From contig CAITTG010000092.1 of NCBI GenBank assembly GCA_903895255.1, positions 128,306-192,305 of the forward strand: a stretch of 64,000 nucleotides of DNA, in the 5' to 3' direction. Shown here piece after piece: positions 1 to 64,000 of this stretch. The position numbers and the translations under genes were made by a program. The notes below the pieces were generated by a model. That model was given only the letters and a program-made list of their open reading frames with translations, did no database searches and had not been told where the DNA came from. Source of the DNA: an uncultured Verrucomicrobia subdivision 3 bacterium (GTDB lineage Bacteria; Verrucomicrobiota; Verrucomicrobiia; Limisphaerales; UBA11358). The stretch's first letter is position 1. Each line of letters begins with the position of its first letter.

Positions 1-1873
1 CAATTGGCATCAACGTCCATTCGCTTTGATGGCTTTTAGAAATGAAGTGAATCTGGTTTTCCGTGGCCGCCGCCATGGTCTTCAAGCGCTCGATTTGCGT
101 TTTATCCACCGGGAGTAACAAACACGCCAGCAGGATGCTGCCATTGGGCGCCGCGTCAAAATTAGTGACCGCCAGTTGCCAAAAACGATTATAGGCTGCC
201 AGGTCGCCGGTCGCCGCCAATAGCACCCCGCAGGCCTGGTAATCCAGGACAATCTGCCCCGGCGGGCTGAGCTGGTTGACTTTAAGCAGGGCGGTGTAGC
301 GCAGACTTGCCGGTGGCCAGCGCTGTTGCAAGGCCAGCCATTCACCCACCGAGCGCAGCGCGGACGCACAATCCAGTGTGGGGTCGGCCGGGAAATTTTT
401 AACTTGGTTCAGCGCGCCGTCTGCCTCCTCAAATTTCCCCTGGCTCACAAACATCGCCGCCTGGGTGATTTTGGCCCGGTCCTCCGCCTCCGCCCGCAAC
501 CGCGCCTCTCTTTGACTCGACGCCCGCTCGCGCAAAAACAGCCAGGTGGACAGACCCAGGCCGATGAACAACGCCAAGGCCACCGCGGCGCCCGCGAGGA
601 AGGTGAGTTTGTTCCGCCGCACCAGCTTTTTCAGCCGGTAAACCTGGCTGGGCGGCCGTGCCACCACCGGTTCATTGTCGAGATAACGCTGGATGTCCAT
701 CGCCAGACCGTTCGCCGTCTCGTAACGCCGGTTCCGCTCCTTGTCGAGCGCCTTCATCACGATCCAGTCCAAATCCCCTTTCAACTGCGAAATCAATTTC
801 GGCGGCTCCGCATGGCGCTGGCCGGCTGTCAGCGACAATTCCGTCCGTTGCATCGACGTGATCATGGTTGAGGGCAATTGCGGCTCCTGCTCCCGCAGCG
901 TCCGCCGCATGCCATCCATGCCCGACTGCATCAACATTTCCGTGTTAAAAGGCGTCCGTCCCGTGAGCAGTTCATACAGCAGAACGCCCAGGCTGTAAAT
1001 GTCACTGCGCGTGTCCACGTCCATGCCCGTGTTGTCCGCTTGTTCGGGACTCATGTAGGCCGGCGTGCCCACAAACTGCTCCACCGCCGTGAACAAAGTA
1101 TTGTCCGTCAGCCGGCCTGCGGTCGCCTTGGCAATGCCAAAATCAATCACCTTGGGCACCGGCTCGCCGTCATGCAGCGTGACCAGAATGTTGGAGGGCT
1201 TGATGTCGCGGTGGATGACGCTCTTTTGATGCGCGTGCTGAATGGCATGACACACCTTGATGAACAATTTCAGCCGCTGCCCGGTGTCGAAGTTTTGCTC
1301 GTTGCAATATTGAGTAATGCGCGTGCCCCGCACCAGTTCCATCACGAAAAATGGCCGGCCGGTTTCCGTCGCCCCGGCATCCAGCACCCGCGCGATGTTC
1401 GGGTGATCCATCATCGCCAGCGCCTGCCGCTCCGCCTCAAACCGGGCGATGACACTCTTGGTGTCCATCCCCAGTTTGATAACCTTGAGGGCCACCTGCC
1501 GGCGCACCGGGGTCTGCTGTTCCGCCAGATACACCGTGCCGCAACCGCCCTCCCCGATTTTCTGCCGTAACTGATAACGACCCAGCCGGCTGCCCAGTTG
1601 CTCGTCGGACCAATCATCGGATTCCAGCACGCCACCCGGTTGACGCAGCAGTTCCGCCGCCTGCGCGTCCACTCCGGGAGCGTTCACCGCTAACCGGCCC
1701 CGTTCAAAAAAAATCTCCGCGTCGCCCTGCGCCGCCAGCAGCGTCTCCACCGCCGCGCGCAACCGCGCGTCCCCCGCGCAGGCCCGGTCCAGAAACTGTC
1801 CCCGCACCACCGGGTCTGGCACGTTCAAAGCGGCCACGCAGAGCGCCTCCTCCAGTTGGGCTTCCGGGCTCAT
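1..1873 (-). CDS. Serine/threonine protein kinase (C-terminus cut by window edge)
   Basis: About 624 codons are visible and the gene runs off the left edge. It is a membrane-anchored Hanks-type kinase that probably phosphorylates regulatory proteins. After a roughly 95-residue N-terminal segment come the glycine loop GEGGCGTVYLAE, the lysine in VALKVIKLG, the catalytic HRDIKPSNIL and the DFGIAKAT magnesium loop. A hydrophobic membrane segment follows the kinase domain, and the start of a helical, probably TPR-like, extracytoplasmic region is visible. The ATG overlaps the stop of the upstream sigma factor as ATGA, so the two are translationally coupled. It is a close paralogue of the kinase at 12365-14557. 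All catalytic residues are present. Confidence 0.9.
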   Translation of the reverse strand, partial: MSPEAQLEEALCVAALNVPDPVVRGQFLDRACAGDARLRAAVETLLAAQGDAEIFFERGRLAVNAPGVDAQAAELLRQPGGVLESDDWSDEQLGSRLGRYQLRQKIGEGGCGTVYLAEQQTPVRRQVALKVIKLGMDTKSVIARFEAERQALAMMDHPNIARVLDAGATETGRPFFVMELVRGTRITQYCNEQNFDTGQRLKLFIKVCHAIQHAHQKSVIHRDIKPSNILVTLHDGEPVPKVIDFGIAKATAGRLTDNTLFTAVEQFVGTPAYMSPEQADNTGMDVDTRSDIYSLGVLLYELLTGRTPFNTEMLMQSGMDGMRRTLREQEPQLPSTMITSMQRTELSLTAGQRHAEPPKLISQLKGDLDWIVMKALDKERNRRYETANGLAMDIQRYLDNEPVVARPPSQVYRLKKLVRRNKLTFLAGAAVALALFIGLGLSTWLFLRERASSQREARLRAEAEDRAKITQAAMFVSQGKFEEADGALNQVKNFPADPTLDCASALRSVGEWLALQQRWPPASLRYTALLKVNQLSPPGQIVLDYQACGVLLAATGDLAAYNRFWQLAVTNFDAAPNGSILLACLLLPVDKTQIERLKTMAAATENQIHFISKSHQSEWTLMPI

Positions 1874-2430
1874 CGCTTCCGCTCGCCAATCCAGCGAAAC
1901 AACTTGATCTTGGCCACCACCCAATGCCGCTTGACGGTGCGCAAACCCAGGTTCATGTTCTCCGCCACTTCCTCATTGGTCAGCCCGCCGAAGAATTTCA
2001 GCGACACAATCCGCGCCTTTTCCGGATCTTGGTGTTCCAGCCACAACAGCGCCTCGTCAATCAATAGCAAATCCTCGTCGGGAGTCGCGTCCGTGATTTC
2101 CAAATCCTCCAAAACCAAGCGCTCCTGGCCACCCCCATGTTTCAGGGCGGCTTTGCGCCGCGCATTGTCAATGAGTATCCGCCGCATCGCGTCCGCCGCG
2201 GCACCAAAAAAGTGCGCCCGATTCTTCCACGTCCGTCCCCCCTCCCCCACGAGTTGCAACCAGGCTTCATGCACCAGCGCCGTGGGCTGCAAGGTGTGTC
2301 CCGCCGCCTCCTTCGCCATCCGCGCCGCCGCCAGCCGCCGCAACTCCTCATAAACCAGCGGGAATAATTCTTCCGTGGCCTGGCTTTCACCGCGACTGAT
2401 GGATTCCAGCACAACCGTGACGTCGCTCAT
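1870..2430 (-). CDS. ECF-type RNA polymerase sigma factor
   Basis: A 186-residue ECF sigma factor of the group that sits beside Ser/Thr kinases in Verrucomicrobiota, Planctomycetes and Acidobacteria. The region-2 helix contains EELFPLVYEELRRLAAARM and the region-4 helix-turn-helix contains FFGGLTNEEVAENMNLGLRT. An in-frame extension to 2472 exists, but the start MSDVTVVLES at 2430 is preferred because the paralogue at 14554-15114 begins with the same residues and both proteins are then exactly 186 residues. It overlaps the downstream kinase by 4 bp. No dedicated anti-sigma factor is visible, so the coupled kinase is the likely regulator; that is inference from context. Confidence 0.9.
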   Translation of the reverse strand: MSDVTVVLESISRGESQATEELFPLVYEELRRLAAARMAKEAAGHTLQPTALVHEAWLQLVGEGGRTWKNRAHFFGAAADAMRRILIDNARRKAALKHGGGQERLVLEDLEITDATPDEDLLLIDEALLWLEHQDPEKARIVSLKFFGGLTNEEVAENMNLGLRTVKRHWVVAKIKLFRWIGERKR

Positions 2431-2656
2431 GGCTTCCCCATCAAAGTAGCAAGTGTGATTTGCCATGGCCATTGCAAAGTCCGGGGGCGGTCGCGACCCC
2501 AGACAACCTCATCCCCGTTAGGCCATCTGGTTTGGGGTCGTACTCGTGGGGGAAATAATAAAAAAACTATTAACTTAAAACCCTGATTGCCAGCCGGGCT
2601 GATCAATGGCCCAAAAACTTTGGCCCTCGCGGGCTTAATGCCGGTTCGGACAGGAC

Positions 2657-4324
2657 TTAAGGTGCGAGCTTGAAAACCAAGGCGATGTCATTCGGGACTT
2701 TTTGGGGCAGGGTAATGGTGAGTTCCGGACCGGTTTGGGACCATTCCACGAGTTCGGAACTGCCCAGCAGACTGATGGTACGAATGGGTTTCTGCAGCAA
2801 CCCCGCCGCAGTGCCCAGTGATTTTATGCGAACGTCGCTTTTGGGAGCACCGAGCAAGATGGCGTAAAGGATGTCACCTTTTGTGGTGAAGCGCACATCG
2901 TCGGCAGTGAACGGCTTGCCTTTGCCTTCGTTGAAATTACCCACCTTGACCGCCGGCCCGGCTGAGGCCGGTCCTTCACCAAAGACTTTCCAGGGTCGGG
3001 TGCCGAAAATACATTCCTTGTTCTGATCCATCCAGGCGGCAATCCCTTGCAGCACATTGGCCTCCTTGTCATCGATCGTGCCGTCACTGCGCACAGGAAT
3101 GTTCAACAAGAGGTTGCCATTCTTGCTGACGATGTCGCACAGCATTTTGATGACATGACTCGCACTCTTGTACCGGTTACGGTCATACAGCGACCGGTCG
3201 TAATGCCAGTTGCCAATGCAGGTGTCCGTCTCCCAAGGCAGCGGCTCGATTTGGTCGGAGGTCCCCCGTTCGATGTCCCAAACAATGCATTTCTTTTCCT
3301 GGTCATTCAGTTGTTTGCCGAGTATCACCGCCTCCAGGCTGCCGTGGTGCTGTTGCTCACTGAAATTATAAAAATCGGCCGCGATTTTCAGACCGGCGTC
3401 GCTTACCGGCCAAAGCGGCAGCGCGTCGTCGTCAAAATAAAGCAAGTCGGGCTGGTATTTATGCACCAGGTCAATCATCCGGTCATAAAACTTGTCGCAG
3501 TAAGCCTGGTCCGGCTGGCTGACACCATTGTTCCAATCCCAGCGGTCATGGATTGAGCCGGGATTGTCAAAGTTGGGACTTGGCACATGGCGTTGTTCGT
3601 AAAGATCCTGCGGATCCAGACCGTCCCACCATTTGCCTTTGCCATCGGCCTGCGTAAGCTTGCCATCATACGGCACCCCCGCCAGGGGGCCGGTTTTGTC
3701 ACTGCTTTGGGTTATTTCATACCAGCTCCAGGCGTGGGCGGCATGGACACTAACCCCGAAGGGCAGGCCCTGCGCGTGGGCGGCCTGGGCCCAACCGGCG
3801 ATGAGATCCTTTTGCGGGCCCACCCGCACGCTATTCCACGGCTGGTACCGGCTGTCCCAGAGGTCAAAATTGTCGTGGTGATCCGCCAGGGCGACAAAAT
3901 ATTGCGCCCCCACCCGTTTATATAGCGCCACCAGTTTGTCTGGATCCCAATGCTCTGCCATCCACGTGTGAATCACATCCTTGAAACCAAATTGGGAGGG
4001 CGGACCATAATGCGCTACGTGATAAACATTTTGGCGGTGCCCCTGGATGTACATGTTGCGCGCATACCAGTCACTGTCCTCCGGGGCGCATTGCGGCCCC
4101 CAGTGCGCCCAGATCCCAAACTTTGCGTTCCGAAACCAATCGGGGGTTTGATACTGTTTCAAAGAGTCCCAAGTCGGCTGGAACTTTCCCGGCGTGATGG
4201 GCTGCGCCGCAGTGTTGACGATTACTTTGGGAATGGCGGTCTCGGGAATGGGGTCGCCCGCGCGCGCGATTCCGGCAAGACATATTAATGCGGGCAGAAC
4301 TGACCGCCCAAATTTACCATTCAT
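2657..4324 (-). CDS. Secreted alpha-L-fucosidase, GH29 family
   Basis: A 555-residue exported glycosidase expected to release terminal L-fucose from polysaccharides or glycans. Residues 1-22 form a signal peptide ending near IARAGDP. GH29 features include FGIWAHWGPQCAPEDSDWYA (residues 69-88), the active-site HHDNFDLWDS (149-158) and YFDDDALPLW (296-305), which is where the GH29 aspartate nucleophile is normally found. The acid/base residue cannot be assigned by eye. The C-terminal part (about 430-555) looks like the usual beta-sandwich. It stands alone between a sigma factor and a prepilin-like gene. Length fits the family. Confidence 0.88.
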   Translation of the reverse strand: MNGKFGRSVLPALICLAGIARAGDPIPETAIPKVIVNTAAQPITPGKFQPTWDSLKQYQTPDWFRNAKFGIWAHWGPQCAPEDSDWYARNMYIQGHRQNVYHVAHYGPPSQFGFKDVIHTWMAEHWDPDKLVALYKRVGAQYFVALADHHDNFDLWDSRYQPWNSVRVGPQKDLIAGWAQAAHAQGLPFGVSVHAAHAWSWYEITQSSDKTGPLAGVPYDGKLTQADGKGKWWDGLDPQDLYEQRHVPSPNFDNPGSIHDRWDWNNGVSQPDQAYCDKFYDRMIDLVHKYQPDLLYFDDDALPLWPVSDAGLKIAADFYNFSEQQHHGSLEAVILGKQLNDQEKKCIVWDIERGTSDQIEPLPWETDTCIGNWHYDRSLYDRNRYKSASHVIKMLCDIVSKNGNLLLNIPVRSDGTIDDKEANVLQGIAAWMDQNKECIFGTRPWKVFGEGPASAGPAVKVGNFNEGKGKPFTADDVRFTTKGDILYAILLGAPKSDVRIKSLGTAAGLLQKPIRTISLLGSSELVEWSQTGPELTITLPQKVPNDIALVFKLAP

Positions 4325-4349
4325 GGTTATATTTGCTCAAATTAACCGT

Positions 4350-5174
4350 CTAGGGCAGCCCGGGGCGTTTTGTTGGCACCGAGGTGGCGCTCCAATAATA
4401 GGCCGACCAAAGGGCGTCGAGTTTGGCGTACTCCACGTGCCCATCCGCCAGCGCCACATTGACGCCGCCAAGGAATGGACTGGCGGTGGCGGCTGCCTTC
4501 GGCGCCCGCGCGGGGTCCATCCCATGGCGCGCGATGCAGGTCCGTCCCATCATGACATTTTGGTTGCCAGTGTAAAGATTCGCCGGTGAGGTAAGGGTGT
4601 CACCCGCCCCGGCCGCAGTGCCACAATTGGGCCATCCGTCCTCCCAAATGCCGTCCGAAAACATGGGCGTTTCAGAACTATGCAGGATGCTGGACTGTTG
4701 GCCAAATAACTTTCCCGGCTGGGCACCGCTATATTCTAATACCGTGGGGTCCGAGGCGTACATCCAAGCGTTAAAGAAGTAACTGCCGCTGTTGGTGGGC
4801 GAGCCGTTATTGCCGATCCATGGCGTCACGGCGGTGCCTTGGGCACTACCCGCACCGCCCGGCACAAACCCCGGGCTGTTGGTCATGGCCATGGGACAAT
4901 AGGCGGCCGCCAAAACCCCTTTCTGCACCGAAGCCAGGGAGGGCACCCAGTTGCCATCCGTCTGATCCCGCGCAATCCCCTTAAAATCGTCCAAGTACAT
5001 GAACAAGGCCAGGTCAATTTGCTTGAGATTGCTTTTGCACAACGTTTCCTGCGCCTTGCGTTTGGCCGCCGCGAGCGCCGGCAGAAGCATGGCCGCCAGA
5101 ATGGCGATGATGGCAATCACCACCAGCAGTTCTATCAAGGTGAATGCATTTTTATTTGAAGGGGATGCTTTCAT
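4350..5174 (-). CDS. Prepilin-like protein with N-terminal methylation motif and H-X9-DG-type C-terminus
   Basis: A 274-residue type IV pilin/pseudopilin-like protein. The leader MKASPSNKN is followed by [20 protein letters not shown], the classic prepilin peptidase site and hydrophobic helix. Near the C-terminus [18 protein letters not shown] matches the DGH pattern of the very abundant verrucomicrobial/planctomycete prepilin family. The start at 5174 is chosen over 5219 because it gives a normal short leader. The processing enzyme could be the prepilin peptidase at 60515-61639. Its position beside a beta-strand-repeat exoprotein and a fucosidase suggests surface or secretion-related work; the exact role of this family is not established. 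Confidence 0.88.
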
Positions 5175-5280
5175 AATTAAATTGCCTGGGAAATTGCCGC
5201 TTATATGAAGGCGAGGCACCGGAACCCAAACCGATGCCCCGCCGTTTTGCCGAACCCAATACCCGCATCCGACAAATTAT

Positions 5281-8200
5281 TTATTGGCCCTGCAAGATGT
5301 AGAACTGATGGGGAACACCTGAACTTAAAGCCCCGGTGACCGTGTAACTGAAATTGCCGTTGCCGTCATAGTTGCCCGTGGTAATGGTGGTCCATTGGGC
5401 CAGCGGCAGCGTGAGGTTTGTGGTGCTCAACACGGTGACCGGATCACCCGGCGTGCCGCCCGAGGCATTGAGGATGAGATCATGGCCGGAAACGACGGGC
5501 GGACCGATGACCACCGGCGGGACATAAGGAACAATGCTGGTCACGTTCAAGGCCAGCGTGATATAGCCCGGAATGATGGTATAGTCGTTGGTCAGGTTTC
5601 CGGTGACGCCCGGTGGCAGAGTGAGGCTCAAGCTCCCGCCACTGTTGGTGATGATCCCCCCGCCCAGCTCGCAGAGCGGATATTCACTGCCTGCGGTGAG
5701 GTTGACCGCGTCCGCCACCTTGAGGTTGCAATGGCCGTTCAAGTTCACGTAATCCGCATGAAACGCCGCCGCCGTGGTGCTGGAGAGGTTGGTAAAGAGC
5801 AAAGTGGCCCCGCTGGTTTGGCCCAATGTGAGGGTGCCGATCTGCGGCGTGTCGGAGCCATCAAAGTAGGCCCCGAACGCCTGGCCATCGTTGACCGCGA
5901 AGTTTTCCGCAGAGTTGTTCAGCGCGCCGGAGACAAGGAGTGTGCCGTTGCTCACCGTCGTCAGACCGCTGTAGGTGTTGGCGCCACTCAGCACCAGCGT
6001 GCCGGAGCCGAGTTTGACCAGGCCGGCGTCGCCACCGCCTTTCAGCGCGGCGGCCACCGTGATGGTGTAATTGGAACTGCTAATGAAGGCCGGCACCGTC
6101 GCATTGGTCACATTAATTGTGAGATAATTGAGGACGGGCAGGAAATCACCACCCGCGGGGTCATTGGTAGCCGCCTCCAAAATACCGCCGTTGAAGTCGA
6201 AGTCGGCCGTTTGATTGCCGCCCCCGGTGGATTGCTGGATTTTATTCACGATGAGTGTGCCTCCGTCCAAATACACCGCACAATTGCCAACCGTGCTGCC
6301 ACCCGAGGTGTAGAACATGTCCAGCGCCCCATTGGCGACCACCACCGTTTGGTCACCAATCCCGGCGCCCACTTGCAAATATTGGCCGATGCCGGGGCGG
6401 GCGTTGCCGGTGCCAAAGCTGATGGCGCGTCCGCCGGCGTCCGCATCCGCCGTCACCGTGGCATTGTTGGTAATGGTCAGGGTGCAAAGGTTGTTATAGA
6501 CCCCGGAACTGCCCGTGTAGCCGGTGGCGGAGACGATATAGATGCCGTTGGCGGAGGTCAGCGAGCCACCATTAACCGCCACGATGGCAGACGACCCAAA
6601 CTGCACCACGCCCGAAATATCCAACCGTCCGTTGGTGATGTTGGGATGATTAAAAATCACACTACCGCTGCCCACCACCGTGCCCCCGGTATAGGTGGCG
6701 GCCGATAGAATTTCCGTGCCCGAACCCACCTTGAATAGCGAACCCGGCCCGGACAAATTACCGGAAAAGATGCCGCCGGAATTGTTGTTGCCAATGGTAA
6801 GAGTCACCCCCGCCCCCGTGCTATTGACGAGTGCGAGGTTCTGCGAACCATTAAAACCGTCAACCGTGGCCGCCGTCAGCGAGCCAAAGCTCAAAACGCC
6901 GCCCGGGGTGTTGTAAACGAGCGTGCTGTTCTGCAAGGCCAGGGAATTTCCCAGTTGCTCGGTGCCGCCTGCCACGATGTTCGTACCGTTGAAAGTGTCC
7001 GCCCCACCCAAGACCACCGTGCCGGTGCTGCCCGGCTGGCTGTTAACCGTGAGGTTGTTGGTGCCCACGTTGCCCGCCGTGGCAATCACGCCACCAATCG
7101 TCAGGGTCTGGCCGCTCGCCGCGTCGATCTGGGCGGTGGTCACCGCCGCGCTGGCGATGGAGGCGGAGCCAATGCCGATGCCACGGTTGGGATGCAAGCT
7201 CGCGGTCGCCGCGCCCAGCAAATCACCACCGTTGAGCAGAATGTTGTTGGGCGTGGGGAGCGGCGGCACCACGCCTAGACTGCCTGCGGTTCCGGCCGCC
7301 GCTCCATCGGCCACAATGCCCAGCACTCCGGCGTTCAGGATGGTGCCGCCCGCGTAAGTATTATTAACGTTGCCGAGGATCGCTTTACCCGCACCCGCCC
7401 CGGTCAGACTCCCATTCCCACTGATCACACCATTGAGCGTCAGGGTGTTGCCCGTGCCCCCCACCACCGCCAGGGTGTTCGCATTGGCCACGGAGATATT
7501 GTTGGCTAGGCTCAAGGCCGGGGCCGTTGCTTGCAATGTTGAACTGCCGGTGACACTAACATCGCCTGCGGCCAGCGAGTTGTTATTCCCCACTTGCACG
7601 GTGGCTCCCGCCAAAGTGGTGCCCACCGCCCCCGCTGCCGGGCCATAACTATTGGCGGCCGAGACCACCAGGGTGCCGCCGCCGTTCACAGTCAGGCTCT
7701 TGGCGGCGGAAACGTTTGCGAGACTGCCACCGAGGGTGAGGGCATCGCCCGCGTTCACTGTGGCTGTGAGATTATCATTCAAGGCGACCGCCGTGTTGAT
7801 GGCATTGGTCGTGCCCGCGCTCACCCCGATGGCCGCACCGTGGCCCGAGCCATCGAGGGTCAGGGTATTTGCTCCGGCGATGGTGTAAGAGCCGGCATTG
7901 TTAAAGGCAATGCCACCCACCGTTTCCGGTTGGTTCAGATTCACCGGCAGGCCCAGGCCACCAGTGCCGAAGGTGGCCACGTCACCCGGACGATGCGGGA
8001 CGAAGGCACCGCTCCAGTTGTTTGCCGTCGCCCAGTTTTGGTCAGCCGCCCCATCCGTCCAGGTTTCCGTCACACCCGATTGCGTAACCGTCAGAATCAC
8101 GGAGTTGCCACTGATGGAAACCACCCCGGCGTAACCGGTGGCCACCACGCCGGTGCCACCCGGAGTACTATTAACCGTGGAGCCACCAGCGATACCGCCT

Positions 8201-11200
8201 GTGGCCGTGAGCAAAGTGTAAACCCCGGTGGTTAATCCGGAACCGATCACATTAACGGTCGTGCCATTCAAGGTGACCGCACCGGAAACCGTCAGCGCTG
8301 AGGCACTGTTCAGCACGGCATACGCACCGCTGTTCCAATTGATATTGCCACCGATCGTTCCCGTGCCGCCCAGGACCGCGCCCGATGCGACGACGGTGCC
8401 GCCGGTATAGGACACCCCGCCATTTAAGTACAAGCCGCCCACTCCCGGCGCGCCGGAATTAATCACAGTTAAAGCGCCAGATCCACCATTGCCGATGGAA
8501 CCAGCCAGGGTGATCGTCTTGCCATTAACATCCAGGGTGGCCCCGCCAGCGTTGACTGTGACCTTCTGGGCGGAAATATCCGGGCTGGTGCCGGTCCATT
8601 GCAATGTGCCGCCATTGAAAGTCACCCCGCCGGTGCCGAGCGATCCGCTGCCAATGCTCAGCACACCAGTGTCCAGCACCGTGCCACCGGTGTAGGAATT
8701 GGCCCCCGTCAGGCTGACCGTCCCCGTGCCATAAACCGGCGTAAGGTTGGCCGTGCCCGGGCCGCTGCCCGGCAGCAAACCCGCGACGTTGCCGTTGGCC
8801 GTTGAAGCCGGAATGCCAATGATCAATGGGCCGGTTCCCGCGCCGCCCGTGATGGTGCCATCAATTGTGAAAGTGTATCCCGCCGCCGCCGCCAAGCCAC
8901 CGCCTTGATTCAGCAAGCCAATCGGACGGGGTTCAAGCCCACCATTGTCCAAGGTCAGCGTGGCATTTGCAACGAGTGTGCCCCCGCCGAGCATTACCCC
9001 GGCTCCGGTGCTGGCCACGCCCAAGGCATTGTCCGTCGTGATGACCGTAAAGCCGCCATTCAAGAAATTAGTTCCTGAATAGGGTCCCGAGTAGGTGTTG
9101 GGGCCCCGCACCACCGTGCCCGGACCCGCCTGAATATAAGACAACACGCCGGCGGTGGCACCCGCTCCCCGGCCGTTGGCCAGCGAGCCATTATCCACAA
9201 AATAACCCAGCAAATTATTCTGCCAGATATATTCCTGCTGCGGGTTACTGGCTGAATAATTACCAAAATAGGCACCGCCGCCGGTTGTGCCATTACCGCT
9301 CCAGATGTAGGCATTGGTGCTGCCCATGTTGGGAGTCACCATAATGGCATTGATGACCAGCCACTTGCCGTTGATGTTGACGTTGGTCGCGGTGCAGGTG
9401 TTAAAGCGCAGCGTTGTGGTGCCGGAGTTGCCGCCAGCGGTATAGTTGGCCTGGACGTCCATGTTTTGCCCCTGGCCCGTGCCGCCCATGGTGGCCACAT
9501 AACCAGCCGTCGCGGTCAGGTTCGTCACCTCGCTGCCAGTGGTGCTGGCCCAGTCATAGGCGCCGAAGGTGGCAAAACCCGCGGTGTCGTTAGCTCCCAC
9601 GCCCGTGCCGATCACATTCCCAGCCGCCCCGCCCGCCACCGTGCCGAAGATGGCTCCGCCGTTGGTCGGGAAAGCCACCGTGGCGCCTTTGGCGGCGGTG
9701 ATGGCACCATTGAACGTCAGGCTGGGATTGTTATTCCCAAAAGTGATCAAACCATTGCCGGAGGAGAAATTCGCCCCCGCAAAGGTCTGGCTGCTGGGAG
9801 TTGCCGCGTTTCCCAAAATATTCAAGGTGGCGTTGCCCAGCGTCAGACTGGAACCGCCCGCAATAATGCCCGAAGCCGGCGCCGCCGGCTGGTTAAAATC
9901 CAAAGTCAGCGTGCCGTCGCTCACCGTAGTCGGGCCGGTGAAGGTGTTGCCGGTGCCCAGGGTCACAGATCCGGAACCCAGGGCGGAGAGGCCGGTCAAG
10001 CCGGTAATCCCGCCCGTGCCTGTCAAAATGTAATTCTTGACGTTGTTCGTGAAGGTGACCGCACTCGGCGTCACGGTGGAATTCAAAGTTACCGTGATGG
10101 GGCTGGTTCCGGTCGTATCAGGAAAGGTGACGGCGTCACCATCTTTGTAAAGCCCCCCCCCCTGCCAGTTGGCGGCGGTGGTGTTCCAAACTCCTGAGCC
10201 GGTGCCCCAGGAAATGGGTCCGGTGCCGCTGGAGACCACCAAATTTAGGGTGTTTCCACTCTGCACCACTGTGGCGACCACCCCAACCAAATTGATGGTT
10301 ACGCTCGAATTTGCGCTGGTCGGCACCGTGCCCGTGAAACCATTCGCCGTGATTAACGGGTAGGTGCCGGTGGGCACCAGTGAATTTCCGTCGATGATCA
10401 GGGTCGAAGTGGCGCCGAAATTAACATTTCCAGTGACCTGTATGGGGGCATTGGCACCGGGGGAAAAGCTGTTGTAATTCAACACCAAGACCGACGAATT
10501 GTCAGTAAACGCAAGGTTGTTGGTCAGGTCCCACTGGCCACCCGCCGAAATCACGCTATTGGAGAAAGTCGTTGAACTCGCCATGGTGATGGCACTCATA
10601 CTGGAACCACCGGTCAAAACGGTGAGATTGGCCCCACTGGCCACGGTGGTGGCTCCGGAATACGTGTTGGCCCCGGTCAGGGTTACGGTGCCACTGTTAA
10701 TGTTGAAGGCCCCAGTGCCGCGGATCACCCCGGAAAAAGTCTGCGCCGCCGAATTATTGTAATTGAGGGTGCCATTGTTGGTGATCAAACCCGCATAGGT
10801 GCCGGTCGCGCCCCCCAGCAGCGCGCTGCTGTTGATCGTCAGGGTGCCCGCGCTGACGGTGGTGGGGCCGGTGTACGTGTTAACCGCATCCAGTTGCATG
10901 GTCCCCGCGCCCGTCTTGATAATGCCAGTATCAGCCAGACTGGTACCGTGAATTAAAGCTCCCTGCACGTCCAAGTCCGGGCTGCCGCCGGTAACCGCCA
11001 CATTGAAAGTGGTGCCCCCCGCCTGGGAAGGAATCACATCATTGGCGCTGATGACCGCCGTTTGACTGCCGCCGACCACCACCCCGTCATCCAAATCCCA
11101 AGAGCCGTAGGCCGGCTCATTGCCAGTTCCTTGATTGGCGAGCGTGCCCCCGTTCAGTGTCAGCACCCCCCGAATATGGGTGGAACCGCCCGCACCGCCA

Positions 11201-12015
11201 TCCGCACTGGCGACCCCCGTCAGGGTGCCCCCGGCATTAATCGTCACCGGCAAACTCCCCACCGCCGAGGTGGAGCCGGCCAGCGCGTTGTCTGCGGACG
11301 CGACCGTTGCTCCACTGTTGATGGTCAGTCCGCTGCTTTTATAAATGCCGCTGGAGCCAGCATTAGGAAAAAAGAGGTCCAAAGTGCCGCCACTGACCAC
11401 CGTCGCCCCGGTGTAAAGATCCGCCGCATTGTTGGTGAGGGCCAAAACCCCGCTGCCAGTCAACGTCAAGCCGCCGGCCCCGGTCACCAAACCTTGCAAC
11501 GTCAGGTTGCCACCATTAGCCAGGGAAACGGTTTGATTGGCGGCCGCCAGTTTAATAGTTTCAATGATCGTCTCCGTGTAACCGCTGTTTTGACTGATGG
11601 CCGTGCCCGCCGTCGTCGTCCCGAGGGTGAATCCCGTGCCCGGCCCCTGGCCTGCCGCCACGGCGGGCGTGAAGGTGTAAGCCGGCGCATTGGCGGTAAA
11701 CGTAATACTCGTGAAGGTCCAGGCATTGGTTCCTCCAACGGTCAGATTGTCCGTCAGCGCATCCGCCACCGGCGAGGTCGCAGCACCGGCGCTGTTGTCC
11801 ACATCAAAAATCAAGGCATCACCCGAGATGGGGGGATTATTGGCCCCGGTCCAGTTGTTGGGGTTGACCGTGCCACTCCAATTAGCGGTTGTCCCGGTGG
11901 AATTCCAGGTATCAACGCCGTTGGCGGCGTGCCCGGCCGTCGCCACTGCCATCAGCAGCGTCCCGATAAGTAATGATAAGCGCGGGCCGTGAGCCATAGG
12001 GAGGGAAGTTTTCAT
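5281..12015 (-). CDS. Giant exported autotransporter-associated beta-strand repeat protein
   Basis: A 2244-residue protein. Residues 1-31 (MKTSLPMAHG... to GHAANG) look like a signal peptide; this start is preferred over 12096. The rest is rich in Gly, Thr, Asn, Ser and Val and carries many degenerate copies of the PATR-type repeat, for example GANTYSGATTV, NTYTGPTTVSAGTL and GANSYTGGTVLDTG, as in parallel beta-helix passenger domains. Sub-blocks open with a W-rich motif such as WNTTAANWQGG or WATANNWSG. There is no recognisable C-terminal autotransporter beta-barrel; the end resembles a small beta-sandwich (VTVLSTTNLTL to QFYILQGQ). A surface adhesin, matrix or polysaccharide-binding role is inferred. 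It contains almost no cysteine. Confidence 0.88.
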   Translation of the reverse strand: MKTSLPMAHGPRLSLLIGTLLMAVATAGHAANGVDTWNSTGTTANWSGTVNPNNWTGANNPPISGDALIFDVDNSAGAATSPVADALTDNLTVGGTNAWTFTSITFTANAPAYTFTPAVAAGQGPGTGFTLGTTTAGTAISQNSGYTETIIETIKLAAANQTVSLANGGNLTLQGLVTGAGGLTLTGSGVLALTNNAADLYTGATVVSGGTLDLFFPNAGSSGIYKSSGLTINSGATVASADNALAGSTSAVGSLPVTINAGGTLTGVASADGGAGGSTHIRGVLTLNGGTLANQGTGNEPAYGSWDLDDGVVVGGSQTAVISANDVIPSQAGGTTFNVAVTGGSPDLDVQGALIHGTSLADTGIIKTGAGTMQLDAVNTYTGPTTVSAGTLTINSSALLGGATGTYAGLITNNGTLNYNNSAAQTFSGVIRGTGAFNINSGTVTLTGANTYSGATTVASGANLTVLTGGSSMSAITMASSTTFSNSVISAGGQWDLTNNLAFTDNSSVLVLNYNSFSPGANAPIQVTGNVNFGATSTLIIDGNSLVPTGTYPLITANGFTGTVPTSANSSVTINLVGVVATVVQSGNTLNLVVSSGTGPISWGTGSGVWNTTAANWQGGGLYKDGDAVTFPDTTGTSPITVTLNSTVTPSAVTFTNNVKNYILTGTGGITGLTGLSALGSGSVTLGTGNTFTGPTTVSDGTLTLDFNQPAAPASGIIAGGSSLTLGNATLNILGNAATPSSQTFAGANFSSGNGLITFGNNNPSLTFNGAITAAKGATVAFPTNGGAIFGTVAGGAAGNVIGTGVGANDTAGFATFGAYDWASTTGSEVTNLTATAGYVATMGGTGQGQNMDVQANYTAGGNSGTTTLRFNTCTATNVNINGKWLVINAIMVTPNMGSTNAYIWSGNGTTGGGAYFGNYSASNPQQEYIWQNNLLGYFVDNGSLANGRGAGATAGVLSYIQAGPGTVVRGPNTYSGPYSGTNFLNGGFTVITTDNALGVASTGAGVMLGGGTLVANATLTLDNGGLEPRPIGLLNQGGGLAAAAGYTFTIDGTITGGAGTGPLIIGIPASTANGNVAGLLPGSGPGTANLTPVYGTGTVSLTGANSYTGGTVLDTGVLSIGSGSLGTGGVTFNGGTLQWTGTSPDISAQKVTVNAGGATLDVNGKTITLAGSIGNGGSGALTVINSGAPGVGGLYLNGGVSYTGGTVVASGAVLGGTGTIGGNINWNSGAYAVLNSASALTVSGAVTLNGTTVNVIGSGLTTGVYTLLTATGGIAGGSTVNSTPGGTGVVATGYAGVVSISGNSVILTVTQSGVTETWTDGAADQNWATANNWSGAFVPHRPGDVATFGTGGLGLPVNLNQPETVGGIAFNNAGSYTIAGANTLTLDGSGHGAAIGVSAGTTNAINTAVALNDNLTATVNAGDALTLGGSLANVSAAKSLTVNGGGTLVVSAANSYGPAAGAVGTTLAGATVQVGNNNSLAAGDVSVTGSSTLQATAPALSLANNISVANANTLAVVGGTGNTLTLNGVISGNGSLTGAGAGKAILGNVNNTYAGGTILNAGVLGIVADGAAAGTAGSLGVVPPLPTPNNILLNGGDLLGAATASLHPNRGIGIGSASIASAAVTTAQIDAASGQTLTIGGVIATAGNVGTNNLTVNSQPGSTGTVVLGGADTFNGTNIVAGGTEQLGNSLALQNSTLVYNTPGGVLSFGSLTAATVDGFNGSQNLALVNSTGAGVTLTIGNNNSGGIFSGNLSGPGSLFKVGSGTEILSAATYTGGTVVGSGSVIFNHPNITNGRLDISGVVQFGSSAIVAVNGGSLTSANGIYIVSATGYTGSSGVYNNLCTLTITNNATVTADADAGGRAISFGTGNARPGIGQYLQVGAGIGDQTVVVANGALDMFYTSGGSTVGNCAVYLDGGTLIVNKIQQSTGGGNQTADFDFNGGILEAATNDPAGGDFLPVLNYLTINVTNATVPAFISSSNYTITVAAALKGGGDAGLVKLGSGTLVLSGANTYSGLTTVSNGTLLVSGALNNSAENFAVNDGQAFGAYFDGSDTPQIGTLTLGQTSGATLLFTNLSSTTAAAFHADYVNLNGHCNLKVADAVNLTAGSEYPLCELGGGIITNSGGSLSLTLPPGVTGNLTNDYTIIPGYITLALNVTSIVPYVPPVVIGPPVVSGHDLILNASGGTPGDPVTVLSTTNLTLPLAQWTTITTGNYDGNGNFSYTVTGALSSGVPHQFYILQGQ

Positions 12016-12364
12016 GATGTTTTGGCCGGGTTGGCCGGGGTTTTTACTTAATGCCAGCAACTGGCTGGCGGTGGGTTGGGTTTGGAGGGTTCGCATGGCA
12101 GTGAGGATGTTGGGATTGGTCGCAACGCTTCAGATTTGCTTAAACGATTGCCGAGTAAGCATTAACAAATGGCCAGCCATGCCTTTGAGCGCGCTAAATC
12201 GCGACTCATCGCAAGACTGGTTCGGTTTAAACATGAACATGGCTTCATTGATACATGTGCGAACGGGCGGCCAAACGTGCCAAAAATTTCGACTTTTTTT
12301 TGAGACGGGCCTGCGGGGGGCGGAAAGTCGAGACCGAAACCATCCACGGCGGGAAAAAACCCAA
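12016..12364. other. Intergenic region upstream of the beta-strand repeat gene
   Basis: This 349-bp gap lies between the start of the giant repeat protein and the stop of the second kinase. It must hold the promoter of the repeat gene and the 3' end of the sigma/kinase transcript. I see no convincing hairpin terminator, repeat or coding frame. A poly-T tract at about 12294-12301 on the plus strand is the only notable composition feature. Confidence 0.5.
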
Positions 12365-14557
12365 CTACTGGAAGGCACTCGGCGCCGGGTCGCAATTTAC
12401 TACTGTGGCGGCTTGGTGCATCAGCACACTGGCATAAACCCAGTCGAACCAATAACCCCCATCCGACCGGCCGTGATCCAGGCCGGCTTGAAGTTTGCTC
12501 TCAACAGGCTGCCGGCCATCCTCGAATTCCGTGCACGCCTCGTCCGCCTGCCCCGTCCGAAGACACGCCATCGCCCGGATAAAATGCAGGTCGGCCTCAC
12601 ACGGGGGAAAGGGCGGATTTTGCGCCAGCCCCCGGTCACAGTATTGTATGGCCGCGGCATAATCGCCACAGCGGTATTTCCACAAGGCCAGCGGCATTAA
12701 AACCCACTGACTCCCCCGCGATTTATTCATGTAGGGCAGGTTGGTTTCAAAATAGTTTGCCATGGGTCTCAATGCCTCCAACTGCCGCGGGTCCAGCGGC
12801 TCCAGCAAACAAACAATCAGCACGCTGCTAACCGGTGTCGCCGTAAAATTTGTCACCGCCATTTGTAAAAATCGGGCATGGGTCTCAGGGTCCGGGCGTT
12901 TGGCCAGAACCGAACCACAAGCCTCGTAATCGAGTGCCACCTGACTGAGATTGTCCAAAGTGTCAATTTTTAGCAGGGCGCTGTAGCGATTGGCCGCCTG
13001 GGCCCAGCGGCCCTGCAAGGCCATCCATTCACCCACCGAACGAAGCGCCGAGTTGCCATCGAGGGTGGGTTTGGCCGGAAAGGCCCGCACCTGATTCAGG
13101 CTGGCATCCGCTTCATCGAATTTGCCCTGCGCAATGTACATCACCGCCTGGGTGATTTTGGCCCGGTCCTCCGCCTCGGCACGCAGCGTCACCTCCTGCT
13201 CCCGCGCCTCCCGCTCCCGAAAAAAAAGCCACGTGGACAATCCCAGGCCAATCATCAGGGCCAGGGCCACGGCGGCACCGGCGGCAAAAACAATTTTGTT
13301 GCGCCGCACTAATTTTTGCAGCCGGTAGAGCTGGCTGGGCGGTCGTGCCAGCACAGGCTCGCCTTCGAGGTATCGCTGAATGCTCAGGGCCAGCCCGTTC
13401 GCCGTTTCATAACGACGGTTGCGGTCCTTTTCCAGCGTCTTCATGACAATCCAATCCAAATCGCCCTTTAACTGCGAAATCAATTTCGGCGGCTCCACCT
13501 GGCGCTGCCCGGCCATCAATGTCAATTCTGTCCGCCGCAGCAAGGTCACCATGGTCGAGGGCAGCTGCGGCTCATCCTCCCGCAGCTTGCGCCGCATTTC
13601 CACCAACCCCAGTTTCATCAGCGCCTGCGTGTCAAACGGCGTCCGTCCTGTGAGCAGCTCATAAAGCAGCACTCCCAGACTGTAAATGTCACTGCGCGTG
13701 TCAACATCCAGCGCGCTGATGTCAGCCTGCTCGGGACTCATGTATGCGGGAGTGCCCACAAATTGTTCCGTGGGCGTGAACAAGGTGCGCTCAGTGAGAC
13801 TGCCCTGGGTGGCCTTGGCAATGCCGAAATCAATCACCTTTGGCACCGGCACCCCGTCATGGAGCGTCACCAAAATGTTGGAGGGCTTGATGTCGCGATG
13901 AATGACGCCCTTCTGATGCGCGTGCTGAATGGCCCGGCAGGTTTGGATAAACAATCCCAGCCGCTGGTTGGTGTCCAGTTGGCGCTCGTCACAATATTTG
14001 GTGATGCGCGTCCCCCGCACCAGTTCCATCACAAAATAAGGGCGTCCGGCCTCCGTGGCCCCTGCATCCAGCACCCGCGCAATGTTCGGATGATCCATCA
14101 TCGCCAACGCCTGCCGTTCCGCCTCAAACCGGGCAATCACACTTTGCGTGTCCATGCCCAGCTTGATGACCTTCAGCGCTACCTGCCGCCGGACCGGCTC
14201 CACCTGCTCCGCCAGATAAACCGTCCCGCAACCGCCCTCGCCAATTTTTTGGAGTAACTGGTAACGCCCCACCCGGCTGCCCACCAGGCTTTCGGCCAGA
14301 TCCTCCACCGGCATCATCCCCGGGGTCCGGAGTGCCGCCGCCGCCTGGGCGTCCAATCCGGGAACGTTTACCGCTGCGCGGCCGTGCTCAAAAAACTGCT
14401 CCGCCGCCCCCTGGGCTTGCAGCATTTCCTCCACCGCCGCCCGCAAAACGTCGTCGCCGCCACAGGCCTGATCCAAAAATTCCGTCCGCCGGGCGGCGTC
14501 CTTGATGTTGGCCGCCACAAAGCAGAGCGCCGCCTCCAGTTGGGATTCCACACTCAT
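12365..14557 (-). CDS. Serine/threonine protein kinase with TPR-like C-terminal region
   Basis: A 730-residue transmembrane Hanks-type kinase, paralogous to the one at 1-1873. Residues 99-370 are the kinase domain: glycine loop GEGGCGTV (106-113), Lys129 in VALKVIK, HRDIKPSN (220-227), DFG (243-245) and the APE-like AYMSPEQAD. A membrane helix spans about 421-446, followed by a charged coiled-coil stretch (REREAREQEVTLRAEAEDRA) and alpha-helical repeats resembling TPRs to the end. The start at 14557 is supported by the ATGA overlap with the sigma factor stop and by homology to the other module; the frame extends upstream but through the sigma gene. Likely signalling role with the coupled sigma factor. 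Confidence 0.92.
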   Translation of the reverse strand: MSVESQLEAALCFVAANIKDAARRTEFLDQACGGDDVLRAAVEEMLQAQGAAEQFFEHGRAAVNVPGLDAQAAAALRTPGMMPVEDLAESLVGSRVGRYQLLQKIGEGGCGTVYLAEQVEPVRRQVALKVIKLGMDTQSVIARFEAERQALAMMDHPNIARVLDAGATEAGRPYFVMELVRGTRITKYCDERQLDTNQRLGLFIQTCRAIQHAHQKGVIHRDIKPSNILVTLHDGVPVPKVIDFGIAKATQGSLTERTLFTPTEQFVGTPAYMSPEQADISALDVDTRSDIYSLGVLLYELLTGRTPFDTQALMKLGLVEMRRKLREDEPQLPSTMVTLLRRTELTLMAGQRQVEPPKLISQLKGDLDWIVMKTLEKDRNRRYETANGLALSIQRYLEGEPVLARPPSQLYRLQKLVRRNKIVFAAGAAVALALMIGLGLSTWLFFREREAREQEVTLRAEAEDRAKITQAVMYIAQGKFDEADASLNQVRAFPAKPTLDGNSALRSVGEWMALQGRWAQAANRYSALLKIDTLDNLSQVALDYEACGSVLAKRPDPETHARFLQMAVTNFTATPVSSVLIVCLLEPLDPRQLEALRPMANYFETNLPYMNKSRGSQWVLMPLALWKYRCGDYAAAIQYCDRGLAQNPPFPPCEADLHFIRAMACLRTGQADEACTEFEDGRQPVESKLQAGLDHGRSDGGYWFDWVYASVLMHQAATVVNCDPAPSAFQ

Positions 14558-15114
14558 GAATTCTGCGCCTGAATCCAGCGGAACAACTTGAGTTTGGCGT
14601 AAAACCATTGCCGGTTGATGGTTCGCAAACTGGTGCCCAGACTGTTCGCCACCTCCTCGTTGGTGAGCCCGCCAAAAAATTTCAGCAACACGATCCGGGC
14701 CGTCTCCGGATCCTCGCCCTCCAGCCATTCCAATGCCTCATGGATGAGCAGCACATATTCATCCGGGGTCGCCGCCGTGATCTCCAAATCCTCCAACGGC
14801 ACCCGCACCTGGCCGCCGCCGCGTTTCAGGACTGATTTGCGGCGGGCATTCTGGATTAGAATCTGTCTCATGGCCTCGGCCGCCGCGCCAAAAAAATGCC
14901 GCCGGTTTTCCCAGGATTGATGCCCGTCTCCCACCAGTTGCAGCCAGGCCTCATGCACCAGCGCCGTCGGTTGTAACGTATGGCCGGCGGATTCTCCCGC
15001 CATCCGTGCCGCCGCCAACCGCCGCAATTCCTCATAAACCAGCGGAAATAATTCCTCCGTGGCCCGGCGCTCGCCTCGACTGATGGATTCCAGCACCACC
15101 GTGACGTCACTCAT
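14554..15114 (-). CDS. ECF-type RNA polymerase sigma factor, second copy
   Basis: A 186-residue ECF sigma factor with the same start (MSDVTVVLESISRGE) and length as the copy at 1870-2430. EELFPLVYEELRRLAAARM marks region 2 and FFGGLTNEEVANSLGTSLRT the region-4 helix-turn-helix. It overlaps the downstream kinase by 4 bp. Divergence from the first copy is concentrated in the last 25 residues, which include the DNA-recognition helix (NSLGTSLRTINRQW versus ENMNLGLRTVKRHW), so the two may read different promoters; that is inference. A longer in-frame start at 15360 is rejected. Confidence 0.9.
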   Translation of the reverse strand: MSDVTVVLESISRGERRATEELFPLVYEELRRLAAARMAGESAGHTLQPTALVHEAWLQLVGDGHQSWENRRHFFGAAAEAMRQILIQNARRKSVLKRGGGQVRVPLEDLEITAATPDEYVLLIHEALEWLEGEDPETARIVLLKFFGGLTNEEVANSLGTSLRTINRQWFYAKLKLFRWIQAQNS

Positions 15115-15543
15115 GGATTTTCCCCATGCAATAGCAATTTTGACTCGCCGTGGCCATAATAAAGTCCTCGGGAGTTGGCAACAATTGCCATGACCCCTGA
15201 AGTTTGCCTGCTGGATGGGTGGCACAAATGCAGAAATCCGGCTGACTTTTCCAAAAATGGCGCTGCAGCAAAATAAAATCCAGAAGCCAATTAAGCCGGG
15301 GAAAGCGAGCCTTCTTTGATGCTTATTGGACAGTCCATGCCAGGCTGACTTCCAGGCCACTGACTCCTCCCAGTGAGGAGACCCTTCCTACCGCCGATCC
15401 GCGGTGACAACTCGTTAAATTTCCGCGCCATGCAAATCCGCGAAAAATTCGGATGCCAGAGAGGGACAAGAGATGGAAAAACTTAGGATGAACAGCTTGA
15501 CCACACTGAAGGCAAAACAAGTGAAAAAGCGCAATAAAATCAA
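15115..15543. other. Intergenic region between the sigma factor and tRNA-Ser
   Basis: This 429-bp region contains no credible gene. At 15364-15380 there is a small hairpin (CTCCTC, 5-base loop, GAGGAG) followed by CCCTTCCTACCGCC. It may be an interspersed palindromic repeat related in style to those at 32836 and 35782, but the similarity is too weak to be sure. The rest presumably carries the sigma/kinase promoter. Confidence 0.45.
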
Positions 15544-15631
15544 TGGCGGAGAGAGAGGGATTCGAACCCACGGTAGTGTTACCTACGCACGCTTTCCAGG
15601 CGTGTGCCTTAAACCACTCAGCCATCTCTCC
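15544..15631 (-). tRNA. tRNA-Ser (anticodon GGA), CCA encoded
   Basis: Read on the minus strand from 15631, the acceptor GGAGAGA pairs with TCTCTCC before discriminator G (15547) and an encoded CCA (15546-15544). The D-arm contains GGCTGAG...TTTAAGGC. The anticodon arm is CACGC-CTGGAAA-GCGTG with anticodon GGA, reading UCC and UCU. A long variable arm, typical of class II tRNA-Ser, precedes the T-arm with GGTTCGAATCC. All stems pair well and length (88 nt with CCA) is normal. No integrase or attachment-site duplication is visible nearby. Confidence 0.97.
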
Positions 15632-15726
15632 GCTGAAACCTCATCATGACCGATGCCCGGGCGCTTTTCAATTTAAAATTCCAACCTCTTGCCGAATGAG
15701 CGTCCAACTGGCAAATTAACCCGCAC

Positions 15727-17436
15727 ATGAAAAAAACCGTGTCCGATCCGCAACGCCCGTTTTCCAGCATCCTGTTTGACGGGAATGAACGCGCCGCCGC
15801 CCGCGCCATGCTGTATCCGGTGGGCTTCACCGCCGAGGATTTTAAGAAGCCCCTCATCGGGGTGGCCTCCACCTGGAGCGATGTCACGCCCTGCAACATG
15901 CACATCGACAAACTGGCCCGCGAAGCTGAGGCCGGTGCCAATGCCGCCGGCGGCAAGGCCATTATTTTCAATACCATCACGATTTCCGACGGCATCTCCA
16001 TGGGCACCGAAGGGATGAAATATTCCCTCGTCTCCCGCGAAGTCATCGCGGATTCCATCGAGACCGTGGTGGGTTGCGCGGGCATGGACGGGTTTGTGGC
16101 CATCGGCGGCTGCGATAAAAACATGCCCGGCTCCATGATTGCCATCGCGCGCATGAATCGCGCCGCTGTGTTTGTTTATGGGGGAACCATTTTGCCCGGC
16201 TGCATTACGGGTGATACCCGCAAACTGGACGTGGTTTCGGTTTTCGAGGCCATCGGCGCGCACGCGAATCACAAAATTACCGACGCCGAATTCCAAGCCG
16301 TGGAGCAGTGTGCGATTCCCGGCCCCGGCTCCTGCGGTGGCATGTACACCGCCAACACCATGGCCTCGGCCATCGAGGCCCTCGGCATGAGTCTGCCCAA
16401 TAGTTCCGCGCAAAACGCCGTTTCCCCGGCCAAGCTCGACGACTGCCGCCGCGCCAGTGCCGTGGTTCTGAACATGCTCAAAACCGGCCTCCGCCCGCGC
16501 GACATCCTCACCAAAAAGGCCTTTGAAAACGCCATTACCGTGGTTATCGCCCTCGGCGGGTCCACCAATGCGGTGCTTCATTTGCTGGCCATTGCCCATG
16601 CGGCCCAGGTCAAATTGTCATTGGATGATTTCACCCGCATCGGCAAGCGCGTGCCAGTGCTCGCGGATTTGAAACCCAGCGGCAAGCACCTGATGTCCGA
16701 GCTGATTGCCATTGGCGGCATTCGGCCGCTCATGAAAATCCTGCTACAGGCAGGTTTGCTGCATGGCGATGCGCTCACGGTGACCGGCGAAACCATGGCG
16801 GAAACCCTCGCCAGCGTGAAGCCTTACCCGGCCTATCAAACCATCATCAAGCCGCTCGACCAGCCCATCAAGAAAGACAGCCATCTGGTTATTCTGCGCG
16901 GAAATCTGGCCGTGGAAGGGGCGGTGGCCAAGATCACCGGTAAAGAAGGCCTGAAGTTCACCGGCCGCGCGCGTGTTTACAATTCCGAGGAACTGGCCAT
17001 GGCCGCCATATTGGATGGCACCATCGTCAAAGGTGATGTCATCGTCATTCGTTACGAAGGGCCGCGCGGCGGACCCGGGATGCGCGAAATGCTTTCCCCC
17101 ACCTCGGCGATCATGGGCAAGGGTCTGGGCAAGGACGTCGCGCTCATCACGGACGGCCGGTTTTCCGGCGGCAGCCACGGGTTCGTGGTGGGGCACATCA
17201 CGCCGGAAGCCTATGTGGGTGGAACCATCGCCCTGATTAAAAATGGCGACGCCATCACCATTGACGCGGAAAAACGCCTGCTCACCCTGGAAGTGACCGC
17301 GGCCGAGTTGAAAAAGCGCCAACTGGCGTGGAAAGCGCCCAAGCCGCTCTACACCCGTGGCGTGCTGGCGAAGTACGCCAGCCACGTCACGAGTGCCTCC
17401 CTGGGCGCGGTCACCGATGCGGATTTAAAACTCTGA
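15727..17436 (+). CDS. ilvD: Dihydroxy-acid dehydratase
   Basis: A 569-residue cytoplasmic iron-sulfur enzyme of branched-chain amino acid (and pantothenate precursor) biosynthesis, converting 2,3-dihydroxy-3-isovalerate to 2-oxoisovalerate and the isoleucine counterpart. Diagnostic motifs are the cluster ligands in [23 protein letters not shown] and [13 protein letters not shown], then [15 protein letters not shown]. The C-terminal [17 protein letters not shown] is the conserved IlvD/Edd signature. Length matches the family. It stands alone on the plus strand; its TGA directly abuts the TAA of the convergent CBS gene (TGATTA at 17434-17439). Confidence 0.97.
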
Positions 17437-17886
17437 TTACTGGCTGTAACCGCCGGCAATATACTGCTCCATTTGCTCAATGGCCGCCTCCTGCGAGGAG
17501 ATCGTCCAATTCACGAGATCGCCAATTGAAATGATGCCCACCAGCTCCGTGCCCTGCAGCACGGGCAGGTGGCGCACGCGCCGCTCGGTCATCAAGCGCA
17601 TGCAGTCGGACACCGAGTCCTCCGAGGTCACGGCCACGACCGCGTTGGTGCAAATCTCCCAGACCTGGGTATCTTTCGAGGACTTACCCTGCAGGGCCAC
17701 CTTGCGGGTGTAATCGCGTTCGGTGAAGATACCCACGAGGGCGCCGTCGGACAGCACCGGCAGGGCGCCGATATTTTGGGCCGCCATCAATTTGATGGCA
17801 TCATAAACCGTGGCGGAGGGCGGCACGGACCACACCACCGGGCTTTTGTCATGGAGCAAGGAACTGACGGGAATGGTATTTTTCAT
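17437..17886 (-). CDS. Two-CBS-domain protein
   Basis: A 149-residue stand-alone pair of CBS motifs. The first (about 8-65) includes DAIKLMAAQNIGALPVL and VGIFTERDYTRKV; the second (about 75-135) includes DCMRLMTERRVRHLPVL and LVGIISIGDLVN. Such Bateman modules bind adenine nucleotides and act as energy-state sensors or regulators of other proteins; the partner is unknown here. It converges with ilvD with no spacer. A 7-bp inverted repeat (TCATAAG / CTTATGA) lies just upstream at about 17883-17907 and might be regulatory. Confidence 0.9.
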   Translation of the reverse strand: MKNTIPVSSLLHDKSPVVWSVPPSATVYDAIKLMAAQNIGALPVLSDGALVGIFTERDYTRKVALQGKSSKDTQVWEICTNAVVAVTSEDSVSDCMRLMTERRVRHLPVLQGTELVGIISIGDLVNWTISSQEAAIEQMEQYIAGGYSQ

Positions 17887-18087
17887 AAGTTTTCTTCGGG
17901 CTTATGATGGTTATCCGCCTGCTTAATATCAGATGCAAGCAAAAAATGCGACGGACGGGAAAATTAAAACGCCAGCATCGGCAGTCAATTTTCCACGCAG
18001 AGGCGTTGGGCCGAATGATTGGTGCCCGCGAATAAGCTTCCCCTGCCCCGCCAATGCATGATATAGTGACCGACTGTTTACAAACTT

Positions 18088-19290
18088 ATGGATACTTTAA
18101 CGACGATTATTCTCAAACCCGGCGAAGCGGACCGTATTGTGGCCGGCCACCCTTGGATTTACGGCACGGAAATTCTCCGCGTCTCCGCCCCCACCACGGA
18201 TGGCGAACTGGTGCAGGTCAAGGACCACCGCCAGCGTTTCCTGGGGACCGGCTTTTTCAACGCCAAATCCAAAATCCACGTCCGCCTGCTCTCCGCCGAC
18301 CGCGTGGAGGCCAATGCCGCTTTTTTTGAGGAACGCATCCGGGCTGCCCTGGCCGTGCGCCAGCAGTTTCTCCCCACGGCCACCTCGTTCCGGGTGGTGA
18401 ATGCCGAAAGCGACTTCCTCAGCGGGCTCATTGTGGACAAGTATGAGGACGTCCTCGTCGTTCAAATTTCCTCCCTCGGCATGGACCAGCGGAAGGCCGT
18501 TATCGTTCCCGTGCTGCAAAAAATCTTTAGTCCGCGCGCCATTTATGAGCGCAGCGACATGGCCTCCCGGAAATTTGAGGGCCTGGGTGACTCCAGCGGC
18601 TTGCTCGCCGGCGAAATCAACGGACCGATTGAAGTCAATCTAAACGGGCTGAAATTCGAGACCGACCTCATTGCCGGGCACAAAACCGGGATGTACCTGG
18701 ATCAACAATCCAATTATCAAGCCGTTTCCTTGTTTGCCAAAGGCGGCCAAGTGCTCGACTGCTTTAGTTTTCTGGGCGGGTTTGGTCTGCATGCGGCCCG
18801 CGCCGGGGCGGCCCATGTGCATTTGCTGGATCAAAGCGGCGACGCCATCCGGGCCTCGGAACGCAACGCGGCGACGAATGTGCTGACGGCCACCTGCTCC
18901 TACGAGGAAACCAACGTGTTTGACTGGCTCAAGAACAACACCGCGGTGAAGCCCCACGAACGGGTGATTCCGCGGTTTGATCTGATCATTCTGGATCCGC
19001 CTTCCTTCACGCGCAACCGCGCCTCGGTGCCGGATGCCTTGCGTGGGTACAAGGAAATTCATCTGCGGGCGCTCAAGCTGCTAAAACCCGGCGGCACACT
19101 GGCCACCTTCTGCTGTTCGCACCATGTGGACACCAACACCTTCCAGGACGTGATTCTTTCCGCAGCTTACGATACCCGGCACGTGCTGCGGCGGACGGCC
19201 ATTTATGCCCAAAGCCCGGATCATCCGGTCATCCCCATGATTCCGGAAACGGAATATTTAAAAGGGTTCGCTTTCCAAGTGGTGCGTTAA
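18088..19290 (+). CDS. rlmI: Class I SAM-dependent rRNA methyltransferase, RlmI family
   Basis: A 400-residue protein of the RlmI/YccW type, which methylates a cytosine (m5C) in 23S rRNA. An N-terminal PUA domain (about 5-80, with VAGHPWIYGTEI) precedes the Rossmann methyltransferase domain. VLDCFSFLGGFGLHAARAGA is the SAM-binding motif I and LIILDPPSFTRNR the motif IV. Cys350 in TFCCSHHVD is in the expected region near the C-terminus. The exact target base is inferred from family; the symbol is therefore approximate. Gene is monocistronic with 200 bp of upstream spacer. Confidence 0.88.
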   Translation: MDTLTTIILKPGEADRIVAGHPWIYGTEILRVSAPTTDGELVQVKDHRQRFLGTGFFNAKSKIHVRLLSADRVEANAAFFEERIRAALAVRQQFLPTATSFRVVNAESDFLSGLIVDKYEDVLVVQISSLGMDQRKAVIVPVLQKIFSPRAIYERSDMASRKFEGLGDSSGLLAGEINGPIEVNLNGLKFETDLIAGHKTGMYLDQQSNYQAVSLFAKGGQVLDCFSFLGGFGLHAARAGAAHVHLLDQSGDAIRASERNAATNVLTATCSYEETNVFDWLKNNTAVKPHERVIPRFDLIILDPPSFTRNRASVPDALRGYKEIHLRALKLLKPGGTLATFCCSHHVDTNTFQDVILSAAYDTRHVLRRTAIYAQSPDHPVIPMIPETEYLKGFAFQVVR

Positions 19291-19374
19291 AAGTTTCTTG
19301 GGGGGGGGCATTACCAGACCAAATTTGGCCGGGGCTGACCAAATAGTTGCTCCCAGGCCGGGAAGTGGCACATT

Positions 19375-20385
19375 ATGGGCGTGCTTAAGACTGCGAAACC
19401 CTTGCTGGCCAGTGACCGCAAGTTTGAACTTGCCGTGACCGCCGCCTTCAGTGAGCGTCCGGCCTGGCGGAGCGTGGGCGATGGCTGGCGGCATATCCAT
19501 GGCAGCATGCGTGGAACCGGGGTAAGCTTCGAGTGGCATGACTTCACGGTGCAGGGCGACTTCGACTGGGGCCAGAGCTTTCATCCCGGTAGCGTGGAGG
19601 TGTGTTTGAATCTGGAAGGGCATGGCCATGTGACCGGTAACGGGCGCGCGGCGGACTTCTCCCCTTTGACGGTGGGGTTTTACCGGCGCGGGGAACAACC
19701 GCTGCCCGCTGTGCGCGCCGCCGGTCAGCGGCATCAATTTCTCACGGTGGAAATGTCCTTCGATTTCCTGCGCCGGCATTTAAGCGAGTTCAGTCTTTCC
19801 CTGCATCCCCTCGTGCGTGAAATCCTGGCGGGCCGCGTGGAGAAATCCGCCGTGGCTCCGCCCATGCGCTTGTCCAGTCGGTTGCAGCAGCTCCTGGCCA
19901 GCTTGCGGGAAACCCCGGTGCTGGCGCTGGCGCAGTCGGTGTGGTACCAGGCCAAGGCGATGGAGGTGGCGGCGGAATTGTTTTTTGTCACCCCGGACGA
20001 ACAGGAACTGTTCTGCCAGCGCCAGAAGCGGCTTTCCTCCGAGCGGGTCGAAAAAGTGGTTGCGTTGCTCCGGGAAAAACTCGCGGCCCCCCCCAACCTG
20101 GAGGAGATTGGCAAATTTGTGGGGTGCAGTCCCTTTCACCTCAGCCGGACCTTCTCGGCCGAAACGGGCCTGACGATTCCCCAATACATCCGCCAGCTCC
20201 GGCTGGAGCGGGCCGCGGAATTATTGCGCTCCGGCAAATTCAACGTCACCGAGGCCGCGCTGGAGGTGGGCTATAACAGCCTGAGCCATTTCAGCCAGGC
20301 GTTCCATGAGGCCTTCGGGTGCTGTCCGGGACTGTATCCACTGCGGACACCGACGCAAAAAAACAACGCTGGCAACGGGAAGTGA
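19375..20385 (+). CDS. AraC-family transcriptional regulator
   Basis: A 336-residue regulator. The N-terminal 210 residues form an effector or dimerisation region with no recognised signature; the C-terminal ~100 residues carry the double helix-turn-helix: LEEIGKFVGCSPFHLSRTFS is the first and VTEAALEVGYNSLSHFSQAF the second, ending with the conserved F..CPG.YP segment. It converges with the reductase gene, whose stop codon abuts this one (TGATTA at 20383-20388). The ligand and targets cannot be told from sequence; iron-chelate-type regulators have a similar layout (HDFTVQGDFDWGQSFHPG), which is a weak suggestion only. Confidence 0.9.
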   Translation: MGVLKTAKPLLASDRKFELAVTAAFSERPAWRSVGDGWRHIHGSMRGTGVSFEWHDFTVQGDFDWGQSFHPGSVEVCLNLEGHGHVTGNGRAADFSPLTVGFYRRGEQPLPAVRAAGQRHQFLTVEMSFDFLRRHLSEFSLSLHPLVREILAGRVEKSAVAPPMRLSSRLQQLLASLRETPVLALAQSVWYQAKAMEVAAELFFVTPDEQELFCQRQKRLSSERVEKVVALLREKLAAPPNLEEIGKFVGCSPFHLSRTFSAETGLTIPQYIRQLRLERAAELLRSGKFNVTEAALEVGYNSLSHFSQAFHEAFGCCPGLYPLRTPTQKNNAGNGK

Positions 20386-21552
20386 TTAGCGCACGCCGAG
20401 TAATTTTAGATAACTCCACGGATTTTTCACGGCCGCCTGATAGCCACGCTCGCCCATAACCACCCGGGCGGCAAATTGGGTCAGGCGGGGCCCCTGCCAG
20501 CGAAAAGCCCAGTGCCGCAAGCGCGGATGGTGATAGATGAATTTTGCCAGCCACCGTCCGGCTCGCAGATCGCCCAATATTTGCGTTTCCAGCAATTCTT
20601 GATAACGACGAGCCACCCGGGACGGGTCGGGCGCCCCATCCTCAATCGCTTGGGCGGCCAATCGGGCACTCCCCAGGGCGTGGGAAATGCCCTCAGCGGT
20701 GATGGGGTCAACCAGGCCGGCGGCGTCGCCCGCCAGCAGCACCCGGCCCCGGGCCAAAGGTTCCCGCCGGGGTTCCAGGGGAATCACATAGCCATGTTTC
20801 TCCACCCGTTCCCATCCCTGAATGCCCAGACTGCGCAGATAGTTCTCCAAGTGCGCCGCCAAGTTCACCGGGGTCCGCACCGTGCTCAGGATGCCGACCG
20901 AAAGATGATTCCGTTTGGGAAAAACCCAGGCATAGCCCGCCGCGATAAAACCAAAATCAAAACGCGCGGTTTCCCGGAACCGGGCAAACTCCGCCGGTGG
21001 CAGGAACAATTCCCATTCAATGGCGGGCGCGAGACTGGCCAGGGGCGACCAACCGCAGGCTTTGGCAGTGAGGCTCTGGGCCCCATCGGCGGCGACCACG
21101 AAGCGCGCTTGAAAAGTCCCCTGTCCGGTGGCGAGTTCAACGAAATCCGGCCGGGGGACGACCGCCGTTACCGGACAACCGTCCAGCAACCGGGCACCAG
21201 CCGCTTGCGCCTCCCGGGCCAGGAGTTGGTCGAGTTCGGCGCGCATGACCATGCGGACCAGTGGCTCCGCGCGAGTGGCGGTGAACTGGAGCCCCTCGCC
21301 GTGGAAATGCAGTTGCACGTAATTAAACGACGTTTCCACCACGGCGGCGGCCGACGCTGGCAAGAAGTGGAAGGCGCGGTTCAAAATGCCGCCGCCACAG
21401 GTCTTATAACGGGGCAAAACAGCTTTTTCCAGCAGGAGCACGGAGTGGCCACGCCGGGCCAGTTCGGCGGCGGCCATGCTGCCGGCCGGTCCGGAACCAA
21501 CCACGGCAACGTCGTAGATTATGCTTCCAGGGGTGTTCAAAGGCCGCTTCAC
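20386..21552 (-). CDS. FAD-dependent geranylgeranyl-reductase-family oxidoreductase
   Basis: A 388-residue flavoprotein. The N-terminal VAVVGSGPAGSMAAAELARR is the dinucleotide-binding motif, followed by LLEKAVLPRYKTCGGGI. The later AGDAAGLVDPITAEGISHAL is the second FAD contact typical of geranylgeranyl reductase-like proteins, which reduce prenyl chains of lipids or quinones. The actual substrate is unknown. The start is GTG, within a GTGA overlap with the upstream TAXI-type gene, so it is the last gene of the lut operon. Its grouping with lactate-oxidation proteins suggests a quinone- or electron-transfer-linked role, but that is inference. Confidence 0.82.
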   Translation of the reverse strand: MKRPLNTPGSIIYDVAVVGSGPAGSMAAAELARRGHSVLLLEKAVLPRYKTCGGGILNRAFHFLPASAAAVVETSFNYVQLHFHGEGLQFTATRAEPLVRMVMRAELDQLLAREAQAAGARLLDGCPVTAVVPRPDFVELATGQGTFQARFVVAADGAQSLTAKACGWSPLASLAPAIEWELFLPPAEFARFRETARFDFGFIAAGYAWVFPKRNHLSVGILSTVRTPVNLAAHLENYLRSLGIQGWERVEKHGYVIPLEPRREPLARGRVLLAGDAAGLVDPITAEGISHALGSARLAAQAIEDGAPDPSRVARRYQELLETQILGDLRAGRWLAKFIYHHPRLRHWAFRWQGPRLTQFAARVVMGERGYQAAVKNPWSYLKLLGVR

Positions 21553-22931
21553 ACGTCCGGTGGCTCATCCCCCCCGCCGGCCAATTCGCGGACCAGGCTG
21601 ATATGACCCCGCAAACCATAAAACTGGTCGGCGAGAAACGCAGGCACCTTGAGTTTGCTGACTTCCGCCTCGATCCCATCCAGCCGTTGGAGCAGGGTCT
21701 GCCGCCGCGCGGGGTCCGTTTCCCGGATCAGCTCGCGCTCCAGCACCAGCAGGGCGCGGTACCAGCGATAGATGCGCGACTGGTTGCGCCAGCGATAGAG
21801 GTGCGGAATGCTGCGGAGAATGGGAATCAGGATAACAATCACCGGCACAAATACCACCAGTATGCGACTGGTGAGACTCGCCACCCAGAATGGCAGGTGG
21901 CTGTAAAAAAAGCCGCTGCCCGACTTGTAAAAGCGGGCGGCATCCTCGCTGAGGGGGATGTCGTGGGCCAGCGGCGCGGGAAACTCGCCTTTGTGCTGCA
22001 ACAGGCTGGCGTTGCCGTGGACTTCCTGCGCGGCCTTGAGCAACAGATCGGACAACGCCGGATGCAGGCTGGGCCGGGCGACCAGTTCCACCGTGGGACC
22101 GATGAGATAAACATCCTGCGGCGGCAGATTGCGGCCAAAATCAATTCCGCCCCGCGGCAGTTTTAGCACACTCAAGTAAGTGAATCGGCGGGTATAGGCT
22201 TCGGCCTGGGGAAAATTGAGCAGGTGAATATCCGGCGTCTGCATCAACTGGCGGATCACCGCCGAGGAGGCGTCCTCCCCCATCAAAAAAACGGCGTCCA
22301 CCGTCCCGGCCAGCAATCCCTGGGCAGCCATGGTGGCATCCCAATCCAACAGCGGGGTTGATCCTCCGGGAGCAATGCCGTTGGCGGCCAGCAGGGTTTT
22401 CACCAGGGCACGGGTGCCACTACCAGGCGGGCCAATGGCCAGGCGATGACCCGCAAGTCCTGCCAGGGTGTCCACGTTGGTGCCGCGATAGAAGACCAGC
22501 AATGGCTGGTAGGAAACACTTCCCAGGGAAACCAACTCGCTATCGTTTTCGTTGGTGATGCCACCCTGTACGAACCCGACATCCACCTTAACCTTGGGAT
22601 CAGCCAGGCGCCGCAAATTATCGAGCGAACCACGCGAGGGCAGGATTTTTAATTTGACCCCCTCCTTTTTCAGAAATTCGGCATACTTGCAGGCGTTGGT
22701 GTAAAAAATACTGCCTTCCGGTCCGCTGGTAATGGTGATGGTCCCGGGCGGCGCGGAATGGATGAAAAAAAACACCGATCCAACCAGCAGCAATCCCGTC
22801 ACCCCCAGCAGGGTGATGGCCATTGCCCGACTCAGGCCAAAGCTCTCCATGACCATCGTCAGCAGGCTGGGCCGGGGGGTCGCCGGGTTTGCGGGATCGA
22901 CCACTGCGGGCTTTGGTTGGGATTTGCTCAT
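21549..22931 (-). CDS. TAXI-family TRAP-type solute-binding protein with two membrane segments
   Basis: A 460-residue protein. A membrane helix (LLGVTGLLLVGSVFFFI) lies near the N-terminus, followed by a periplasmic binding domain of the TAXI type (TITSGPEGSIFYTNACKYAE, VDVGFVQGG, LAIGPPGSGTRALVKTLL). A C-terminal helix (ILVVFVPVIVILIPILRSIP) is followed by a charged tail. Starting at MSKSQPKP (22931) avoids overlap with lutC; an upstream start at 22958 is possible. No TRAP permease subunit lies nearby, which is unusual for a solute-binding protein, so it may act as a membrane-tethered sensor or use a distant permease. The overlap with the downstream reductase indicates co-translation. Confidence 0.83.
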   Translation of the reverse strand: MSKSQPKPAVVDPANPATPRPSLLTMVMESFGLSRAMAITLLGVTGLLLVGSVFFFIHSAPPGTITITSGPEGSIFYTNACKYAEFLKKEGVKLKILPSRGSLDNLRRLADPKVKVDVGFVQGGITNENDSELVSLGSVSYQPLLVFYRGTNVDTLAGLAGHRLAIGPPGSGTRALVKTLLAANGIAPGGSTPLLDWDATMAAQGLLAGTVDAVFLMGEDASSAVIRQLMQTPDIHLLNFPQAEAYTRRFTYLSVLKLPRGGIDFGRNLPPQDVYLIGPTVELVARPSLHPALSDLLLKAAQEVHGNASLLQHKGEFPAPLAHDIPLSEDAARFYKSGSGFFYSHLPFWVASLTSRILVVFVPVIVILIPILRSIPHLYRWRNQSRIYRWYRALLVLERELIRETDPARRQTLLQRLDGIEAEVSKLKVPAFLADQFYGLRGHISLVRELAGGGDEPPDV

Positions 22932-22948
22932 CAATGCCTGCGAACGCG

Positions 22949-23677
22949 TTAAACGCAAAAAATCGTCAGCTTCTTTGGCCCATGCGCGCCGAGCACGAGA
23001 ATCCGCTCAATATCCCCGGTGCGACTGGGACCGGTGATGAAACTCATCATGCTGGGAAATTCCGGGGCGTATTTCGCCTGGAGCAACGCAAAAGCAGCGG
23101 GCAGGTCGGCCACCAACTGGCTGCGCCGCGCGATCACCACGTGATGCGGCGGCAGCACCGACAAGGCGCGTCCACCCGCACTCCTGCTGGTGACCAGCAC
23201 GCTGCCGGTCTGGGCGATGAGCGCGTCACATTCGGTAACCCCGGCATCGCACTGCTCCATTGCCAAAACATCGTACCCCCGGTCGGTCCAGCAAACCGGC
23301 CGGTCGAGGGCGGCGCAGGCCTGGCTGGATAATTCCGCCTGGTGGCTGGCAACGCGCTGCCAGTTCTCAGCGTCACGAAGTTGCCCCAAAGCAGTGCTCA
23401 AGTCCTGCCAACTGGCAAACAACTGAAAATTCGCCTTGAGGTCGGCGGCGTTTTGGGCAAACAGGGCCAGTTGCTCCTCAAAGCTGCCTCCCACCTTGGG
23501 CAGCCAGCGGCGGGCTTCACTGGCGGCGGGATCGTGGCCGGCGGACCTGGCGGCAATGCCCCCCGGCGTCAATCCCGTGTGCGGCTTGCCACCGGGTTCG
23601 GCGTGGGAGCCCGGGCGGGGAGCCGCCGTTTGCAAGGCTTCGCGAATGCGCGCCAGGATTTTTTTACGTTCGCTCAT
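22949..23677 (-). CDS. lutC: Lactate utilisation protein C (LUD domain)
   Basis: A 242-residue LUD-domain protein, third component of the LutABC L-lactate oxidation complex. Recognisable segments are CDALIAQTGSVLVTSRSAGG and LSVLPPHHVVIARRSQLV, then FITGPSRTGDIERILVLGAHGP, the strongly conserved LUD signature. The start MSERKKILARIREAL at 23677 overlaps the lutB stop as ATGA. Position after lutB is the standard lutABC order. Function is by family and context. Confidence 0.93.
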   Translation of the reverse strand: MSERKKILARIREALQTAAPRPGSHAEPGGKPHTGLTPGGIAARSAGHDPAASEARRWLPKVGGSFEEQLALFAQNAADLKANFQLFASWQDLSTALGQLRDAENWQRVASHQAELSSQACAALDRPVCWTDRGYDVLAMEQCDAGVTECDALIAQTGSVLVTSRSAGGRALSVLPPHHVVIARRSQLVADLPAAFALLQAKYAPEFPSMMSFITGPSRTGDIERILVLGAHGPKKLTIFCV

Positions 23678-25068
23678 GCGCGGTTCCTCCACCAGTCCTG
23701 AAATGACTCCAACGGCTGCGCCGGCAAATCACGGGTTTTGGTCCAGGCTTGGGCCGGGTCCAGCGCGGAGCCTTTGACCAGGCGTTGCAACGGCTGGGTG
23801 AGCCAGCCGACCTTTTTGGCCAGCGACCACAGGACCGGGTCGCCGGCGATGATCCCAAAGATCTGGTAACCCAAGCGCTCCAGAAAATCCGGTTTCTCCT
23901 TGGCGGCATTCCGACGGTTGTGGAGCAAGTGATGGTGCAAGTCAATCTTCACCGGACAGGCCTCGGTGCAGGCCCCACATAGCGAGGAGGCGCCGGAGAG
24001 GTGTTTCCAATCCTGCAAACCGCGCAAGTGCGGGGTGATGACCGAACCGACCGGGCCGGAATAAGTGGTGCCATAAGTATGGCCGCCCACGTTGCGAAAG
24101 ATCGGGCAAACATTCAGGCACGCGCCGCAGCGGATGCAATGGAGGGCGTCGCGCTGCTCGGGATCAGCCAGCAGTTCCGTGCGCAAATTATCCAGCAGCA
24201 CCACATGCCATTCCTCGGGTCCATCCGCCTCCCCCGGCTGGCGCGGACCGGCATACATGGTGTTATAGCAGGTCAACGGCTGGCCCGCCCCGGCGGTGGC
24301 GAGCATGGGCAGGAACAGTGCCAGATCTTCCAGTTTGGGGAGCACTTTCTCGATGCCAATGAGCGTCACCATGGTTTTGGGCAGCGCGGCCGTGAGCCGC
24401 GCGTTGCCCTCGTTTTCCGTGATGCTGATCATGCCGGTTTCGGCAATGGCAAAGTTACCGCCCGTGAAACCAATGTCCGCCGTGATGTATTTGTGCCGCA
24501 TCACACGCCGGGCCACCATGGTCAGTTCCTCCGGGCTGTCGGTGGACGTGCTGCCCAGTTCCTTGGCAAACAATTCCCGGATCTGACCACGCGTCAGATG
24601 CATGGAGGGGAAGACAATGTGATAAGGCGCCTCGCCCCGAAGTTGGACAATAAATTCCCCCAGATCGGATTCCACCACTTCAAACCCGGCCTTTTCCAAG
24701 GCGTCATTGAGATGAATTTCCTCGGAGGTCATCGCCTTGGACTTGATGATGGAACGCGCCTGCTTGGCGGCGACGATGCCCAAAATAATTTCCCGCGCCT
24801 GCACGCCATTGCTGGCCCAGTGGACCTTGGTGCCGCGCGCCTCGAGCTTGGCGACCAGTTGTTCCAAATGCGTGTCCAGGTGGTTGATGGCCCGCCATTT
24901 GGTGGTGGCAGCGGTCTGGCGGGCGGATTCCCAGCTTTGGAAGGCGGCCTTGCGCCGGTCACGGGCGATCTCGTAATTACCCAGCGCCGTGCGAATGAAC
25001 TGCCGCTGCCGGGTGTCCGCTGTGACGCGTCCCGCCGCTGCCTTGAATTGCGCGACATTCGTGCTCAT
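23674..25068 (-). CDS. lutB: Iron-sulfur lactate utilisation protein B
   Basis: A 464-residue protein with an N-terminal LUD-like region and a C-terminal ferredoxin-like region. Two [4Fe-4S] motifs are visible: CIRCGACLNVCPIFR and CGACTEACPVKIDLHHHLL. LSITENEGNARLT-type residues (ISITENEGNARL) mark the conserved central segment. It is predicted to pass electrons in L-lactate oxidation to pyruvate together with LutA and LutC. It overlaps lutA by 4 bp at 25065-25068 and lutC by 4 bp, so the three are translationally coupled. Confidence 0.94.
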   Translation of the reverse strand: MSTNVAQFKAAAGRVTADTRQRQFIRTALGNYEIARDRRKAAFQSWESARQTAATTKWRAINHLDTHLEQLVAKLEARGTKVHWASNGVQAREIILGIVAAKQARSIIKSKAMTSEEIHLNDALEKAGFEVVESDLGEFIVQLRGEAPYHIVFPSMHLTRGQIRELFAKELGSTSTDSPEELTMVARRVMRHKYITADIGFTGGNFAIAETGMISITENEGNARLTAALPKTMVTLIGIEKVLPKLEDLALFLPMLATAGAGQPLTCYNTMYAGPRQPGEADGPEEWHVVLLDNLRTELLADPEQRDALHCIRCGACLNVCPIFRNVGGHTYGTTYSGPVGSVITPHLRGLQDWKHLSGASSLCGACTEACPVKIDLHHHLLHNRRNAAKEKPDFLERLGYQIFGIIAGDPVLWSLAKKVGWLTQPLQRLVKGSALDPAQAWTKTRDLPAQPLESFQDWWRNRA

Positions 25069-25781
25069 AGGTGATTGAGAACCTCAGCCAGATGCAAGGT
25101 TTTGAGCGGTTTGCCCGCGCGGGAGAGCAGACCTTGGATGTGCATGAGGCAACTGGAATCGTTGGAAACAATGTATTCGGCCCCGGTTTCCAGAGCGGAA
25201 CCGCATTTCACGTCGCCCATGGCGGTGGAAATGGCGGGAAACTTCGCTGAGAAGGTCCCCCCAAAGCCGCAACAGGTTTCCGCGTCCTTCATCTCGATTA
25301 ATTCCAAACCCCGCACTTTAGCCAGCAAAGCGCGCGGGGAGTGTTTGATGCCCAGTTCACGCAATCCGTGACAGCCATCATGAAACGTTACTTTGGCCGG
25401 GAGCTGCGCGCCCAAGTCCGTCACCCCCAACTTGCGCACCAGAAATTCGGAAAATTCCCAGGTGCGTTCGGCCACTGACTGGGCCAAGGCCGCCTCGGGC
25501 AGGCCGGCAAATAGCTCCGGATAAAACTTCTTCACCATCGCCCCGCAGGAGCCCGAGCCAATCACCACCGCCTCAGCCTCTTGCAATTGAACCAGCAACT
25601 GCCGGGCCATGGGCCGGGCCTCAGCCCAATAACCGGAATTAAACGGCGGCTGGCCGCAGCACGCCCCTTCCCGCGGGCACACCACCCGATGCCCCAGCCG
25701 CTCCAGGATCTGGACCATGCTGATGGCCGCGCGCGGAAACAGCGCGTCCATGAAACAAGGGACAAACAAGGTAACCGTCAT
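25065..25781 (-). CDS. lutA: Lactate utilisation protein A (CCG-domain Fe-S oxidoreductase)
   Basis: A 238-residue protein with two cysteine-rich CCG domains: GACCGQPPFNSGYW with CGAMVKKFYPELF, and FHDGCHGLRELGI with TCCGFGGTFSAKFP, as in the glycolate oxidase GlcF/LutA family. The start MTVTLFVPCFMDALFP at 25781 fits the family's short N-terminus; an in-frame extension to 25895 is rejected. First gene of the lutABC-TAXI-reductase operon. The promoter must lie in 25782-26290, divergent from the secreted-protein gene at 26291. Confidence 0.93.
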   Translation of the reverse strand: MTVTLFVPCFMDALFPRAAISMVQILERLGHRVVCPREGACCGQPPFNSGYWAEARPMARQLLVQLQEAEAVVIGSGSCGAMVKKFYPELFAGLPEAALAQSVAERTWEFSEFLVRKLGVTDLGAQLPAKVTFHDGCHGLRELGIKHSPRALLAKVRGLELIEMKDAETCCGFGGTFSAKFPAISTAMGDVKCGSALETGAEYIVSNDSSCLMHIQGLLSRAGKPLKTLHLAEVLNHL

Positions 25782-26290
25782 GGCGTGAAAGCCTTTTTCA
25801 TACTCAAGACGTATTGTCCCCCGCGCCGCGTAACGTGTCATTAAAAAAATGTCAGCCCCCGGCTCCCAGGCACGACCTCCAAAGTCTCCGGCCATTCATC
25901 CGACTCCGGTCCCTGCCAGACAAACGCCCCAACCACAATTGGTTAAAACCCGCCAACCCCGCCCGGCGCGGGTCATTTTCTAGTCGCCTCGTCCATTAAT
26001 TGCGCGCGCCCGCCTCCTTCCCGGGGCTGATATCGAGGTGTATAAAATGCGTATTTTGTTGATTTTAAACGTTTTGCAAAATCCAAATCGTCACCCAAAA
26101 TTTTCCAAAAAATTGCTTGCATGACTCTGGCTGAAATGGTTAATTAAGTTCATAGGGAGCAATGATGGCAGTCCGAAATGCCGGAATATTAATTAAAAAC
26201 GATCGCAATCAGCTTTCGGCCAACTGATTGCAACCTGGACAAAACAGACAACTGATACTTGTTTGAAGTGAACCTAACTCAGTAACCAAC
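25782..26290. promoter_or_regulatory. Divergent intergenic region (lut operon / 26291 gene)
   Basis: A 509-bp gap with no gene. The right half is AT-rich compared with the flanks. A possible promoter for the plus-strand gene is TTGCAT at 26117-26122 and TTAATT at 26140-26145 with 17-bp spacing. No clear operator or riboswitch was recognised for the lut operon on the other strand. Confidence 0.35.
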
Positions 26291-29200
26291 ATGAAACTAC
26301 TGCATCGTCTCAAATTCAAATTCCCCATTCTCGGCAAGGCCACGCTGCTGGTCAGCGCTCTGTGCGCGGCGCACACCGCCTCGGCCAATCCATTTGCCTC
26401 TTGTGTCACCGTTACAAATGGAACTGTTCAATTCTATATCAATGAATCCGGTGGCAGTGTGACCGTCACCTATGAGGACGGCTCCACCAACGCCACTTTC
26501 AACGGTGTCACCACGGGTACCAATGTCCCTTCCGGCCTGCAGTCATTTGCCTTGAACGGGCATACCGGTTACTCCATCACCTGTCACAAAAACGGCACGG
26601 GCACGCCCTTTCAGATCAATTCCGGCGGGGGGGCTTATTACGCCTGGGGCACTCCACGCGGGGTGGATGCGAATAAAAACCCGAAGATCGGCAGCACCTT
26701 CGGTCGCGTTTACAACGGTGAAGGCGGGACGGACACGAGCAACCTCCGCTATCGCGGGGTTTACATGCTCTCCCCGGACTTGAGCACCAATTTGGCTCCC
26801 GGCGGCGGGACCAATCCGATGGCGGGCGGGGTTTGGTCGCTGGCCTCCGTCGCAGGCTCGACCTCCGCTCCGTACCATATCACCGTGGGCCCGGACGGCA
26901 ATGTTTACGTCGCGGATTATGCCACCGCCGATGCCACGGTTTATCAGTTTGATCCCACCTTCTCCCAGTACACCAACGTGGTATTGGGTCCGATTGGTGA
27001 AAATCAGGGCTATGCCGCCGGCACTCACGGCGACCCGCCGGGAGTGTTCGTCACGGGTTCCTTGTCAACCAGCAATCTGGTGGTTTATACCTTTGACCCC
27101 GACTTGCCCATTCCTTACGCCGCCGCCCTGTGGTATGTGGATTCCTTTGGCAATAACATCTTTCACACCGGCAGTGAGGGTCAAACCACCCCTGGCTTTT
27201 TCAACAACGTCCTCAAATACAACATTGGTTCGGGGCTGACCACGAGTACCAACAGTTCGACCAACGTCTATGGCGGGTTAACCCTCTGGACCAACGCCCC
27301 CAACATGGGCGTGTGCCTGGGTTTGCCCACCTTTCAAGACTCCCAAATCGGCGACGTGGCGGTGGAAACCAATGGCTACGTCGTGGCCGAATATCCTCGT
27401 GCCAATTTCTCCGACGGTGACATTCAAGTTTACGACACAAATTTCAATTTGATTTACACCTCTCTCCAGCCCAATGGCACGGATCCGTTTAATAACACGG
27501 GCAGCCGCGCTTACGGCGGGGTGCGAATTTCGCCGGACAACCAGTATCTATTGTCGGTCACCATCAACAACCAAATAAACGTATGCTTCCTCACCAACGG
27601 CATCCCGGATGTTTCCAGCATGATCGTCATGAACACCGTCTCGGCCACCGGCAATTCCCGTGGCTGCGCGTTTGATGCGGCGGACAACATTATCTTCAAC
27701 AGCTCCGGTGCGGGCAAATTGGAATATTACTCCCTCGGTTACACCTCCACCACGGTGTACACGAATGACATTACGGGTACCAACGGCGCGTTTTTCTTCT
27801 CCTTGCCGCCCGTGACCGCCTCGCTGGCGATTTCCCAGGCCACCGCCTCGCAAAACTACGGCACACCCACCCCGGCCGTCTTCAGCATCTCGCTCAACAC
27901 CAATTCCCTGTCCGTGCCCGTAACGGTTAATTACTCCCTCACCGGCCCCGCCACCAATGGCGTGAATTTCACCATCAACACCGGACCTGACGCCAATGGC
28001 GTGATTATCAAAACCAACTCCGTGACCTTCCCGGCGGGCACTTATCCCAGTGGTAACTGGACGACCACGGTTACCATCACCCCGACCGCCTCGCCCGTGA
28101 GTGGGCCGACCTTTGTGGAAAGCCTCATCCTCAATGGCGGCACCACGTATATTCCGGCCGAACCGGTCAGCGGATATATCACCATCTTAAACACCGGCCC
28201 GCAGACGCTGCTCTTGTCCGCCTCCAGCACCGGCTCAACGTTGAATCGGGCGGTGGCCAATGATTATGCCGAGTTCATCATCACCCGCTACGGGGATGTC
28301 AGTGTTCCTTCCTACACCGTCACCAATATTAATTACGGTGGGACGGCCGTTTTCGGGGTCGATTTCACCGCCGGCGCGCAGTCGCTGACCACCACGCCGG
28401 TCGATGGCTCGCCGGGCATCACCATTTACTCCGGGGGTTCCTCGTTTACTAATATCATTGGAAATCCCGTGCCCCGGACCAACCCTTATCAGACCCCGAC
28501 CAATGTCCTCATCACCCTTAGCCTGGCCAATGCCGTCACGGGCACCACGCTCACCAGTTCGGAAGGCGTGGCCTACACCGTCAATCCGGCCACGGTCACC
28601 CTGACGGAATTGGATAATGCCATCGGCGCCGAAGTGGTGCTCTGGTCCAATCCGCTCACCAACGCGGCCGACAGCGTCAACTGGACGGTAACCTTTGCCT
28701 CCACCGCGTTGAATACCAATACTGTGCTGCCGGTGGTTGTTCCTAATTATCTCAACACCTCGCCGGACGCCCTGGCAAATGGTGGGACCAACGACTATCA
28801 AGTGACTTTCGGCCATCCTGTGGCTGCGGATGGTATCAGTCCTTCTGCTGCCATGACGGCCAAAGGCTGGACGACCGCCCTCAAAGCAACGGTGGAGAAC
28901 GGCATTCCCGCTCCGGCCGGGGTTAACATCTTCCCGCAAGGGGTCATCTGTCAGGGCAACTATGCCGTCCGCTTCAGCATGTACTTGCAGCTCTTTGACC
29001 GGGCCGTTAACAACCCCTATTATTCGGGCACGGTGGACCGCCAGTACGCCGTGTTTGGGATTGATACCAAGGGCACCAATTGCGACTGGCGCCCGGCGGC
29101 GAACGTGGTGCCCGGCACCGGCAGCGGGATGACCAACTCGGACGGCATCTGGTTTGCCATAGACGCCGGCATTGATGCGCAAACCCCGGCCGACTTCGAC

Positions 29201-30379
29201 GGCTTCACCTCGCCCAAGCTGCCCAACTCCGGACCGACGACGGCCACGAGTAGCGCCATCGCCGATTTTGTCAGCAACACCGGCGAGGCCAACAGCGGTA
29301 TCTTCAAGGATCCCCCGTTCGGCGGCGTGATTTCGCGCTATGGCACCTTCGGCGGTGAGCCGGTGAATCAATGGGTGGATGTCAGTGTGGAAACCTCCTC
29401 CCAGACGAACATCTCCTTGTACATGAACCGTTCGCTGGTCCTCACGGCCTTTTCCATCACCAACGCCGGTCCGATTCTTGGCAGCAATGGCACTTTCAAC
29501 GGAAGTTACACCAATGGCCTGTTCATGCTGGGTTATGAAAACCCGTTGTACAACGTCAGTGATGACAGTGCCTTTGTCTATTATTCGAACGTGAGGGTGG
29601 TGGAGCTCTCCCCTTACCTGACCGCGCAGCCCTTGGGATCAATTATTTCGGCGGGTCAGAATGTCAGTTTCACTTCGTCCGCCAATTTCGCCACCGCCCC
29701 CCTCACCAACACTTGGTATCTGGGCTACACCAACGCGGTGGTGGCCGTGCAGTCCAACTCCGTAGCGGGTACGAATCTGACCGCCACGCTGTCCTTGACC
29801 AATGTTCTCAGTGGCACCAATTATTATGCGGTGTTCGCTGACCAGGCCGGTTCCGTCACCAGCTTGGTGGCCAGCGTTGAAGTCATTACCGGTCCCACGA
29901 GCATCACCGCCCCGGCCGGGTCCATCGTGACCTTCTCGGTGGCGGCTTCCGGCCAATCCGCGCCGACCTCATATCAGTGGAAGTTCAACGGGGCCAATGT
30001 CAGCAATGGCACCACTTATGCCGGCGCCACGACGGCGGCCCTGTCCATCACCAACGTGTTGGTTTCCGGCACCTACTCCTGTGTGGTGGCTAATCCGGCG
30101 GGCAGCGTCACCAACTCCGCCCTGCTAACCGTGGTGCCGCCGACACCGCCGGTCATTGGCAGTGCAACCTTGGTCGGCACCAACATGGTATTCTCCTTCA
30201 GCTCCCTGGATCCGCTGGCGGCCACCGGCAAATTCAAGGTGCTGAGTTCGCCGGTCGTCACCGGGCCCTACACCACGAATTCGGCCGCCGTCATCACCGG
30301 CTCGGCGGGCAGTTATCAAATCGTGGTGCCGACCACGACCAATGCCACCATGTTCTACCGCTTGGAGGACGTGAACTAA
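26291..30379 (+). CDS. Large secreted multidomain protein (propeller-like, Calx-beta-like, jelly-roll-like, Ig-like)
   Basis: A 1362-residue exported protein. A signal peptide (1-33, ending TASANPF) is followed by a region with repeating propeller-like segments (HITVGPDGNVYVADYATAD, VRISPDNQYLLSV). From about 500 are two Calx-beta-like segments (VTVNYSLTGPATNGVNFTI; TAVFGVDFTAGAQ). A jelly-roll/LamG-like domain follows (about 850-1110, with WVDVSVETSSQTNISLYMNR), then an Ig-like domain (about 1190-1280, YQWKFNGANVSNG, SGTYSCVVANPAG) and a short C-terminal beta domain. Domain limits are by eye. A surface or matrix role is likely; no catalytic motif is seen. A strong hairpin lies just after its stop. 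Confidence 0.82.
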   Translation: MKLLHRLKFKFPILGKATLLVSALCAAHTASANPFASCVTVTNGTVQFYINESGGSVTVTYEDGSTNATFNGVTTGTNVPSGLQSFALNGHTGYSITCHKNGTGTPFQINSGGGAYYAWGTPRGVDANKNPKIGSTFGRVYNGEGGTDTSNLRYRGVYMLSPDLSTNLAPGGGTNPMAGGVWSLASVAGSTSAPYHITVGPDGNVYVADYATADATVYQFDPTFSQYTNVVLGPIGENQGYAAGTHGDPPGVFVTGSLSTSNLVVYTFDPDLPIPYAAALWYVDSFGNNIFHTGSEGQTTPGFFNNVLKYNIGSGLTTSTNSSTNVYGGLTLWTNAPNMGVCLGLPTFQDSQIGDVAVETNGYVVAEYPRANFSDGDIQVYDTNFNLIYTSLQPNGTDPFNNTGSRAYGGVRISPDNQYLLSVTINNQINVCFLTNGIPDVSSMIVMNTVSATGNSRGCAFDAADNIIFNSSGAGKLEYYSLGYTSTTVYTNDITGTNGAFFFSLPPVTASLAISQATASQNYGTPTPAVFSISLNTNSLSVPVTVNYSLTGPATNGVNFTINTGPDANGVIIKTNSVTFPAGTYPSGNWTTTVTITPTASPVSGPTFVESLILNGGTTYIPAEPVSGYITILNTGPQTLLLSASSTGSTLNRAVANDYAEFIITRYGDVSVPSYTVTNINYGGTAVFGVDFTAGAQSLTTTPVDGSPGITIYSGGSSFTNIIGNPVPRTNPYQTPTNVLITLSLANAVTGTTLTSSEGVAYTVNPATVTLTELDNAIGAEVVLWSNPLTNAADSVNWTVTFASTALNTNTVLPVVVPNYLNTSPDALANGGTNDYQVTFGHPVAADGISPSAAMTAKGWTTALKATVENGIPAPAGVNIFPQGVICQGNYAVRFSMYLQLFDRAVNNPYYSGTVDRQYAVFGIDTKGTNCDWRPAANVVPGTGSGMTNSDGIWFAIDAGIDAQTPADFDGFTSPKLPNSGPTTATSSAIADFVSNTGEANSGIFKDPPFGGVISRYGTFGGEPVNQWVDVSVETSSQTNISLYMNRSLVLTAFSITNAGPILGSNGTFNGSYTNGLFMLGYENPLYNVSDDSAFVYYSNVRVVELSPYLTAQPLGSIISAGQNVSFTSSANFATAPLTNTWYLGYTNAVVAVQSNSVAGTNLTATLSLTNVLSGTNYYAVFADQAGSVTSLVASVEVITGPTSITAPAGSIVTFSVAASGQSAPTSYQWKFNGANVSNGTTYAGATTAALSITNVLVSGTYSCVVANPAGSVTNSALLTVVPPTPPVIGSATLVGTNMVFSFSSLDPLAATGKFKVLSSPVVTGPYTTNSAAVITGSAGSYQIVVPTTTNATMFYRLEDVN

Positions 30380-30388
30380 TTGTGAAAC

Positions 30389-30416
30389 TGGCTGGCGGCC
30401 ACGTGGCCGCCAGCCA
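30389..30416 (+). terminator. Perfect inverted repeat after the 1362-residue protein gene
   Basis: TGGCTGGCGGCCAC is followed directly by its exact reverse complement, giving 14-bp arms with no spacer, 10 bp after the TAA. A U-run does not follow, so it may be a Rho-independent-like stop lacking the tail or an mRNA-stabilising hairpin. Confidence 0.5.
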
Positions 30417-30542
30417 AGGCCGGGGGGAGCTTGGCTTCCCCTGGCATTTTAGGCGGAATCGTTTGTCCGGCTTGTTTTCCCCGTTCGAATTTTACTGATG
30501 AGAAATGAAATGAATAATCCGTGTTTAATCGCAAGGTGTGCT

Positions 30543-31436
30543 ATGAAAACCAACCGTCAAACGCTCCCGGGGCGGAGGTCCTCGCGTAATCCGCTTGCCC
30601 CGGCGGGTTTTACCCTCATCGAGTTGCTGGTGGTCATCGCCATCATCGCCATTCTGGCGGCCATGCTGCTGCCGGCGCTGGCCCGCGCCAAGACCCGCGC
30701 CTTTGTGGCCCAGTGCATGAGTAACAAACATCAGATCCAAATCGCCTGCACCATGTATAATGGCGACTTCAACGACTTTATGGTGCCCAACGCTCCTTTG
30801 AATAGTCAGGCTGCCAATGCCGGTTGGTGCGACGGCTCCCTCGCCGACGTGGGTTGGGGGGCTTCAGTCGGCAACACTAATCTCGCCGCGTTGACCGGGA
30901 ACTGTCTGGCCGCCTATGTCGGTAACAATGTTCACGTTTATAAATGCCCGGGGGACAACATTCCTTCCGACAATGGCGACCGCCTGCGCAGTATCTCGAT
31001 GAATGGTTTCATGGGGGCCGATGCCCCAGGTGTCACTAATACCATCGATTCTAATCCGGGTATGGCCCATTGGAAAGTCTTCTATAAAATGAGTGATTTC
31101 ACCCTGCTAAAGCCCGTGGATGGCTGGATTTTCTCCGATGAATCCATGTATTCGCTGGACGATGGCTGGATGCAAATGGACCTCAACAACACCGACTTTC
31201 CCAATGTGCCCGCCAACTATCACGGCGGAGTTGACTGCTTTTCGTTTGGCGACGGCCATGGGGAAGCTCACAAATGGTTGGGGGCGCTCAAATCCACGCC
31301 CTACCAGAAAGGCGTTTCGGTCACCCAAGGGGCGCCTTCACCCTGGGCGGCCAATGGCAGCGCGGCTTCCAATGGCGACCGGGCTGCGGTTGACTGGGGA
31401 TGGATTGAGCAACATTCTTCTTTCTTCCTTAATTGA
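30543..31436 (+). CDS. Prepilin-like protein with N-terminal methylation motif and DGH C-terminus
   Basis: A 297-residue pseudopilin-like protein. The leader ([20 protein letters not shown]) ends in AG before [20 protein letters not shown], the prepilin processing site and hydrophobic helix. Near the C-terminus [15 protein letters not shown] is the DGH motif of this family. The start at 30543 is chosen over 30498 because the extra residues add no feature. Same family as 4350-5174 but without close similarity outside the leader. It may be co-transcribed with the preceding secreted protein gene, although the hairpin at 30389 lies between. Confidence 0.87.
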
Positions 31437-31465
31437 GCGCCCGGCTTGGCAGCGGCTATCCGCTC

Positions 31466-32683
31466 CTAAACCGGGTAGATAATGCAAGCTTTGGCAGCTT
31501 CACGCCAGGCCGCTTCTTCTTGTTCCCAACCGGCGGCAATTTCCCGCCAATGCTGTCCGGCTTCCAGCGCCCGCCGTTCACGATCGCTGCCAAACAGCAG
31601 GTCAATCGCAATCGGGTTGTCCACAAACTCATAGGTTTCGGTGCGCCAGCGGAAATCGTCTCCGGATAACTCCCGCATCACCGCCAGCAGCATGAGGCTG
31701 GTGCGCACCGGTTGAAAGACGGCCCGGTCCGTCACATGCAGTTGCACCCCGCCGCACTCCCGGCCGGCATGCTTTTGAAACGTTGGTTTGAAGCCCGCCG
31801 CTCGAAACACCACTCCCGGCAGCTCCTCGGCATTGAGTTTTCTGGCCAGGCTGGCCGCCTCCAGCCAGGGCGCGCCGAACAGTTCAAAGGGCCGGGTGGT
31901 GCCCCGCCCTTCCGAGAGGTTGGTGCCCTCCAACAGGCATTGGCCCGGATAGACCACCGCCGTCTCCACCGTGGGCATGTTGGGTGACGGCAGCACCCAC
32001 GGCAGGCCGGTGTCCTCAAAATACATGCCGCGCCGCCAGCCCGCGCACTTAATGATTTCCACCTGGGACCGCTCCAGGTTCCGCGCCGCCTGATAAAACC
32101 GCGCCAGTTCGCCCATGGTCAGGCCATGCCGTGTCGCCATGTTGTGCGGCCCCACAAAACTCTCGTAACCCGGCTGCAAGGCCGGCCCTTCAACCACGAC
32201 GCCCCCCAGGGGATTGGGCCGGTCCAAAATCATCACCCGCAGGCCGATCACGTGCGCAGCCTCCAGACAGTAGAGCATCGTGGCTTGAAAGGTATAGTAG
32301 CGGCTGCCGATATCCTGCAAATCAATCACCAGGGCATCCAGCCCGGCCAACTGCTCCGCCGTGGGCCGCAAACTCGCCACCGTCTGCCCGTACAAGCTGA
32401 TGACCCGCGGGCCTTGCCGGCTTCCCGTTTCCGCCTTCCCGCCTTCCCGCTTTCCGCTTTCGTCATCCACCGGCTCCAAATCCTGGGCCTGCCCCAGCCA
32501 GCCATGCTCGGGCCCAAAGACCGCCGCCAGCGTCACCCCGGGCGCGGCACGGATCAAATCCGCCGCGTGGCGCAACCCGGCATCCACCGAGGCCGGGTGC
32601 GCCACCAACCCCACGCGCAGGCCCCGCAACCGTTTAAATTGCTCCGCCACCAAAATGTCCAAACCCGTCAGCACTTTTTTCAT
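31466..32683 (-). CDS. Exo-beta-N-acetylmuramidase-like protein (DUF1343/NamZ family)
   Basis: A 405-residue protein of the DUF1343 family; the characterised member NamZ cleaves terminal MurNAc from peptidoglycan fragments. Conserved parts are RVGLVAHPASVDAGLRHAAD, AVFGPEHGWLGQAQDLEP, LVIDLQDIGSRYYTFQATM and the segment ending DRPNPLGGVVVEGP. The N-terminus lacks a clear signal peptide. Residues 76-90 (SGKREGGKAETGSRQ) form a low-complexity insertion where relatives have a short linker, arising from a purine-rich DNA repeat at 32418-32462. The conserved core is otherwise intact. Likely cell-wall recycling. Confidence 0.88.
   Translation of the reverse strand: MKKVLTGLDILVAEQFKRLRGLRVGLVAHPASVDAGLRHAADLIRAAPGVTLAAVFGPEHGWLGQAQDLEPVDDESGKREGGKAETGSRQGPRVISLYGQTVASLRPTAEQLAGLDALVIDLQDIGSRYYTFQATMLYCLEAAHVIGLRVMILDRPNPLGGVVVEGPALQPGYESFVGPHNMATRHGLTMGELARFYQAARNLERSQVEIIKCAGWRRGMYFEDTGLPWVLPSPNMPTVETAVVYPGQCLLEGTNLSEGRGTTRPFELFGAPWLEAASLARKLNAEELPGVVFRAAGFKPTFQKHAGRECGGVQLHVTDRAVFQPVRTSLMLLAVMRELSGDDFRWRTETYEFVDNPIAIDLLFGSDRERRALEAGQHWREIAAGWEQEEAAWREAAKACIIYPV
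32418..32462. repeat. Low-complexity pyrimidine repeat inside the DUF1343 gene
   Basis: A stretch of degenerate copies of a CTTCCCGC-type unit on the plus strand, read in frame on the minus strand as charged, Gly/Lys/Glu-rich residues. It interrupts an otherwise conserved loop. It looks like a replication-slippage or small dispersed-repeat insertion. Confidence 0.6.
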
Positions 32684-32835
32684 GTTAATTAAAACCCAAT
32701 TCTCATTTGGCCGGGGGTGCCGCTCCGGTCGTTATTGTCACAACCTCGCGAAAAACCTCGTCCCCACTAAAACCCCAGCCCGGCGGACTGGGAAACCTTA
32801 ACCACCACACGCATGCAGTCCAAACCGTCCTTCCT

Positions 32836-32866
32836 GATCTCGTAGGAAACGACGTCAGGAGTTTCT
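32836..32866 (+). repeat. Short dispersed palindromic repeat, copy 1
   Basis: Shares the 20-base string GATCTCGTAGGAAACGACGT with 35782, followed by a matching AGTTTCT block. GAAAC and GTTTC can pair across a 10-base loop. It lies in the gap between the DUF1343 gene and the 896-residue protein gene; a direct copy lies on the other side of that gene. Confidence 0.75.
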
Positions 32867-32942
32867 AAAATAGTACCATCACCCGTCCGCCCGGACTACC
32901 GGCGACCGGCGAACAAGCCCCCCGGATCGCCCTCGCTCTTTC

Positions 32943-35633
32943 CTACGGCCCCGACCGCGCGCGAAAATACCGCTGCGCGTCATTGGTGACCGCCCCGGTA
33001 TTATATTGAAACACCCCATTGGTCGCCACCAAGGTCGTCACCGGCGTCCAATGCCACAAGTCCGTGGAAGTCTCCAAAAAATAGTAGCCACCCGCATCTC
33101 CGCTCGCGGACAATTGCAACGTCTGGTTGGCCAGTGCAGTGACCGTCTGGAACTGCGCCGGCGCGGCCGTCAGCAACGTGAGCGAAACGCTGGCACTGGT
33201 CACCGAACCAGCGGCATTGGTAAGGATCACCGCGTAGTTCCCGGCCTGGTTGGTTTGCACATTCGGCAAGCTGAGGCTCGCATTGGTTGCGCCCGTGATG
33301 GGCACCCCATTGAACCACCACTGATACCCCGGCGCCGGCAACCCGCTGGCGGTCACGGCAAAGCTGGCTGTCCCCGCGACCTTCACAAACCCATTCGTGG
33401 GCTGGGCCAAAATCACCGGTGCGACCGCCGGCACCTCCACCCGCACATTATCCACCAGGCCGAAACTCAAGTTCGTATTATCCGTCAGCGAGGCAAAAGG
33501 ATCCCAGAAGCCCACGCAGACATTGCTGGCGGTAAAGGTACAGTTGGAAATCGTTGCGATTCGATCGCCATCCACTGCCCAATCCACCGTGGTGCCCCGG
33601 CGGGAAATCATGAAATCATGCCACCCCAACCCCAGCGTGCCCGCGTTCAATGAGCCCGTCTGCTGGGCGTAAGCCGCTTGTTGCGCGGCGGGTGCGGCCG
33701 CTCCGCTGGGGAACGCGGTCAGGTAATAATTATTGAGATTATCCCGCGCCGTGGCATCGGTCCCGGCCAGGTAATCGCCCGTGGTATAACTCAAAAGCGT
33801 GGCTCCGGAGTAAACGCAATAATCCCCGGATGTGGTCGATCCGCTGGCCACGCCGCCATCGCCATCGGCGGAAAAATAATACCCATCAGCCGTGGAACCC
33901 GGGCCAGTCCACTCGGTTTGCCGGCCGGAGGTGCCCAGTCCCGCCACGAGAAACTCCGTGGAACTGGCCCCGCCCGCCGGAAAGGGCCCGTTCACATTGA
34001 TCCAGCCGTCGAAATGCAGCCGGTAATCCCCCGCAAAAGCCTGGTTCGCCGGCGAAATGCTGAGGGCCGCCACCACCGTCAGGCTCAGGTTGGCCTTGAG
34101 TTGCACCCCCTTGGTCGTGCCGCCCGCTGAATGGGGCGCGGACGGTATGCCCAGCTTCGAATAGTCAAAGGCAAACCCAATGGCCGTGTCGCTGGAACTG
34201 CGATTCACCACCCAGTTGGCCGCCGAGTTGGTGTCAAAATTATCCGCGAAAACCGTGGCCTGCGGCGGATAGACCAGCAGGCTCACCGGCGAACTGGTGA
34301 CGCCGCCGATGGCATTGGTCACCACAACTGTATAAAAACCAGTGTTACCAGGCTGGACATTATTTAAAATCAACTGGCTGTTGTTGGCCCCGGCCACGGG
34401 CAAACCATTTAACTTCCACGCATACGCCAGCGGTGGCGTCCCCCCGGCCGTGACACTGAAACTGACCGTCGCACCCGCATCAACGACCGGGCTTAGCACG
34501 GGCTGGCTGATCAGGTAGGGTGCCAGATTGGAACTGCCGATCACGGCGGCGGCCACCGCGTTATCCATGTCCGCCGTGCGTTCCTGTGCGTCCCAGAAAC
34601 TCACCCCGGCATAGCCGGCCACCGTGGCCTTCGGGGAGTTGGTTTGCAAGCAATTCAGAAACGCCGTGATTTCCGCCCCGGTGACCGGCGCGTAAGACTG
34701 CCCCAGCGGCACGATGGGTTTGATGGCATTGGTGTTAAAACCCGTCAGGCTGTTTTGCCAGGCCCGCCACTGGCTGTTCATGTTCACCACCATCGTGGTG
34801 GGACTGATGCCAATCGCCCCCCAGTAATCCTGCGGCATCACGGCATCGCAATTGGTGCCAAATTCCAGGTAGGGAAAACCCGAATGAGACTGAATGTAGG
34901 GAAAGGGCGCATGGGCCAAAAAGCGGGTGGGGTAGGCCGCGCGAATGGCGGTGCAGTAGGCCGTGGCATCCGCGCGGCGGGTGGCGTTGGTCTCGTATTC
35001 AATTTCCGCATCAATAATCAAGCCATCCGCCCCCAGCGACAAAGCGTTCTGGGCCACGCTAATTTCGGCGTTGAGGTTGGCCGTCTGGGTGCTGCCATTG
35101 CCAAAATGGCCGCTATTATTGCCATACGTGTAAGCCCACCCAAAAATCTTCAGACCGTCCGCATGGGCGCGCGTGATGAGATCGCTGCTGAACTGGGAAT
35201 AGATGGAGCCGCCGTCCCCGCATTTCACGGTGATCCACTGCATCCCCAGGTTTTTTTCATAATCCACCACCTGCTGGATGGTGGTCACCCCCAGATGCGT
35301 CATGGTGGTGCTCATTTGCCAGATCCAGTCCCCCTTGCCCAAGTTCGCCGGATTCACATTATTATCCAGCAGGCCCTGGGCGCTCACGCCCTGAGCCTTC
35401 ACGTTGGCGGGCTTTGCGGCGGCGGCCGGAGCGAGGTTGGTCGTTTCTCCCGCATGATCCGCCGAATTGACCCCGGCGGGCGGCCACGCCCCGGCATGGG
35501 TGCGCCGGTAATAAAGCTGGTCATCCGGTGGCCCGGACACCGGCTGGGCCGCCATCAGCCAGCCGGCCCCAAAAGCCCCGGCCAAACCCAGGCCAAGCAG
35601 GATCAACCATCGGAAAATGGCACAGCTGTTCAC
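32943..35633 (-). CDS. Secreted protein with TIM-barrel-like N-terminal domain and Ig-like domains
   Basis: An 896-residue exported protein with a GTG start. Residues 1-29 form a signal or anchor helix (FRWLILLGLGLAGAFGAGWL). Residues about 85-370 resemble a glycoside-hydrolase-like TIM barrel: MQWITVKCGDGGSIYSQF, LGADGLIIDAEIEYE, CDAVMPQDYWGA and YAGVSFWDAQER, with acidic residues at strand ends. Then come an Ig-like domain (about 375-455), a jelly-roll-like domain (about 460-735, with VGFWDPFASL) and a second Ig-like domain (about 740-820). No specific GH family is claimed. Two direct copies of a dispersed repeat flank the gene. Probably polysaccharide- or wall-directed. Confidence 0.75.
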   Translation of the reverse strand: MNSCAIFRWLILLGLGLAGAFGAGWLMAAQPVSGPPDDQLYYRRTHAGAWPPAGVNSADHAGETTNLAPAAAAKPANVKAQGVSAQGLLDNNVNPANLGKGDWIWQMSTTMTHLGVTTIQQVVDYEKNLGMQWITVKCGDGGSIYSQFSSDLITRAHADGLKIFGWAYTYGNNSGHFGNGSTQTANLNAEISVAQNALSLGADGLIIDAEIEYETNATRRADATAYCTAIRAAYPTRFLAHAPFPYIQSHSGFPYLEFGTNCDAVMPQDYWGAIGISPTTMVVNMNSQWRAWQNSLTGFNTNAIKPIVPLGQSYAPVTGAEITAFLNCLQTNSPKATVAGYAGVSFWDAQERTADMDNAVAAAVIGSSNLAPYLISQPVLSPVVDAGATVSFSVTAGGTPPLAYAWKLNGLPVAGANNSQLILNNVQPGNTGFYTVVVTNAIGGVTSSPVSLLVYPPQATVFADNFDTNSAANWVVNRSSSDTAIGFAFDYSKLGIPSAPHSAGGTTKGVQLKANLSLTVVAALSISPANQAFAGDYRLHFDGWINVNGPFPAGGASSTEFLVAGLGTSGRQTEWTGPGSTADGYYFSADGDGGVASGSTTSGDYCVYSGATLLSYTTGDYLAGTDATARDNLNNYYLTAFPSGAAAPAAQQAAYAQQTGSLNAGTLGLGWHDFMISRRGTTVDWAVDGDRIATISNCTFTASNVCVGFWDPFASLTDNTNLSFGLVDNVRVEVPAVAPVILAQPTNGFVKVAGTASFAVTASGLPAPGYQWWFNGVPITGATNASLSLPNVQTNQAGNYAVILTNAAGSVTSASVSLTLLTAAPAQFQTVTALANQTLQLSASGDAGGYYFLETSTDLWHWTPVTTLVATNGVFQYNTGAVTNDAQRYFRARSGP

Positions 35634-36322
35634 AATTCAAATGCGGACGAAATAATTTTCCTTAATGACTGCGTTTAATATCAAGCATCCGCCCGATAAT
35701 TCAAGGACAAACCCGCCATCCCGTGGCAAGCGGGCATCCTCGCAACCCTCAAGGCCCCGGTCACATCCCAACTCTCCCTCCGATCTCGTAGGAAACGACG
35801 TGTGGAGTTTCTGAAACGCGCCACGACCGTTCATCTAACCACCGTCCCTGCGCTGTCCCGCAACTTGGACTGCGCCGGCAGAGCGGCAGCGGCGACGGCG
35901 CTTTTCGAACAAATACCAGACTTGCAGGCAGCTTTACCCATTATGGTCCGCTACCATCCAAACCGTTCTCCCCGATGGCGTGACACCCCCCGTAATGGTC
36001 GGATGCTCCCCCCGGAGCGCGGCCGTCCCCGGGCGCAGCAACATAAATATCCCTGCCAGCGCTGGGCGGCATCCTTGGCCAGCCACCTTCATTTCCGGGC
36101 CTTCGGGTTTAAGCCACATTCCCGCAACCTGCCCATTCAATTGTCGCCCGCCCAAACCCCGGCTTGCCTGTCCCATCCCGCAGCGTTACCTTCCCTTCAT
36201 GCGTGAGGTTGTAACCAACAGCACATTATTCCCATCGGCAAATCCAGTGACGCTTTCTGCCGGAGGTGAAACCGCCGGCCGCCACCACCGTTAGGCCGCA
36301 CCGCCCAGACCGCCCACCTTTC
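35634..36322. other. Intergenic region with dispersed repeats
   Basis: 689 bp without a convincing gene; open frames here have no protein-like composition. It holds the second copy of the 31-bp repeat (35782-35812) and, at about 35861-35908, a GC-rich stretch with GGCAGAGCGGCAGCGGCGAC that resembles, from memory, a dispersed element common in verrucomicrobial genomes. That recollection cannot be checked here. Confidence 0.45.
35782..35812 (+). repeat. Short dispersed palindromic repeat, copy 2
   Basis: GATCTCGTAGGAAACGACGT identical to the copy at 32836, then GAGTTTCT with the same potential GAAAC/GTTTC pairing. Same orientation as copy 1, so the 896-residue protein gene sits between direct repeats. 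Confidence 0.75.
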
Positions 36323-37645
36323 ATGTCCCCCCAAGACTCCGTCAACTTCATCCGCGCGCAAATGCCCCCCGGCGGGCTCTTTGCCGGACTGGACTGGAAA
36401 ACCTCCCCCACCCCGTTTCCATTAGGCGAAAACCTGGCCCAGGAAATCACCGCCCTCGGCCGCGTGCTCCTGCAATTTTACCGCGCCGTCAACCTCCTCT
36501 ACCGCAAAAGCGCCGAGGGCAGGCAACCCGCATGGATCGCCCGCTGGCTGGACCTCGGCAAGCCGGCGGACCTGATCGCCCGGCAACGGTCCGCCGCCTT
36601 CAAGAACGACCTCCCCCGCGTCATCCGCCCGGACCTCCTGCTGACCGAAAACGGCCTGGCCATCACCGAGCTGGACAGCGTGCCCGGCGGCATCGGCCTC
36701 ACCGCCTGGTTAAACCGCACCTACTCCGCCCTCCCCGGTGCACCTGCGCCCCAGCCCGTCCTCGGTGGCGCCGACGGCATGCTCCAGGGCTTTGCCAGTA
36801 TTTTTGGCGACGCCAGGCGCGTTCACCTCGTGGTTTCGGAGGAAGCCGCCACCTACCGCCCCGAAATGGCCTGGGTCGCCGCGCAATTAGGCGCGGACCG
36901 TTTCCAAGTCCGCGACGCCACCTTCACCGATTTTCAAGCCGACGACGCCGTGTACCGCTTCTTTGAACTCTTCGACCTGGCCAACGTGCCCAACAGCGGC
37001 CAGATATTTGATCTCGCGGCCGAGAAACGCCTCCGGCTCACGCCGCCCCCCAAGCCGGTGTTCGAGGAAAAAATGCTCTTCGCCCTCCTCTGGAACCGTA
37101 ACCTCCAGGAATTCTGGCGGCAGGAACTCGGCGAAGGTTTCCTCAAGCAGCTCAAGAAACTGACCCCCTACACCTGGCTGGTGGACCCGGCCCCCCTGCC
37201 CCCTCACGCGGCCATTCCCGAACTCAACCTCACCGACTGGCAACAGCTAAAAACCTTGTCACAACGGGACCGCGACCTCATCTTGAAAGTCTCCGGCTTT
37301 TCCGAAAACGCCTGGGGCGCCCGCGGGGTTTATCTCGGCAGCGATTTGTCCCAAGCCGACTGGAGTGCCGCCGTGGATGCCGCCCTGCGCACCTTCGCCA
37401 CCTCCCCCAGCGTGCTGCAACGCTTCCACAAACCCGCCCTCGTGGACGCCAGTTGGTTCGACCCCGCCGCCCAGGCCGTCGTCCCCATCAAAGGCCGCGC
37501 CCGGCTCTGCCCCTACTACTTCGTCGCTGGCGAAGGCGACTCCGCCCGCCCCCAACTCGGCGGCGTCCTCGCGACCATCGTCCCCGCCGACAAAAAGATC
37601 GTCCACGGCATGACCGACGCCATCCTCGCCCCCTGCTCTGCTTGA
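36323..37645 (+). CDS. Unassigned protein, possibly circularly permuted ATP-grasp-like
   Basis: A 440-residue cytoplasmic protein with no signal peptide. I do not recognise a named family with confidence. Two segments recall ATP-grasp proteins of the glutathionylspermidine-synthase type: IRPDLLLTENGLAITELDSV followed by PGGIGLTAWL, and LILKVSGFSENAWGARGVYL. Later LCPYYFVAGEGDSARPQLGG could be part of the nucleotide or substrate site. If this is right it would form a peptide-like amide bond, but no substrate can be named. The start at 36323 (MSPQDSVNF) is preferred over 36266. It is a single plus-strand gene with no obvious partner. Confidence 0.7.
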   Translation: MSPQDSVNFIRAQMPPGGLFAGLDWKTSPTPFPLGENLAQEITALGRVLLQFYRAVNLLYRKSAEGRQPAWIARWLDLGKPADLIARQRSAAFKNDLPRVIRPDLLLTENGLAITELDSVPGGIGLTAWLNRTYSALPGAPAPQPVLGGADGMLQGFASIFGDARRVHLVVSEEAATYRPEMAWVAAQLGADRFQVRDATFTDFQADDAVYRFFELFDLANVPNSGQIFDLAAEKRLRLTPPPKPVFEEKMLFALLWNRNLQEFWRQELGEGFLKQLKKLTPYTWLVDPAPLPPHAAIPELNLTDWQQLKTLSQRDRDLILKVSGFSENAWGARGVYLGSDLSQADWSAAVDAALRTFATSPSVLQRFHKPALVDASWFDPAAQAVVPIKGRARLCPYYFVAGEGDSARPQLGGVLATIVPADKKIVHGMTDAILAPCSA

Positions 37646-38407
37646 GGCAAGGCTGGTACCGGCGCCTTCCTCAATCCCCCGGCGCGCGGGTCCGTGACCC
37701 GCAGCACCTGCGCCTGCCATGGGACACCGGAATTAACCGTCAATCTCCGAATGCAGTCCCCTTGTTTTCCTTCGTTACCTTGTGTAAAAACCGGTTCTTT
37801 CTTGCGCTCTCTGTGTTCTTTCGCGGCCATTAAAAAGGGCCGGGCAGGGGAGCCTGATCCCCGGCGCGCGGGTCCATGACCCGCAGCACGTGCTCCTGCC
37901 ATGGGACACCGGAATTAACCGTCAATCTCCGAATGCAGTCCCCCTTGGTTTCCGTCGTTACCTGCTGTGAAAACCGGTTCTTTTTTGTGCTCTCTGTGTT
38001 CTTTCGCGGCCATTAAAAAGGGCCGGGCAGCGCGGCCAAATCCCCGGCGCGCGGGTCCGTGACCCGCAGCACGTCCCTTCGCTGGCGGCGATTCTCCCTC
38101 CCCCCGAGGGCGGGGACCGGGGTGGCGCGAGTGCTGGTTTGGGAGTGCGTTGACAAGTCACCGCTGTGGAACGCGACGATCCCGCTCTGCGGGACGCGGT
38201 CATGTCCGCGCACTGCCCAATGCTACCACCACTCCCCCCGCTGGCTTTTTAATTTGACCGTCTTTGACTAACCACGACCATCGCGCGGTTAACCGCCCGC
38301 CAAATTCAGCCGCCTCAGCCACCCGGGGAACCACATCCATCAACCGAAAAAATTGGGGTTACCGTGGGGGTTTGACAAGCCGGCCCCGTTTGGGCCACAT
38401 TGGGACC
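37646..38407. other. Repeat-rich intergenic region
   Basis: 762 bp with no credible gene. The left part is a 182-bp tandem repeat (separate entry). The right part (38070-38260) has several hairpin-capable GC-rich strings, for example CCCGC-TCT-GCGGG near 38190. A possible promoter TTGACA at 38372-38377 precedes the RelB-like gene. Confidence 0.5.
37681..38073. repeat. 182-bp tandem repeat, two full copies plus a partial third
   Basis: Units begin with GGCGCGCGGGTCC at 37681, 37863 and 38045, spaced exactly 182 bp; the third copy stops after about 29 bp. Each unit opens with a hairpin (GCGGGTC, 3-base loop, GACCCGC) and closes with TTCTTTCGCGGCCATTAAAA. The copies differ at scattered positions. 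The loop changes (CGT, CAT, CGT) while the arms stay intact, suggesting the hairpin is maintained. No open frame spans the array. Confidence 0.9.
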
Positions 38408-38626
38408 ATGAGTGCCATCGCCAAAAGCCGCATCGACCCCGAGTTGAAACGCCAGGCGGAAGCCGTATTGGCCGAGATCGGCTTGAAACCACGGGCCGCG
38501 CTGGAACTGTTTTACAAACAGATCATCAAGCGCCGGGCCATTCCGTTTCCGGTTCAAGCCGACAGCCCCGAAGAGGAAGTGTTGAGCCCGGCGGCCCGGC
38601 GCAATCAACTGGCGGATGAATTTTAA
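38408..38626 (+). CDS. RelB/DinJ-like antitoxin
   Basis: A 72-residue small protein. The N-terminal KSRIDPELKRQAEAVLAEIG and LKPRAALELFYKQIIKRRAI match RelB/DinJ ribbon-helix-helix antitoxins, which pair the DNA-binding fold with a toxin-binding C-terminal tail (here QADSPEEEVLSPAARRNQLA). An upstream in-frame extension to 38264 is rejected. Its normal toxin partner (RelE/YafQ type) is absent; instead a truncated PemK/MazF-like frame follows after 2 bp. It may therefore be an orphan antitoxin. Confidence 0.82.
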   Translation: MSAIAKSRIDPELKRQAEAVLAEIGLKPRAALELFYKQIIKRRAIPFPVQADSPEEEVLSPAARRNQLADEF

Positions 38627-38628
38627 CC

Positions 38629-38733
38629 ATGCGCACGGTCCCCCAACCCGGCGACCTTTGGTTAATTGATTTGGGCCTGGTGGGCACCCGCACCGGAAGG
38701 TCCGAGCGGCACTGCCAACCTATCATCGGCTGA
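38629..38733 (+). pseudogene. Truncated PemK/MazF-like toxin remnant
   Basis: A 34-codon frame begins 2 bp after the RelB-like gene: MRTVPQPGDLWLIDLGLVG is typical of the N-terminus of PemK/MazF-type RNase toxins, but it then diverges (TRTGRSERH) and stops at 38733. Full-length relatives are about 110 residues, so the catalytic core and C-terminus are missing. The remainder appears to have been deleted up to the end of hsdR at 38776. Confidence 0.6.
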
Positions 38734-38775
38734 TGAGCTGTCAAATGGGAAAACGGCGGAAAGTCAGCCTCGGAT

Positions 38776-41700
38776 TCACACCGCCCAATCCCCGCACAAC
38801 AACTTCGCCTGTTCCAACACCGTTTGCGTGGCCTTCTCCTGTTTATCCGGCGGATACCCATACTTGCGCAGAATGCGCCGGACCAGCACCCGGATTTGCG
38901 CCTGGGCCGACTCGCGCAAGGTCCAGTCAATGGTCACGCTTTTGCGGACGTGCGCGACCAGTTCGCGCGCGATTTCCTTCAAGGCCGGCTCGCCCAGAAC
39001 TTTCACGGCACTATCGTTCGTTTCCAGCGCGTCATAAAACGCCACCTCATCATCCGTCAGCCCCAATTTCGCACCCCGTTTCTGGCCCTCGCGCATTTGC
39101 CTGGCCAGTTCGATGAGTTCCGCAATCACCTGCGCGGCCTCAATGGTCCGGTTCTGGTATTTGCGAATGGTCGCCTCCAGCATTTCGGCGAAGGACCGCG
39201 ACTGCACCAGATACTTTTTCGACCGGACCTTTAATTCATTGTTCAGCAGCTTTTGCAGCAACTCCACCGCCAGGTTGCGCTGGGGCAGATGCTTGACCTC
39301 GGCCAAAAACTCGTCGGACAAAATGGAAATGTCCGGCTTCTTCAAGCCGGCGGCATCGAAAATGTCGATCACCTTGTCGGACGAAATGGCGCGGGAAACA
39401 ATCTGCCGCACGGCCAGCTCCAATTCCTCCGGGGACTTCCCGCCCCCCTCGCTGATGCTCTTGGCCAGCACCGCCCGGACTTCCTGAAAAAATCCGACCT
39501 CATCGCGAATCGCCAAAGCCGAATCATGCGGCACCGCCAGCGCAAACGCCTTGGACAAATCCGACACCGCTTGCAAATACCGTGGCTTCCCGTCCTTTTG
39601 CGCCAGCACCTGCTCGGCCGCCTGCGCAATGAGCGGCAGCCGCTTCGCCGCCGTCGTTTCCGCCGCGCCCGGGTAATCAAACCCGTGCAGGATGGCGCAG
39701 ACCTGCTCGTATTTCTCCTGCATCACCGCCACCGCTTCCTCCTGGTCCAGCGTGATGTCGCCCCGGCCCTGGCTGTTCGTGTAATCCGCCAGCGCCTGTT
39801 TCAATTCCTCCGCCAGCCCCAGATAGTCCACCACCAAACCGCCGGGCTTGTTGCTGAAAACCCGGTTCACCCGCGCAATGGCCTGCATCAGCCCGTGCCC
39901 GCGCATCGGCTTGTCCACATACATCGTGTGCAAGCTCGGCGCATCAAAGCCGGTCAGCCACATGTCCCGCACGATCACGATGCGGAACGGCTTCTTCGGA
40001 TTCTTAAACGCCTTCGCCAATTCCTCGCGCCGGGCTTTGCTGCGAATATGCGGCTGCCAGTCCAACTTATCCGAGGCCGAGCCAGACATGACGATCTTCA
40101 TCACGCCCTTGTCGTCCTCATCCTGATGCCAGTCCGGCCGCAGCGTCTGGATCGCCTTGTACAGCTCCACACAAATGCGCCGGCTCATGCACACCACCAT
40201 CGCCTTGCCCTCCATCGCCGCGTAGCGCGCCTCCCAGTGCTTCACCAAGTCCGCGGCCACCAGCGCAATCCGCTTTTCCGTCCCCACCATCGCCTCCAGT
40301 TGCGCCCACTTCCGGCGCAGGCTTTCCTTCGTGGCTTCCTCCGCGTCCTCCGTGACCTCCTCAAAATTCGGGTCAATCTTCGGACGTTCCTCCGGCTTCA
40401 AATCAATCTTCGCCAGCCGCGCCTCGTAATAAATCGGCACCGTCGCCTTGTCCTCCTTCGATTGCAGAATGTCGTAAACGTCGATGTAATCGCCGAACAC
40501 CGCCTGCGTGTTCCGATCCCCGCTTTCAATCGGCGTGCCGGTGAAACCAATGAACGACGCCTTCGGCAGCGCATCGCGGATATGCTTGGCGAAGCCATCA
40601 ATGAAATCGTACTGGCTTCGGTGCGCTTCGTCGGCAATGACCACAATGTTGCGCCGGTCGGACAGCAACGGATGCTTCCCGCCCTTCTCATCCGGAAAGA
40701 ATTTCTGAATGGTGCTGAACACCACGCCCCCACTGGCCACCTCCAGCAATTCCCGCAAATGCTCCCGGCTCTCCGCCTGCACCGGTGTCTGCCGCAGCAA
40801 CTCCTTGCAGGCGGAAAACGTGCCAAAAAGCTGGTCATCCAAATCGTTGCGGTCCGTGAGCACCACCACCGTGGGATTCTCCATCGCCGGATGCTGCACG
40901 ATTTTCCCGGCATAAAACACCATCGAAAGACTCTTGCCACTCCCCTGCGTATGCCAGATCACCCCCGCCCGCCGGTCACCAATATTACTATCCGTAGGAG
41001 ACGAGGTGACGAGTCTCTGATTACTCCCCAGCTTTCCAGATGGCTCCCCCACCCCCGCCGCCCTTAAAGTCGCCTCCACCGCCTTGTTCACCGCATGAAA
41101 TTGATGATACCCCGCCAGCTTCTTGACCACCGCCTCCCCATTATCCTCAAACACCACAAAGTTCCGGACCAAATCCAGCAGCCGCGACTTCTCAAAGACT
41201 CCTTTCAACAGCGTATCCAATTGCAACGACCCCGGCGGCACCAGCTCCCGGCCCGTGACCGTGCGCCACGTCATAAACCGCTCCCAGTCCGACGTAATGG
41301 TTCCCAACTTCGCCTGATGCCCGTCCGAAATCACCAGCAGGGCATTGGAATGAAACAACGCCGGGATTTGCGCCTTGTACGTCTTAAATTGATCGAACGC
41401 CTTGCGCAAGGTGGCCGATTCATCCGCAATGTTCTTGAGTTCCAGCACCGCCAGCGGGATGCCGTTGATGAAAATCACCACATCCGCGCGCCGGTTGAAA
41501 TGACCTTCCTCCACCGTGAACTGATTCACGGCCAGAAATTCATTGGCTTCCGGATGCGCAAAATCAATCAGCCAGACCTTGTCATGAACGGTCTCGCCAT
41601 AATCCCTTCCCTCGCCCTTTGGGAGAGGGTCAGGGTGAGGGAGGCTCCGCCTGTATTCCACATCCACCCCTTCCACCAGCAGCCGGTGAAAAGCCCGGTT

Positions 41701-41949
41701 GTTTTCGATCAGCGTGGGATGGCTGATGAGCCGGAGTTTTCTCAGCGCCTCCTCGCGGCCTGCCAGGGGAATCGAGGGATTCAAATCCTCCAGCTTGGCG
41801 CGCAGCCGGTCGAACAATAACACCTGCCGGTAATCCGTGCGCTCCGCCGCCGGCTCGCCAGGCGCAATGGTCAGCCCAGGCAAAACTTCGTAGTCAAGGT
41901 TGCCGAGCCAGTCGAGCGCTGCCTGTTCAACTATGGCTTCGTTGATCAT
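38776..41949 (-). CDS. hsdR: Type I restriction enzyme R (motor/nuclease) subunit
   Basis: A 1057-residue ATP-dependent translocase/nuclease of a type I restriction system. The PD-(D/E)xK nuclease is at D156 and E170-L-K172 (ADVVIF...LELKN). Motor motifs follow: Walker A TQGSGKS (334-340), DEAH ([14 protein letters not shown]), [16 protein letters not shown] and the helicase-like C-terminal motifs ([10 protein letters not shown]). The start [10 protein letters not shown] at 41949 overlaps the dprA-like TAA by one base. Two stretches look foreign: residues 102-116 and 306-323 are encoded by palindromic repeats (separate entries) and fall between conserved blocks, so the protein could still work. 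Partner subunits are hsdM and hsdS upstream. Confidence 0.95.
40992..41024. repeat. Dispersed palindromic repeat inserted in frame in hsdR
   Basis: CCGTAGGAGACGAGG followed by TGACGAGTCTCTGATTA. It matches the 32836/35782 repeats in layout (GTAGGA.ACGA.GT...GAGT.TCT). Its arms are GAGAC/GTCTC where the others have GAAAC/GTTTC, a paired substitution that keeps the hairpin. It is read as [11 protein letters not shown] in hsdR just before the [12 protein letters not shown] motif. Confidence 0.7.
41605..41643. repeat. Palindromic CCCTCACCCTGACCC-type repeat inserted in frame in hsdR
   Basis: TCCCTCGCCCTTTGGGAGAG continuing to GGTCAGGGTGAGGGA; the arms can fold as a hairpin. On the coding strand it is read as [12 protein letters not shown], a well-known peptide signature of a bacterial interspersed repeat. 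It sits between VEYRRS and DKVWLIDF, where relatives have a short loop. Confidence 0.8.
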
Positions 41950-43241
41950 TAAAGCAGCCGTTCGGAGTTGGTTGCCACTAGATACTGAACCGGCTTGGTC
42001 TTTTTGACCTTCTTGACTGTTTCTTCTTTGATCAGTTTGGCCAGCCACTCCTTCGTTTGAAGTTTGGTTACGCCAAGAAGATTCACAATTTCCGCTTCAG
42101 TGTGACCAAACACCAGTTCCCGCCGCAGTATTTCGCGCACGGTCTTGAAAAGTTCCTCGGCTGGGGCTGAAATTACTTTCGGCTCGCCTCCAACAAGCTT
42201 GGCAGGCTCGACTGGTTTGCCTGGGCTGGTGTATGGAGCTGGCTGCTCCCGCAGCGCGAAAGCAAGTGCTTCCTGTTTGGGCTCCGTAGCCGCCGCTTCC
42301 ACTGCTGCCGTAATCATCTGCCCAAGTTCTGCCGCATTCTCCGGGTTTGGCCAAGGCCGGCCGCCATGATGGATAAGCGCGGCATTTCCCCGACCCGCAT
42401 TGTTTCCATTTCGAACAAACACCGGGACAAAATGAAGTCGTTCAAGTTGCTCAATTGCCCCCGTCCAGGTGCCACCCTTTTCAAAATCCGAAGTCACCAC
42501 CAACCCGGCATCGGCGAGGGCATAGATGACCTTGTTGCGCTGCATGGCATGTCCCACGTTAAATCCCGCCGCTGGATCATAAGGCGAAATGAGCACCAGC
42601 CGACCTTCCATCAACGGCTCGCGATTGTCCCGGGCCAATGCGGCACGCTCCAGGCTGTCCCCCATCACGCCCGCCACCTCGCCGTCCGCCAGCAGGGCAC
42701 CATGCATGGCCGCCCGGTCAATTCCTTTCGCCCCACCGGAGATGACGGTTCGGTGTGCCTTGGCAGCCAGCCGCCCCACGTTCTCCGTGAAACTGATCAG
42801 CTCATCATCCACCTGCCGTGACCCAACCACCGCGAGCCCGCCTTTCTCCAGCAAACCAATTTCACCACAGCCATAAAGCAAAGGCGGAGCATCTTCCTTG
42901 AGCCGTGACTTCAAACGCTTGGGATAACGCGAATCCGCCCGGCTGATCACCCAAATGGCCCGCGCATTCCATCGCTCCACCGCCTGACTAAGCAAAAACC
43001 CGCGCCCAAGCAACGAAGCCAATCGCTCGCGGCCAAATGGCTGCGCACAGAGTTCAATCAAAGCTTGCGCGTCTGGCTCCATCAAGTCGGCCGGCTGCTT
43101 CTGCTTCTCGCGTAGGAGCCGGGCGAGTCGGTTGTATTCACCCAGGCTGAGCAAATCAGGTGAGTTCTCACCGCGCCCCGCAACCAGCGGCGCGGTCAGC
43201 AGCAGGATGGCCTGCGTGTTTGATGTTAGAGGTTCGATCAT
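41949..43241 (-). CDS. DprA/Smf-like SLOG-fold DNA-processing protein
   Basis: A 430-residue protein with a central DprA Rossmann fold: [60 protein letters not shown] and [20 protein letters not shown]. The C-terminus (about 365-430) looks like a winged helix. DprA loads RecA on incoming single-stranded DNA in transformation; related SLOG proteins also occur in nucleotide-linked conflict systems. Here its overlap with the helicase/PRTase gene (4 bp, ATGA) and with hsdR (1 bp) points to a defence-linked role rather than competence; that is inference. The N-terminal ~90 residues are unlike DprA SAM domains I know. Confidence 0.86.
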
Positions 43242-45313
43242 TCGTCAGCGTTCGCAGTTGAGGCCAGCGCCAGAGGATACACCGGCCCGCTGCCGTTTGA
43301 GGTTAATAAAAATGCCGCCACCGTCAAAGTCCACTTTGAATCCACCATGTCGTCCACCAGCAACACCGGACCATTCGGGACAGTTCCGTGAATCCGCAAA
43401 GCTCCGTCCACATTCCGGGCTTGCTGGGCACTGTTCGCCATTTCCTTCTGGGCCGGCCGGTCATCGGTTTTTTCCAGCACGGGACAAAATGGCAAATTCA
43501 AGGCAGCCGCCAGACGCCGCGCAAAGTCAGGCACCAACTCCAGGTGGCGGCGGGATGGAATACAAGTGAGCCAGGCGGGGGCGGGTTGTGGTGACCAAGT
43601 GCGCACCATGGCCGCACAGGCTTCGACGAGTTGATCGGCAAACCGTCCGTCTCGGGATTTCCCTTGGCGGACCAGGGTCCCCCAACCGGCATCATTCCAA
43701 ACGCACAACACTCGCCCGGGCTGTGGTCGCAATGCTTCTGGAATGTTTCCACGCACATTCAGTTGTGTCAGTCCGCCGGTCGGCCACTGCCGGCGCGGCT
43801 CTAGTGGCAGGCTGGTCCGGCGCAAATAAGTCACTGCCTCGCGGCCCAATTCCGCATCGAAAGTTTCCGGAAGCGGTTCGATGTTTGGCATCGGATGATC
43901 ACCCGGATTACCATCCAGGGCCCGGATGAGATTTTCCATGTGACCCGACGTGAGCTTCACGTATTCCTGCATCTGTTGCTGTTCGGCGCGGCGCAAAGCG
44001 GTGAGGCGATCCGCCCGCTCCCAAAATACTTCGGTAAGGTTTGCCGCCGTAAGTTTCCACTTGCTGCCGTCTTTCACGATGGGTGGCGGCGTTTCCAGTG
44101 ACAGCAGTTGTACCGCTTTCTCGATCCGTCCCTTGCTTGCATTCACCCGTGGCAGTAGTTCGTTGATGGAAAGCCCTTCCGTTGCGCCTTGTAACGCTGC
44201 CAGCACGCCCGCAACTTCTTCCCGCGATGGGAAGGCGCTTTCAATAAAGAAGTCCGTGATGTCGGTTTCTTCCACCCCGCTCAATAATACTCCATGCGCA
44301 GCCGCTAGGGCCCGGCCAGCCCGACCGACTTGCTGGTAATAAGCCACGACTGAACCGGGTGTCTGGAAGTGAATCACAAAGGCAAGGTCCGGCTTGTCGA
44401 ACCCCATGCCCAGCGCCGTGGTCGCCACCAACGCTTTCACGCGATTTTCCAGAAGTGCATTCTCCAGTTCCACCCGGCGTTCGCCCGTTTCCCCGCTATA
44501 AGACTCCGCTTGGATGCCGCGTGACTGCAACCATCCCGCGATCTGCACCGCATCGCGAACCGTCAGCGTGTAGATAATGCCACTGCCTTGGATGTTCGGC
44601 ACATGCGTTGCCAGCCAGGCCATTCGCGCAACTTGACTCGGATGACTGATGGTCTGGAGCAAAAGCGAGGGGCGACCCAGTTCCCCCCGCATTACGGTGA
44701 GATTTGGTCCCAGCACCGTTTCGAGATCGGCCAGCACCCGGTTGTTTGCGGTCGCCGTGGTCGCCAGTACCCGTAAATTGCGCGGCATGGTGCGGAGAAT
44801 CCGTTCGATGAAACGGTAGTGCGGGCGGAAATCATGCCCCCAATCCGAAATGCAGTGCGCCTCGTCAATCACCAGCAAAGAGACACGACCGGCGATGGGC
44901 GCCAGCACTTCCATGCGGAAATGTTCGTTCGCCAATCGTTCCGGCGAGATCAGCAATATATCCACCTCGTTCCGCGCCAGCGCCGCCTCAACCGCCTGCC
45001 AGTCGTCGCGATTCTCCGAATTGATGGTGACGGCACGAACCCCCATCCGCGCGGCCGCCGCGATTTGATTGCGCATCAATGCCAGCAGCGGTGAAATCAG
45101 GATGGCCGGCCCCATGCCTCCCTCGCGCAGCAATTTGGTCGCGATAAAATAAACGGAACTCTTGCCCCAGCCTGTCCGCTGCACCACGAGCAACCGCCCG
45201 ACCCCGTCCACCACATGCTGAATCGCCGCCTCTTGTCCTTCGCGAAAGTCGGCGGCGGGATTCTGCGTGCCGAGGCGCAGAAGCTCGAGTGCATGTTCGG
45301 CGTGGTAGGGCAT
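43238..45313 (-). CDS. RecQ-like helicase fused to a ComF-like phosphoribosyltransferase domain
   Basis: A 691-residue fusion. Residues 20-345 are an SF2 RecQ-type helicase: TGWGKS (47-52), LISPLLALMRNQ, LLVIDEAHCISDWGHDFRPH (DEAH at 150-153), ATTALGMGFDKPDL and QQVGRAGR (327-334). Residues 446-475 align with the RecQ zinc region but have no cysteines. The C-terminal ~130 residues resemble ComF-type phosphoribosyltransferases: AWLTCIPSRRHLELVPDFAR, KTDDRPAQKEMANSAQQARN and the PRPP-loop LLVDDMVDSKWTLT (651-664). It starts 5 bp after hsdS and overlaps the DprA-like gene by 4 bp. Substrate of the PRTase is unknown. Confidence 0.87.
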   Translation of the reverse strand: MPYHAEHALELLRLGTQNPAADFREGQEAAIQHVVDGVGRLLVVQRTGWGKSSVYFIATKLLREGGMGPAILISPLLALMRNQIAAAARMGVRAVTINSENRDDWQAVEAALARNEVDILLISPERLANEHFRMEVLAPIAGRVSLLVIDEAHCISDWGHDFRPHYRFIERILRTMPRNLRVLATTATANNRVLADLETVLGPNLTVMRGELGRPSLLLQTISHPSQVARMAWLATHVPNIQGSGIIYTLTVRDAVQIAGWLQSRGIQAESYSGETGERRVELENALLENRVKALVATTALGMGFDKPDLAFVIHFQTPGSVVAYYQQVGRAGRALAAAHGVLLSGVEETDITDFFIESAFPSREEVAGVLAALQGATEGLSINELLPRVNASKGRIEKAVQLLSLETPPPIVKDGSKWKLTAANLTEVFWERADRLTALRRAEQQQMQEYVKLTSGHMENLIRALDGNPGDHPMPNIEPLPETFDAELGREAVTYLRRTSLPLEPRRQWPTGGLTQLNVRGNIPEALRPQPGRVLCVWNDAGWGTLVRQGKSRDGRFADQLVEACAAMVRTWSPQPAPAWLTCIPSRRHLELVPDFARRLAAALNLPFCPVLEKTDDRPAQKEMANSAQQARNVDGALRIHGTVPNGPVLLVDDMVDSKWTLTVAAFLLTSNGSGPVYPLALASTANADE

Positions 45314-45318
45314 GGATT

Positions 45319-46620
45319 TTAATTTTCTATTGCAGGCACGCGCAACTCGCCCGACAGCAGTTTCGGCAGCAGCGCGTCGCGCAGCGCGGCGAGCGTGCGG
45401 GATTCTTTCCGATTATGCAACGCCAGTTCGTGCCACGCTCCAGCCACATTTCCGAACTCCTGCATCAGTTGCTTTGGGGGCAAATCAAATTTGAATGATT
45501 TGATACGCCCCGGCGACGTGTGTTTAACAGTTGTTCCAGTAGCACTACCTAGAATCTCGGCACGATATTCGTGACTCCTTAAAATCTGATAAAGAAACGG
45601 TTTATTCACAACACAGGAATCCCGAATCAAAACTTTTCCAAGCCGCTGGTTGTGGTGAAACCGATGTCCGTCTGGTGCTGCTGGAAGAATCGCGCCATAT
45701 CCAAGCGTATCTCCAGCTTTGCTTAGATCTGTCATGGTGACGAGAAGATCACCTTCGGAGAGCAAATACTCATCCGGCGTTGGTCCGTCGTAATACTTTA
45801 ACTTGTCTTCTTTGAAGCCGCCTCCGATAGCAAAATTGCCCGGAGTTAGTAATATGTCGCGGCATTGTTCATCACGAAAAAATTCTCCTTGGTAAGCAAA
45901 ACCATGTTTCACCTCAATTACATCGCCAAGCGTGCATTCGCACCAGCCTTTGGGGAGGCCGGATTGGGTGGCGTCCGCGAACCAGGATTTGAAAAGGCTC
46001 TGGGCCAGCGCCTCCAGCGTCTCATTCATCCGCCGGCTCAACTCAATCTTGTCGTCCAGCGCACCCAGCACCCTCGCGATAGCCTCTTGCACGGCCAGAG
46101 GCGGAAGGGCAATTTTAAAAGATTCAATATTTCCTTTTGTAATGGCTCTGCGGCTTCCACCCGCGTTGAAAGACTCAATGTAGATTTTGGCCGCTGGATG
46201 CGTTAACACCGCGAGAAGATAACCGGGGTCGCATTCCTGACGGTCAGTGCGAATTATTGAGACATGCTGGTTGACACATGCAGGCAAGACATGGTCCGGC
46301 ACAATACAGGATCTGGCAAAAGTAACTCCATCACCAGTGATATTGAGCAGGACGTCGCCAGACTTAACTTCCGCGCTTCTGAGTTCGTTGGTGTGGATGT
46401 CTGAAATAAAAGCCAGTCCGGTTGTATCAAAATGACGGTCGAAAACATTCTGGCTTCGTATCAGCGCATGACCCAAACGGGCGTTGAGATAGACTTCGCT
46501 TCCGCCGCGAGGTGTCGCACCAGTTCCAATTTTCGTGCAAAACGAATCAAGGCTTTTAACCTGCCAACCGTCAGGAAGAACTCCAATAGTAGGGCAGGAT
46601 TTCAACGGTTCAGCGCCCAT
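45319..46620 (-). CDS. hsdS: Type I restriction-modification specificity subunit
   Basis: A 433-residue DNA-recognition subunit with two target-recognition domains separated by conserved helices. The first TRD (about 10-150) carries KIGTGATPRGGSEVYLNA; the central conserved region includes ALPPLAVQEAIARVLGALDD and KIELSRRMNETLEALAQSLF. The second TRD (about 225-390) contains HTSPGRIKSFKFDLPPKQ, ending in the C-terminal conserved helix. It chooses the methylation and cleavage site of the HsdM/HsdR complex. The usual hsdM neighbour is separated from it by the TAC cassette. Gene looks intact; the target sequence cannot be deduced. Confidence 0.93.
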   Translation of the reverse strand: MGAEPLKSCPTIGVLPDGWQVKSLDSFCTKIGTGATPRGGSEVYLNARLGHALIRSQNVFDRHFDTTGLAFISDIHTNELRSAEVKSGDVLLNITGDGVTFARSCIVPDHVLPACVNQHVSIIRTDRQECDPGYLLAVLTHPAAKIYIESFNAGGSRRAITKGNIESFKIALPPLAVQEAIARVLGALDDKIELSRRMNETLEALAQSLFKSWFADATQSGLPKGWCECTLGDVIEVKHGFAYQGEFFRDEQCRDILLTPGNFAIGGGFKEDKLKYYDGPTPDEYLLSEGDLLVTMTDLSKAGDTLGYGAILPAAPDGHRFHHNQRLGKVLIRDSCVVNKPFLYQILRSHEYRAEILGSATGTTVKHTSPGRIKSFKFDLPPKQLMQEFGNVAGAWHELALHNRKESRTLAALRDALLPKLLSGELRVPAIEN

Positions 46621-46654
46621 GCTATTTATATGCCGTAATTTGGAAAGGCTATGT

Positions 46655-47101
46655 TCATTTCATCTCTGCCGCTGATTTCTTAGGTGGATAAAATGAAACC
46701 GATGGCAGCATCACCGGCGCGTGCGGGCCTTGGGCCGTCGCGCTGCGGACCACTTGCCGGGCCGCGCCGTAAAGCAGGGATGCACCATTGACTTCCAGCA
46801 GTGTTTGGATTTTATCTGCCGGGTATCCAGAAACCACGGAAAAAACGCCAACCAATTCCACCATAAACTGGGAAGGCGCGTTGCGATCCGGAGCCGGCAC
46901 ATGGCGGACCCGCAAGCGCATCTGCCATTTTCCGGTGGCGGCAGAATCAGGCACGGCATTTTCCACCTGGATCAGGGTGGGCTCGACCACTAGGTCTTCC
47001 AGGCGAAACTCGGAAGGCTTCTTATAATCATAAGCCTTGTTCACCGAGAAGGACAAATCGGTGACATAATAGTCCAGCAGGTTAAGCGGGGAGGCCTTCA
47101 T
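46655..47101 (-). CDS. SecB-like chaperone of a toxin-antitoxin-chaperone module
   Basis: A 148-residue protein with the SecB pattern: YYVTDLSFSVNKAYDYKK at the N-terminus, FMVELVGVFSVVSGYP in the middle and SLLYGAARQVVRSATAQGPH then PVMLPSVSF near the end. SecB-like proteins in TAC modules stabilise an aggregation-prone antitoxin rather than serving general export. The start overlaps the antitoxin end by 20 bp, and 34 bp separate it from hsdS. Housekeeping SecB is not usually placed next to toxin-antitoxin genes, so the TAC reading is preferred. Confidence in the SecB fold is good; partner specificity is inferred. Confidence 0.8.
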   Translation of the reverse strand: MKASPLNLLDYYVTDLSFSVNKAYDYKKPSEFRLEDLVVEPTLIQVENAVPDSAATGKWQMRLRVRHVPAPDRNAPSQFMVELVGVFSVVSGYPADKIQTLLEVNGASLLYGAARQVVRSATAQGPHAPVMLPSVSFYPPKKSAAEMK

Positions 47102-47606
47102 AGTTTTTTTCGGTCATGGCCGGGGAAGCGGTTCCCACATCAAAGGTGAACGGCACGCGGGCGCCTCCGGGAGGCGTGGCGCGCAACGGCTTGTCGCGCA
47201 ACGCCGGCTTGCTCATTAGTTGCAAATAGCAGATATCCACCTTGCCGTCATAAACCGCGTGCAGCAACAGATTCAGCGAGCGCGAGGGCCGTTCGCGCCC
47301 AGTTTCCCAGCGCGTCCAGGTTTTCTCGCCAATCTGGAGCAGGCTGGACATTTCCTTCTGGGTAAGTTCCAGTCGTTCTCGGAGTTCTTTGATGCAGTCC
47401 GGTTGCAACAGCCCCATGTATCGGGCTTTGGCCGCATCCAGCTTTTCCAAGGCTTCTCCGGGCAGATAAATTTCACCGTCCGAGGGATTTTGCAAGGCCT
47501 CGACTTCCACCATGACCGTTTCCTGAATGGTTTTGCCATCCAGAGACGGAACATGCACGGGCATCTTGGTAATAACTTTTTTCCAATTTTGGGTTGGATC
47601 GCTCAT
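47082..47606 (-). CDS. XRE/MqsA-type antitoxin with C-terminal extension
   Basis: A 174-residue antitoxin. The helix-turn-helix lies at about 73-112 (ELRERLELTQKEMSSLLQIG, then TWTRWETGRERPS), as in MqsA-like antitoxins, but the N-terminal CxxC zinc ribbon of MqsA is absent. After the HTH comes a proline-rich tail (about 130-174) ending AMTEKNYEGLPA, which is where TAC antitoxins carry their chaperone-addiction segment. The start at 47606 overlaps the toxin stop as ATGA; an extension to 47669 is rejected. It probably binds the palindrome at 47969-47984 to autoregulate the cassette (inference). Confidence 0.8.
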   Translation of the reverse strand: MSDPTQNWKKVITKMPVHVPSLDGKTIQETVMVEVEALQNPSDGEIYLPGEALEKLDAAKARYMGLLQPDCIKELRERLELTQKEMSSLLQIGEKTWTRWETGRERPSRSLNLLLHAVYDGKVDICYLQLMSKPALRDKPLRATPPGGARVPFTFDVGTASPAMTEKNYEGLPA

Positions 47607-47956
47607 AGTTTGTCTCCTTTTAACGGCCGGTGGGCGGAATAAATGATCACCACGCGGCCATCGGGGCACAGATTGATTTTGGAATAAATGGATCTTTTTT
47701 GGTATTTGAAGATGAATTCATAAACTTCTCCCGGCTCGGCCATGCCGTGCACCGCTTGACAGTTTAATTCCGCATCGCTTAAAGCGTCACTTAATGCGGT
47801 GTAAAGATCCGTTATGAATAGATTGGGAAACAAATCCGACCAATCGCGATAAACCCGGCCACGGACGGTAATCCGCCGCTTGTCGCCAGATTCCAAAATG
47901 GAAAGCACTTGCTTCTTCCATGGTTCTGGCAGTTTTGTTTCCACAATTATTAGCAC
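47603..47956 (-). CDS. Putative MqsR-like toxin of the TAC cassette
   Basis: A 117-residue small basic protein with a probable GTG start. The C-terminal EFIFKYQKRSIYSKINL and VVIIYSAHRP resemble the YxKI...VVSFH layout of MqsR/RelE-fold RNase toxins, but the similarity is modest. Its place first in a toxin-antitoxin-SecB order and its overlap with an HTH antitoxin are the stronger evidence. The region is more AT-rich than the flanking hsd genes, in keeping with acquisition. No good ribosome binding site precedes the GTG, and an in-frame GTG 12 bp downstream is an alternative start. Confidence 0.65.
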   Translation of the reverse strand: MLIIVETKLPEPWKKQVLSILESGDKRRITVRGRVYRDWSDLFPNLFITDLYTALSDALSDAELNCQAVHGMAEPGEVYEFIFKYQKRSIYSKINLCPDGRVVIIYSAHRPLKGDKL

Positions 47957-47961
47957 TCACA

Positions 47962-47994
47962 TTGACAAGGTATCAATTGATACCAAGATGTCAA
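47962..47994. promoter_or_regulatory. Palindromic operator/promoter of the TAC cassette
   Basis: A perfect 16-bp palindrome, GGTATCAATTGATACC (47969-47984), lies inside a looser inverted pair TTGACA (47962-47967) / TGTCAA (47989-47994). It falls in the 60-bp gap between the hsdM stop (48017) and the toxin start (47956), where a TA autoregulation operator is expected. A minus-strand TTGATA at 47976-47971 overlaps the palindrome and could be a -35 element, with AATAAT at 47951-47946. Confidence 0.65.
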
Positions 47995-48016
47995 ATGATT
48001 TTTTGAATGTTTTTAT

Positions 48017-49612
48017 TTATTTGATTTTCAATCGCTTGAGATTGTCCTTGATGGCCGCCTCCAGCCGGGCAGACTCCTCGAATTGCTGAAAAAGCTTGGC
48101 CGTCAGGCGTGAGTACTTTTGCTCAAAGGGCTCGCCGTCGTCTTCCACGTCCGCCGCGCCTACATAACGCCCGGGCGTAAGCACATGACCGTGCGTCTGG
48201 ATTTCTTCGAGCTTAACGGATTTGCAAAATCCAGATTCGTCAGCGTAGGCTGGCTTCGCCGCTTTAGATTTCCAAGCATGATAACAGTCCGAGATTTTTT
48301 TAATTTCTTCGGCCGTCAGTTCCCGGTGGACGCGATCCACCAGCACACCCATTTTCCGGGCATCTATGAAAAGGGTTTCCCCGCGCCGGTCGCGGCGCTT
48401 GTGGTTCTTCTTGTCGCGGGCTAGAAACCAGAGGCAGACTGGGATTTGCGTGGTGAAAAACAACTGGCCGGGCAGCGCTACCATGCAATCCACCAGGTCG
48501 GCGTCAATCAAAGCCTTGCGAATGTCCCCTTCGCCAGTGGTTTGCGTGGACATGGAACCATTCGCCAAGACAAATCCCGCCAGGCCCGTCGGCGAGAGGT
48601 GATGGATGAAATGCTGAATCCAGGCATAATTGGCGTTGTTCACCGGCGGCATCCCGAATTTCCAGCGCACGTCCGCCCGCAGGGTTTCCCCGCCCCAGTC
48701 GCTCATGTTGAACGGCGGATTGGCCAGAATGAAATCGGCCTTGAGGTCGGGATGCAGGTCCTGCCGGAAACTGTCGGCGTTGCGCGGGCCGAGATTGGCG
48801 TCAATGCCGCGAATGGCGAGGTTCATCCGCGCCAGTTTCCAGGTGGTGTAGTTAGATTCCTGCCCGTAAACCGCGATATCGCCCACCCGCCCGCCGTGCT
48901 CCTCCACGAATTTTTCCGAGGAGACGAACATGCCGCCCGAGCCGCAGCAGGGATCGAACACCCGGCCTTTGTACGGTTCCAGCATGGCCACGAGCACCTG
49001 CACGACGCATTGCGGGGTGTAGAACTCGCCGCCGCCCTTGCCCTCCGCGCTGGCAAATTTGCCCAGAAAGTATTCATAGACGCGCCCGAGCACGTCCTTG
49101 GACTTCGCCGCCGATTCGTTGAAACCGATGTTGCTGATGATGTCCACCAGCCCGCCGAGCCGGACTTTATCGAGGCTGGGCCGGGCGTAATCGCGCGGCA
49201 GCACGCCTTTGAGCGTGGGATTCTCACGCTCAATCGCCCCCATGGCCTCGTCAATCACCTTGCCGATCTCCGGCGACTTGGCGCGGGCCTTGATCGTGTG
49301 CCAGCGGGCCTCGGCCGGCAGCCAGAAGACATTGGCGGCCAGGTATTCGTCGCGATTCTCGGCCGCCTCGGACCGTTGCGGCGCGTCCTTGATAAACCAT
49401 TCGCTCTTGGGATCGGAGAAACCGAACAGCAATTGCTCGCGCTTTTCCTCAAACGCGTCGGAAATATATTTCAGGAAGATGAGCCCCAGGCAGACATGCT
49501 TGTATTCCGAGGCATCCATATGCCCGCGCATCTTGTCCGCCGCCGCCCAAAGCTGGGCTTCGAAGTCCAGGGCGGAGCCATTGGCCGTTTTTGCTGAATT
49601 CCCTTTAGCCAT
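48017..49612 (-). CDS. hsdM: Type I restriction-modification DNA methyltransferase subunit
   Basis: A 531-residue N6-adenine methyltransferase. The N-terminal helical domain has [20 protein letters not shown] and [20 protein letters not shown], followed by the SAM-binding [15 protein letters not shown] (motif I) and the catalytic [12 protein letters not shown] (NPPF). It modifies host DNA and forms the core of the restriction complex with HsdS. First gene of the long minus-strand defence operon. Upstream (49613-49910) lie an inverted repeat and a strong hairpin that might mark its promoter and the end of a neighbouring unit. Length is normal. Confidence 0.96.
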
Positions 49613-49838
49613 TTACTTGGAGGCGATTGTGAGGCTGAACACCCGCCACGTCAACCCGCGATACAGTATCCACCCAATCCCCGTTCGCCCCGGTTTAAAT
49701 GCCCGCCTTTTCTGCGCCCCTTTGCGCCCTTTGGCGGCAAAGAAGTCCCGTTTCCACGTTTCGTTTTTCCCTCAAATCCTGCTCGAAACGACAACATTTC
49801 CGTCCAAAACCCGCTCTCGATCCCCCATTTATATTTAC

Positions 49839-49861
49839 AAGTGACTTTTAAAAAGCCACTT
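49839..49861. promoter_or_regulatory. Inverted repeat upstream of hsdM
   Basis: AAGTGACTTTT and AAAAGCCACTT are 11-bp arms with a 1-bp centre and one mismatch. It lies about 227 bp before the hsdM start, next to AT-rich DNA (ATATTTACAAG) that could hold a minus-strand promoter. A regulator-binding site is possible but unproven. Confidence 0.4.
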
Positions 49862-49881
49862 ATAAAATTTTAAACTATTTC

Positions 49882-49910
49882 GGACCCTGGACAGCCTTTG
49901 TCCAGGGTCC
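49882..49910. terminator. Strong 12-bp-stem hairpin upstream of hsdM
   Basis: GGACCCTGGACA, a 5-base loop, then TGTCCAGGGTCC: a perfect 12-bp stem. Neither side has a proper U-run, so it could be a weak terminator, a structured repeat or an insulating hairpin at the edge of the defence region. Confidence 0.45.
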
Positions 49911-50280
49911 CCTGTTAAATTCGTGCATGATGAAAGTCATCATGACAGTATTGGCAACCCGCCCGGTCAACCAACCGGTGCCACGCCCCTCGCTTTACTC
50001 CGTGCCTCTGTGCCTCAGTGGTTTCCCTCCGGGAAATGGCTCTCCGTCTTTGCGCCTTTGCGCCTTTGCGTTAAATCCGCTTCCCCAGACCCCAAACCCT
50101 ATCCCCGCGCCTCGTGCCCCACGCCTATCCGACAACATCGCACCAAATCAAACCATAGAAATTTTGACTCCAGCGCCCCCCAACCCCAATCCCCCGTCCG
50201 CCCGGTTTTCCGCCCCGGGCCCCAATTCTTCCCCTCCCAAAGCCTAAAGCCCAAAGCCCAGAGCCTTATTCCCATTCAAA

Positions 50281-50333
50281 GTCATTCAAGGTCATTCAAG
50301 GTCATTCAAGGTCATTCAAGGTGATTCAAGGTC
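50281..50333. repeat. Decamer tandem repeat GTCATTCAAG
   Basis: Four exact copies of GTCATTCAAG, a fifth with one change (GTGATTCAAG) and a partial sixth, preceded by a degenerate CCATTCAAA. It lies about 115 bp upstream of the PKD-protein start. Likely a slippage-prone simple repeat; a role in phase variation of the downstream promoter is conceivable. Confidence 0.9.
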
Positions 50334-50446
50334 AAAAATTTGTCAGGAAACCCCATCTTCAAGATTCGCGAAGTGTCCTCCCGTCGCCACTCCCACCCGA
50401 ACCATTTAAGATTGACACCCGCCCCCATTCATGGAGCCATAGTCTA

Positions 50447-51568
50447 ATGCAAAAACCCCGGGACATCTTCGCCCGCCCGCCCCTCTGGGTGCGCCTCCTG
50501 CTCTTGGCGGGCTGGCTCTGCCTTGGCCGCCCTGCCCTGGCGCTGGATCACACCAACGCCCCCTTCAAAATTTTCCAGTTTCCGCCCGACAAAATCCCCA
50601 CCATCGACGGCCAGACCAATGACTGGGACCTCGTCCCGGAGAGCTACGTCATCGGCACCGACCAGTTGACGGATGACACCGGCAAACATCCGCATCCCGA
50701 CCCGGCGGATTTGAACGTCCGCGTGCGCGTTGGCTGGGTGAAAGGCTTGAACCGCCTCTATTTCCTCTACGAGGCCGACGACGATTACTGGGATTTCTCC
50801 GAGCCCGGCCTCCACAACGACACCTTCGAAGTCGTGGTGGATGGCGACCTCTCCGGCGGCCCGCTGATTTCCAAATTCTCCCCGGCCCGGGACATTCTCG
50901 GCGAATGGGAAACCTACCTCACCCTCCAAGGCACCCACGCGCAGAACTATCACATCTTCACCCCCGCCGAAGGCAAGGATTGGTGCATGGTCTGGGGACC
51001 GGCTCAATGGCTCAAGGAATTACCCTATGCCAACTCCGCCTGTTCCTACCACTTTCGCCCCGGCCAGCCCGGCCACCTGGTGCTGGAATTTTGGATCACC
51101 CCCTTCGATTACGCCGGAGCCGAGGGCCCGCAACGCGCCGTGGAATCCGTGCTCAAGGAAAACCGAATCCTCGGCCTGTCCTGGGCCGTGATTGATTACG
51201 ACGACGTGCATTCCGGCGACACCAACAACGGCTTCTGGAATCTCTCCCGCCACCACACCATGTATGGCAACGCCGACCAGTTGGTCGCCTTCAAGCTCAT
51301 GCCCCTGGAACCGCAATTCCGCAAAACCCTCGACGCCCAGTGGTCGTTTAAAGTGCTGGACATGGACCGCCGTCTGGTGGCCTTCCAGGATTTGTCCGTC
51401 GGCACCATCAACTCATGGAAATGGGATTTTGGCGACGGCGAAACCTCCACCGAACAAAATCCGCTGCACACCTACCATAATCCCGGGCACTATGTCGTGA
51501 TTCTGTGGGTGGCCGGACCGGCGGGCCAATCGCGCCGGGCGAAGGTGTGGGACGTGGTGTTGAAATAA
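50447..51568 (+). CDS. Secreted CBM9-like/PKD-domain protein
   Basis: A 373-residue exported protein. A signal peptide occupies about 1-31 (VRLLLLAGWLCLGRPALA). Residues about 35-285 resemble a carbohydrate-binding DOMON/CBM9-type domain (IPTIDGQTNDWDLVPESYVI, NRLYFLYEADDDYWDF). The C-terminal ~75 residues are a PKD domain (WKWDFGDGETSTEQNPLHTY). No catalytic site is seen. It lies 9 bp upstream of the GH28-like gene, so the two probably form an operon for binding and cutting plant-type polysaccharide. The start at 50447 is preferred because the upstream frame runs through the decamer repeat. Confidence 0.82.
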   Translation: MQKPRDIFARPPLWVRLLLLAGWLCLGRPALALDHTNAPFKIFQFPPDKIPTIDGQTNDWDLVPESYVIGTDQLTDDTGKHPHPDPADLNVRVRVGWVKGLNRLYFLYEADDDYWDFSEPGLHNDTFEVVVDGDLSGGPLISKFSPARDILGEWETYLTLQGTHAQNYHIFTPAEGKDWCMVWGPAQWLKELPYANSACSYHFRPGQPGHLVLEFWITPFDYAGAEGPQRAVESVLKENRILGLSWAVIDYDDVHSGDTNNGFWNLSRHHTMYGNADQLVAFKLMPLEPQFRKTLDAQWSFKVLDMDRRLVAFQDLSVGTINSWKWDFGDGETSTEQNPLHTYHNPGHYVVILWVAGPAGQSRRAKVWDVVLK

Positions 51569-51577
51569 TTTCATCAA

Positions 51578-52966
51578 ATGAACAAGCGAAACTCGATGGT
51601 GGGCGGCTGGTTGTTGGGCGTGGTTCTCCTCGCAATCACCGGTCTGGGGAATGAATTGCGCGCGGCCGAGTCCTTCAACCCCTTCAGTTACGGCGCCCAG
51701 GGCAACGGCATGGCGCTGGACACGGCTGCCATTCAAAAGGCCATTGATGCCGCCGCCAGTGCCGGCCATGGCGCCCAGGTGGAGATCCCCCAAGGCTTTA
51801 GCTTTCTGGTCGGCACCCTGGTCTTGCGTGGCGGGATTGATTTCCATCTGGACGGCCAGTTGATCGTCAGCACCAACCAGGCCGACTATTCCGGCGACGG
51901 CGTCATCACGGCCTCGAACGCGATGAATTTGACCATCAGTGGCGCCGGGAGCATCGCCGGCCAGGCGCTCGGGTTCATGACCAATTACGACCGCGTCGGG
52001 GAATGGTGGTTGTTCGCCCCCTGGCGGCCCAAGATGTTCATGCTCATCGGCTGCACGAACCTGACCGTGCGCGACCTCACCTTCGGCGATTCCCCCTACT
52101 GGGGCCTCCACATGCTCGGCTGCCATAATGTACTGGTGGATCACGTCAGTGTGCGCAACCGCCTGGATGTGCCCAATTGTGACGGCATTGACCCTGACCA
52201 CTGCTCCCAGGTGGAAATCCGCAATTGCGATGTGGTGGCTGGCGACGATGCCATCGTCGTGAAAAACACCCGGCAGACCACCGACTACGGTCCGAGCCAG
52301 GATATTTATGTGCATGACTGCTCCGTCCAAACCCAGGATGCCGGGCTGAAAATCGGCACGGAAACGGTGAGTGACATTCAGCACATTGTCTTTGAACGTT
52401 GCCGGGTGCTGAGCGCCAGCCGCGGCATCTGCATTCAATTGCGCGACGAGGGCGGCATCTCCAATGTGGTGTTCCGCGACATCCAGTTTCTGGCGCGCTT
52501 TTATGCCGATCCCTGGTGGGGCCGGGGCGAGGGCATTTCCCTGACCGCCCTCCCGCGCACACCGCAAACCAAACTGGGCCTGCTGCAGGACGTGTTCATT
52601 ACGAATGTCACCGGCCGCGCGGAAAACAGTCTGCGCATCAATGGCACACCAGAGAGCCATATCCGGAATGTGCGGCTGGAAAACGTCACCCTCACCCTGG
52701 ACCGCTGGACCCGATACCCGGGCGGTCGCTACGACAACCGTCCCACCAAGGTGCTGCCCCCCATCGAACCCCATCCCACCGTGGGCTTTAATCTCCGCTA
52801 CGTGGACGGCGTCATCCTCCGGCATTGCACCCTGCGCTGGGGCAAGAATACACCTGACTATTTCACCAGCGCCCTGGAAACCGACCACGTCACCGGGCTG
52901 GAATTATGGGACTTTCGCGGCCAGTCCGCCCATCCCGGCAAATATGCCGAAATGCTAATTCGCTGA
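51578..52966 (+). CDS. Secreted GH28-family-like polysaccharide hydrolase (parallel beta-helix)
   Basis: A 462-residue exported protein. Signal peptide about 1-29 (LLGVVLLAITGLGNELRAAE). The N-terminal FNPFSYGAQGNGMALDTAAI and QKAIDAAASAG are typical of GH28/pectin-type beta-helices. The catalytic area has RNRLDVPNCDGIDPDHCSQV and VVAGDDAIVVKNT, matching the GH28 NTDG and DD aspartates (here NCDG). The family histidine in GHG is not obvious, so the precise activity (polygalacturonase, rhamnogalacturonase or related) is open. It follows the PKD protein closely; its TGA abuts the TGA of convergent moxR. Confidence 0.83.
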   Translation: MNKRNSMVGGWLLGVVLLAITGLGNELRAAESFNPFSYGAQGNGMALDTAAIQKAIDAAASAGHGAQVEIPQGFSFLVGTLVLRGGIDFHLDGQLIVSTNQADYSGDGVITASNAMNLTISGAGSIAGQALGFMTNYDRVGEWWLFAPWRPKMFMLIGCTNLTVRDLTFGDSPYWGLHMLGCHNVLVDHVSVRNRLDVPNCDGIDPDHCSQVEIRNCDVVAGDDAIVVKNTRQTTDYGPSQDIYVHDCSVQTQDAGLKIGTETVSDIQHIVFERCRVLSASRGICIQLRDEGGISNVVFRDIQFLARFYADPWWGRGEGISLTALPRTPQTKLGLLQDVFITNVTGRAENSLRINGTPESHIRNVRLENVTLTLDRWTRYPGGRYDNRPTKVLPPIEPHPTVGFNLRYVDGVILRHCTLRWGKNTPDYFTSALETDHVTGLELWDFRGQSAHPGKYAEMLIR

Positions 52967-54082
52967 TCAAGCGGGACATGCCGTTTGCTCTAAAATTTCT
53001 TGAATCACATCGGCCGGTTTTAGATTTTGCGCGACGGCTTCGCGCCGCAGGATGAAGCGGTGGGCCAGCACCGTTTGGGCAATCTCCTTCACCTGGGCAA
53101 CGGTGGCGGTGTCACTGCCCTGAATCGCCGCCAAAGCCTGCGCCGCGCGGAAAAGCCCGAGCGACCCGCGCGGACTCGCTCCCAACAACAACGCCGGATG
53201 CCGACGCGAAGCCTGCGTCAGCGCCAGGATGTAATCGCATACCGCCGAACTGACTTTGACCTCGCGGACCGCCTGCTGGCATTCGATGATGCGGTCTGGA
53301 TTCGTGACCGGCTGCAAAGTCTCGATGGGATGCTTCATCTGGAAGCGCTCCACCATTTGTTTTTCATCCGCCAGTTCGGGATAACCCAGTGTCATGCGCA
53401 CCAAAAAACGATCCTTTTGCGCCTCGGGCAACAGATAAGTGCCCTCCTGGTCTATTGGGTTCTGCGTGGCAATCACCATGAAGGGCCGCTGCAATTTGTA
53501 GCTGACGCGTTCCATGGTTACCATCCCCTCACCCATGGCTTCCAGCAGCGCCGCCTGGGTGCGCGGACTGGCCCTGTTCACCTCGTCCACCAGCACCACT
53601 TGGGAAAACAGCGGGCCAAACCGAAATTCCGCCCGGCCGGTTTGCGGATCCACAAAATTTTCCCCGAGAATGTCCGACGGCGTGAGGTCCGGCGTGCATT
53701 GAATACGTTTGAAAGTGCAGCCCGCGCTCGTGGCCAGTGCCCGCGCCAGCATGGTTTTGGCCACTCCCGGAACATCCTCCAGCAACAAATGCCCCTCCGC
53801 CATCAAAGTCGCCACCGCCAGGGTGACCTGACCGTGCTTGCCCACAATCACCTTCTCCACATTATCAATGAGCTGGCGGGCAAGCGTGACAACCTCCGGC
53901 AGCGAATAAACCTTGGTGGCTTCCAACGCCGGAATAATCAACTTGGCGCGGGGAACCGCCGGAGTGGGATCGAAGGACAGCACCGTCGGTTTTCCGCACA
54001 ACGGGCAGGTGACTTCCGGTCCGGCCATTTGCGGGGTCACCTCGAATGGCTGGCGGCAGCGCTGGCAAAAGGATTTGGGCAT
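52967..54082 (-). CDS. MoxR-family AAA+ ATPase with N-terminal zinc ribbon
   Basis: A 371-residue MoxR ATPase. Residues 1-35 carry two CxxC pairs (C6, C9, C26, C29) forming a likely zinc ribbon, not part of standard MoxR proteins. The AAA+ domain follows: LLLEDVPGVAKTMLARALAT (Walker A, GVAKT), VVLVDEVNRASPRTQAALLE (Walker B), VIATQNPIDQEGTYLLPEAQ (sensor 1) and LLLGASPRGSLGLFRAAQAL (sensor 2). MoxR proteins help assemble or mature other proteins, usually with a VWA/DUF58 partner; none lies next to it here. It converges with the GH28-like gene. Confidence 0.92.
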   Translation of the reverse strand: MPKSFCQRCRQPFEVTPQMAGPEVTCPLCGKPTVLSFDPTPAVPRAKLIIPALEATKVYSLPEVVTLARQLIDNVEKVIVGKHGQVTLAVATLMAEGHLLLEDVPGVAKTMLARALATSAGCTFKRIQCTPDLTPSDILGENFVDPQTGRAEFRFGPLFSQVVLVDEVNRASPRTQAALLEAMGEGMVTMERVSYKLQRPFMVIATQNPIDQEGTYLLPEAQKDRFLVRMTLGYPELADEKQMVERFQMKHPIETLQPVTNPDRIIECQQAVREVKVSSAVCDYILALTQASRRHPALLLGASPRGSLGLFRAAQALAAIQGSDTATVAQVKEIAQTVLAHRFILRREAVAQNLKPADVIQEILEQTACPA

Positions 54083-54221
54083 AATTCAGGGACGATGGTT
54101 GGTTGCTCGAATAATCCCATTAAATAAACCTCAGGCAGCGATTTGCAAGCTTTTGCCGGCAAGCGGGGTTTGAATTTCCGCAATAGGACTCGGGGCATTG
54201 ACTAGTCCGGCCAGCACATGC

Positions 54222-55007
54222 TTAATGCCAGCCCATGGACGGATCAATGGCCGCCTGCCAGATTTGGTAACCCCGCTCGTTCAAATGCAGGCCGTCTCGG
54301 CTGCATTCGGCTTTTAATTCCCCCTGCTCGTCCAGCAACAAAGCGTGCAGATCCAGATACTCGGCATGATATTCAGCCGCGAGCAGCCGGAGGCGTTCAT
54401 TAAACAAACGGATATTCTCATTGAGCCGGGCGTAATGACCCCGGGCGGGCAGGAGGGATTCCACATGGAGGTGTGCCTCCGGGGCGGCGGCACGCAGCCG
54501 CTGCATCAATTCGCGATACCCCAGCTCCATCTGATCCAAGGCATGCCGGTCGCCCAGATCATTGACGCCGATGAGAATAAATACATCGCGAGCCTGGGAG
54601 GGAAAAACGGAACCATCCAGTCGCCGCAGGACCCCGCGGTTGTCATCAGAGGCCAGTCCATTCCCAATGACATCCGAGCTGATCCCCCGGTTTACCACCG
54701 GGTGTCCGGGGAAGTATCGGGCGACATCAAAACCTTCGGTCAGACTGTCCCCCAGCAATACCACCGGATGGGCGGGAACGCTTTGAGCGGCAAACAATCG
54801 GACGCGATCCGCCCAATGCTGCCGGACTGATGCTGGAGGTGCGGCGGCGGCCCCAAGACCGGCGGCTGGAACGGAAACCGTATTGGTTTGGAGGCTGTCT
54901 GCTGATGCGGCGACCGAAGCGCGCAATTGGCCATGAGCGAGGGTTATCAACAGCAACGAGGCGAACAGCCTCCGTCTTCGATTAGTCGGTGAACGCTGAG
55001 ACTGCAT
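54222..55007 (-). CDS. Exported SGNH/GDSL-type hydrolase
   Basis: A 261-residue esterase- or acetylhydrolase-like protein. A signal peptide is present at about 10-35 (RRRRLFASLLLITLAHGQLR). SGNH blocks are visible: VVLLGDSLTEGFDV (block I, Ser), RGISSDVIGNGL (block II, Gly), FILIGVNDLGDRHAL (block III, Asn) and DGLHLNERGYQIW (block V, Asp and His). Substrate may be an acetylated sugar, which would fit the nearby polysaccharide genes, but this is a guess. The ATG at 55007 is preferred over a GTG at 55016. Confidence 0.88.
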   Translation of the reverse strand: MQSQRSPTNRRRRLFASLLLITLAHGQLRASVAASADSLQTNTVSVPAAGLGAAAAPPASVRQHWADRVRLFAAQSVPAHPVVLLGDSLTEGFDVARYFPGHPVVNRGISSDVIGNGLASDDNRGVLRRLDGSVFPSQARDVFILIGVNDLGDRHALDQMELGYRELMQRLRAAAPEAHLHVESLLPARGHYARLNENIRLFNERLRLLAAEYHAEYLDLHALLLDEQGELKAECSRDGLHLNERGYQIWQAAIDPSMGWH

Positions 55008-55272
55008 TACGACCACAGCTTACCAACCGCACAAACCTGGGGAAATAAAATTAGCACAGAACCACGACAACACTTGTCGTTTTTCAACCCAAAACTCATC
55101 ACGTTTTTAATAATAAATATTCAAACCAGTGGTTGATTCAAGCATGTTACATTTTACTATTTCTTTATTTTTAAGCACTTACGCTTGCCATCCAAGCCTG
55201 CCAAATGCCACCCAAATCCCCACAACCCAAGCTTGAATATGTGGTGGGAACAAGTTAGGCTGTAAGTTCGCT

Positions 55273-56958
55273 ATGAGCGCTACCACTGCCGAACCGAAAC
55301 TGACGCACAACGAAATCATTAAAGCGGCGATTCCAACGCTGGCGGGCAATATTGCCGCCACGGTCGCCACGCCGGGCGCGGACCAGTTCTCCGCCGATGA
55401 CCAGCAATTCATTAAATTTCACGGCATCTACCAGCAGGACGACCGCGATTTGCGTAAAACGCAGAAAAAGTTCATGATGATGATTCGCGGACGCATTCCC
55501 GGCGGCGTGATGACGCCTTCCCAATGGTGCGTGTTCGATTCGCTGGCGGATGATTATGGCAATCATACGCTGCGCATTACAACCCGCCAGAGCATTCAGT
55601 TTCATGGCGTCCTCCTGTCCGGGCTGGGTCCATTGATCAAAAAAATCAATGAGTCCCTGCTTTCCACCCTCGCCGCCTGCGGGGACGTGAACCGGAACGT
55701 AATGGCCCCGCCCACCCCGGCCTACACGCCCGCCCGTGAGCAGGTGTTTGCGGACAGTCACAAGGTCGCCCTGGCGCTGGCTCCCCAGACGAAAGCCTAT
55801 CATTCCATCTGGATTGATGGGGTGCAACTGGACTTGAATGATCCGGCCAACCAAAACTTTGTGGACCCGCTCTACGGCAAAACCTACCTGCCCCGCAAGT
55901 TCAAGATCGCGTTTGCCATACCGCCGGTCAATGACGTGGACATTTTCACCAATTGCCTCGGTTTTATTGCCATCATCGAAAACGACCAACTGGTGGGGTA
56001 CAACGTCACCGTGGGCGGCGGCATGGGTCGCAGCCATGGCAATCAGCAAACCTATCCGCGCCTGGCGGATGTCATCGGCTTCATCAAGCCGGAAAAGCTG
56101 GTGGACGTGGCCAAAGCAGTCTTGACAATACACCGCGATTTCGGCGACCGCACGGACCGCAAACACGCGCGGCTCAAGTATGTGGTGGAGGAACGCGGCG
56201 TGGATTTCATCCGCACCGAAGTGAATCAACGCGCTGGAATCGAATTGGAACCTGCCCGGAGTTACACCTTTAAAACCATGAGCGACCTCTACGGCTGGCA
56301 TAAAGCCACGGATGGCACTTGGTTTCTGGGGCTGTTCGTGGAAACCGGCCGCGTCAAAGACGTGCCCGGTCACGCGCAAAAGACGGCCCTGCGCCAGGTG
56401 GCCGAGCAATTCCCGGGCATTGAGTTCCGTTTGTCCGCCAATCAAAATGTAATCCTCGCCCGGGCAAGTGACGCCGACAAGGCCGGCATCACCGCCTTGT
56501 TAGCGAAGCACGGCGTGAAGGTGGACAACCAGGCCACGGTGCTGCACGCGGCTTCGATGGCCTGCCCCTCATTGCCCACCTGCGGGCTGGGGCTGGCGGA
56601 GAGCGAACGCTACCTGCCGGGCTTGCTGGACCGTTTGGAAAAGTTGTGTGGCGAGGTTGGGCTGGCGGGCGAGGAAATTATCATCCGCTCCACGGGCTGC
56701 CCGAATGGCTGCGCCCGTCCGTACATGGCGGAAATTGCCTTCGTCGGCAAGGCCCCCGGGCGCTATCAAGTCTGGCTGGGCGGCAACACGGCCGGCAACC
56801 GCCTCAACCGCGTCTGGAAGGATGTCCTTAAAGACACCGACATTGAAACGGAATTGCGTCCGTTGCTCGTTCGGTTTGCCGCCGAACGCACGCCGGGCGA
56901 ACGCTTTGGCGATTGGTGTGACCGGGTGTTTTTGCCTGAACTGGCCGCCGCAAATTAA
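55273..56958 (+). CDS. cysI: Nitrite/sulfite reductase hemoprotein (sulfite reductase in context)
   Basis: A 561-residue siroheme and [4Fe-4S] protein. The two Cys pairs are in MACPSLPTCGLGLAESERYL and RSTGCPNGCARPYMAEIAF, matching the cluster/siroheme site of assimilatory sulfite and nitrite reductases. The two ferrodoxin-like repeats and TLRITTRQSIQFHGVL are typical. Because it heads a run with cysH, cysD and cysN, six-electron sulfite reduction to sulfide is the likely reaction; nitrite reduction cannot be excluded by sequence. The electron donor (ferredoxin or a flavoprotein) is not encoded nearby. The 265 bp upstream show no recognised riboswitch. Confidence 0.9.
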   Translation: MSATTAEPKLTHNEIIKAAIPTLAGNIAATVATPGADQFSADDQQFIKFHGIYQQDDRDLRKTQKKFMMMIRGRIPGGVMTPSQWCVFDSLADDYGNHTLRITTRQSIQFHGVLLSGLGPLIKKINESLLSTLAACGDVNRNVMAPPTPAYTPAREQVFADSHKVALALAPQTKAYHSIWIDGVQLDLNDPANQNFVDPLYGKTYLPRKFKIAFAIPPVNDVDIFTNCLGFIAIIENDQLVGYNVTVGGGMGRSHGNQQTYPRLADVIGFIKPEKLVDVAKAVLTIHRDFGDRTDRKHARLKYVVEERGVDFIRTEVNQRAGIELEPARSYTFKTMSDLYGWHKATDGTWFLGLFVETGRVKDVPGHAQKTALRQVAEQFPGIEFRLSANQNVILARASDADKAGITALLAKHGVKVDNQATVLHAASMACPSLPTCGLGLAESERYLPGLLDRLEKLCGEVGLAGEEIIIRSTGCPNGCARPYMAEIAFVGKAPGRYQVWLGGNTAGNRLNRVWKDVLKDTDIETELRPLLVRFAAERTPGERFGDWCDRVFLPELAAAN

Positions 56959-56969
56959 TTCCGTTCACT

Positions 56970-57206
56970 ATGAAAGACGTGTTGCTGCCCAACGAAACAA
57001 ATCCGTTGATCTGGGTTAACCCGGGACGGATGAGCGGCCAGCCGTGCTTTTATAAGACCCGCGTCCCGATTGAGGCACTATTTGGCAATCTGGCGGATGG
57101 TCTGACATTGGACGAATTTCTGGACTGTTTTCCCGACGTGCGGCGGGAACAAGCGGTGGCGGTATTGGAATTTGCTCAAAACGCCATACTCCCAGCCGCG
57201 GCATGA
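56970..57206 (+). CDS. DUF433-type antitoxin
   Basis: A 78-residue protein of the DUF433 family, small HTH proteins that act as antitoxins for PIN-like toxins. The core INPGRMSGQPCFYKTRVPIE-type segment is present here as WVNPGRMSGQPCFYKTRVPI, followed by LADGLTLDEFLDCFPDVRRE. It starts 11 bp after cysI and overlaps the toxin gene by 4 bp (ATGA at 57203-57206). A short N-terminal extension (MKDVLLPNETN) precedes the family core. Confidence 0.87.
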   Translation: MKDVLLPNETNPLIWVNPGRMSGQPCFYKTRVPIEALFGNLADGLTLDEFLDCFPDVRREQAVAVLEFAQNAILPAAA

Positions 57207-57529
57207 ACATTTTATTCGACGGTTGCGTGCCACGAGCGTTGCGCAAGTATCTAATCGGACACATTGTGAAAACCGCGCAGGAAAATAATTGGAGCGAATT
57301 ACGCAATGGTGATTTGCTCGAAGCGGCTGAAAAGCAATTTGATGTTTTCGTGACTTCCGACAAAAACATCAAATACCAACAGATTCTGGCTGGCCGCCGG
57401 ATTGCCATCACAGCGCTACCAACCAACCATTGGCCGGTGTTGCGTTTGATGACGGACCAGATTGCGGCAACGATAAACCAATTGAAACCCGGCGATTTTG
57501 TGGAAATTGCAACCGACTTTAAACCATGA
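57203..57529 (+). CDS. DUF5615 PIN-like toxin
   Basis: A 108-residue PIN-like nuclease candidate. MNILFDGCVPRALRKYLIGH opens the fold with the first conserved acidic residue (here Asp in LFDGCVP), and DVFVTSDKNIKYQQ carries the family TSDKN signature. Some PIN acidic residues are hard to place by eye, so catalytic competence is not proven. It overlaps both the antitoxin gene upstream and cysH downstream by 4 bp each, so translation of the sulfate genes passes through it. Confidence 0.85.
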   Translation: MNILFDGCVPRALRKYLIGHIVKTAQENNWSELRNGDLLEAAEKQFDVFVTSDKNIKYQQILAGRRIAITALPTNHWPVLRLMTDQIAATINQLKPGDFVEIATDFKP

Positions 57530-58203
57530 CTGACGAACAAATCAAAGCCGCCAACGCTGAGCTGCGGACGAAATCCCCGCTGGAAATCGTGCGCTGGGCC
57601 ATTGCCCAGGCCGGCGGCAAGGCCATTGTATCCACCAACTTCCGGCCTTATGAGGCCGTCATCCTGCATCTGGCCACCCAAGTGCAGCCGGACATCCAAG
57701 TTTTGTGGGCCGACCACGGCTACAACCGCGCGGCCACCTATTTGCACGCCGAAGCGTTGAAGAAACTGCTCAAACTGAACATCCAGGCATTTGTGCCCCG
57801 GATGACGGCGGCACATTACGATGCGATTCATGGTGGGGCGCCGGAGCCCACGCCAGAGAACGAGGCCCGCATCAAAGAATTTAGCTCAGTGATGAAACTG
57901 GAGCCCTTCCTGCGCGGCATCAAGACCCTCGCCCCCACCATCTGGCTGACGGCTTTGCGCAAGGTGCAGAATCCCAATCGCGCCGGCCTGGACATCGTGG
58001 TGGCCGATCATAATTTTAACACCATCAAGGTAAGCCCGTTGTTCTACTGGAGCGATGCCGAAATGGAAGCCTACCTCCAGGCCCACCATCTGCCGAATGA
58101 ATGGGATTATTTTGATCCGGCCAAGGCGGATGAAAAGCGCGAATGCGGATTGCATGCCAATTGGGGCGGCAAAGCGGCGGTCGCCGGAGGAGCGGGAATT
58201 TGA
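57526..58203 (+). CDS. cysH: Phosphoadenylyl-sulfate reductase
   Basis: A 225-residue thiol-dependent reductase that converts activated sulfate to sulfite. It has IVSTNFRPYEAVILHLATQV, LWADHGYNRAATYLHAEAL and the C-terminal catalytic ECGLH. That cysteine is the only one in the protein: the CC...CxxC iron-sulfur ligands of APS reductases are absent, which points to the PAPS-type enzyme. A PAPS-type reductase requires an APS kinase, not seen in this window. It overlaps the PIN-like toxin gene by 4 bp and is 5 bp before cysD. Confidence 0.92.
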   Translation: MTDEQIKAANAELRTKSPLEIVRWAIAQAGGKAIVSTNFRPYEAVILHLATQVQPDIQVLWADHGYNRAATYLHAEALKKLLKLNIQAFVPRMTAAHYDAIHGGAPEPTPENEARIKEFSSVMKLEPFLRGIKTLAPTIWLTALRKVQNPNRAGLDIVVADHNFNTIKVSPLFYWSDAEMEAYLQAHHLPNEWDYFDPAKADEKRECGLHANWGGKAAVAGGAGI

Positions 58204-58208
58204 CAACT

Positions 58209-59147
58209 ATGAGCAGTTATCATCTGGATCATCTGGGTTATTTGGAGACCGAAGCCATTCATGTCATGCGCGAAGTGGCTGCCGAGTTTGAGCGGCCGGT
58301 CATGTTATTTTCTGGCGGCAAGGATTCCATTTGCCTGTTGCGTCTGGCGGAAAAGGCCTTTCGCCCCTCCGACATTCCGATGCCGTTTCTAAACATCGAA
58401 ACCGGCCACGAATTTCCCGAATTACTAAGCTTCCGTGACCATCGCGCCAAGGAGCTAGGTGCGAAGCTGATCGTGCGCACGGTGGATGACGCCATCCAAA
58501 AGGGCCTGGCCACCCAAGCCCCGGGCGAAATCAGCCGTAACAAACTCCAGACCCCGGCCCTGCTCGGGGCCATTGAGGAATTTCAATTTGATTGCGCCAT
58601 CGGCGGCGCGCGGCGCGACGAGGAAAAAGCGCGCGCCAAGGAGCGGTTTTTCAGCTTCCGCGATAGCTTCGGCCAGTGGGACCCCAAAAACCAGCGCCCA
58701 GAAATCTGGAACCTATACAACGCCCGGCTCAACCCCGGCGAAAACATGCGCGTCTATCCCATCAACAACTGGACCGAGATGGACGTGTGGGAATATATCA
58801 AGCGCGAGCAACTCGCCGTGCCAACGATTTATTTCAGCCACGAACGGGAATGCTTTCGGCGCGGCGGCCAGTGGCTGCCCCTCCCCCCCGCCCACACGGA
58901 CACCACCAAGCCCGATCCCTATGCCGGAGCGCGGCCCAAACCCAATGAGCCGGTCAAAAAACTGGTGGTTCGCGTTCGCACCATTGCGGACATGATCAGC
59001 ACCGGCATGATTGAATCCCGCGCGGACAGCGTGGATGACATCATCGCCGAAGTCGCCGCCGCCCGCGTGACCGAACGCGGCTCCCGTGCCGATGACAAGG
59101 CCAGCGAGGCCGCCATGGAAGACCGCAAAAAAGCCGGATATTTTTGA
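58209..59147 (+). CDS. cysD: Sulfate adenylyltransferase subunit 2
   Basis: A 312-residue PP-loop ATP sulfurylase subunit that makes adenylyl sulfate from ATP and sulfate with CysN. The PP-loop is VMLFSGGKDSICLLRLA. Conserved segments include FLNIETGHEFPELLSFRDHR, FDCAIGGARRDEEKARAKER and PINNWTEMDVWEYIKRE. The start MSSYHLDHLG at 58209 fits the family; a longer in-frame start at 58143 would overlap cysH and is rejected. It is 4 bp upstream of cysN. Confidence 0.96.
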   Translation: MSSYHLDHLGYLETEAIHVMREVAAEFERPVMLFSGGKDSICLLRLAEKAFRPSDIPMPFLNIETGHEFPELLSFRDHRAKELGAKLIVRTVDDAIQKGLATQAPGEISRNKLQTPALLGAIEEFQFDCAIGGARRDEEKARAKERFFSFRDSFGQWDPKNQRPEIWNLYNARLNPGENMRVYPINNWTEMDVWEYIKREQLAVPTIYFSHERECFRRGGQWLPLPPAHTDTTKPDPYAGARPKPNEPVKKLVVRVRTIADMISTGMIESRADSVDDIIAEVAAARVTERGSRADDKASEAAMEDRKKAGYF

Positions 59148-59151
59148 TACC

Positions 59152-60471
59152 ATGCCCAATACGATCCATCCGATTGAACTGTTGCGCTTTAACACCTGCG
59201 GCAGCGTGGACGACGGCAAGTCCACGTTGATCGGCCGGCTGCTGTACGACTCCAAAAACCTCATGGAGGACCAGCTCGAAGCGCTGGAAAAATCCGCCGA
59301 CCTCACCGGCGGCGGCCAGATCAACTTGGCCAACCTCACCGACGGCCTGCGCGCCGAGCGCGAACAGGGCATCACCATTGATGTCGCCTACCGCTTTTTT
59401 GCGACGCCCAAACGCAAGTTTATCGTGGCGGACACGCCCGGGCACGTGCAATACACCCGCAACATGGTCACCGGCGCCTCCACGGCCAACCTGGCCATCG
59501 TGCTGGTGGACGCGCGTCAAGGGGTGATTGAGCAAACCCGCCGGCACACTTACATTTCCTCCCTGCTGGGTATTCCCCATCTGGTGGTGGCAGTCAATAA
59601 AATGGATTTGGTGGATTGGAGTGAGGCGCGTTTCCAGGAAATTCGGGATGAAATCGAGAGTTTCCTGCCCCGGCTGGGTGGCTTTCGTGATGTGAAGTTC
59701 ATTCCCATCAGCGCCTTGAACGGCGACAATGTGGTGGATGCCTCCGCGCACACTCCTTGGTACGGCGGTCCCACGCTGCTGGACCATTTGGAAACCGTCC
59801 ACATCGCCAGCGATTGGAATCTCACCAACTTCCGGTTTCCCGTGCAATGGGTGAACCGGCCCAACGATCCGACCGACCGGGCGCTGCATGATTTTCGCGG
59901 TTTAAGCGGCCAGATCGCCAGCGGGATCATCCGGCAGGGCGACCCCGTGGTGGTCCTGCCCATCGGGCTCAAAACCACCATCAAACAAATCCGGAATTAT
60001 AACGAAACCCTGGCCCAAGCCTTTTGTCCCCAGTCGGTGACGCTATGTCTGGCCCATGACATCGACATTAGCCGGGGCGACATGATTGTGGGAATTGAAA
60101 ATCTCCCCGGCCGCAGTTCCGAACTACAGGCCCGGGTGTGCTGGATGAATCAGCGCCCTTTGCAGGCCGGGAAAAAGTATTTTCTCAAACATACCACGCA
60201 GACCGTGCAGGCCGTGGTGACCACGCTCGAGAGCCGGATTAACATGGGCACCTTCGAGCCCGAGCCCAATCCCCCAGCCTTGGGCATGAATGACATCGGC
60301 GTCATCCGCATCAAAACCGCCAAACCGCTGGTTTTTGATGGTTACACGACGAACCGTCTCACGGGCTCGTTCATTTTGATCGAACAGGGCTCCAATGCCA
60401 CGGTGGCTGCCGGGATGCTGACCGCTCCCACCGAAGAGGCGAAACCGGAGTACACCGACTTCGCCATTTAA
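59152..60471 (+). CDS. cysN: Sulfate adenylyltransferase subunit 1 (GTPase)
   Basis: A 439-residue EF-Tu-like GTPase that drives sulfate adenylylation. The G1 motif GSVDDGKSTLIGRLLYD, G3 DTPGHVQYTRNMVTGA and G4 NKMDLVDW are visible, with REQGITIDVAYRFF for switch I. It ends after the third domain and has no fused APS kinase (CysC), unlike NodQ-type proteins. The start MPNTIHPIEL at 59152 is chosen over one that overlaps cysD. A strong terminator follows. Confidence 0.96.
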   Translation: MPNTIHPIELLRFNTCGSVDDGKSTLIGRLLYDSKNLMEDQLEALEKSADLTGGGQINLANLTDGLRAEREQGITIDVAYRFFATPKRKFIVADTPGHVQYTRNMVTGASTANLAIVLVDARQGVIEQTRRHTYISSLLGIPHLVVAVNKMDLVDWSEARFQEIRDEIESFLPRLGGFRDVKFIPISALNGDNVVDASAHTPWYGGPTLLDHLETVHIASDWNLTNFRFPVQWVNRPNDPTDRALHDFRGLSGQIASGIIRQGDPVVVLPIGLKTTIKQIRNYNETLAQAFCPQSVTLCLAHDIDISRGDMIVGIENLPGRSSELQARVCWMNQRPLQAGKKYFLKHTTQTVQAVVTTLESRINMGTFEPEPNPPALGMNDIGVIRIKTAKPLVFDGYTTNRLTGSFILIEQGSNATVAAGMLTAPTEEAKPEYTDFAI

Positions 60472-60482
60472 AGTTTCGCCCG

Positions 60483-60513
60483 GACCGGGACGGTGTCACT
60501 CACCGTCCCGGTC
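60483..60513. terminator. Bidirectional terminator between cysN and prepilin peptidase
   Basis: GACCGGGACGGTG, a 5-base loop, then CACCGTCCCGGTC: a perfect 13-bp stem starting 12 bp after the cysN stop and ending just before the convergent prepilin peptidase stop (TAA at 60517-60515). It can serve both genes. Confidence 0.85.
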
Positions 60514-60514
60514 G

Positions 60515-61639
60515 TTATTGGGCAAACAAGGCGACCAGAATTTTTCGTCCGGCAAACACCCAGACCACCGCGGCCAGGGCTATATAAGGACCGTAAGGCA
60601 TGCGCGAGGACCATTCCCGGCGGCCCAGGGCAATCAGGCTTAGCCCCACTGCCGCGCCAATCAACGAACTCACCATCAGGGAAAAAAACGCCCCCTGCCA
60701 GCCCAGAAAAGCGCCGATGGCACCCATAAATTTCACATCCCCCAGGCCCATCGCCTCACGCGGTAAAATAATCTCATCGCACTCGGCCTCCAGATAGCCC
60801 ACTTCCGCCGGGTTCAAACTCTCATCGTCGATTTCCAGCACCGCCGGGGAAAGGCGGATGGTGGCGCTGGCATAGCCGCGATCCACCAACTCTACCCGGC
60901 GGGCCGTCAGCACAATCCGGTCCGACTTGCGATAAAAAATTTCCTCCCAGGGAATTTCCTGGTTGGGCAGGAACAAGGCCGTCTCCGTGAAATAAATCTT
61001 GGCCCCAGGCGTTATTTTCAAATGCTGGCGGCCGAACAACAATTTGCCCAGGCGTAAAATGACGTAAACCACCCCCGCCCCGAACACGATGCCCAACGCA
61101 CTGCGGAACATCGCCACCCCCGCAGAAGTGGTTGCATGCAATTCCGGCAGGAACAACGACACGCCGAAGCCCAGGACCGCCCCACCAATGGTAATTTCAT
61201 CCGGAATAATAAAATGCTCAAAATCAATGAAGGTGGCCACGATCAGTCCTGCCAGAAACACGGCAAACACCGTGGCAAGCGGCAGGGAGGGCAGCGGATG
61301 GTCCGGATGACCAAAACGCAACCAGGCGCCCAGGAACGCCAGCCCAGTAAGCAGCTCCACCAGAAAGTACCGAAAAGAAATAGGAGCCCAGCAGTTTTTG
61401 CAGCGACCGCGCAGGGCCAGCCAGGTAAAGAGCGGAATATTCAGGTAAAAGGGAATGGCGTATTTGCAATGGGGGCAGTGCGAGGGAGGCGACACGATGC
61501 TAATGCCCAGCGGCATCCGGTGGATGCAGACGTTCAAAAAGCTGCCGACCACACAACCAAAAACCAAAAACACCACCGACCAGAAATGAAAGGGCACGGC
61601 CTCCCAGGGGGATTGGTAAATCAGCGTCTCAGTGCCCAT
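60515..61639 (-). CDS. pilD: Prepilin peptidase (A24 family) with internal soluble insertion
   Basis: A 374-residue polytopic membrane protease that cleaves and methylates prepilins. The N-terminal part has GSFLNVCIHRMP and two CxxC pairs (HCPHC, CKNC) of the methylase zinc region. Active-site aspartates are D139/D147 in FIDFEHFIIPDEIT and D301 in GLGDVKFMGAIGAFLG. Between them, residues about 203-294 form a charged, beta-rich soluble insertion not found in standard PilD. It would process the prepilin-like proteins at 4350 and 30543. It overlaps the aroE end by 11 bp, so the two are co-translated. Confidence 0.92.
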   Translation of the reverse strand: MGTETLIYQSPWEAVPFHFWSVVFLVFGCVVGSFLNVCIHRMPLGISIVSPPSHCPHCKYAIPFYLNIPLFTWLALRGRCKNCWAPISFRYFLVELLTGLAFLGAWLRFGHPDHPLPSLPLATVFAVFLAGLIVATFIDFEHFIIPDEITIGGAVLGFGVSLFLPELHATTSAGVAMFRSALGIVFGAGVVYVILRLGKLLFGRQHLKITPGAKIYFTETALFLPNQEIPWEEIFYRKSDRIVLTARRVELVDRGYASATIRLSPAVLEIDDESLNPAEVGYLEAECDEIILPREAMGLGDVKFMGAIGAFLGWQGAFFSLMVSSLIGAAVGLSLIALGRREWSSRMPYGPYIALAAVVWVFAGRKILVALFAQ

Positions 61640-62561
61640 AAATATTCTGTTCCAAGGCGCGGCGCATCACGGCGACCGGCGCGGGACGACCGGTCCAGAT
61701 TTCAAACGCTTTGGCCCCTTGATGCAGCAGCATGCCCAATCCGTTCGCGGTCTGGCAGCCGGCGGCTTGCGCAGCCTGCAGCAGGGCGGTGGCGGCCGGA
61801 CGGTAAATGGCGTCGTAACAAGCCCGGGCTTGCCGCAGCGGAAAACGGGCCACATCCAGCGGCAGCTCGTCCGAGGATTTCAGGCCCAAGGAGGTGGCGT
61901 TGATGAGCAAATCCACCGGACCCGATGGGTAACCCACCGTTACGGGGACGCCTGGAAAGCGCAGCCGGATCTCAGCGGCGATTTCCTCCGCCTTGCTGGC
62001 GGTACGATTGAGGAGAAAGAGTTCCGCCACCCGTTCGGAAGCGAGTTTCAGGGCGATGGCCCGCCCCGCTCCACCCGCCCCCAGCAGAAACACCCGGGTA
62101 CCCGCCAGGCTCACACCCAAATCCTCAATTAAGGAACGGCTAATGCCTTCCGCGTCGGTATTAAATCCCTGCGAGCGAAAGCGGGTGGGCCGTCCATGGG
62201 CACCTTGATCAAAGCTGGCTAGGGGCAGCCAGACCCCATCGATCCCCTGCCCTTCAAAGCGGATGGTGTTGACGGCTCCCCAAGTGCGCGCAGATTCATC
62301 GAGTACATCCACCATGTCGAGCGCCAGTAATTTATGTGGGACTGTAAGATTCAGCCCGGCGAAGTTCATGGCCTGCGCGCCCTGAATAGCGGCGCGGAGG
62401 TTTTGCGGATCCACCTCGAAGGCCAGATAGCACCAGTCCAAGCCCAGCGCGGCAAAGGCGGCATTGTGCATGGCCGGCGAAGCGGAGTGCCGGATGGGCG
62501 AGCCATACACGGCGCAACACCGGGTGGCGGCATTAATTGCCGGTTGAACGGTTTTAGACAC
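61629..62561 (-). CDS. aroE: Shikimate dehydrogenase
   Basis: A 310-residue enzyme of aromatic amino acid biosynthesis that reduces 3-dehydroshikimate with NADPH. Motifs: AVYGSPIRHSASPAMHNAAF (substrate site), LNLTVPHKLLAL (catalytic Lys), VFLLGAGGAGRAIALKLASE (NADPH loop) and LLINATSLGLKSSDELPLD. GNGLGMLLHQGAKAFEIWTG-type end is present here as NGLGMLLHQGAKAFEIW. The frame opens to a TTG at 62594; GTG at 62561 is the more plausible start, though neither has a clear ribosome binding site. Followed by the overlapping pilD. Confidence 0.92.
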   Translation of the reverse strand: MSKTVQPAINAATRCCAVYGSPIRHSASPAMHNAAFAALGLDWCYLAFEVDPQNLRAAIQGAQAMNFAGLNLTVPHKLLALDMVDVLDESARTWGAVNTIRFEGQGIDGVWLPLASFDQGAHGRPTRFRSQGFNTDAEGISRSLIEDLGVSLAGTRVFLLGAGGAGRAIALKLASERVAELFLLNRTASKAEEIAAEIRLRFPGVPVTVGYPSGPVDLLINATSLGLKSSDELPLDVARFPLRQARACYDAIYRPAATALLQAAQAAGCQTANGLGMLLHQGAKAFEIWTGRPAPVAVMRRALEQNIYGH

Positions 62562-62667
62562 ACTCCATTTTAAGCGGCGGCGGCATGGGTTCAAAGCGCA
62601 AAGTCACGCTTTTAAACCATGGTGGTGGGCGGAGAGGAGTTTCCAACGTGAAAACCCGGCGGGGTAT

Positions 62668-63120
62668 TTAATCAATCTTTCCCTGCCCCTCCGCCGGCCT
62701 TTTTTTCCGGGCATACCGCAGGAAACCGCGCAGGTCCTCCGGCCGCGCCTTCCAATAACTGACCATTTGCCGGAAAATCTCCAAGGTTTGCGGACGCAAA
62801 TGGTGTTCGATATCCTCCACTTCCTGGTCCACGGTTTCCGGGGCCAGTTCGAGCAGGCTGAACAGTTCGGTCAGGATTTGATGCCGGGCCTTGATGCGCG
62901 CGGCGACCTGCCGCCCCTCCTCCGTGAGGCTGAACCCGCGATATTTCTCATAATTAACAAACCCCCGCGCCGCCAGCCGCCGGACCATGTTGGACACGGT
63001 GGAAGGCTTGACCCCCAGCGCCTCGGCCACATCGGTCACCCGCGCGTAGCCTTTGTCCTCAATCAAACCGGCGATGCGCTCCAAGTGGTCCTCCGTCGAT
63101 TCGGAGGCAGAGCGGTGCAT
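62668..63120 (-). CDS. mntR: MntR/DtxR-family manganese-responsive regulator
   Basis: A 150-residue metal-dependent repressor. The winged helix has RVTDVAEALGVKPSTVSNMV and RRLAARGFVNYEKYRGFSLT. Metal ligands expected for MntR are present: D/E in STEDHLERI, the His in KARHQILTEL and E/H residues in VEDIEHHLRPQ. ATG at 63120 is preferred to an upstream GTG at 63150. It is divergent from the Nramp transporter, with a palindrome between them, so it most likely represses mntH when manganese is plentiful. Confidence 0.9.
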   Translation of the reverse strand: MHRSASESTEDHLERIAGLIEDKGYARVTDVAEALGVKPSTVSNMVRRLAARGFVNYEKYRGFSLTEEGRQVAARIKARHQILTELFSLLELAPETVDQEVEDIEHHLRPQTLEIFRQMVSYWKARPEDLRGFLRYARKKRPAEGQGKID

Positions 63121-63215
63121 CGGCGATGCAGGTTTGGGTCGGGCTTGCACTGGCCCACGTTAACCAGCGGACGGGCGCATGGCGACTGTTTAATATTTGT
63201 TTTATCCTTAAAACA

Positions 63216-63236
63216 TTTTATTTGACATAAATAAAA
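63216..63236. promoter_or_regulatory. Candidate MntR operator and mntH promoter
   Basis: TTTTATTT, a 5-base centre (GACAT), then AAATAAAA: a perfect 8-bp-arm palindrome in the 139-bp mntR-mntH gap. It overlaps a TTGACA (63222-63227) that could be a -35 box for mntH; a good -10 at the right distance is not evident. Confidence 0.5.
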
Positions 63237-63259
63237 GTCTGGATACCTTCTATGACGAT

Positions 63260-64000
63260 ATGGCAGGCAAACCAGGCATTCCGGCCGAATCCGCCTGGCG
63301 CAAGCCGGCGGGGCAGGCCTCGCTGAATGAGGTGCATCGCAGCATCCTCGTGCCGGTGACGGCGTCCTTCTGGCGCAAATTATTTGCCTTTTCCGGTCCG
63401 GGCTTTCTTATTGCCGTGGGCTACATGGACCCGGGCAATTGGGCCACCGACCTCCAGGCCGGCGCGCAGTTCGGCTACACCCTGCTGGCGGTTGTCATGA
63501 TTTCGAATCTCATGGCGATTTTGCTCCAGCATCTGGCCATCAAACTCGGCATCGCCACCGGCCGTGATTTGGCGCAGGCCTGCCGCGACCATTATTCCAC
63601 CCCGGTCGTCTGGTTCCTCTGGATTGGTTGTGAAATCGCCATCGCGGCCTGCGACCTGGCGGAGGTGGTGGGTTCGGCCATTGCCCTGCAATTGCTCTTC
63701 GGTATTCCCTTGGTCTGGGGCTGTGTTATCACGGCCGCGGATGTGCTCGCGGTGCTGTTTTTGCAAAGCAAGGGGTTCCGGTATATCGAGGCGCTGGTTA
63801 TCACCCTGATTTCGACCATCGCCGCCTGCTTCGCCGCCGAGTTGTTTTGGTCCAAACCCGGCTACCTGGGCATGCTCATGGGATTCGTGCCCGGGCCGCA
63901 ACTCATCACCAACCCGGACATGCTTTACATCAGCATCGGCATTATCGGCGCGACGGTCATGCCGCACAACCTGTACCTGCATTCCTCGATCGTGCAGACC
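63260..64000 (+). CDS. mntH: Nramp-family divalent metal (manganese) transporter, partial
   Basis: The first 247 codons of an Nramp transporter; the rest is beyond the window. FSGPGFLIAVGYMDPGNWAT is the TM1 motif with the DPGN metal-binding residues. Helices 2-6 follow, ending with the TM6 metal site IGIIGATVMPHNLYLHSSIV (MPHN). It imports Mn2+ with protons across the inner membrane. The ATG at 63260 is chosen because an ATG at 63252 is out of frame. Divergent mntR supports manganese as substrate. Confidence 0.95.
   Translation, partial: MAGKPGIPAESAWRKPAGQASLNEVHRSILVPVTASFWRKLFAFSGPGFLIAVGYMDPGNWATDLQAGAQFGYTLLAVVMISNLMAILLQHLAIKLGIATGRDLAQACRDHYSTPVVWFLWIGCEIAIAACDLAEVVGSAIALQLLFGIPLVWGCVITAADVLAVLFLQSKGFRYIEALVITLISTIAACFAAELFWSKPGYLGMLMGFVPGPQLITNPDMLYISIGIIGATVMPHNLYLHSSIVQT

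Follow-up and report, generated by a model that had tools for sequence, protein, structure and literature searches.

Palindromic REP repeats tagged with GTAG, and the RAYT transposases that accompany them, have been described before. In the available excerpts on the GTAG REP superfamily (Di Nocera 2013, PMC3733652), Opitutus terrae, a member of the Verrucomicrobia, is rich in GTAG repeats, many of them intragenic. The repeats analysed here resemble the superfamily, as those excerpts present it, in their GTAG tag, short imperfect palindrome and complementary stem changes, and also in forming doublets, in flanking RAYTs and in having some intragenic copies that are in frame. They differ from it in being spread over a whole order, in a GA/GA mismatch and a GTNA loop, and, in the genome studied, in occurring mostly as strand-oriented singlets. 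The 24 families of that work were compared by description, not by consensus sequence, and may include the present one.

The closest enzyme for comparison, E. coli TnpAREP (PDB 4er8; excerpts of PMC6006769 and PMC8266576), shares with the transposases reported below an HUH plus single-tyrosine core, a profile match and flanking GTAG REPs; the E. coli REP also needs an internal stem mismatch, and the spread of REPs is described as poorly understood (both in excerpts of PMC8266576). Verrucomicrobia are not mentioned in the main text of PMC6006769. REPINs, in the excerpts of Bertels and Rainey 2011 (PMC3116915), are inverted doublets, and such doublets prevail in other genomes of the order; unlike REPINs, the copies in our genome are mainly strand-biased singlets. 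The same excerpts mention one chromosome with oriented tandem arrays of REPs on its opposite sides. Finally, Rickettsia palindromic elements, as summarised in the excerpts of PMC3733652, are likewise inserted in frame in protein-coding genes; by description rather than by sequence, the present family differs from them in being tied to a RAYT and in the rarity of its coding copies. A literature search, mostly outside subscription papers, returned nothing on this family or on strand-biased REP singlets.

A GTAG-tagged repeat family and its fold

The window, a stretch of 64,000 nucleotides, contains three repeats that are members of a GTAG-tagged REP family. Copies 1 (32842..32868) and 2 (35788..35814), both on the plus strand, are singlets with a GAAAC stem; the first sits between two minus-strand genes, preceded by a lineage-specific flank, CCTGATCTC, and the second lies 5' of a gene for an 896-residue protein. 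Copy 3 (40994..41020, plus strand), with a GAGAC stem, lies within hsdR, antisense and in frame. The initial annotation had described the first two copies as sharing 20 identical bases in direct orientation, and we reproduce this: 32836-32866 and 35782-35812 agree at 29 of 31 positions, the initial 20 without a break. The third relative that it placed in hsdR is present as well, at 40993-41020, its stem being GAGAC/GTCTC versus GAAAC/GTTTC in the other two. When the window was scanned with a 28-nt consensus at up to three mismatches, three copies were obtained, against none in 100 dinucleotide shuffles.

Each element is an imperfect palindrome with an unpaired GTAG tag on one of its ends; in order, it comprises this tag, a 5-bp stem, the GA/GA mismatch, a single pair (C-G or G-C), the GTNA loop, the 3' arm of the stem and TGA. 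Pattern scans and core scans, used here in place of a covariance model, revealed 68 copies at up to three mismatches in the window's genome (G000, 5.06 Mb) versus 0 in the reversed control, so that the further copies that had been anticipated do exist. Exact copies are present in 56 of 245 genomes of the same order. The family is dispersed and mostly extragenic: only 2 of the 68 copies are intragenic under a combined ORF and codon criterion. For other genomes, a heuristic flagged 39 of 231 copies as intragenic, but it picks up shadow frames as well, and the figure is therefore not a count.

Covariation was assessed on 106 distinct elements chosen by their unpaired core alone, with six pairs each (636 stem cells). 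Watson-Crick pairs occupy 533 of these cells, while 1000 shuffles averaged 406 and never exceeded 435. One stem pair occurs as A-T, C-G and T-A, and the inner pair as C-G or G-C, the complementary variation expected of GTAG REPs; all six pairs are intact in 30 elements, and at least five in 83. The compensatory change first noticed between the window copies is thus general across the family, and the stem covaries among its further members. Folded singly as DNA, the window hairpins are no stabler than their own shuffles (z from -0.3 to -0.9, n = 3), so the case for a fold is made by stem covariation and gains nothing from energy. An Rfam search of window positions 32000-42100 at E ≤ 1 gave no match to a curated RNA family. 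Assignment of the family as REP-like is supported by the GTAG tag, the imperfect palindrome, covariation and numerous dispersed copies.

A divergent RAYT clade and its match to the repeat stem

We consider it very probable that the window repeats are REPs mobilised by a divergent RAYT of the same genome. The clade to which this enzyme belongs was discovered via paired REP copies in relatives, and its homologue in the window's genome lies elsewhere, at contig C120:34311-34898, amid GAAAC REPs at 34163, 34273, 35030 and 35303 on the minus strand and 34971 on the plus strand. A RAYT-type transposase elsewhere in the genome, as the initial annotation had suggested, was therefore found, and it is flanked by the same GAAAC variant, the dominant one in this genome. 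At up to two mismatches, a core REP lies no more than 500 bp from the match in 27 of the 30 fetched clade loci, and does so on both sides in 24; at up to three, the figures are 29 and 26. Mismatches were counted in core and pairs together, and the identical two settings were applied to clade loci and to the ordinary RAYT loci considered below.

The NCBIfam model NF047646 (REP_Tyr_transpos) matches 16 of 16 aligned clade members by E-value (best 1.6e-18). The clade profile aligns with TnpAREP (PDB 4er8) at E = 5.1e-5, spanning the HUH and Tyr regions, and a single clade sequence does so at E = 0.0093. As in RAYTs, a catalytic tyrosine, invariant across 27 aligned rows, follows an HUH motif; the rows were picked by a pattern containing the second histidine and not the tyrosine, and two pairs of rows represent the same locus. 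HxH and Tyr are also present in seven loci outside this alignment. Unlike E. coli TnpAREP, the clade is divergent: the E-values of its 16 aligned members against Pfam's Y1_Tnp model are at least 0.0055, the C120 RAYT is absent among the matches of that model in its genome, and the three clade scores listed for NF047646 (37.6, 44.1 and 43.7) fall under the 80-bit cut-off. The match of the clade profile to five ordinary RAYTs of the window's genome (L031-L035) is weak (probability 13.7), and a three-sequence AlphaFold model was poor (mean pLDDT 36). The RAYT clade is new; the repeats themselves are of a known kind with unusual dispersal. Pfam barely detects the clade, so the partner enzymes of orphan REP families in other phyla may likewise exist and have escaped notice.

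Repeat and transposase also match in stem type. Exact GAAAC REPs number 39 in the window's genome and 23 in G215, and occur once each in four of the remaining 243 genomes; among the fetched RAYTs, only those of the first two genomes are GAAAC-flanked. Because these two RAYTs are near-identical, this match represents one evolutionary event. Over the whole RAYT tree, stem class requires four changes, the minimum, and none of 200 shuffles was as low. The stem class tracks the transposase tree, and within this one order RAYT clade and REP stem come in corresponding sets, so that specificity could be tested by stem swaps. At the genome level, where an exact REP means either of two exact patterns, at least one is present in 46 of 54 genomes with the clade versus 62 of 191 without it (Fisher p = 2.7e-12). 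Eight genomes have the clade and neither pattern, and 26 have at least ten exact REPs with no clade member detected, including G008 (60) and G097 (129); gene loss, a gene that was not assembled or another mobiliser are possible explanations.

In the mechanism that we propose, the C120 RAYT, with its HUH and one tyrosine, would recognise the folded single strand of a REP, cleave beside it and insert it elsewhere. Single units would be moved as single-stranded DNA with a replication-linked strand preference, which would leave GTAG on the C-rich strand. A search for an insertion junction facing a near-identical empty site yielded no clean case.

Singlets, strand bias and a possible route of dispersal

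In the window's genome, 59 of the 68 copies are singlets, with no detectable partner within 150 bp, and the inverted doublet that defines a REPIN is not the unit of the family there; of the 139 exact copies in named genomes of other species, 108 lie within that distance of a related neighbour. GTAG lies on the C-rich strand for 61 of 62 copies, corresponding to 31 of 32 contigs (RAYT contig excluded), and the bias holds for nine of nine contigs in G215. Among singlets of other genomes, 16 of 24 share this strand, a bias that is not significant. Gene orientation was rejected as the source: it does not govern GC skew, and the relation of the copies to skew is tighter. The S10 ribosomal operon region, tried as a leading-strand marker, was uninformative (skew about 0).

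Singlets and strand bias fit insertion of single-stranded DNA during replication, and strand-specific spreading of REPs by the matching transposase is probable. More tentatively, the RAYT may spread single REPs as single-stranded DNA at replication forks, with GTAG nearly always on one replication-defined strand. If so, singlets are a primary mobile form and not what is left of REPIN doublets, and RAYT transposition has left its genomic footprint in the strand bias. The strand-coherent singlets point to a replication-linked, single-stranded route in natural genomes and challenge a doublet-only view.

Alternatively, singlets could be decayed leftovers of REPIN doublets, following the view in the excerpts of Bertels and Rainey 2011, and the prevalence of doublets in other genomes speaks for this. 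However, an inverted pair should leave survivors in either orientation, yet 61 of 62 copies have the same relation to GC skew; moreover, partners are mostly undetectable while 29 of the 68 copies match a degenerate 27-nt consensus perfectly. We therefore regard decay as unlikely. A still less likely possibility is that the repeats have a selected function, as transcription terminators or mRNA stabilisers, so that their position was selected and is not a product of insertion. Of the 51 copies with a call, 38 have their GTAG-side gene on the strand of the REP, which speaks for such a function, but GC skew predicts orientation better than gene orientation does and does not itself depend on the latter. 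The in-frame copies inside hsdR and cas1, the lack of copy 1 at the syntenic site of G215, the weak hairpins and the empty Rfam search argue against it too.

Ordinary RAYTs and the genes around the copies

That the family is mobilised instead by an ordinary RAYT of the Y1_Tnp type (PF01797) appears very doubtful. Nine Y1_Tnp matches in the window's genome make candidates available, but of 112 matches, spread over 18 of the 19 genomes that were searched, 68 loci were fetched, and none had the window REP within 500 bp of the match at either mismatch setting. Five had a copy farther away, the nearest at 614 bp, and seven bear on both sides their own GTAG hairpin, distinct from this REP; in addition, G021 contains the REP with no Y1_Tnp match at E ≤ 0.001. 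Flanks lacking the REP led us to reject these enzymes, leaving the divergent C120 RAYT as the preferred mobiliser.

Copies 1 and 2 lie in direct orientation on both sides of the 896-residue gene (32943..35633, minus strand), which encodes Ig-like domains and is outside the element. The flanking to which the initial annotation drew attention is coincidental, since relatives carry the gene without the REP: neither the syntenic gene of G215 nor the orthologue of G222 has a copy in the fetched loci (5.2 and 5.3 kb). That the two copies delimit a composite mobile unit is thus scarcely credible, gene order being kept in G215 (gene and neighbour, with 29 bp versus 278 bp between aligned blocks) and same-strand neighbours being commonplace in the window's genome (29 such cases among 35 pairs of adjacent copies sharing a contig).

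The gene that contains copy 3, hsdR (38776..42048, minus strand), encodes a type I restriction subunit in an uninterrupted frame of 1090 codons. Here the REP codes for ten residues in a linker ahead of the Walker A motif, and in orthologues the same linker contains other repeats. The cas1 gene of the window's genome also contains an in-frame REP insertion, one degraded doublet. Copies within coding sequence may persist when they leave the reading frame open and fall in a linker that tolerates them, as in hsdR and cas1. In its variability, the HsdR linker preserves a natural record of in-frame insertions that occurred repeatedly and were tolerated.

Copies, fold and distribution of the repeat

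The initial annotation described three related hairpins, two of them flanking a gene, with a compensatory stem change taken as a sign of selection for a fold. All three copies lie where they had been placed (32836-32866, 35782-35812 and, within hsdR, 40993-41020), with a clean dinucleotide-shuffle control, and further copies do exist: the window's genome (5.06 Mb, 135 contigs) contains 68 at up to 3 mismatches, and 0 of the reversed pattern. Sorted by the second to fourth bases of the 5' arm of the stem, they comprise 56 GAAAC, 8 GAGAC and 4 other copies. The repeat (hereafter REP) consists of GTAG, a 5-bp stem, a GA/GA mismatch, a single C-G or G-C pair, a GTNA loop, the 3' arm and usually TGA. 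Its core was not matched in 0.88 million bases of shuffled sequence, nor the repeat by any Rfam family, and the single hairpin is not out of the ordinary in folding stability. Covariation, however, bears out the proposed fold: among 106 distinct sequences picked on the unpaired core alone, 533 of 636 stem cells are Watson-Crick, against a shuffle mean of 406 and maximum of 435. Paired stems among them are GAAAC, GAGAC, GAGTC, GAGCC, GAATC and CCGCC, and all six stem pairs are intact in 30 sequences.

In 150 distinct copies from other genomes, REPs end in TGAC and have no strong upstream flank. The GAAAC form of the window's genome has a longer conserved flank, CCCTGATCTC 5' of GTAG and ATAAATCC 3' of TGA, only partly shared by the copies of a sibling species, G215.

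A scan of named genomes gave at least 108 REP stretches; titles among the listed matches are mainly Limisphaerales, Verrucomicrobia subdivision 3 and other Verrucomicrobia, with some metagenome-assembled genomes (MAGs) labelled Akkermansia, Klebsiella or Proteobacteria. Contigs of MAGs titled Akkermansia muciniphila or Klebsiella pneumoniae bear the Verrucomicrobial REP (loci L050, L053, L063, L115, L144 and others), and these titles look doubtful. Among 245 genomes drawn from the window's order, 56 have an exact 24-nt match and 97 a CAGCC-stem relative. GTAG REPs, RAYTs (REP-associated tyrosine transposases) and intragenic REPs (O. terrae included) are already described in PMC3733652, PMC6006769, PMC8266576 and PMC3116915; our literature search returned no published account of a strand bias of REP singlets across a genome, nor of this order-wide family or the RAYT clade belonging to it. 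Another dispersed repeat of roughly 40 bp (35865-35904), just past the second copy, recurs at numerous sites in other members of the genus (88-98% identity among the matches listed).

A divergent RAYT clade and its flanking repeats

RAYTs of the Y1_Tnp type (PF01797) were rejected as mobilisers of the REP on the evidence of their flanks. Matches numbered 9 in the window's genome; 11 copy-rich genomes gave 57, and another 7, among them G021 with none, gave 46. In the control set of 68 loci taken from these 112 matches, no REP core lies within 500 bp of the match; five loci have a copy beyond that distance, and seven bear a different GTAG hairpin pair of their own (strict rule). Since distinct hairpins stand on both sides of other RAYTs (L031, L035, L148, L171, L174, L241, L297), several REP-RAYT systems coexist in the order.

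In G021 and G197, inverted REP copies spaced about 720-760 bp enclose an ORF of 191 or 207 residues with MPDHxHLVW and a downstream Tyr. Pfam matches these ORFs weakly (E = 0.0079 and 0.31), NCBIfam REP_Tyr_transpos at 1.8e-9 and 1.8e-11. The latter model matches, on E-value, all 16 aligned members of the clade, whose profile matches TnpAREP 4er8 at 5.1e-5. Tyr is invariant in 27 aligned rows, selected by the pattern around the second His and including two duplicate loci; HxH and Tyr also occur in seven clade loci outside these rows, one with an internal stop. At E<=0.001, 82 of the 245 genomes have a homologue; clade membership was assigned to 54 of them, at a cut-off of E = 1.6e-18.

A RAYT-type transposase had been suspected elsewhere in the window's genome, and a clade member is indeed found at C120:34311-34898, with GAAAC REPs on both sides and 72% identity to P0003. 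Counting once each locus fetched under several handles (L234 = L287 = L068; L235 = L267; L276 = L069), 27 of 30 clade loci have a core REP within 500 bp, 24 of them on both sides, against 0/68 controls under the same rule. With one extra mismatch the figures rise to 29 and 26, the control remaining at 0/68; the exception, L295, has a different GTAG hairpin on both sides. L063, one of the doubtfully titled MAG contigs, also bears a clade RAYT. A second, more distant paralogue (C122:24507-25064) lacks this REP and has its own repeat, GTAGCTGCAAACTGGCGTTTGCAGC, with five copies around the gene and one elsewhere.

Exact REPs (GARAC or CAGCC patterns) occur in 46/54 clade genomes versus 62/191 others (p = 2.7e-12, kinship ignored); eight clade genomes have neither pattern, and 26 genomes have at least 10 exact REPs, yet no detected clade member. 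Exact GAAAC REPs number 39 in the window's genome, 23 in G215, one each in G019, G095, G124 and G221, and 0 in 239 others; among fetched loci, GAAAC-flanked RAYTs are confined to the first two. Because these two RAYT proteins are near-identical, the match counts as one event. On a quick tree of 25 RAYT proteins, with some weak branches, stem class changes four times, the minimum, a value as low being reached in 0/200 shuffles; labels came from the flanks, with GAAAC, GAGAC, GAGTC and similar stems merged as GAxxC, as was L279, which has one GTGAC flank.

Strand bias of single copies

In the window's genome, 59 of the 68 copies are singlets, lacking any related hairpin up to 150 bp away; the remaining nine include, as the clear cases, four copies beside the RAYT and a degraded doublet within cas1. 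In named genomes, a neighbour is present for 108 of 139 exact copies. Copies on one contig share orientation in 63 pairs and oppose it in 19 (permutation p about 0.0001). GTAG is on the C-rich strand for 65/68 copies, and for 61/62 copies and 31/32 contigs once 200 bp around each copy and the RAYT contig are excluded. The bias holds in 18/19 loci at 0.2-1 kb and is weaker, 15/19, at 7.5-10 kb. Plus- and minus-strand genes of one stretch agree in skew sign (correlation 0.78, 21 stretches), and the skew therefore marks the DNA strand, not gene direction. Base drift would predict the opposite bias, as the three window copies are richer in G than in C on the GTAG strand (8/4, 10/3, 11/4). By majority strand, the bias recurs in all nine G215 contigs listed with exact GAAAC REPs; for singlets of other genomes it is not significant (16/24). 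In G215, contigs C5, C42, C56, C89, C92, C99 and C115 carry GAAAC REPs and REP tandem arrays (roughly 100 bp) near contig ends, so that copy numbers from such assemblies are probably too low.

Copies within and around genes

The flanking of the 896-residue gene (32943..35633, minus strand) by two copies is incidental: the gene is present in G215 and G222 with no REP at either locus. In G215 the gene and its neighbour keep their order, with 29 bp versus 278 bp between aligned blocks.

By ORF and codon criteria, two of the 68 copies lie inside genes, both of GAGAC type, antisense, and encoding the same 10-residue peptide: one in hsdR, the other in frame in a type II cas1 (L020:989-2071, contig C27), with a degraded partner 44 bp off. 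Both are defence genes. The hsdR copy occupies a variable linker N-terminal to Walker A. Among the closest orthologues, this linker has a GTAGCAGC doublet in G188, a GTAGCGC doublet in G060 and a repeat ending in GGGTGAGGG in G073; it is short and without insert in G192 and G045, and of similar length without REP in more distant orthologues. HsdR identity of 83-89% across several families of the order suggests horizontal transfer, in which case the GAGAC copy may have come along with the gene.

A second palindromic insert in hsdR (41610-41641, CCTCGCCCTTTGGGAGAGGGTCAGGGTGAGGG) encodes 11 residues of the N-terminal part; G192 (L207) is the one aligned orthologue that shares this insert at the corresponding site, which in G012 (L212) is taken up by a different one. 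Between hsdR and the type I specificity gene, 41949-45313 encodes PsyrA and PsyrT homologues (PADLOC E = 1.1e-129 and 1.4e-270), an apparent toxin-antitoxin defence pair within the type I restriction operon.
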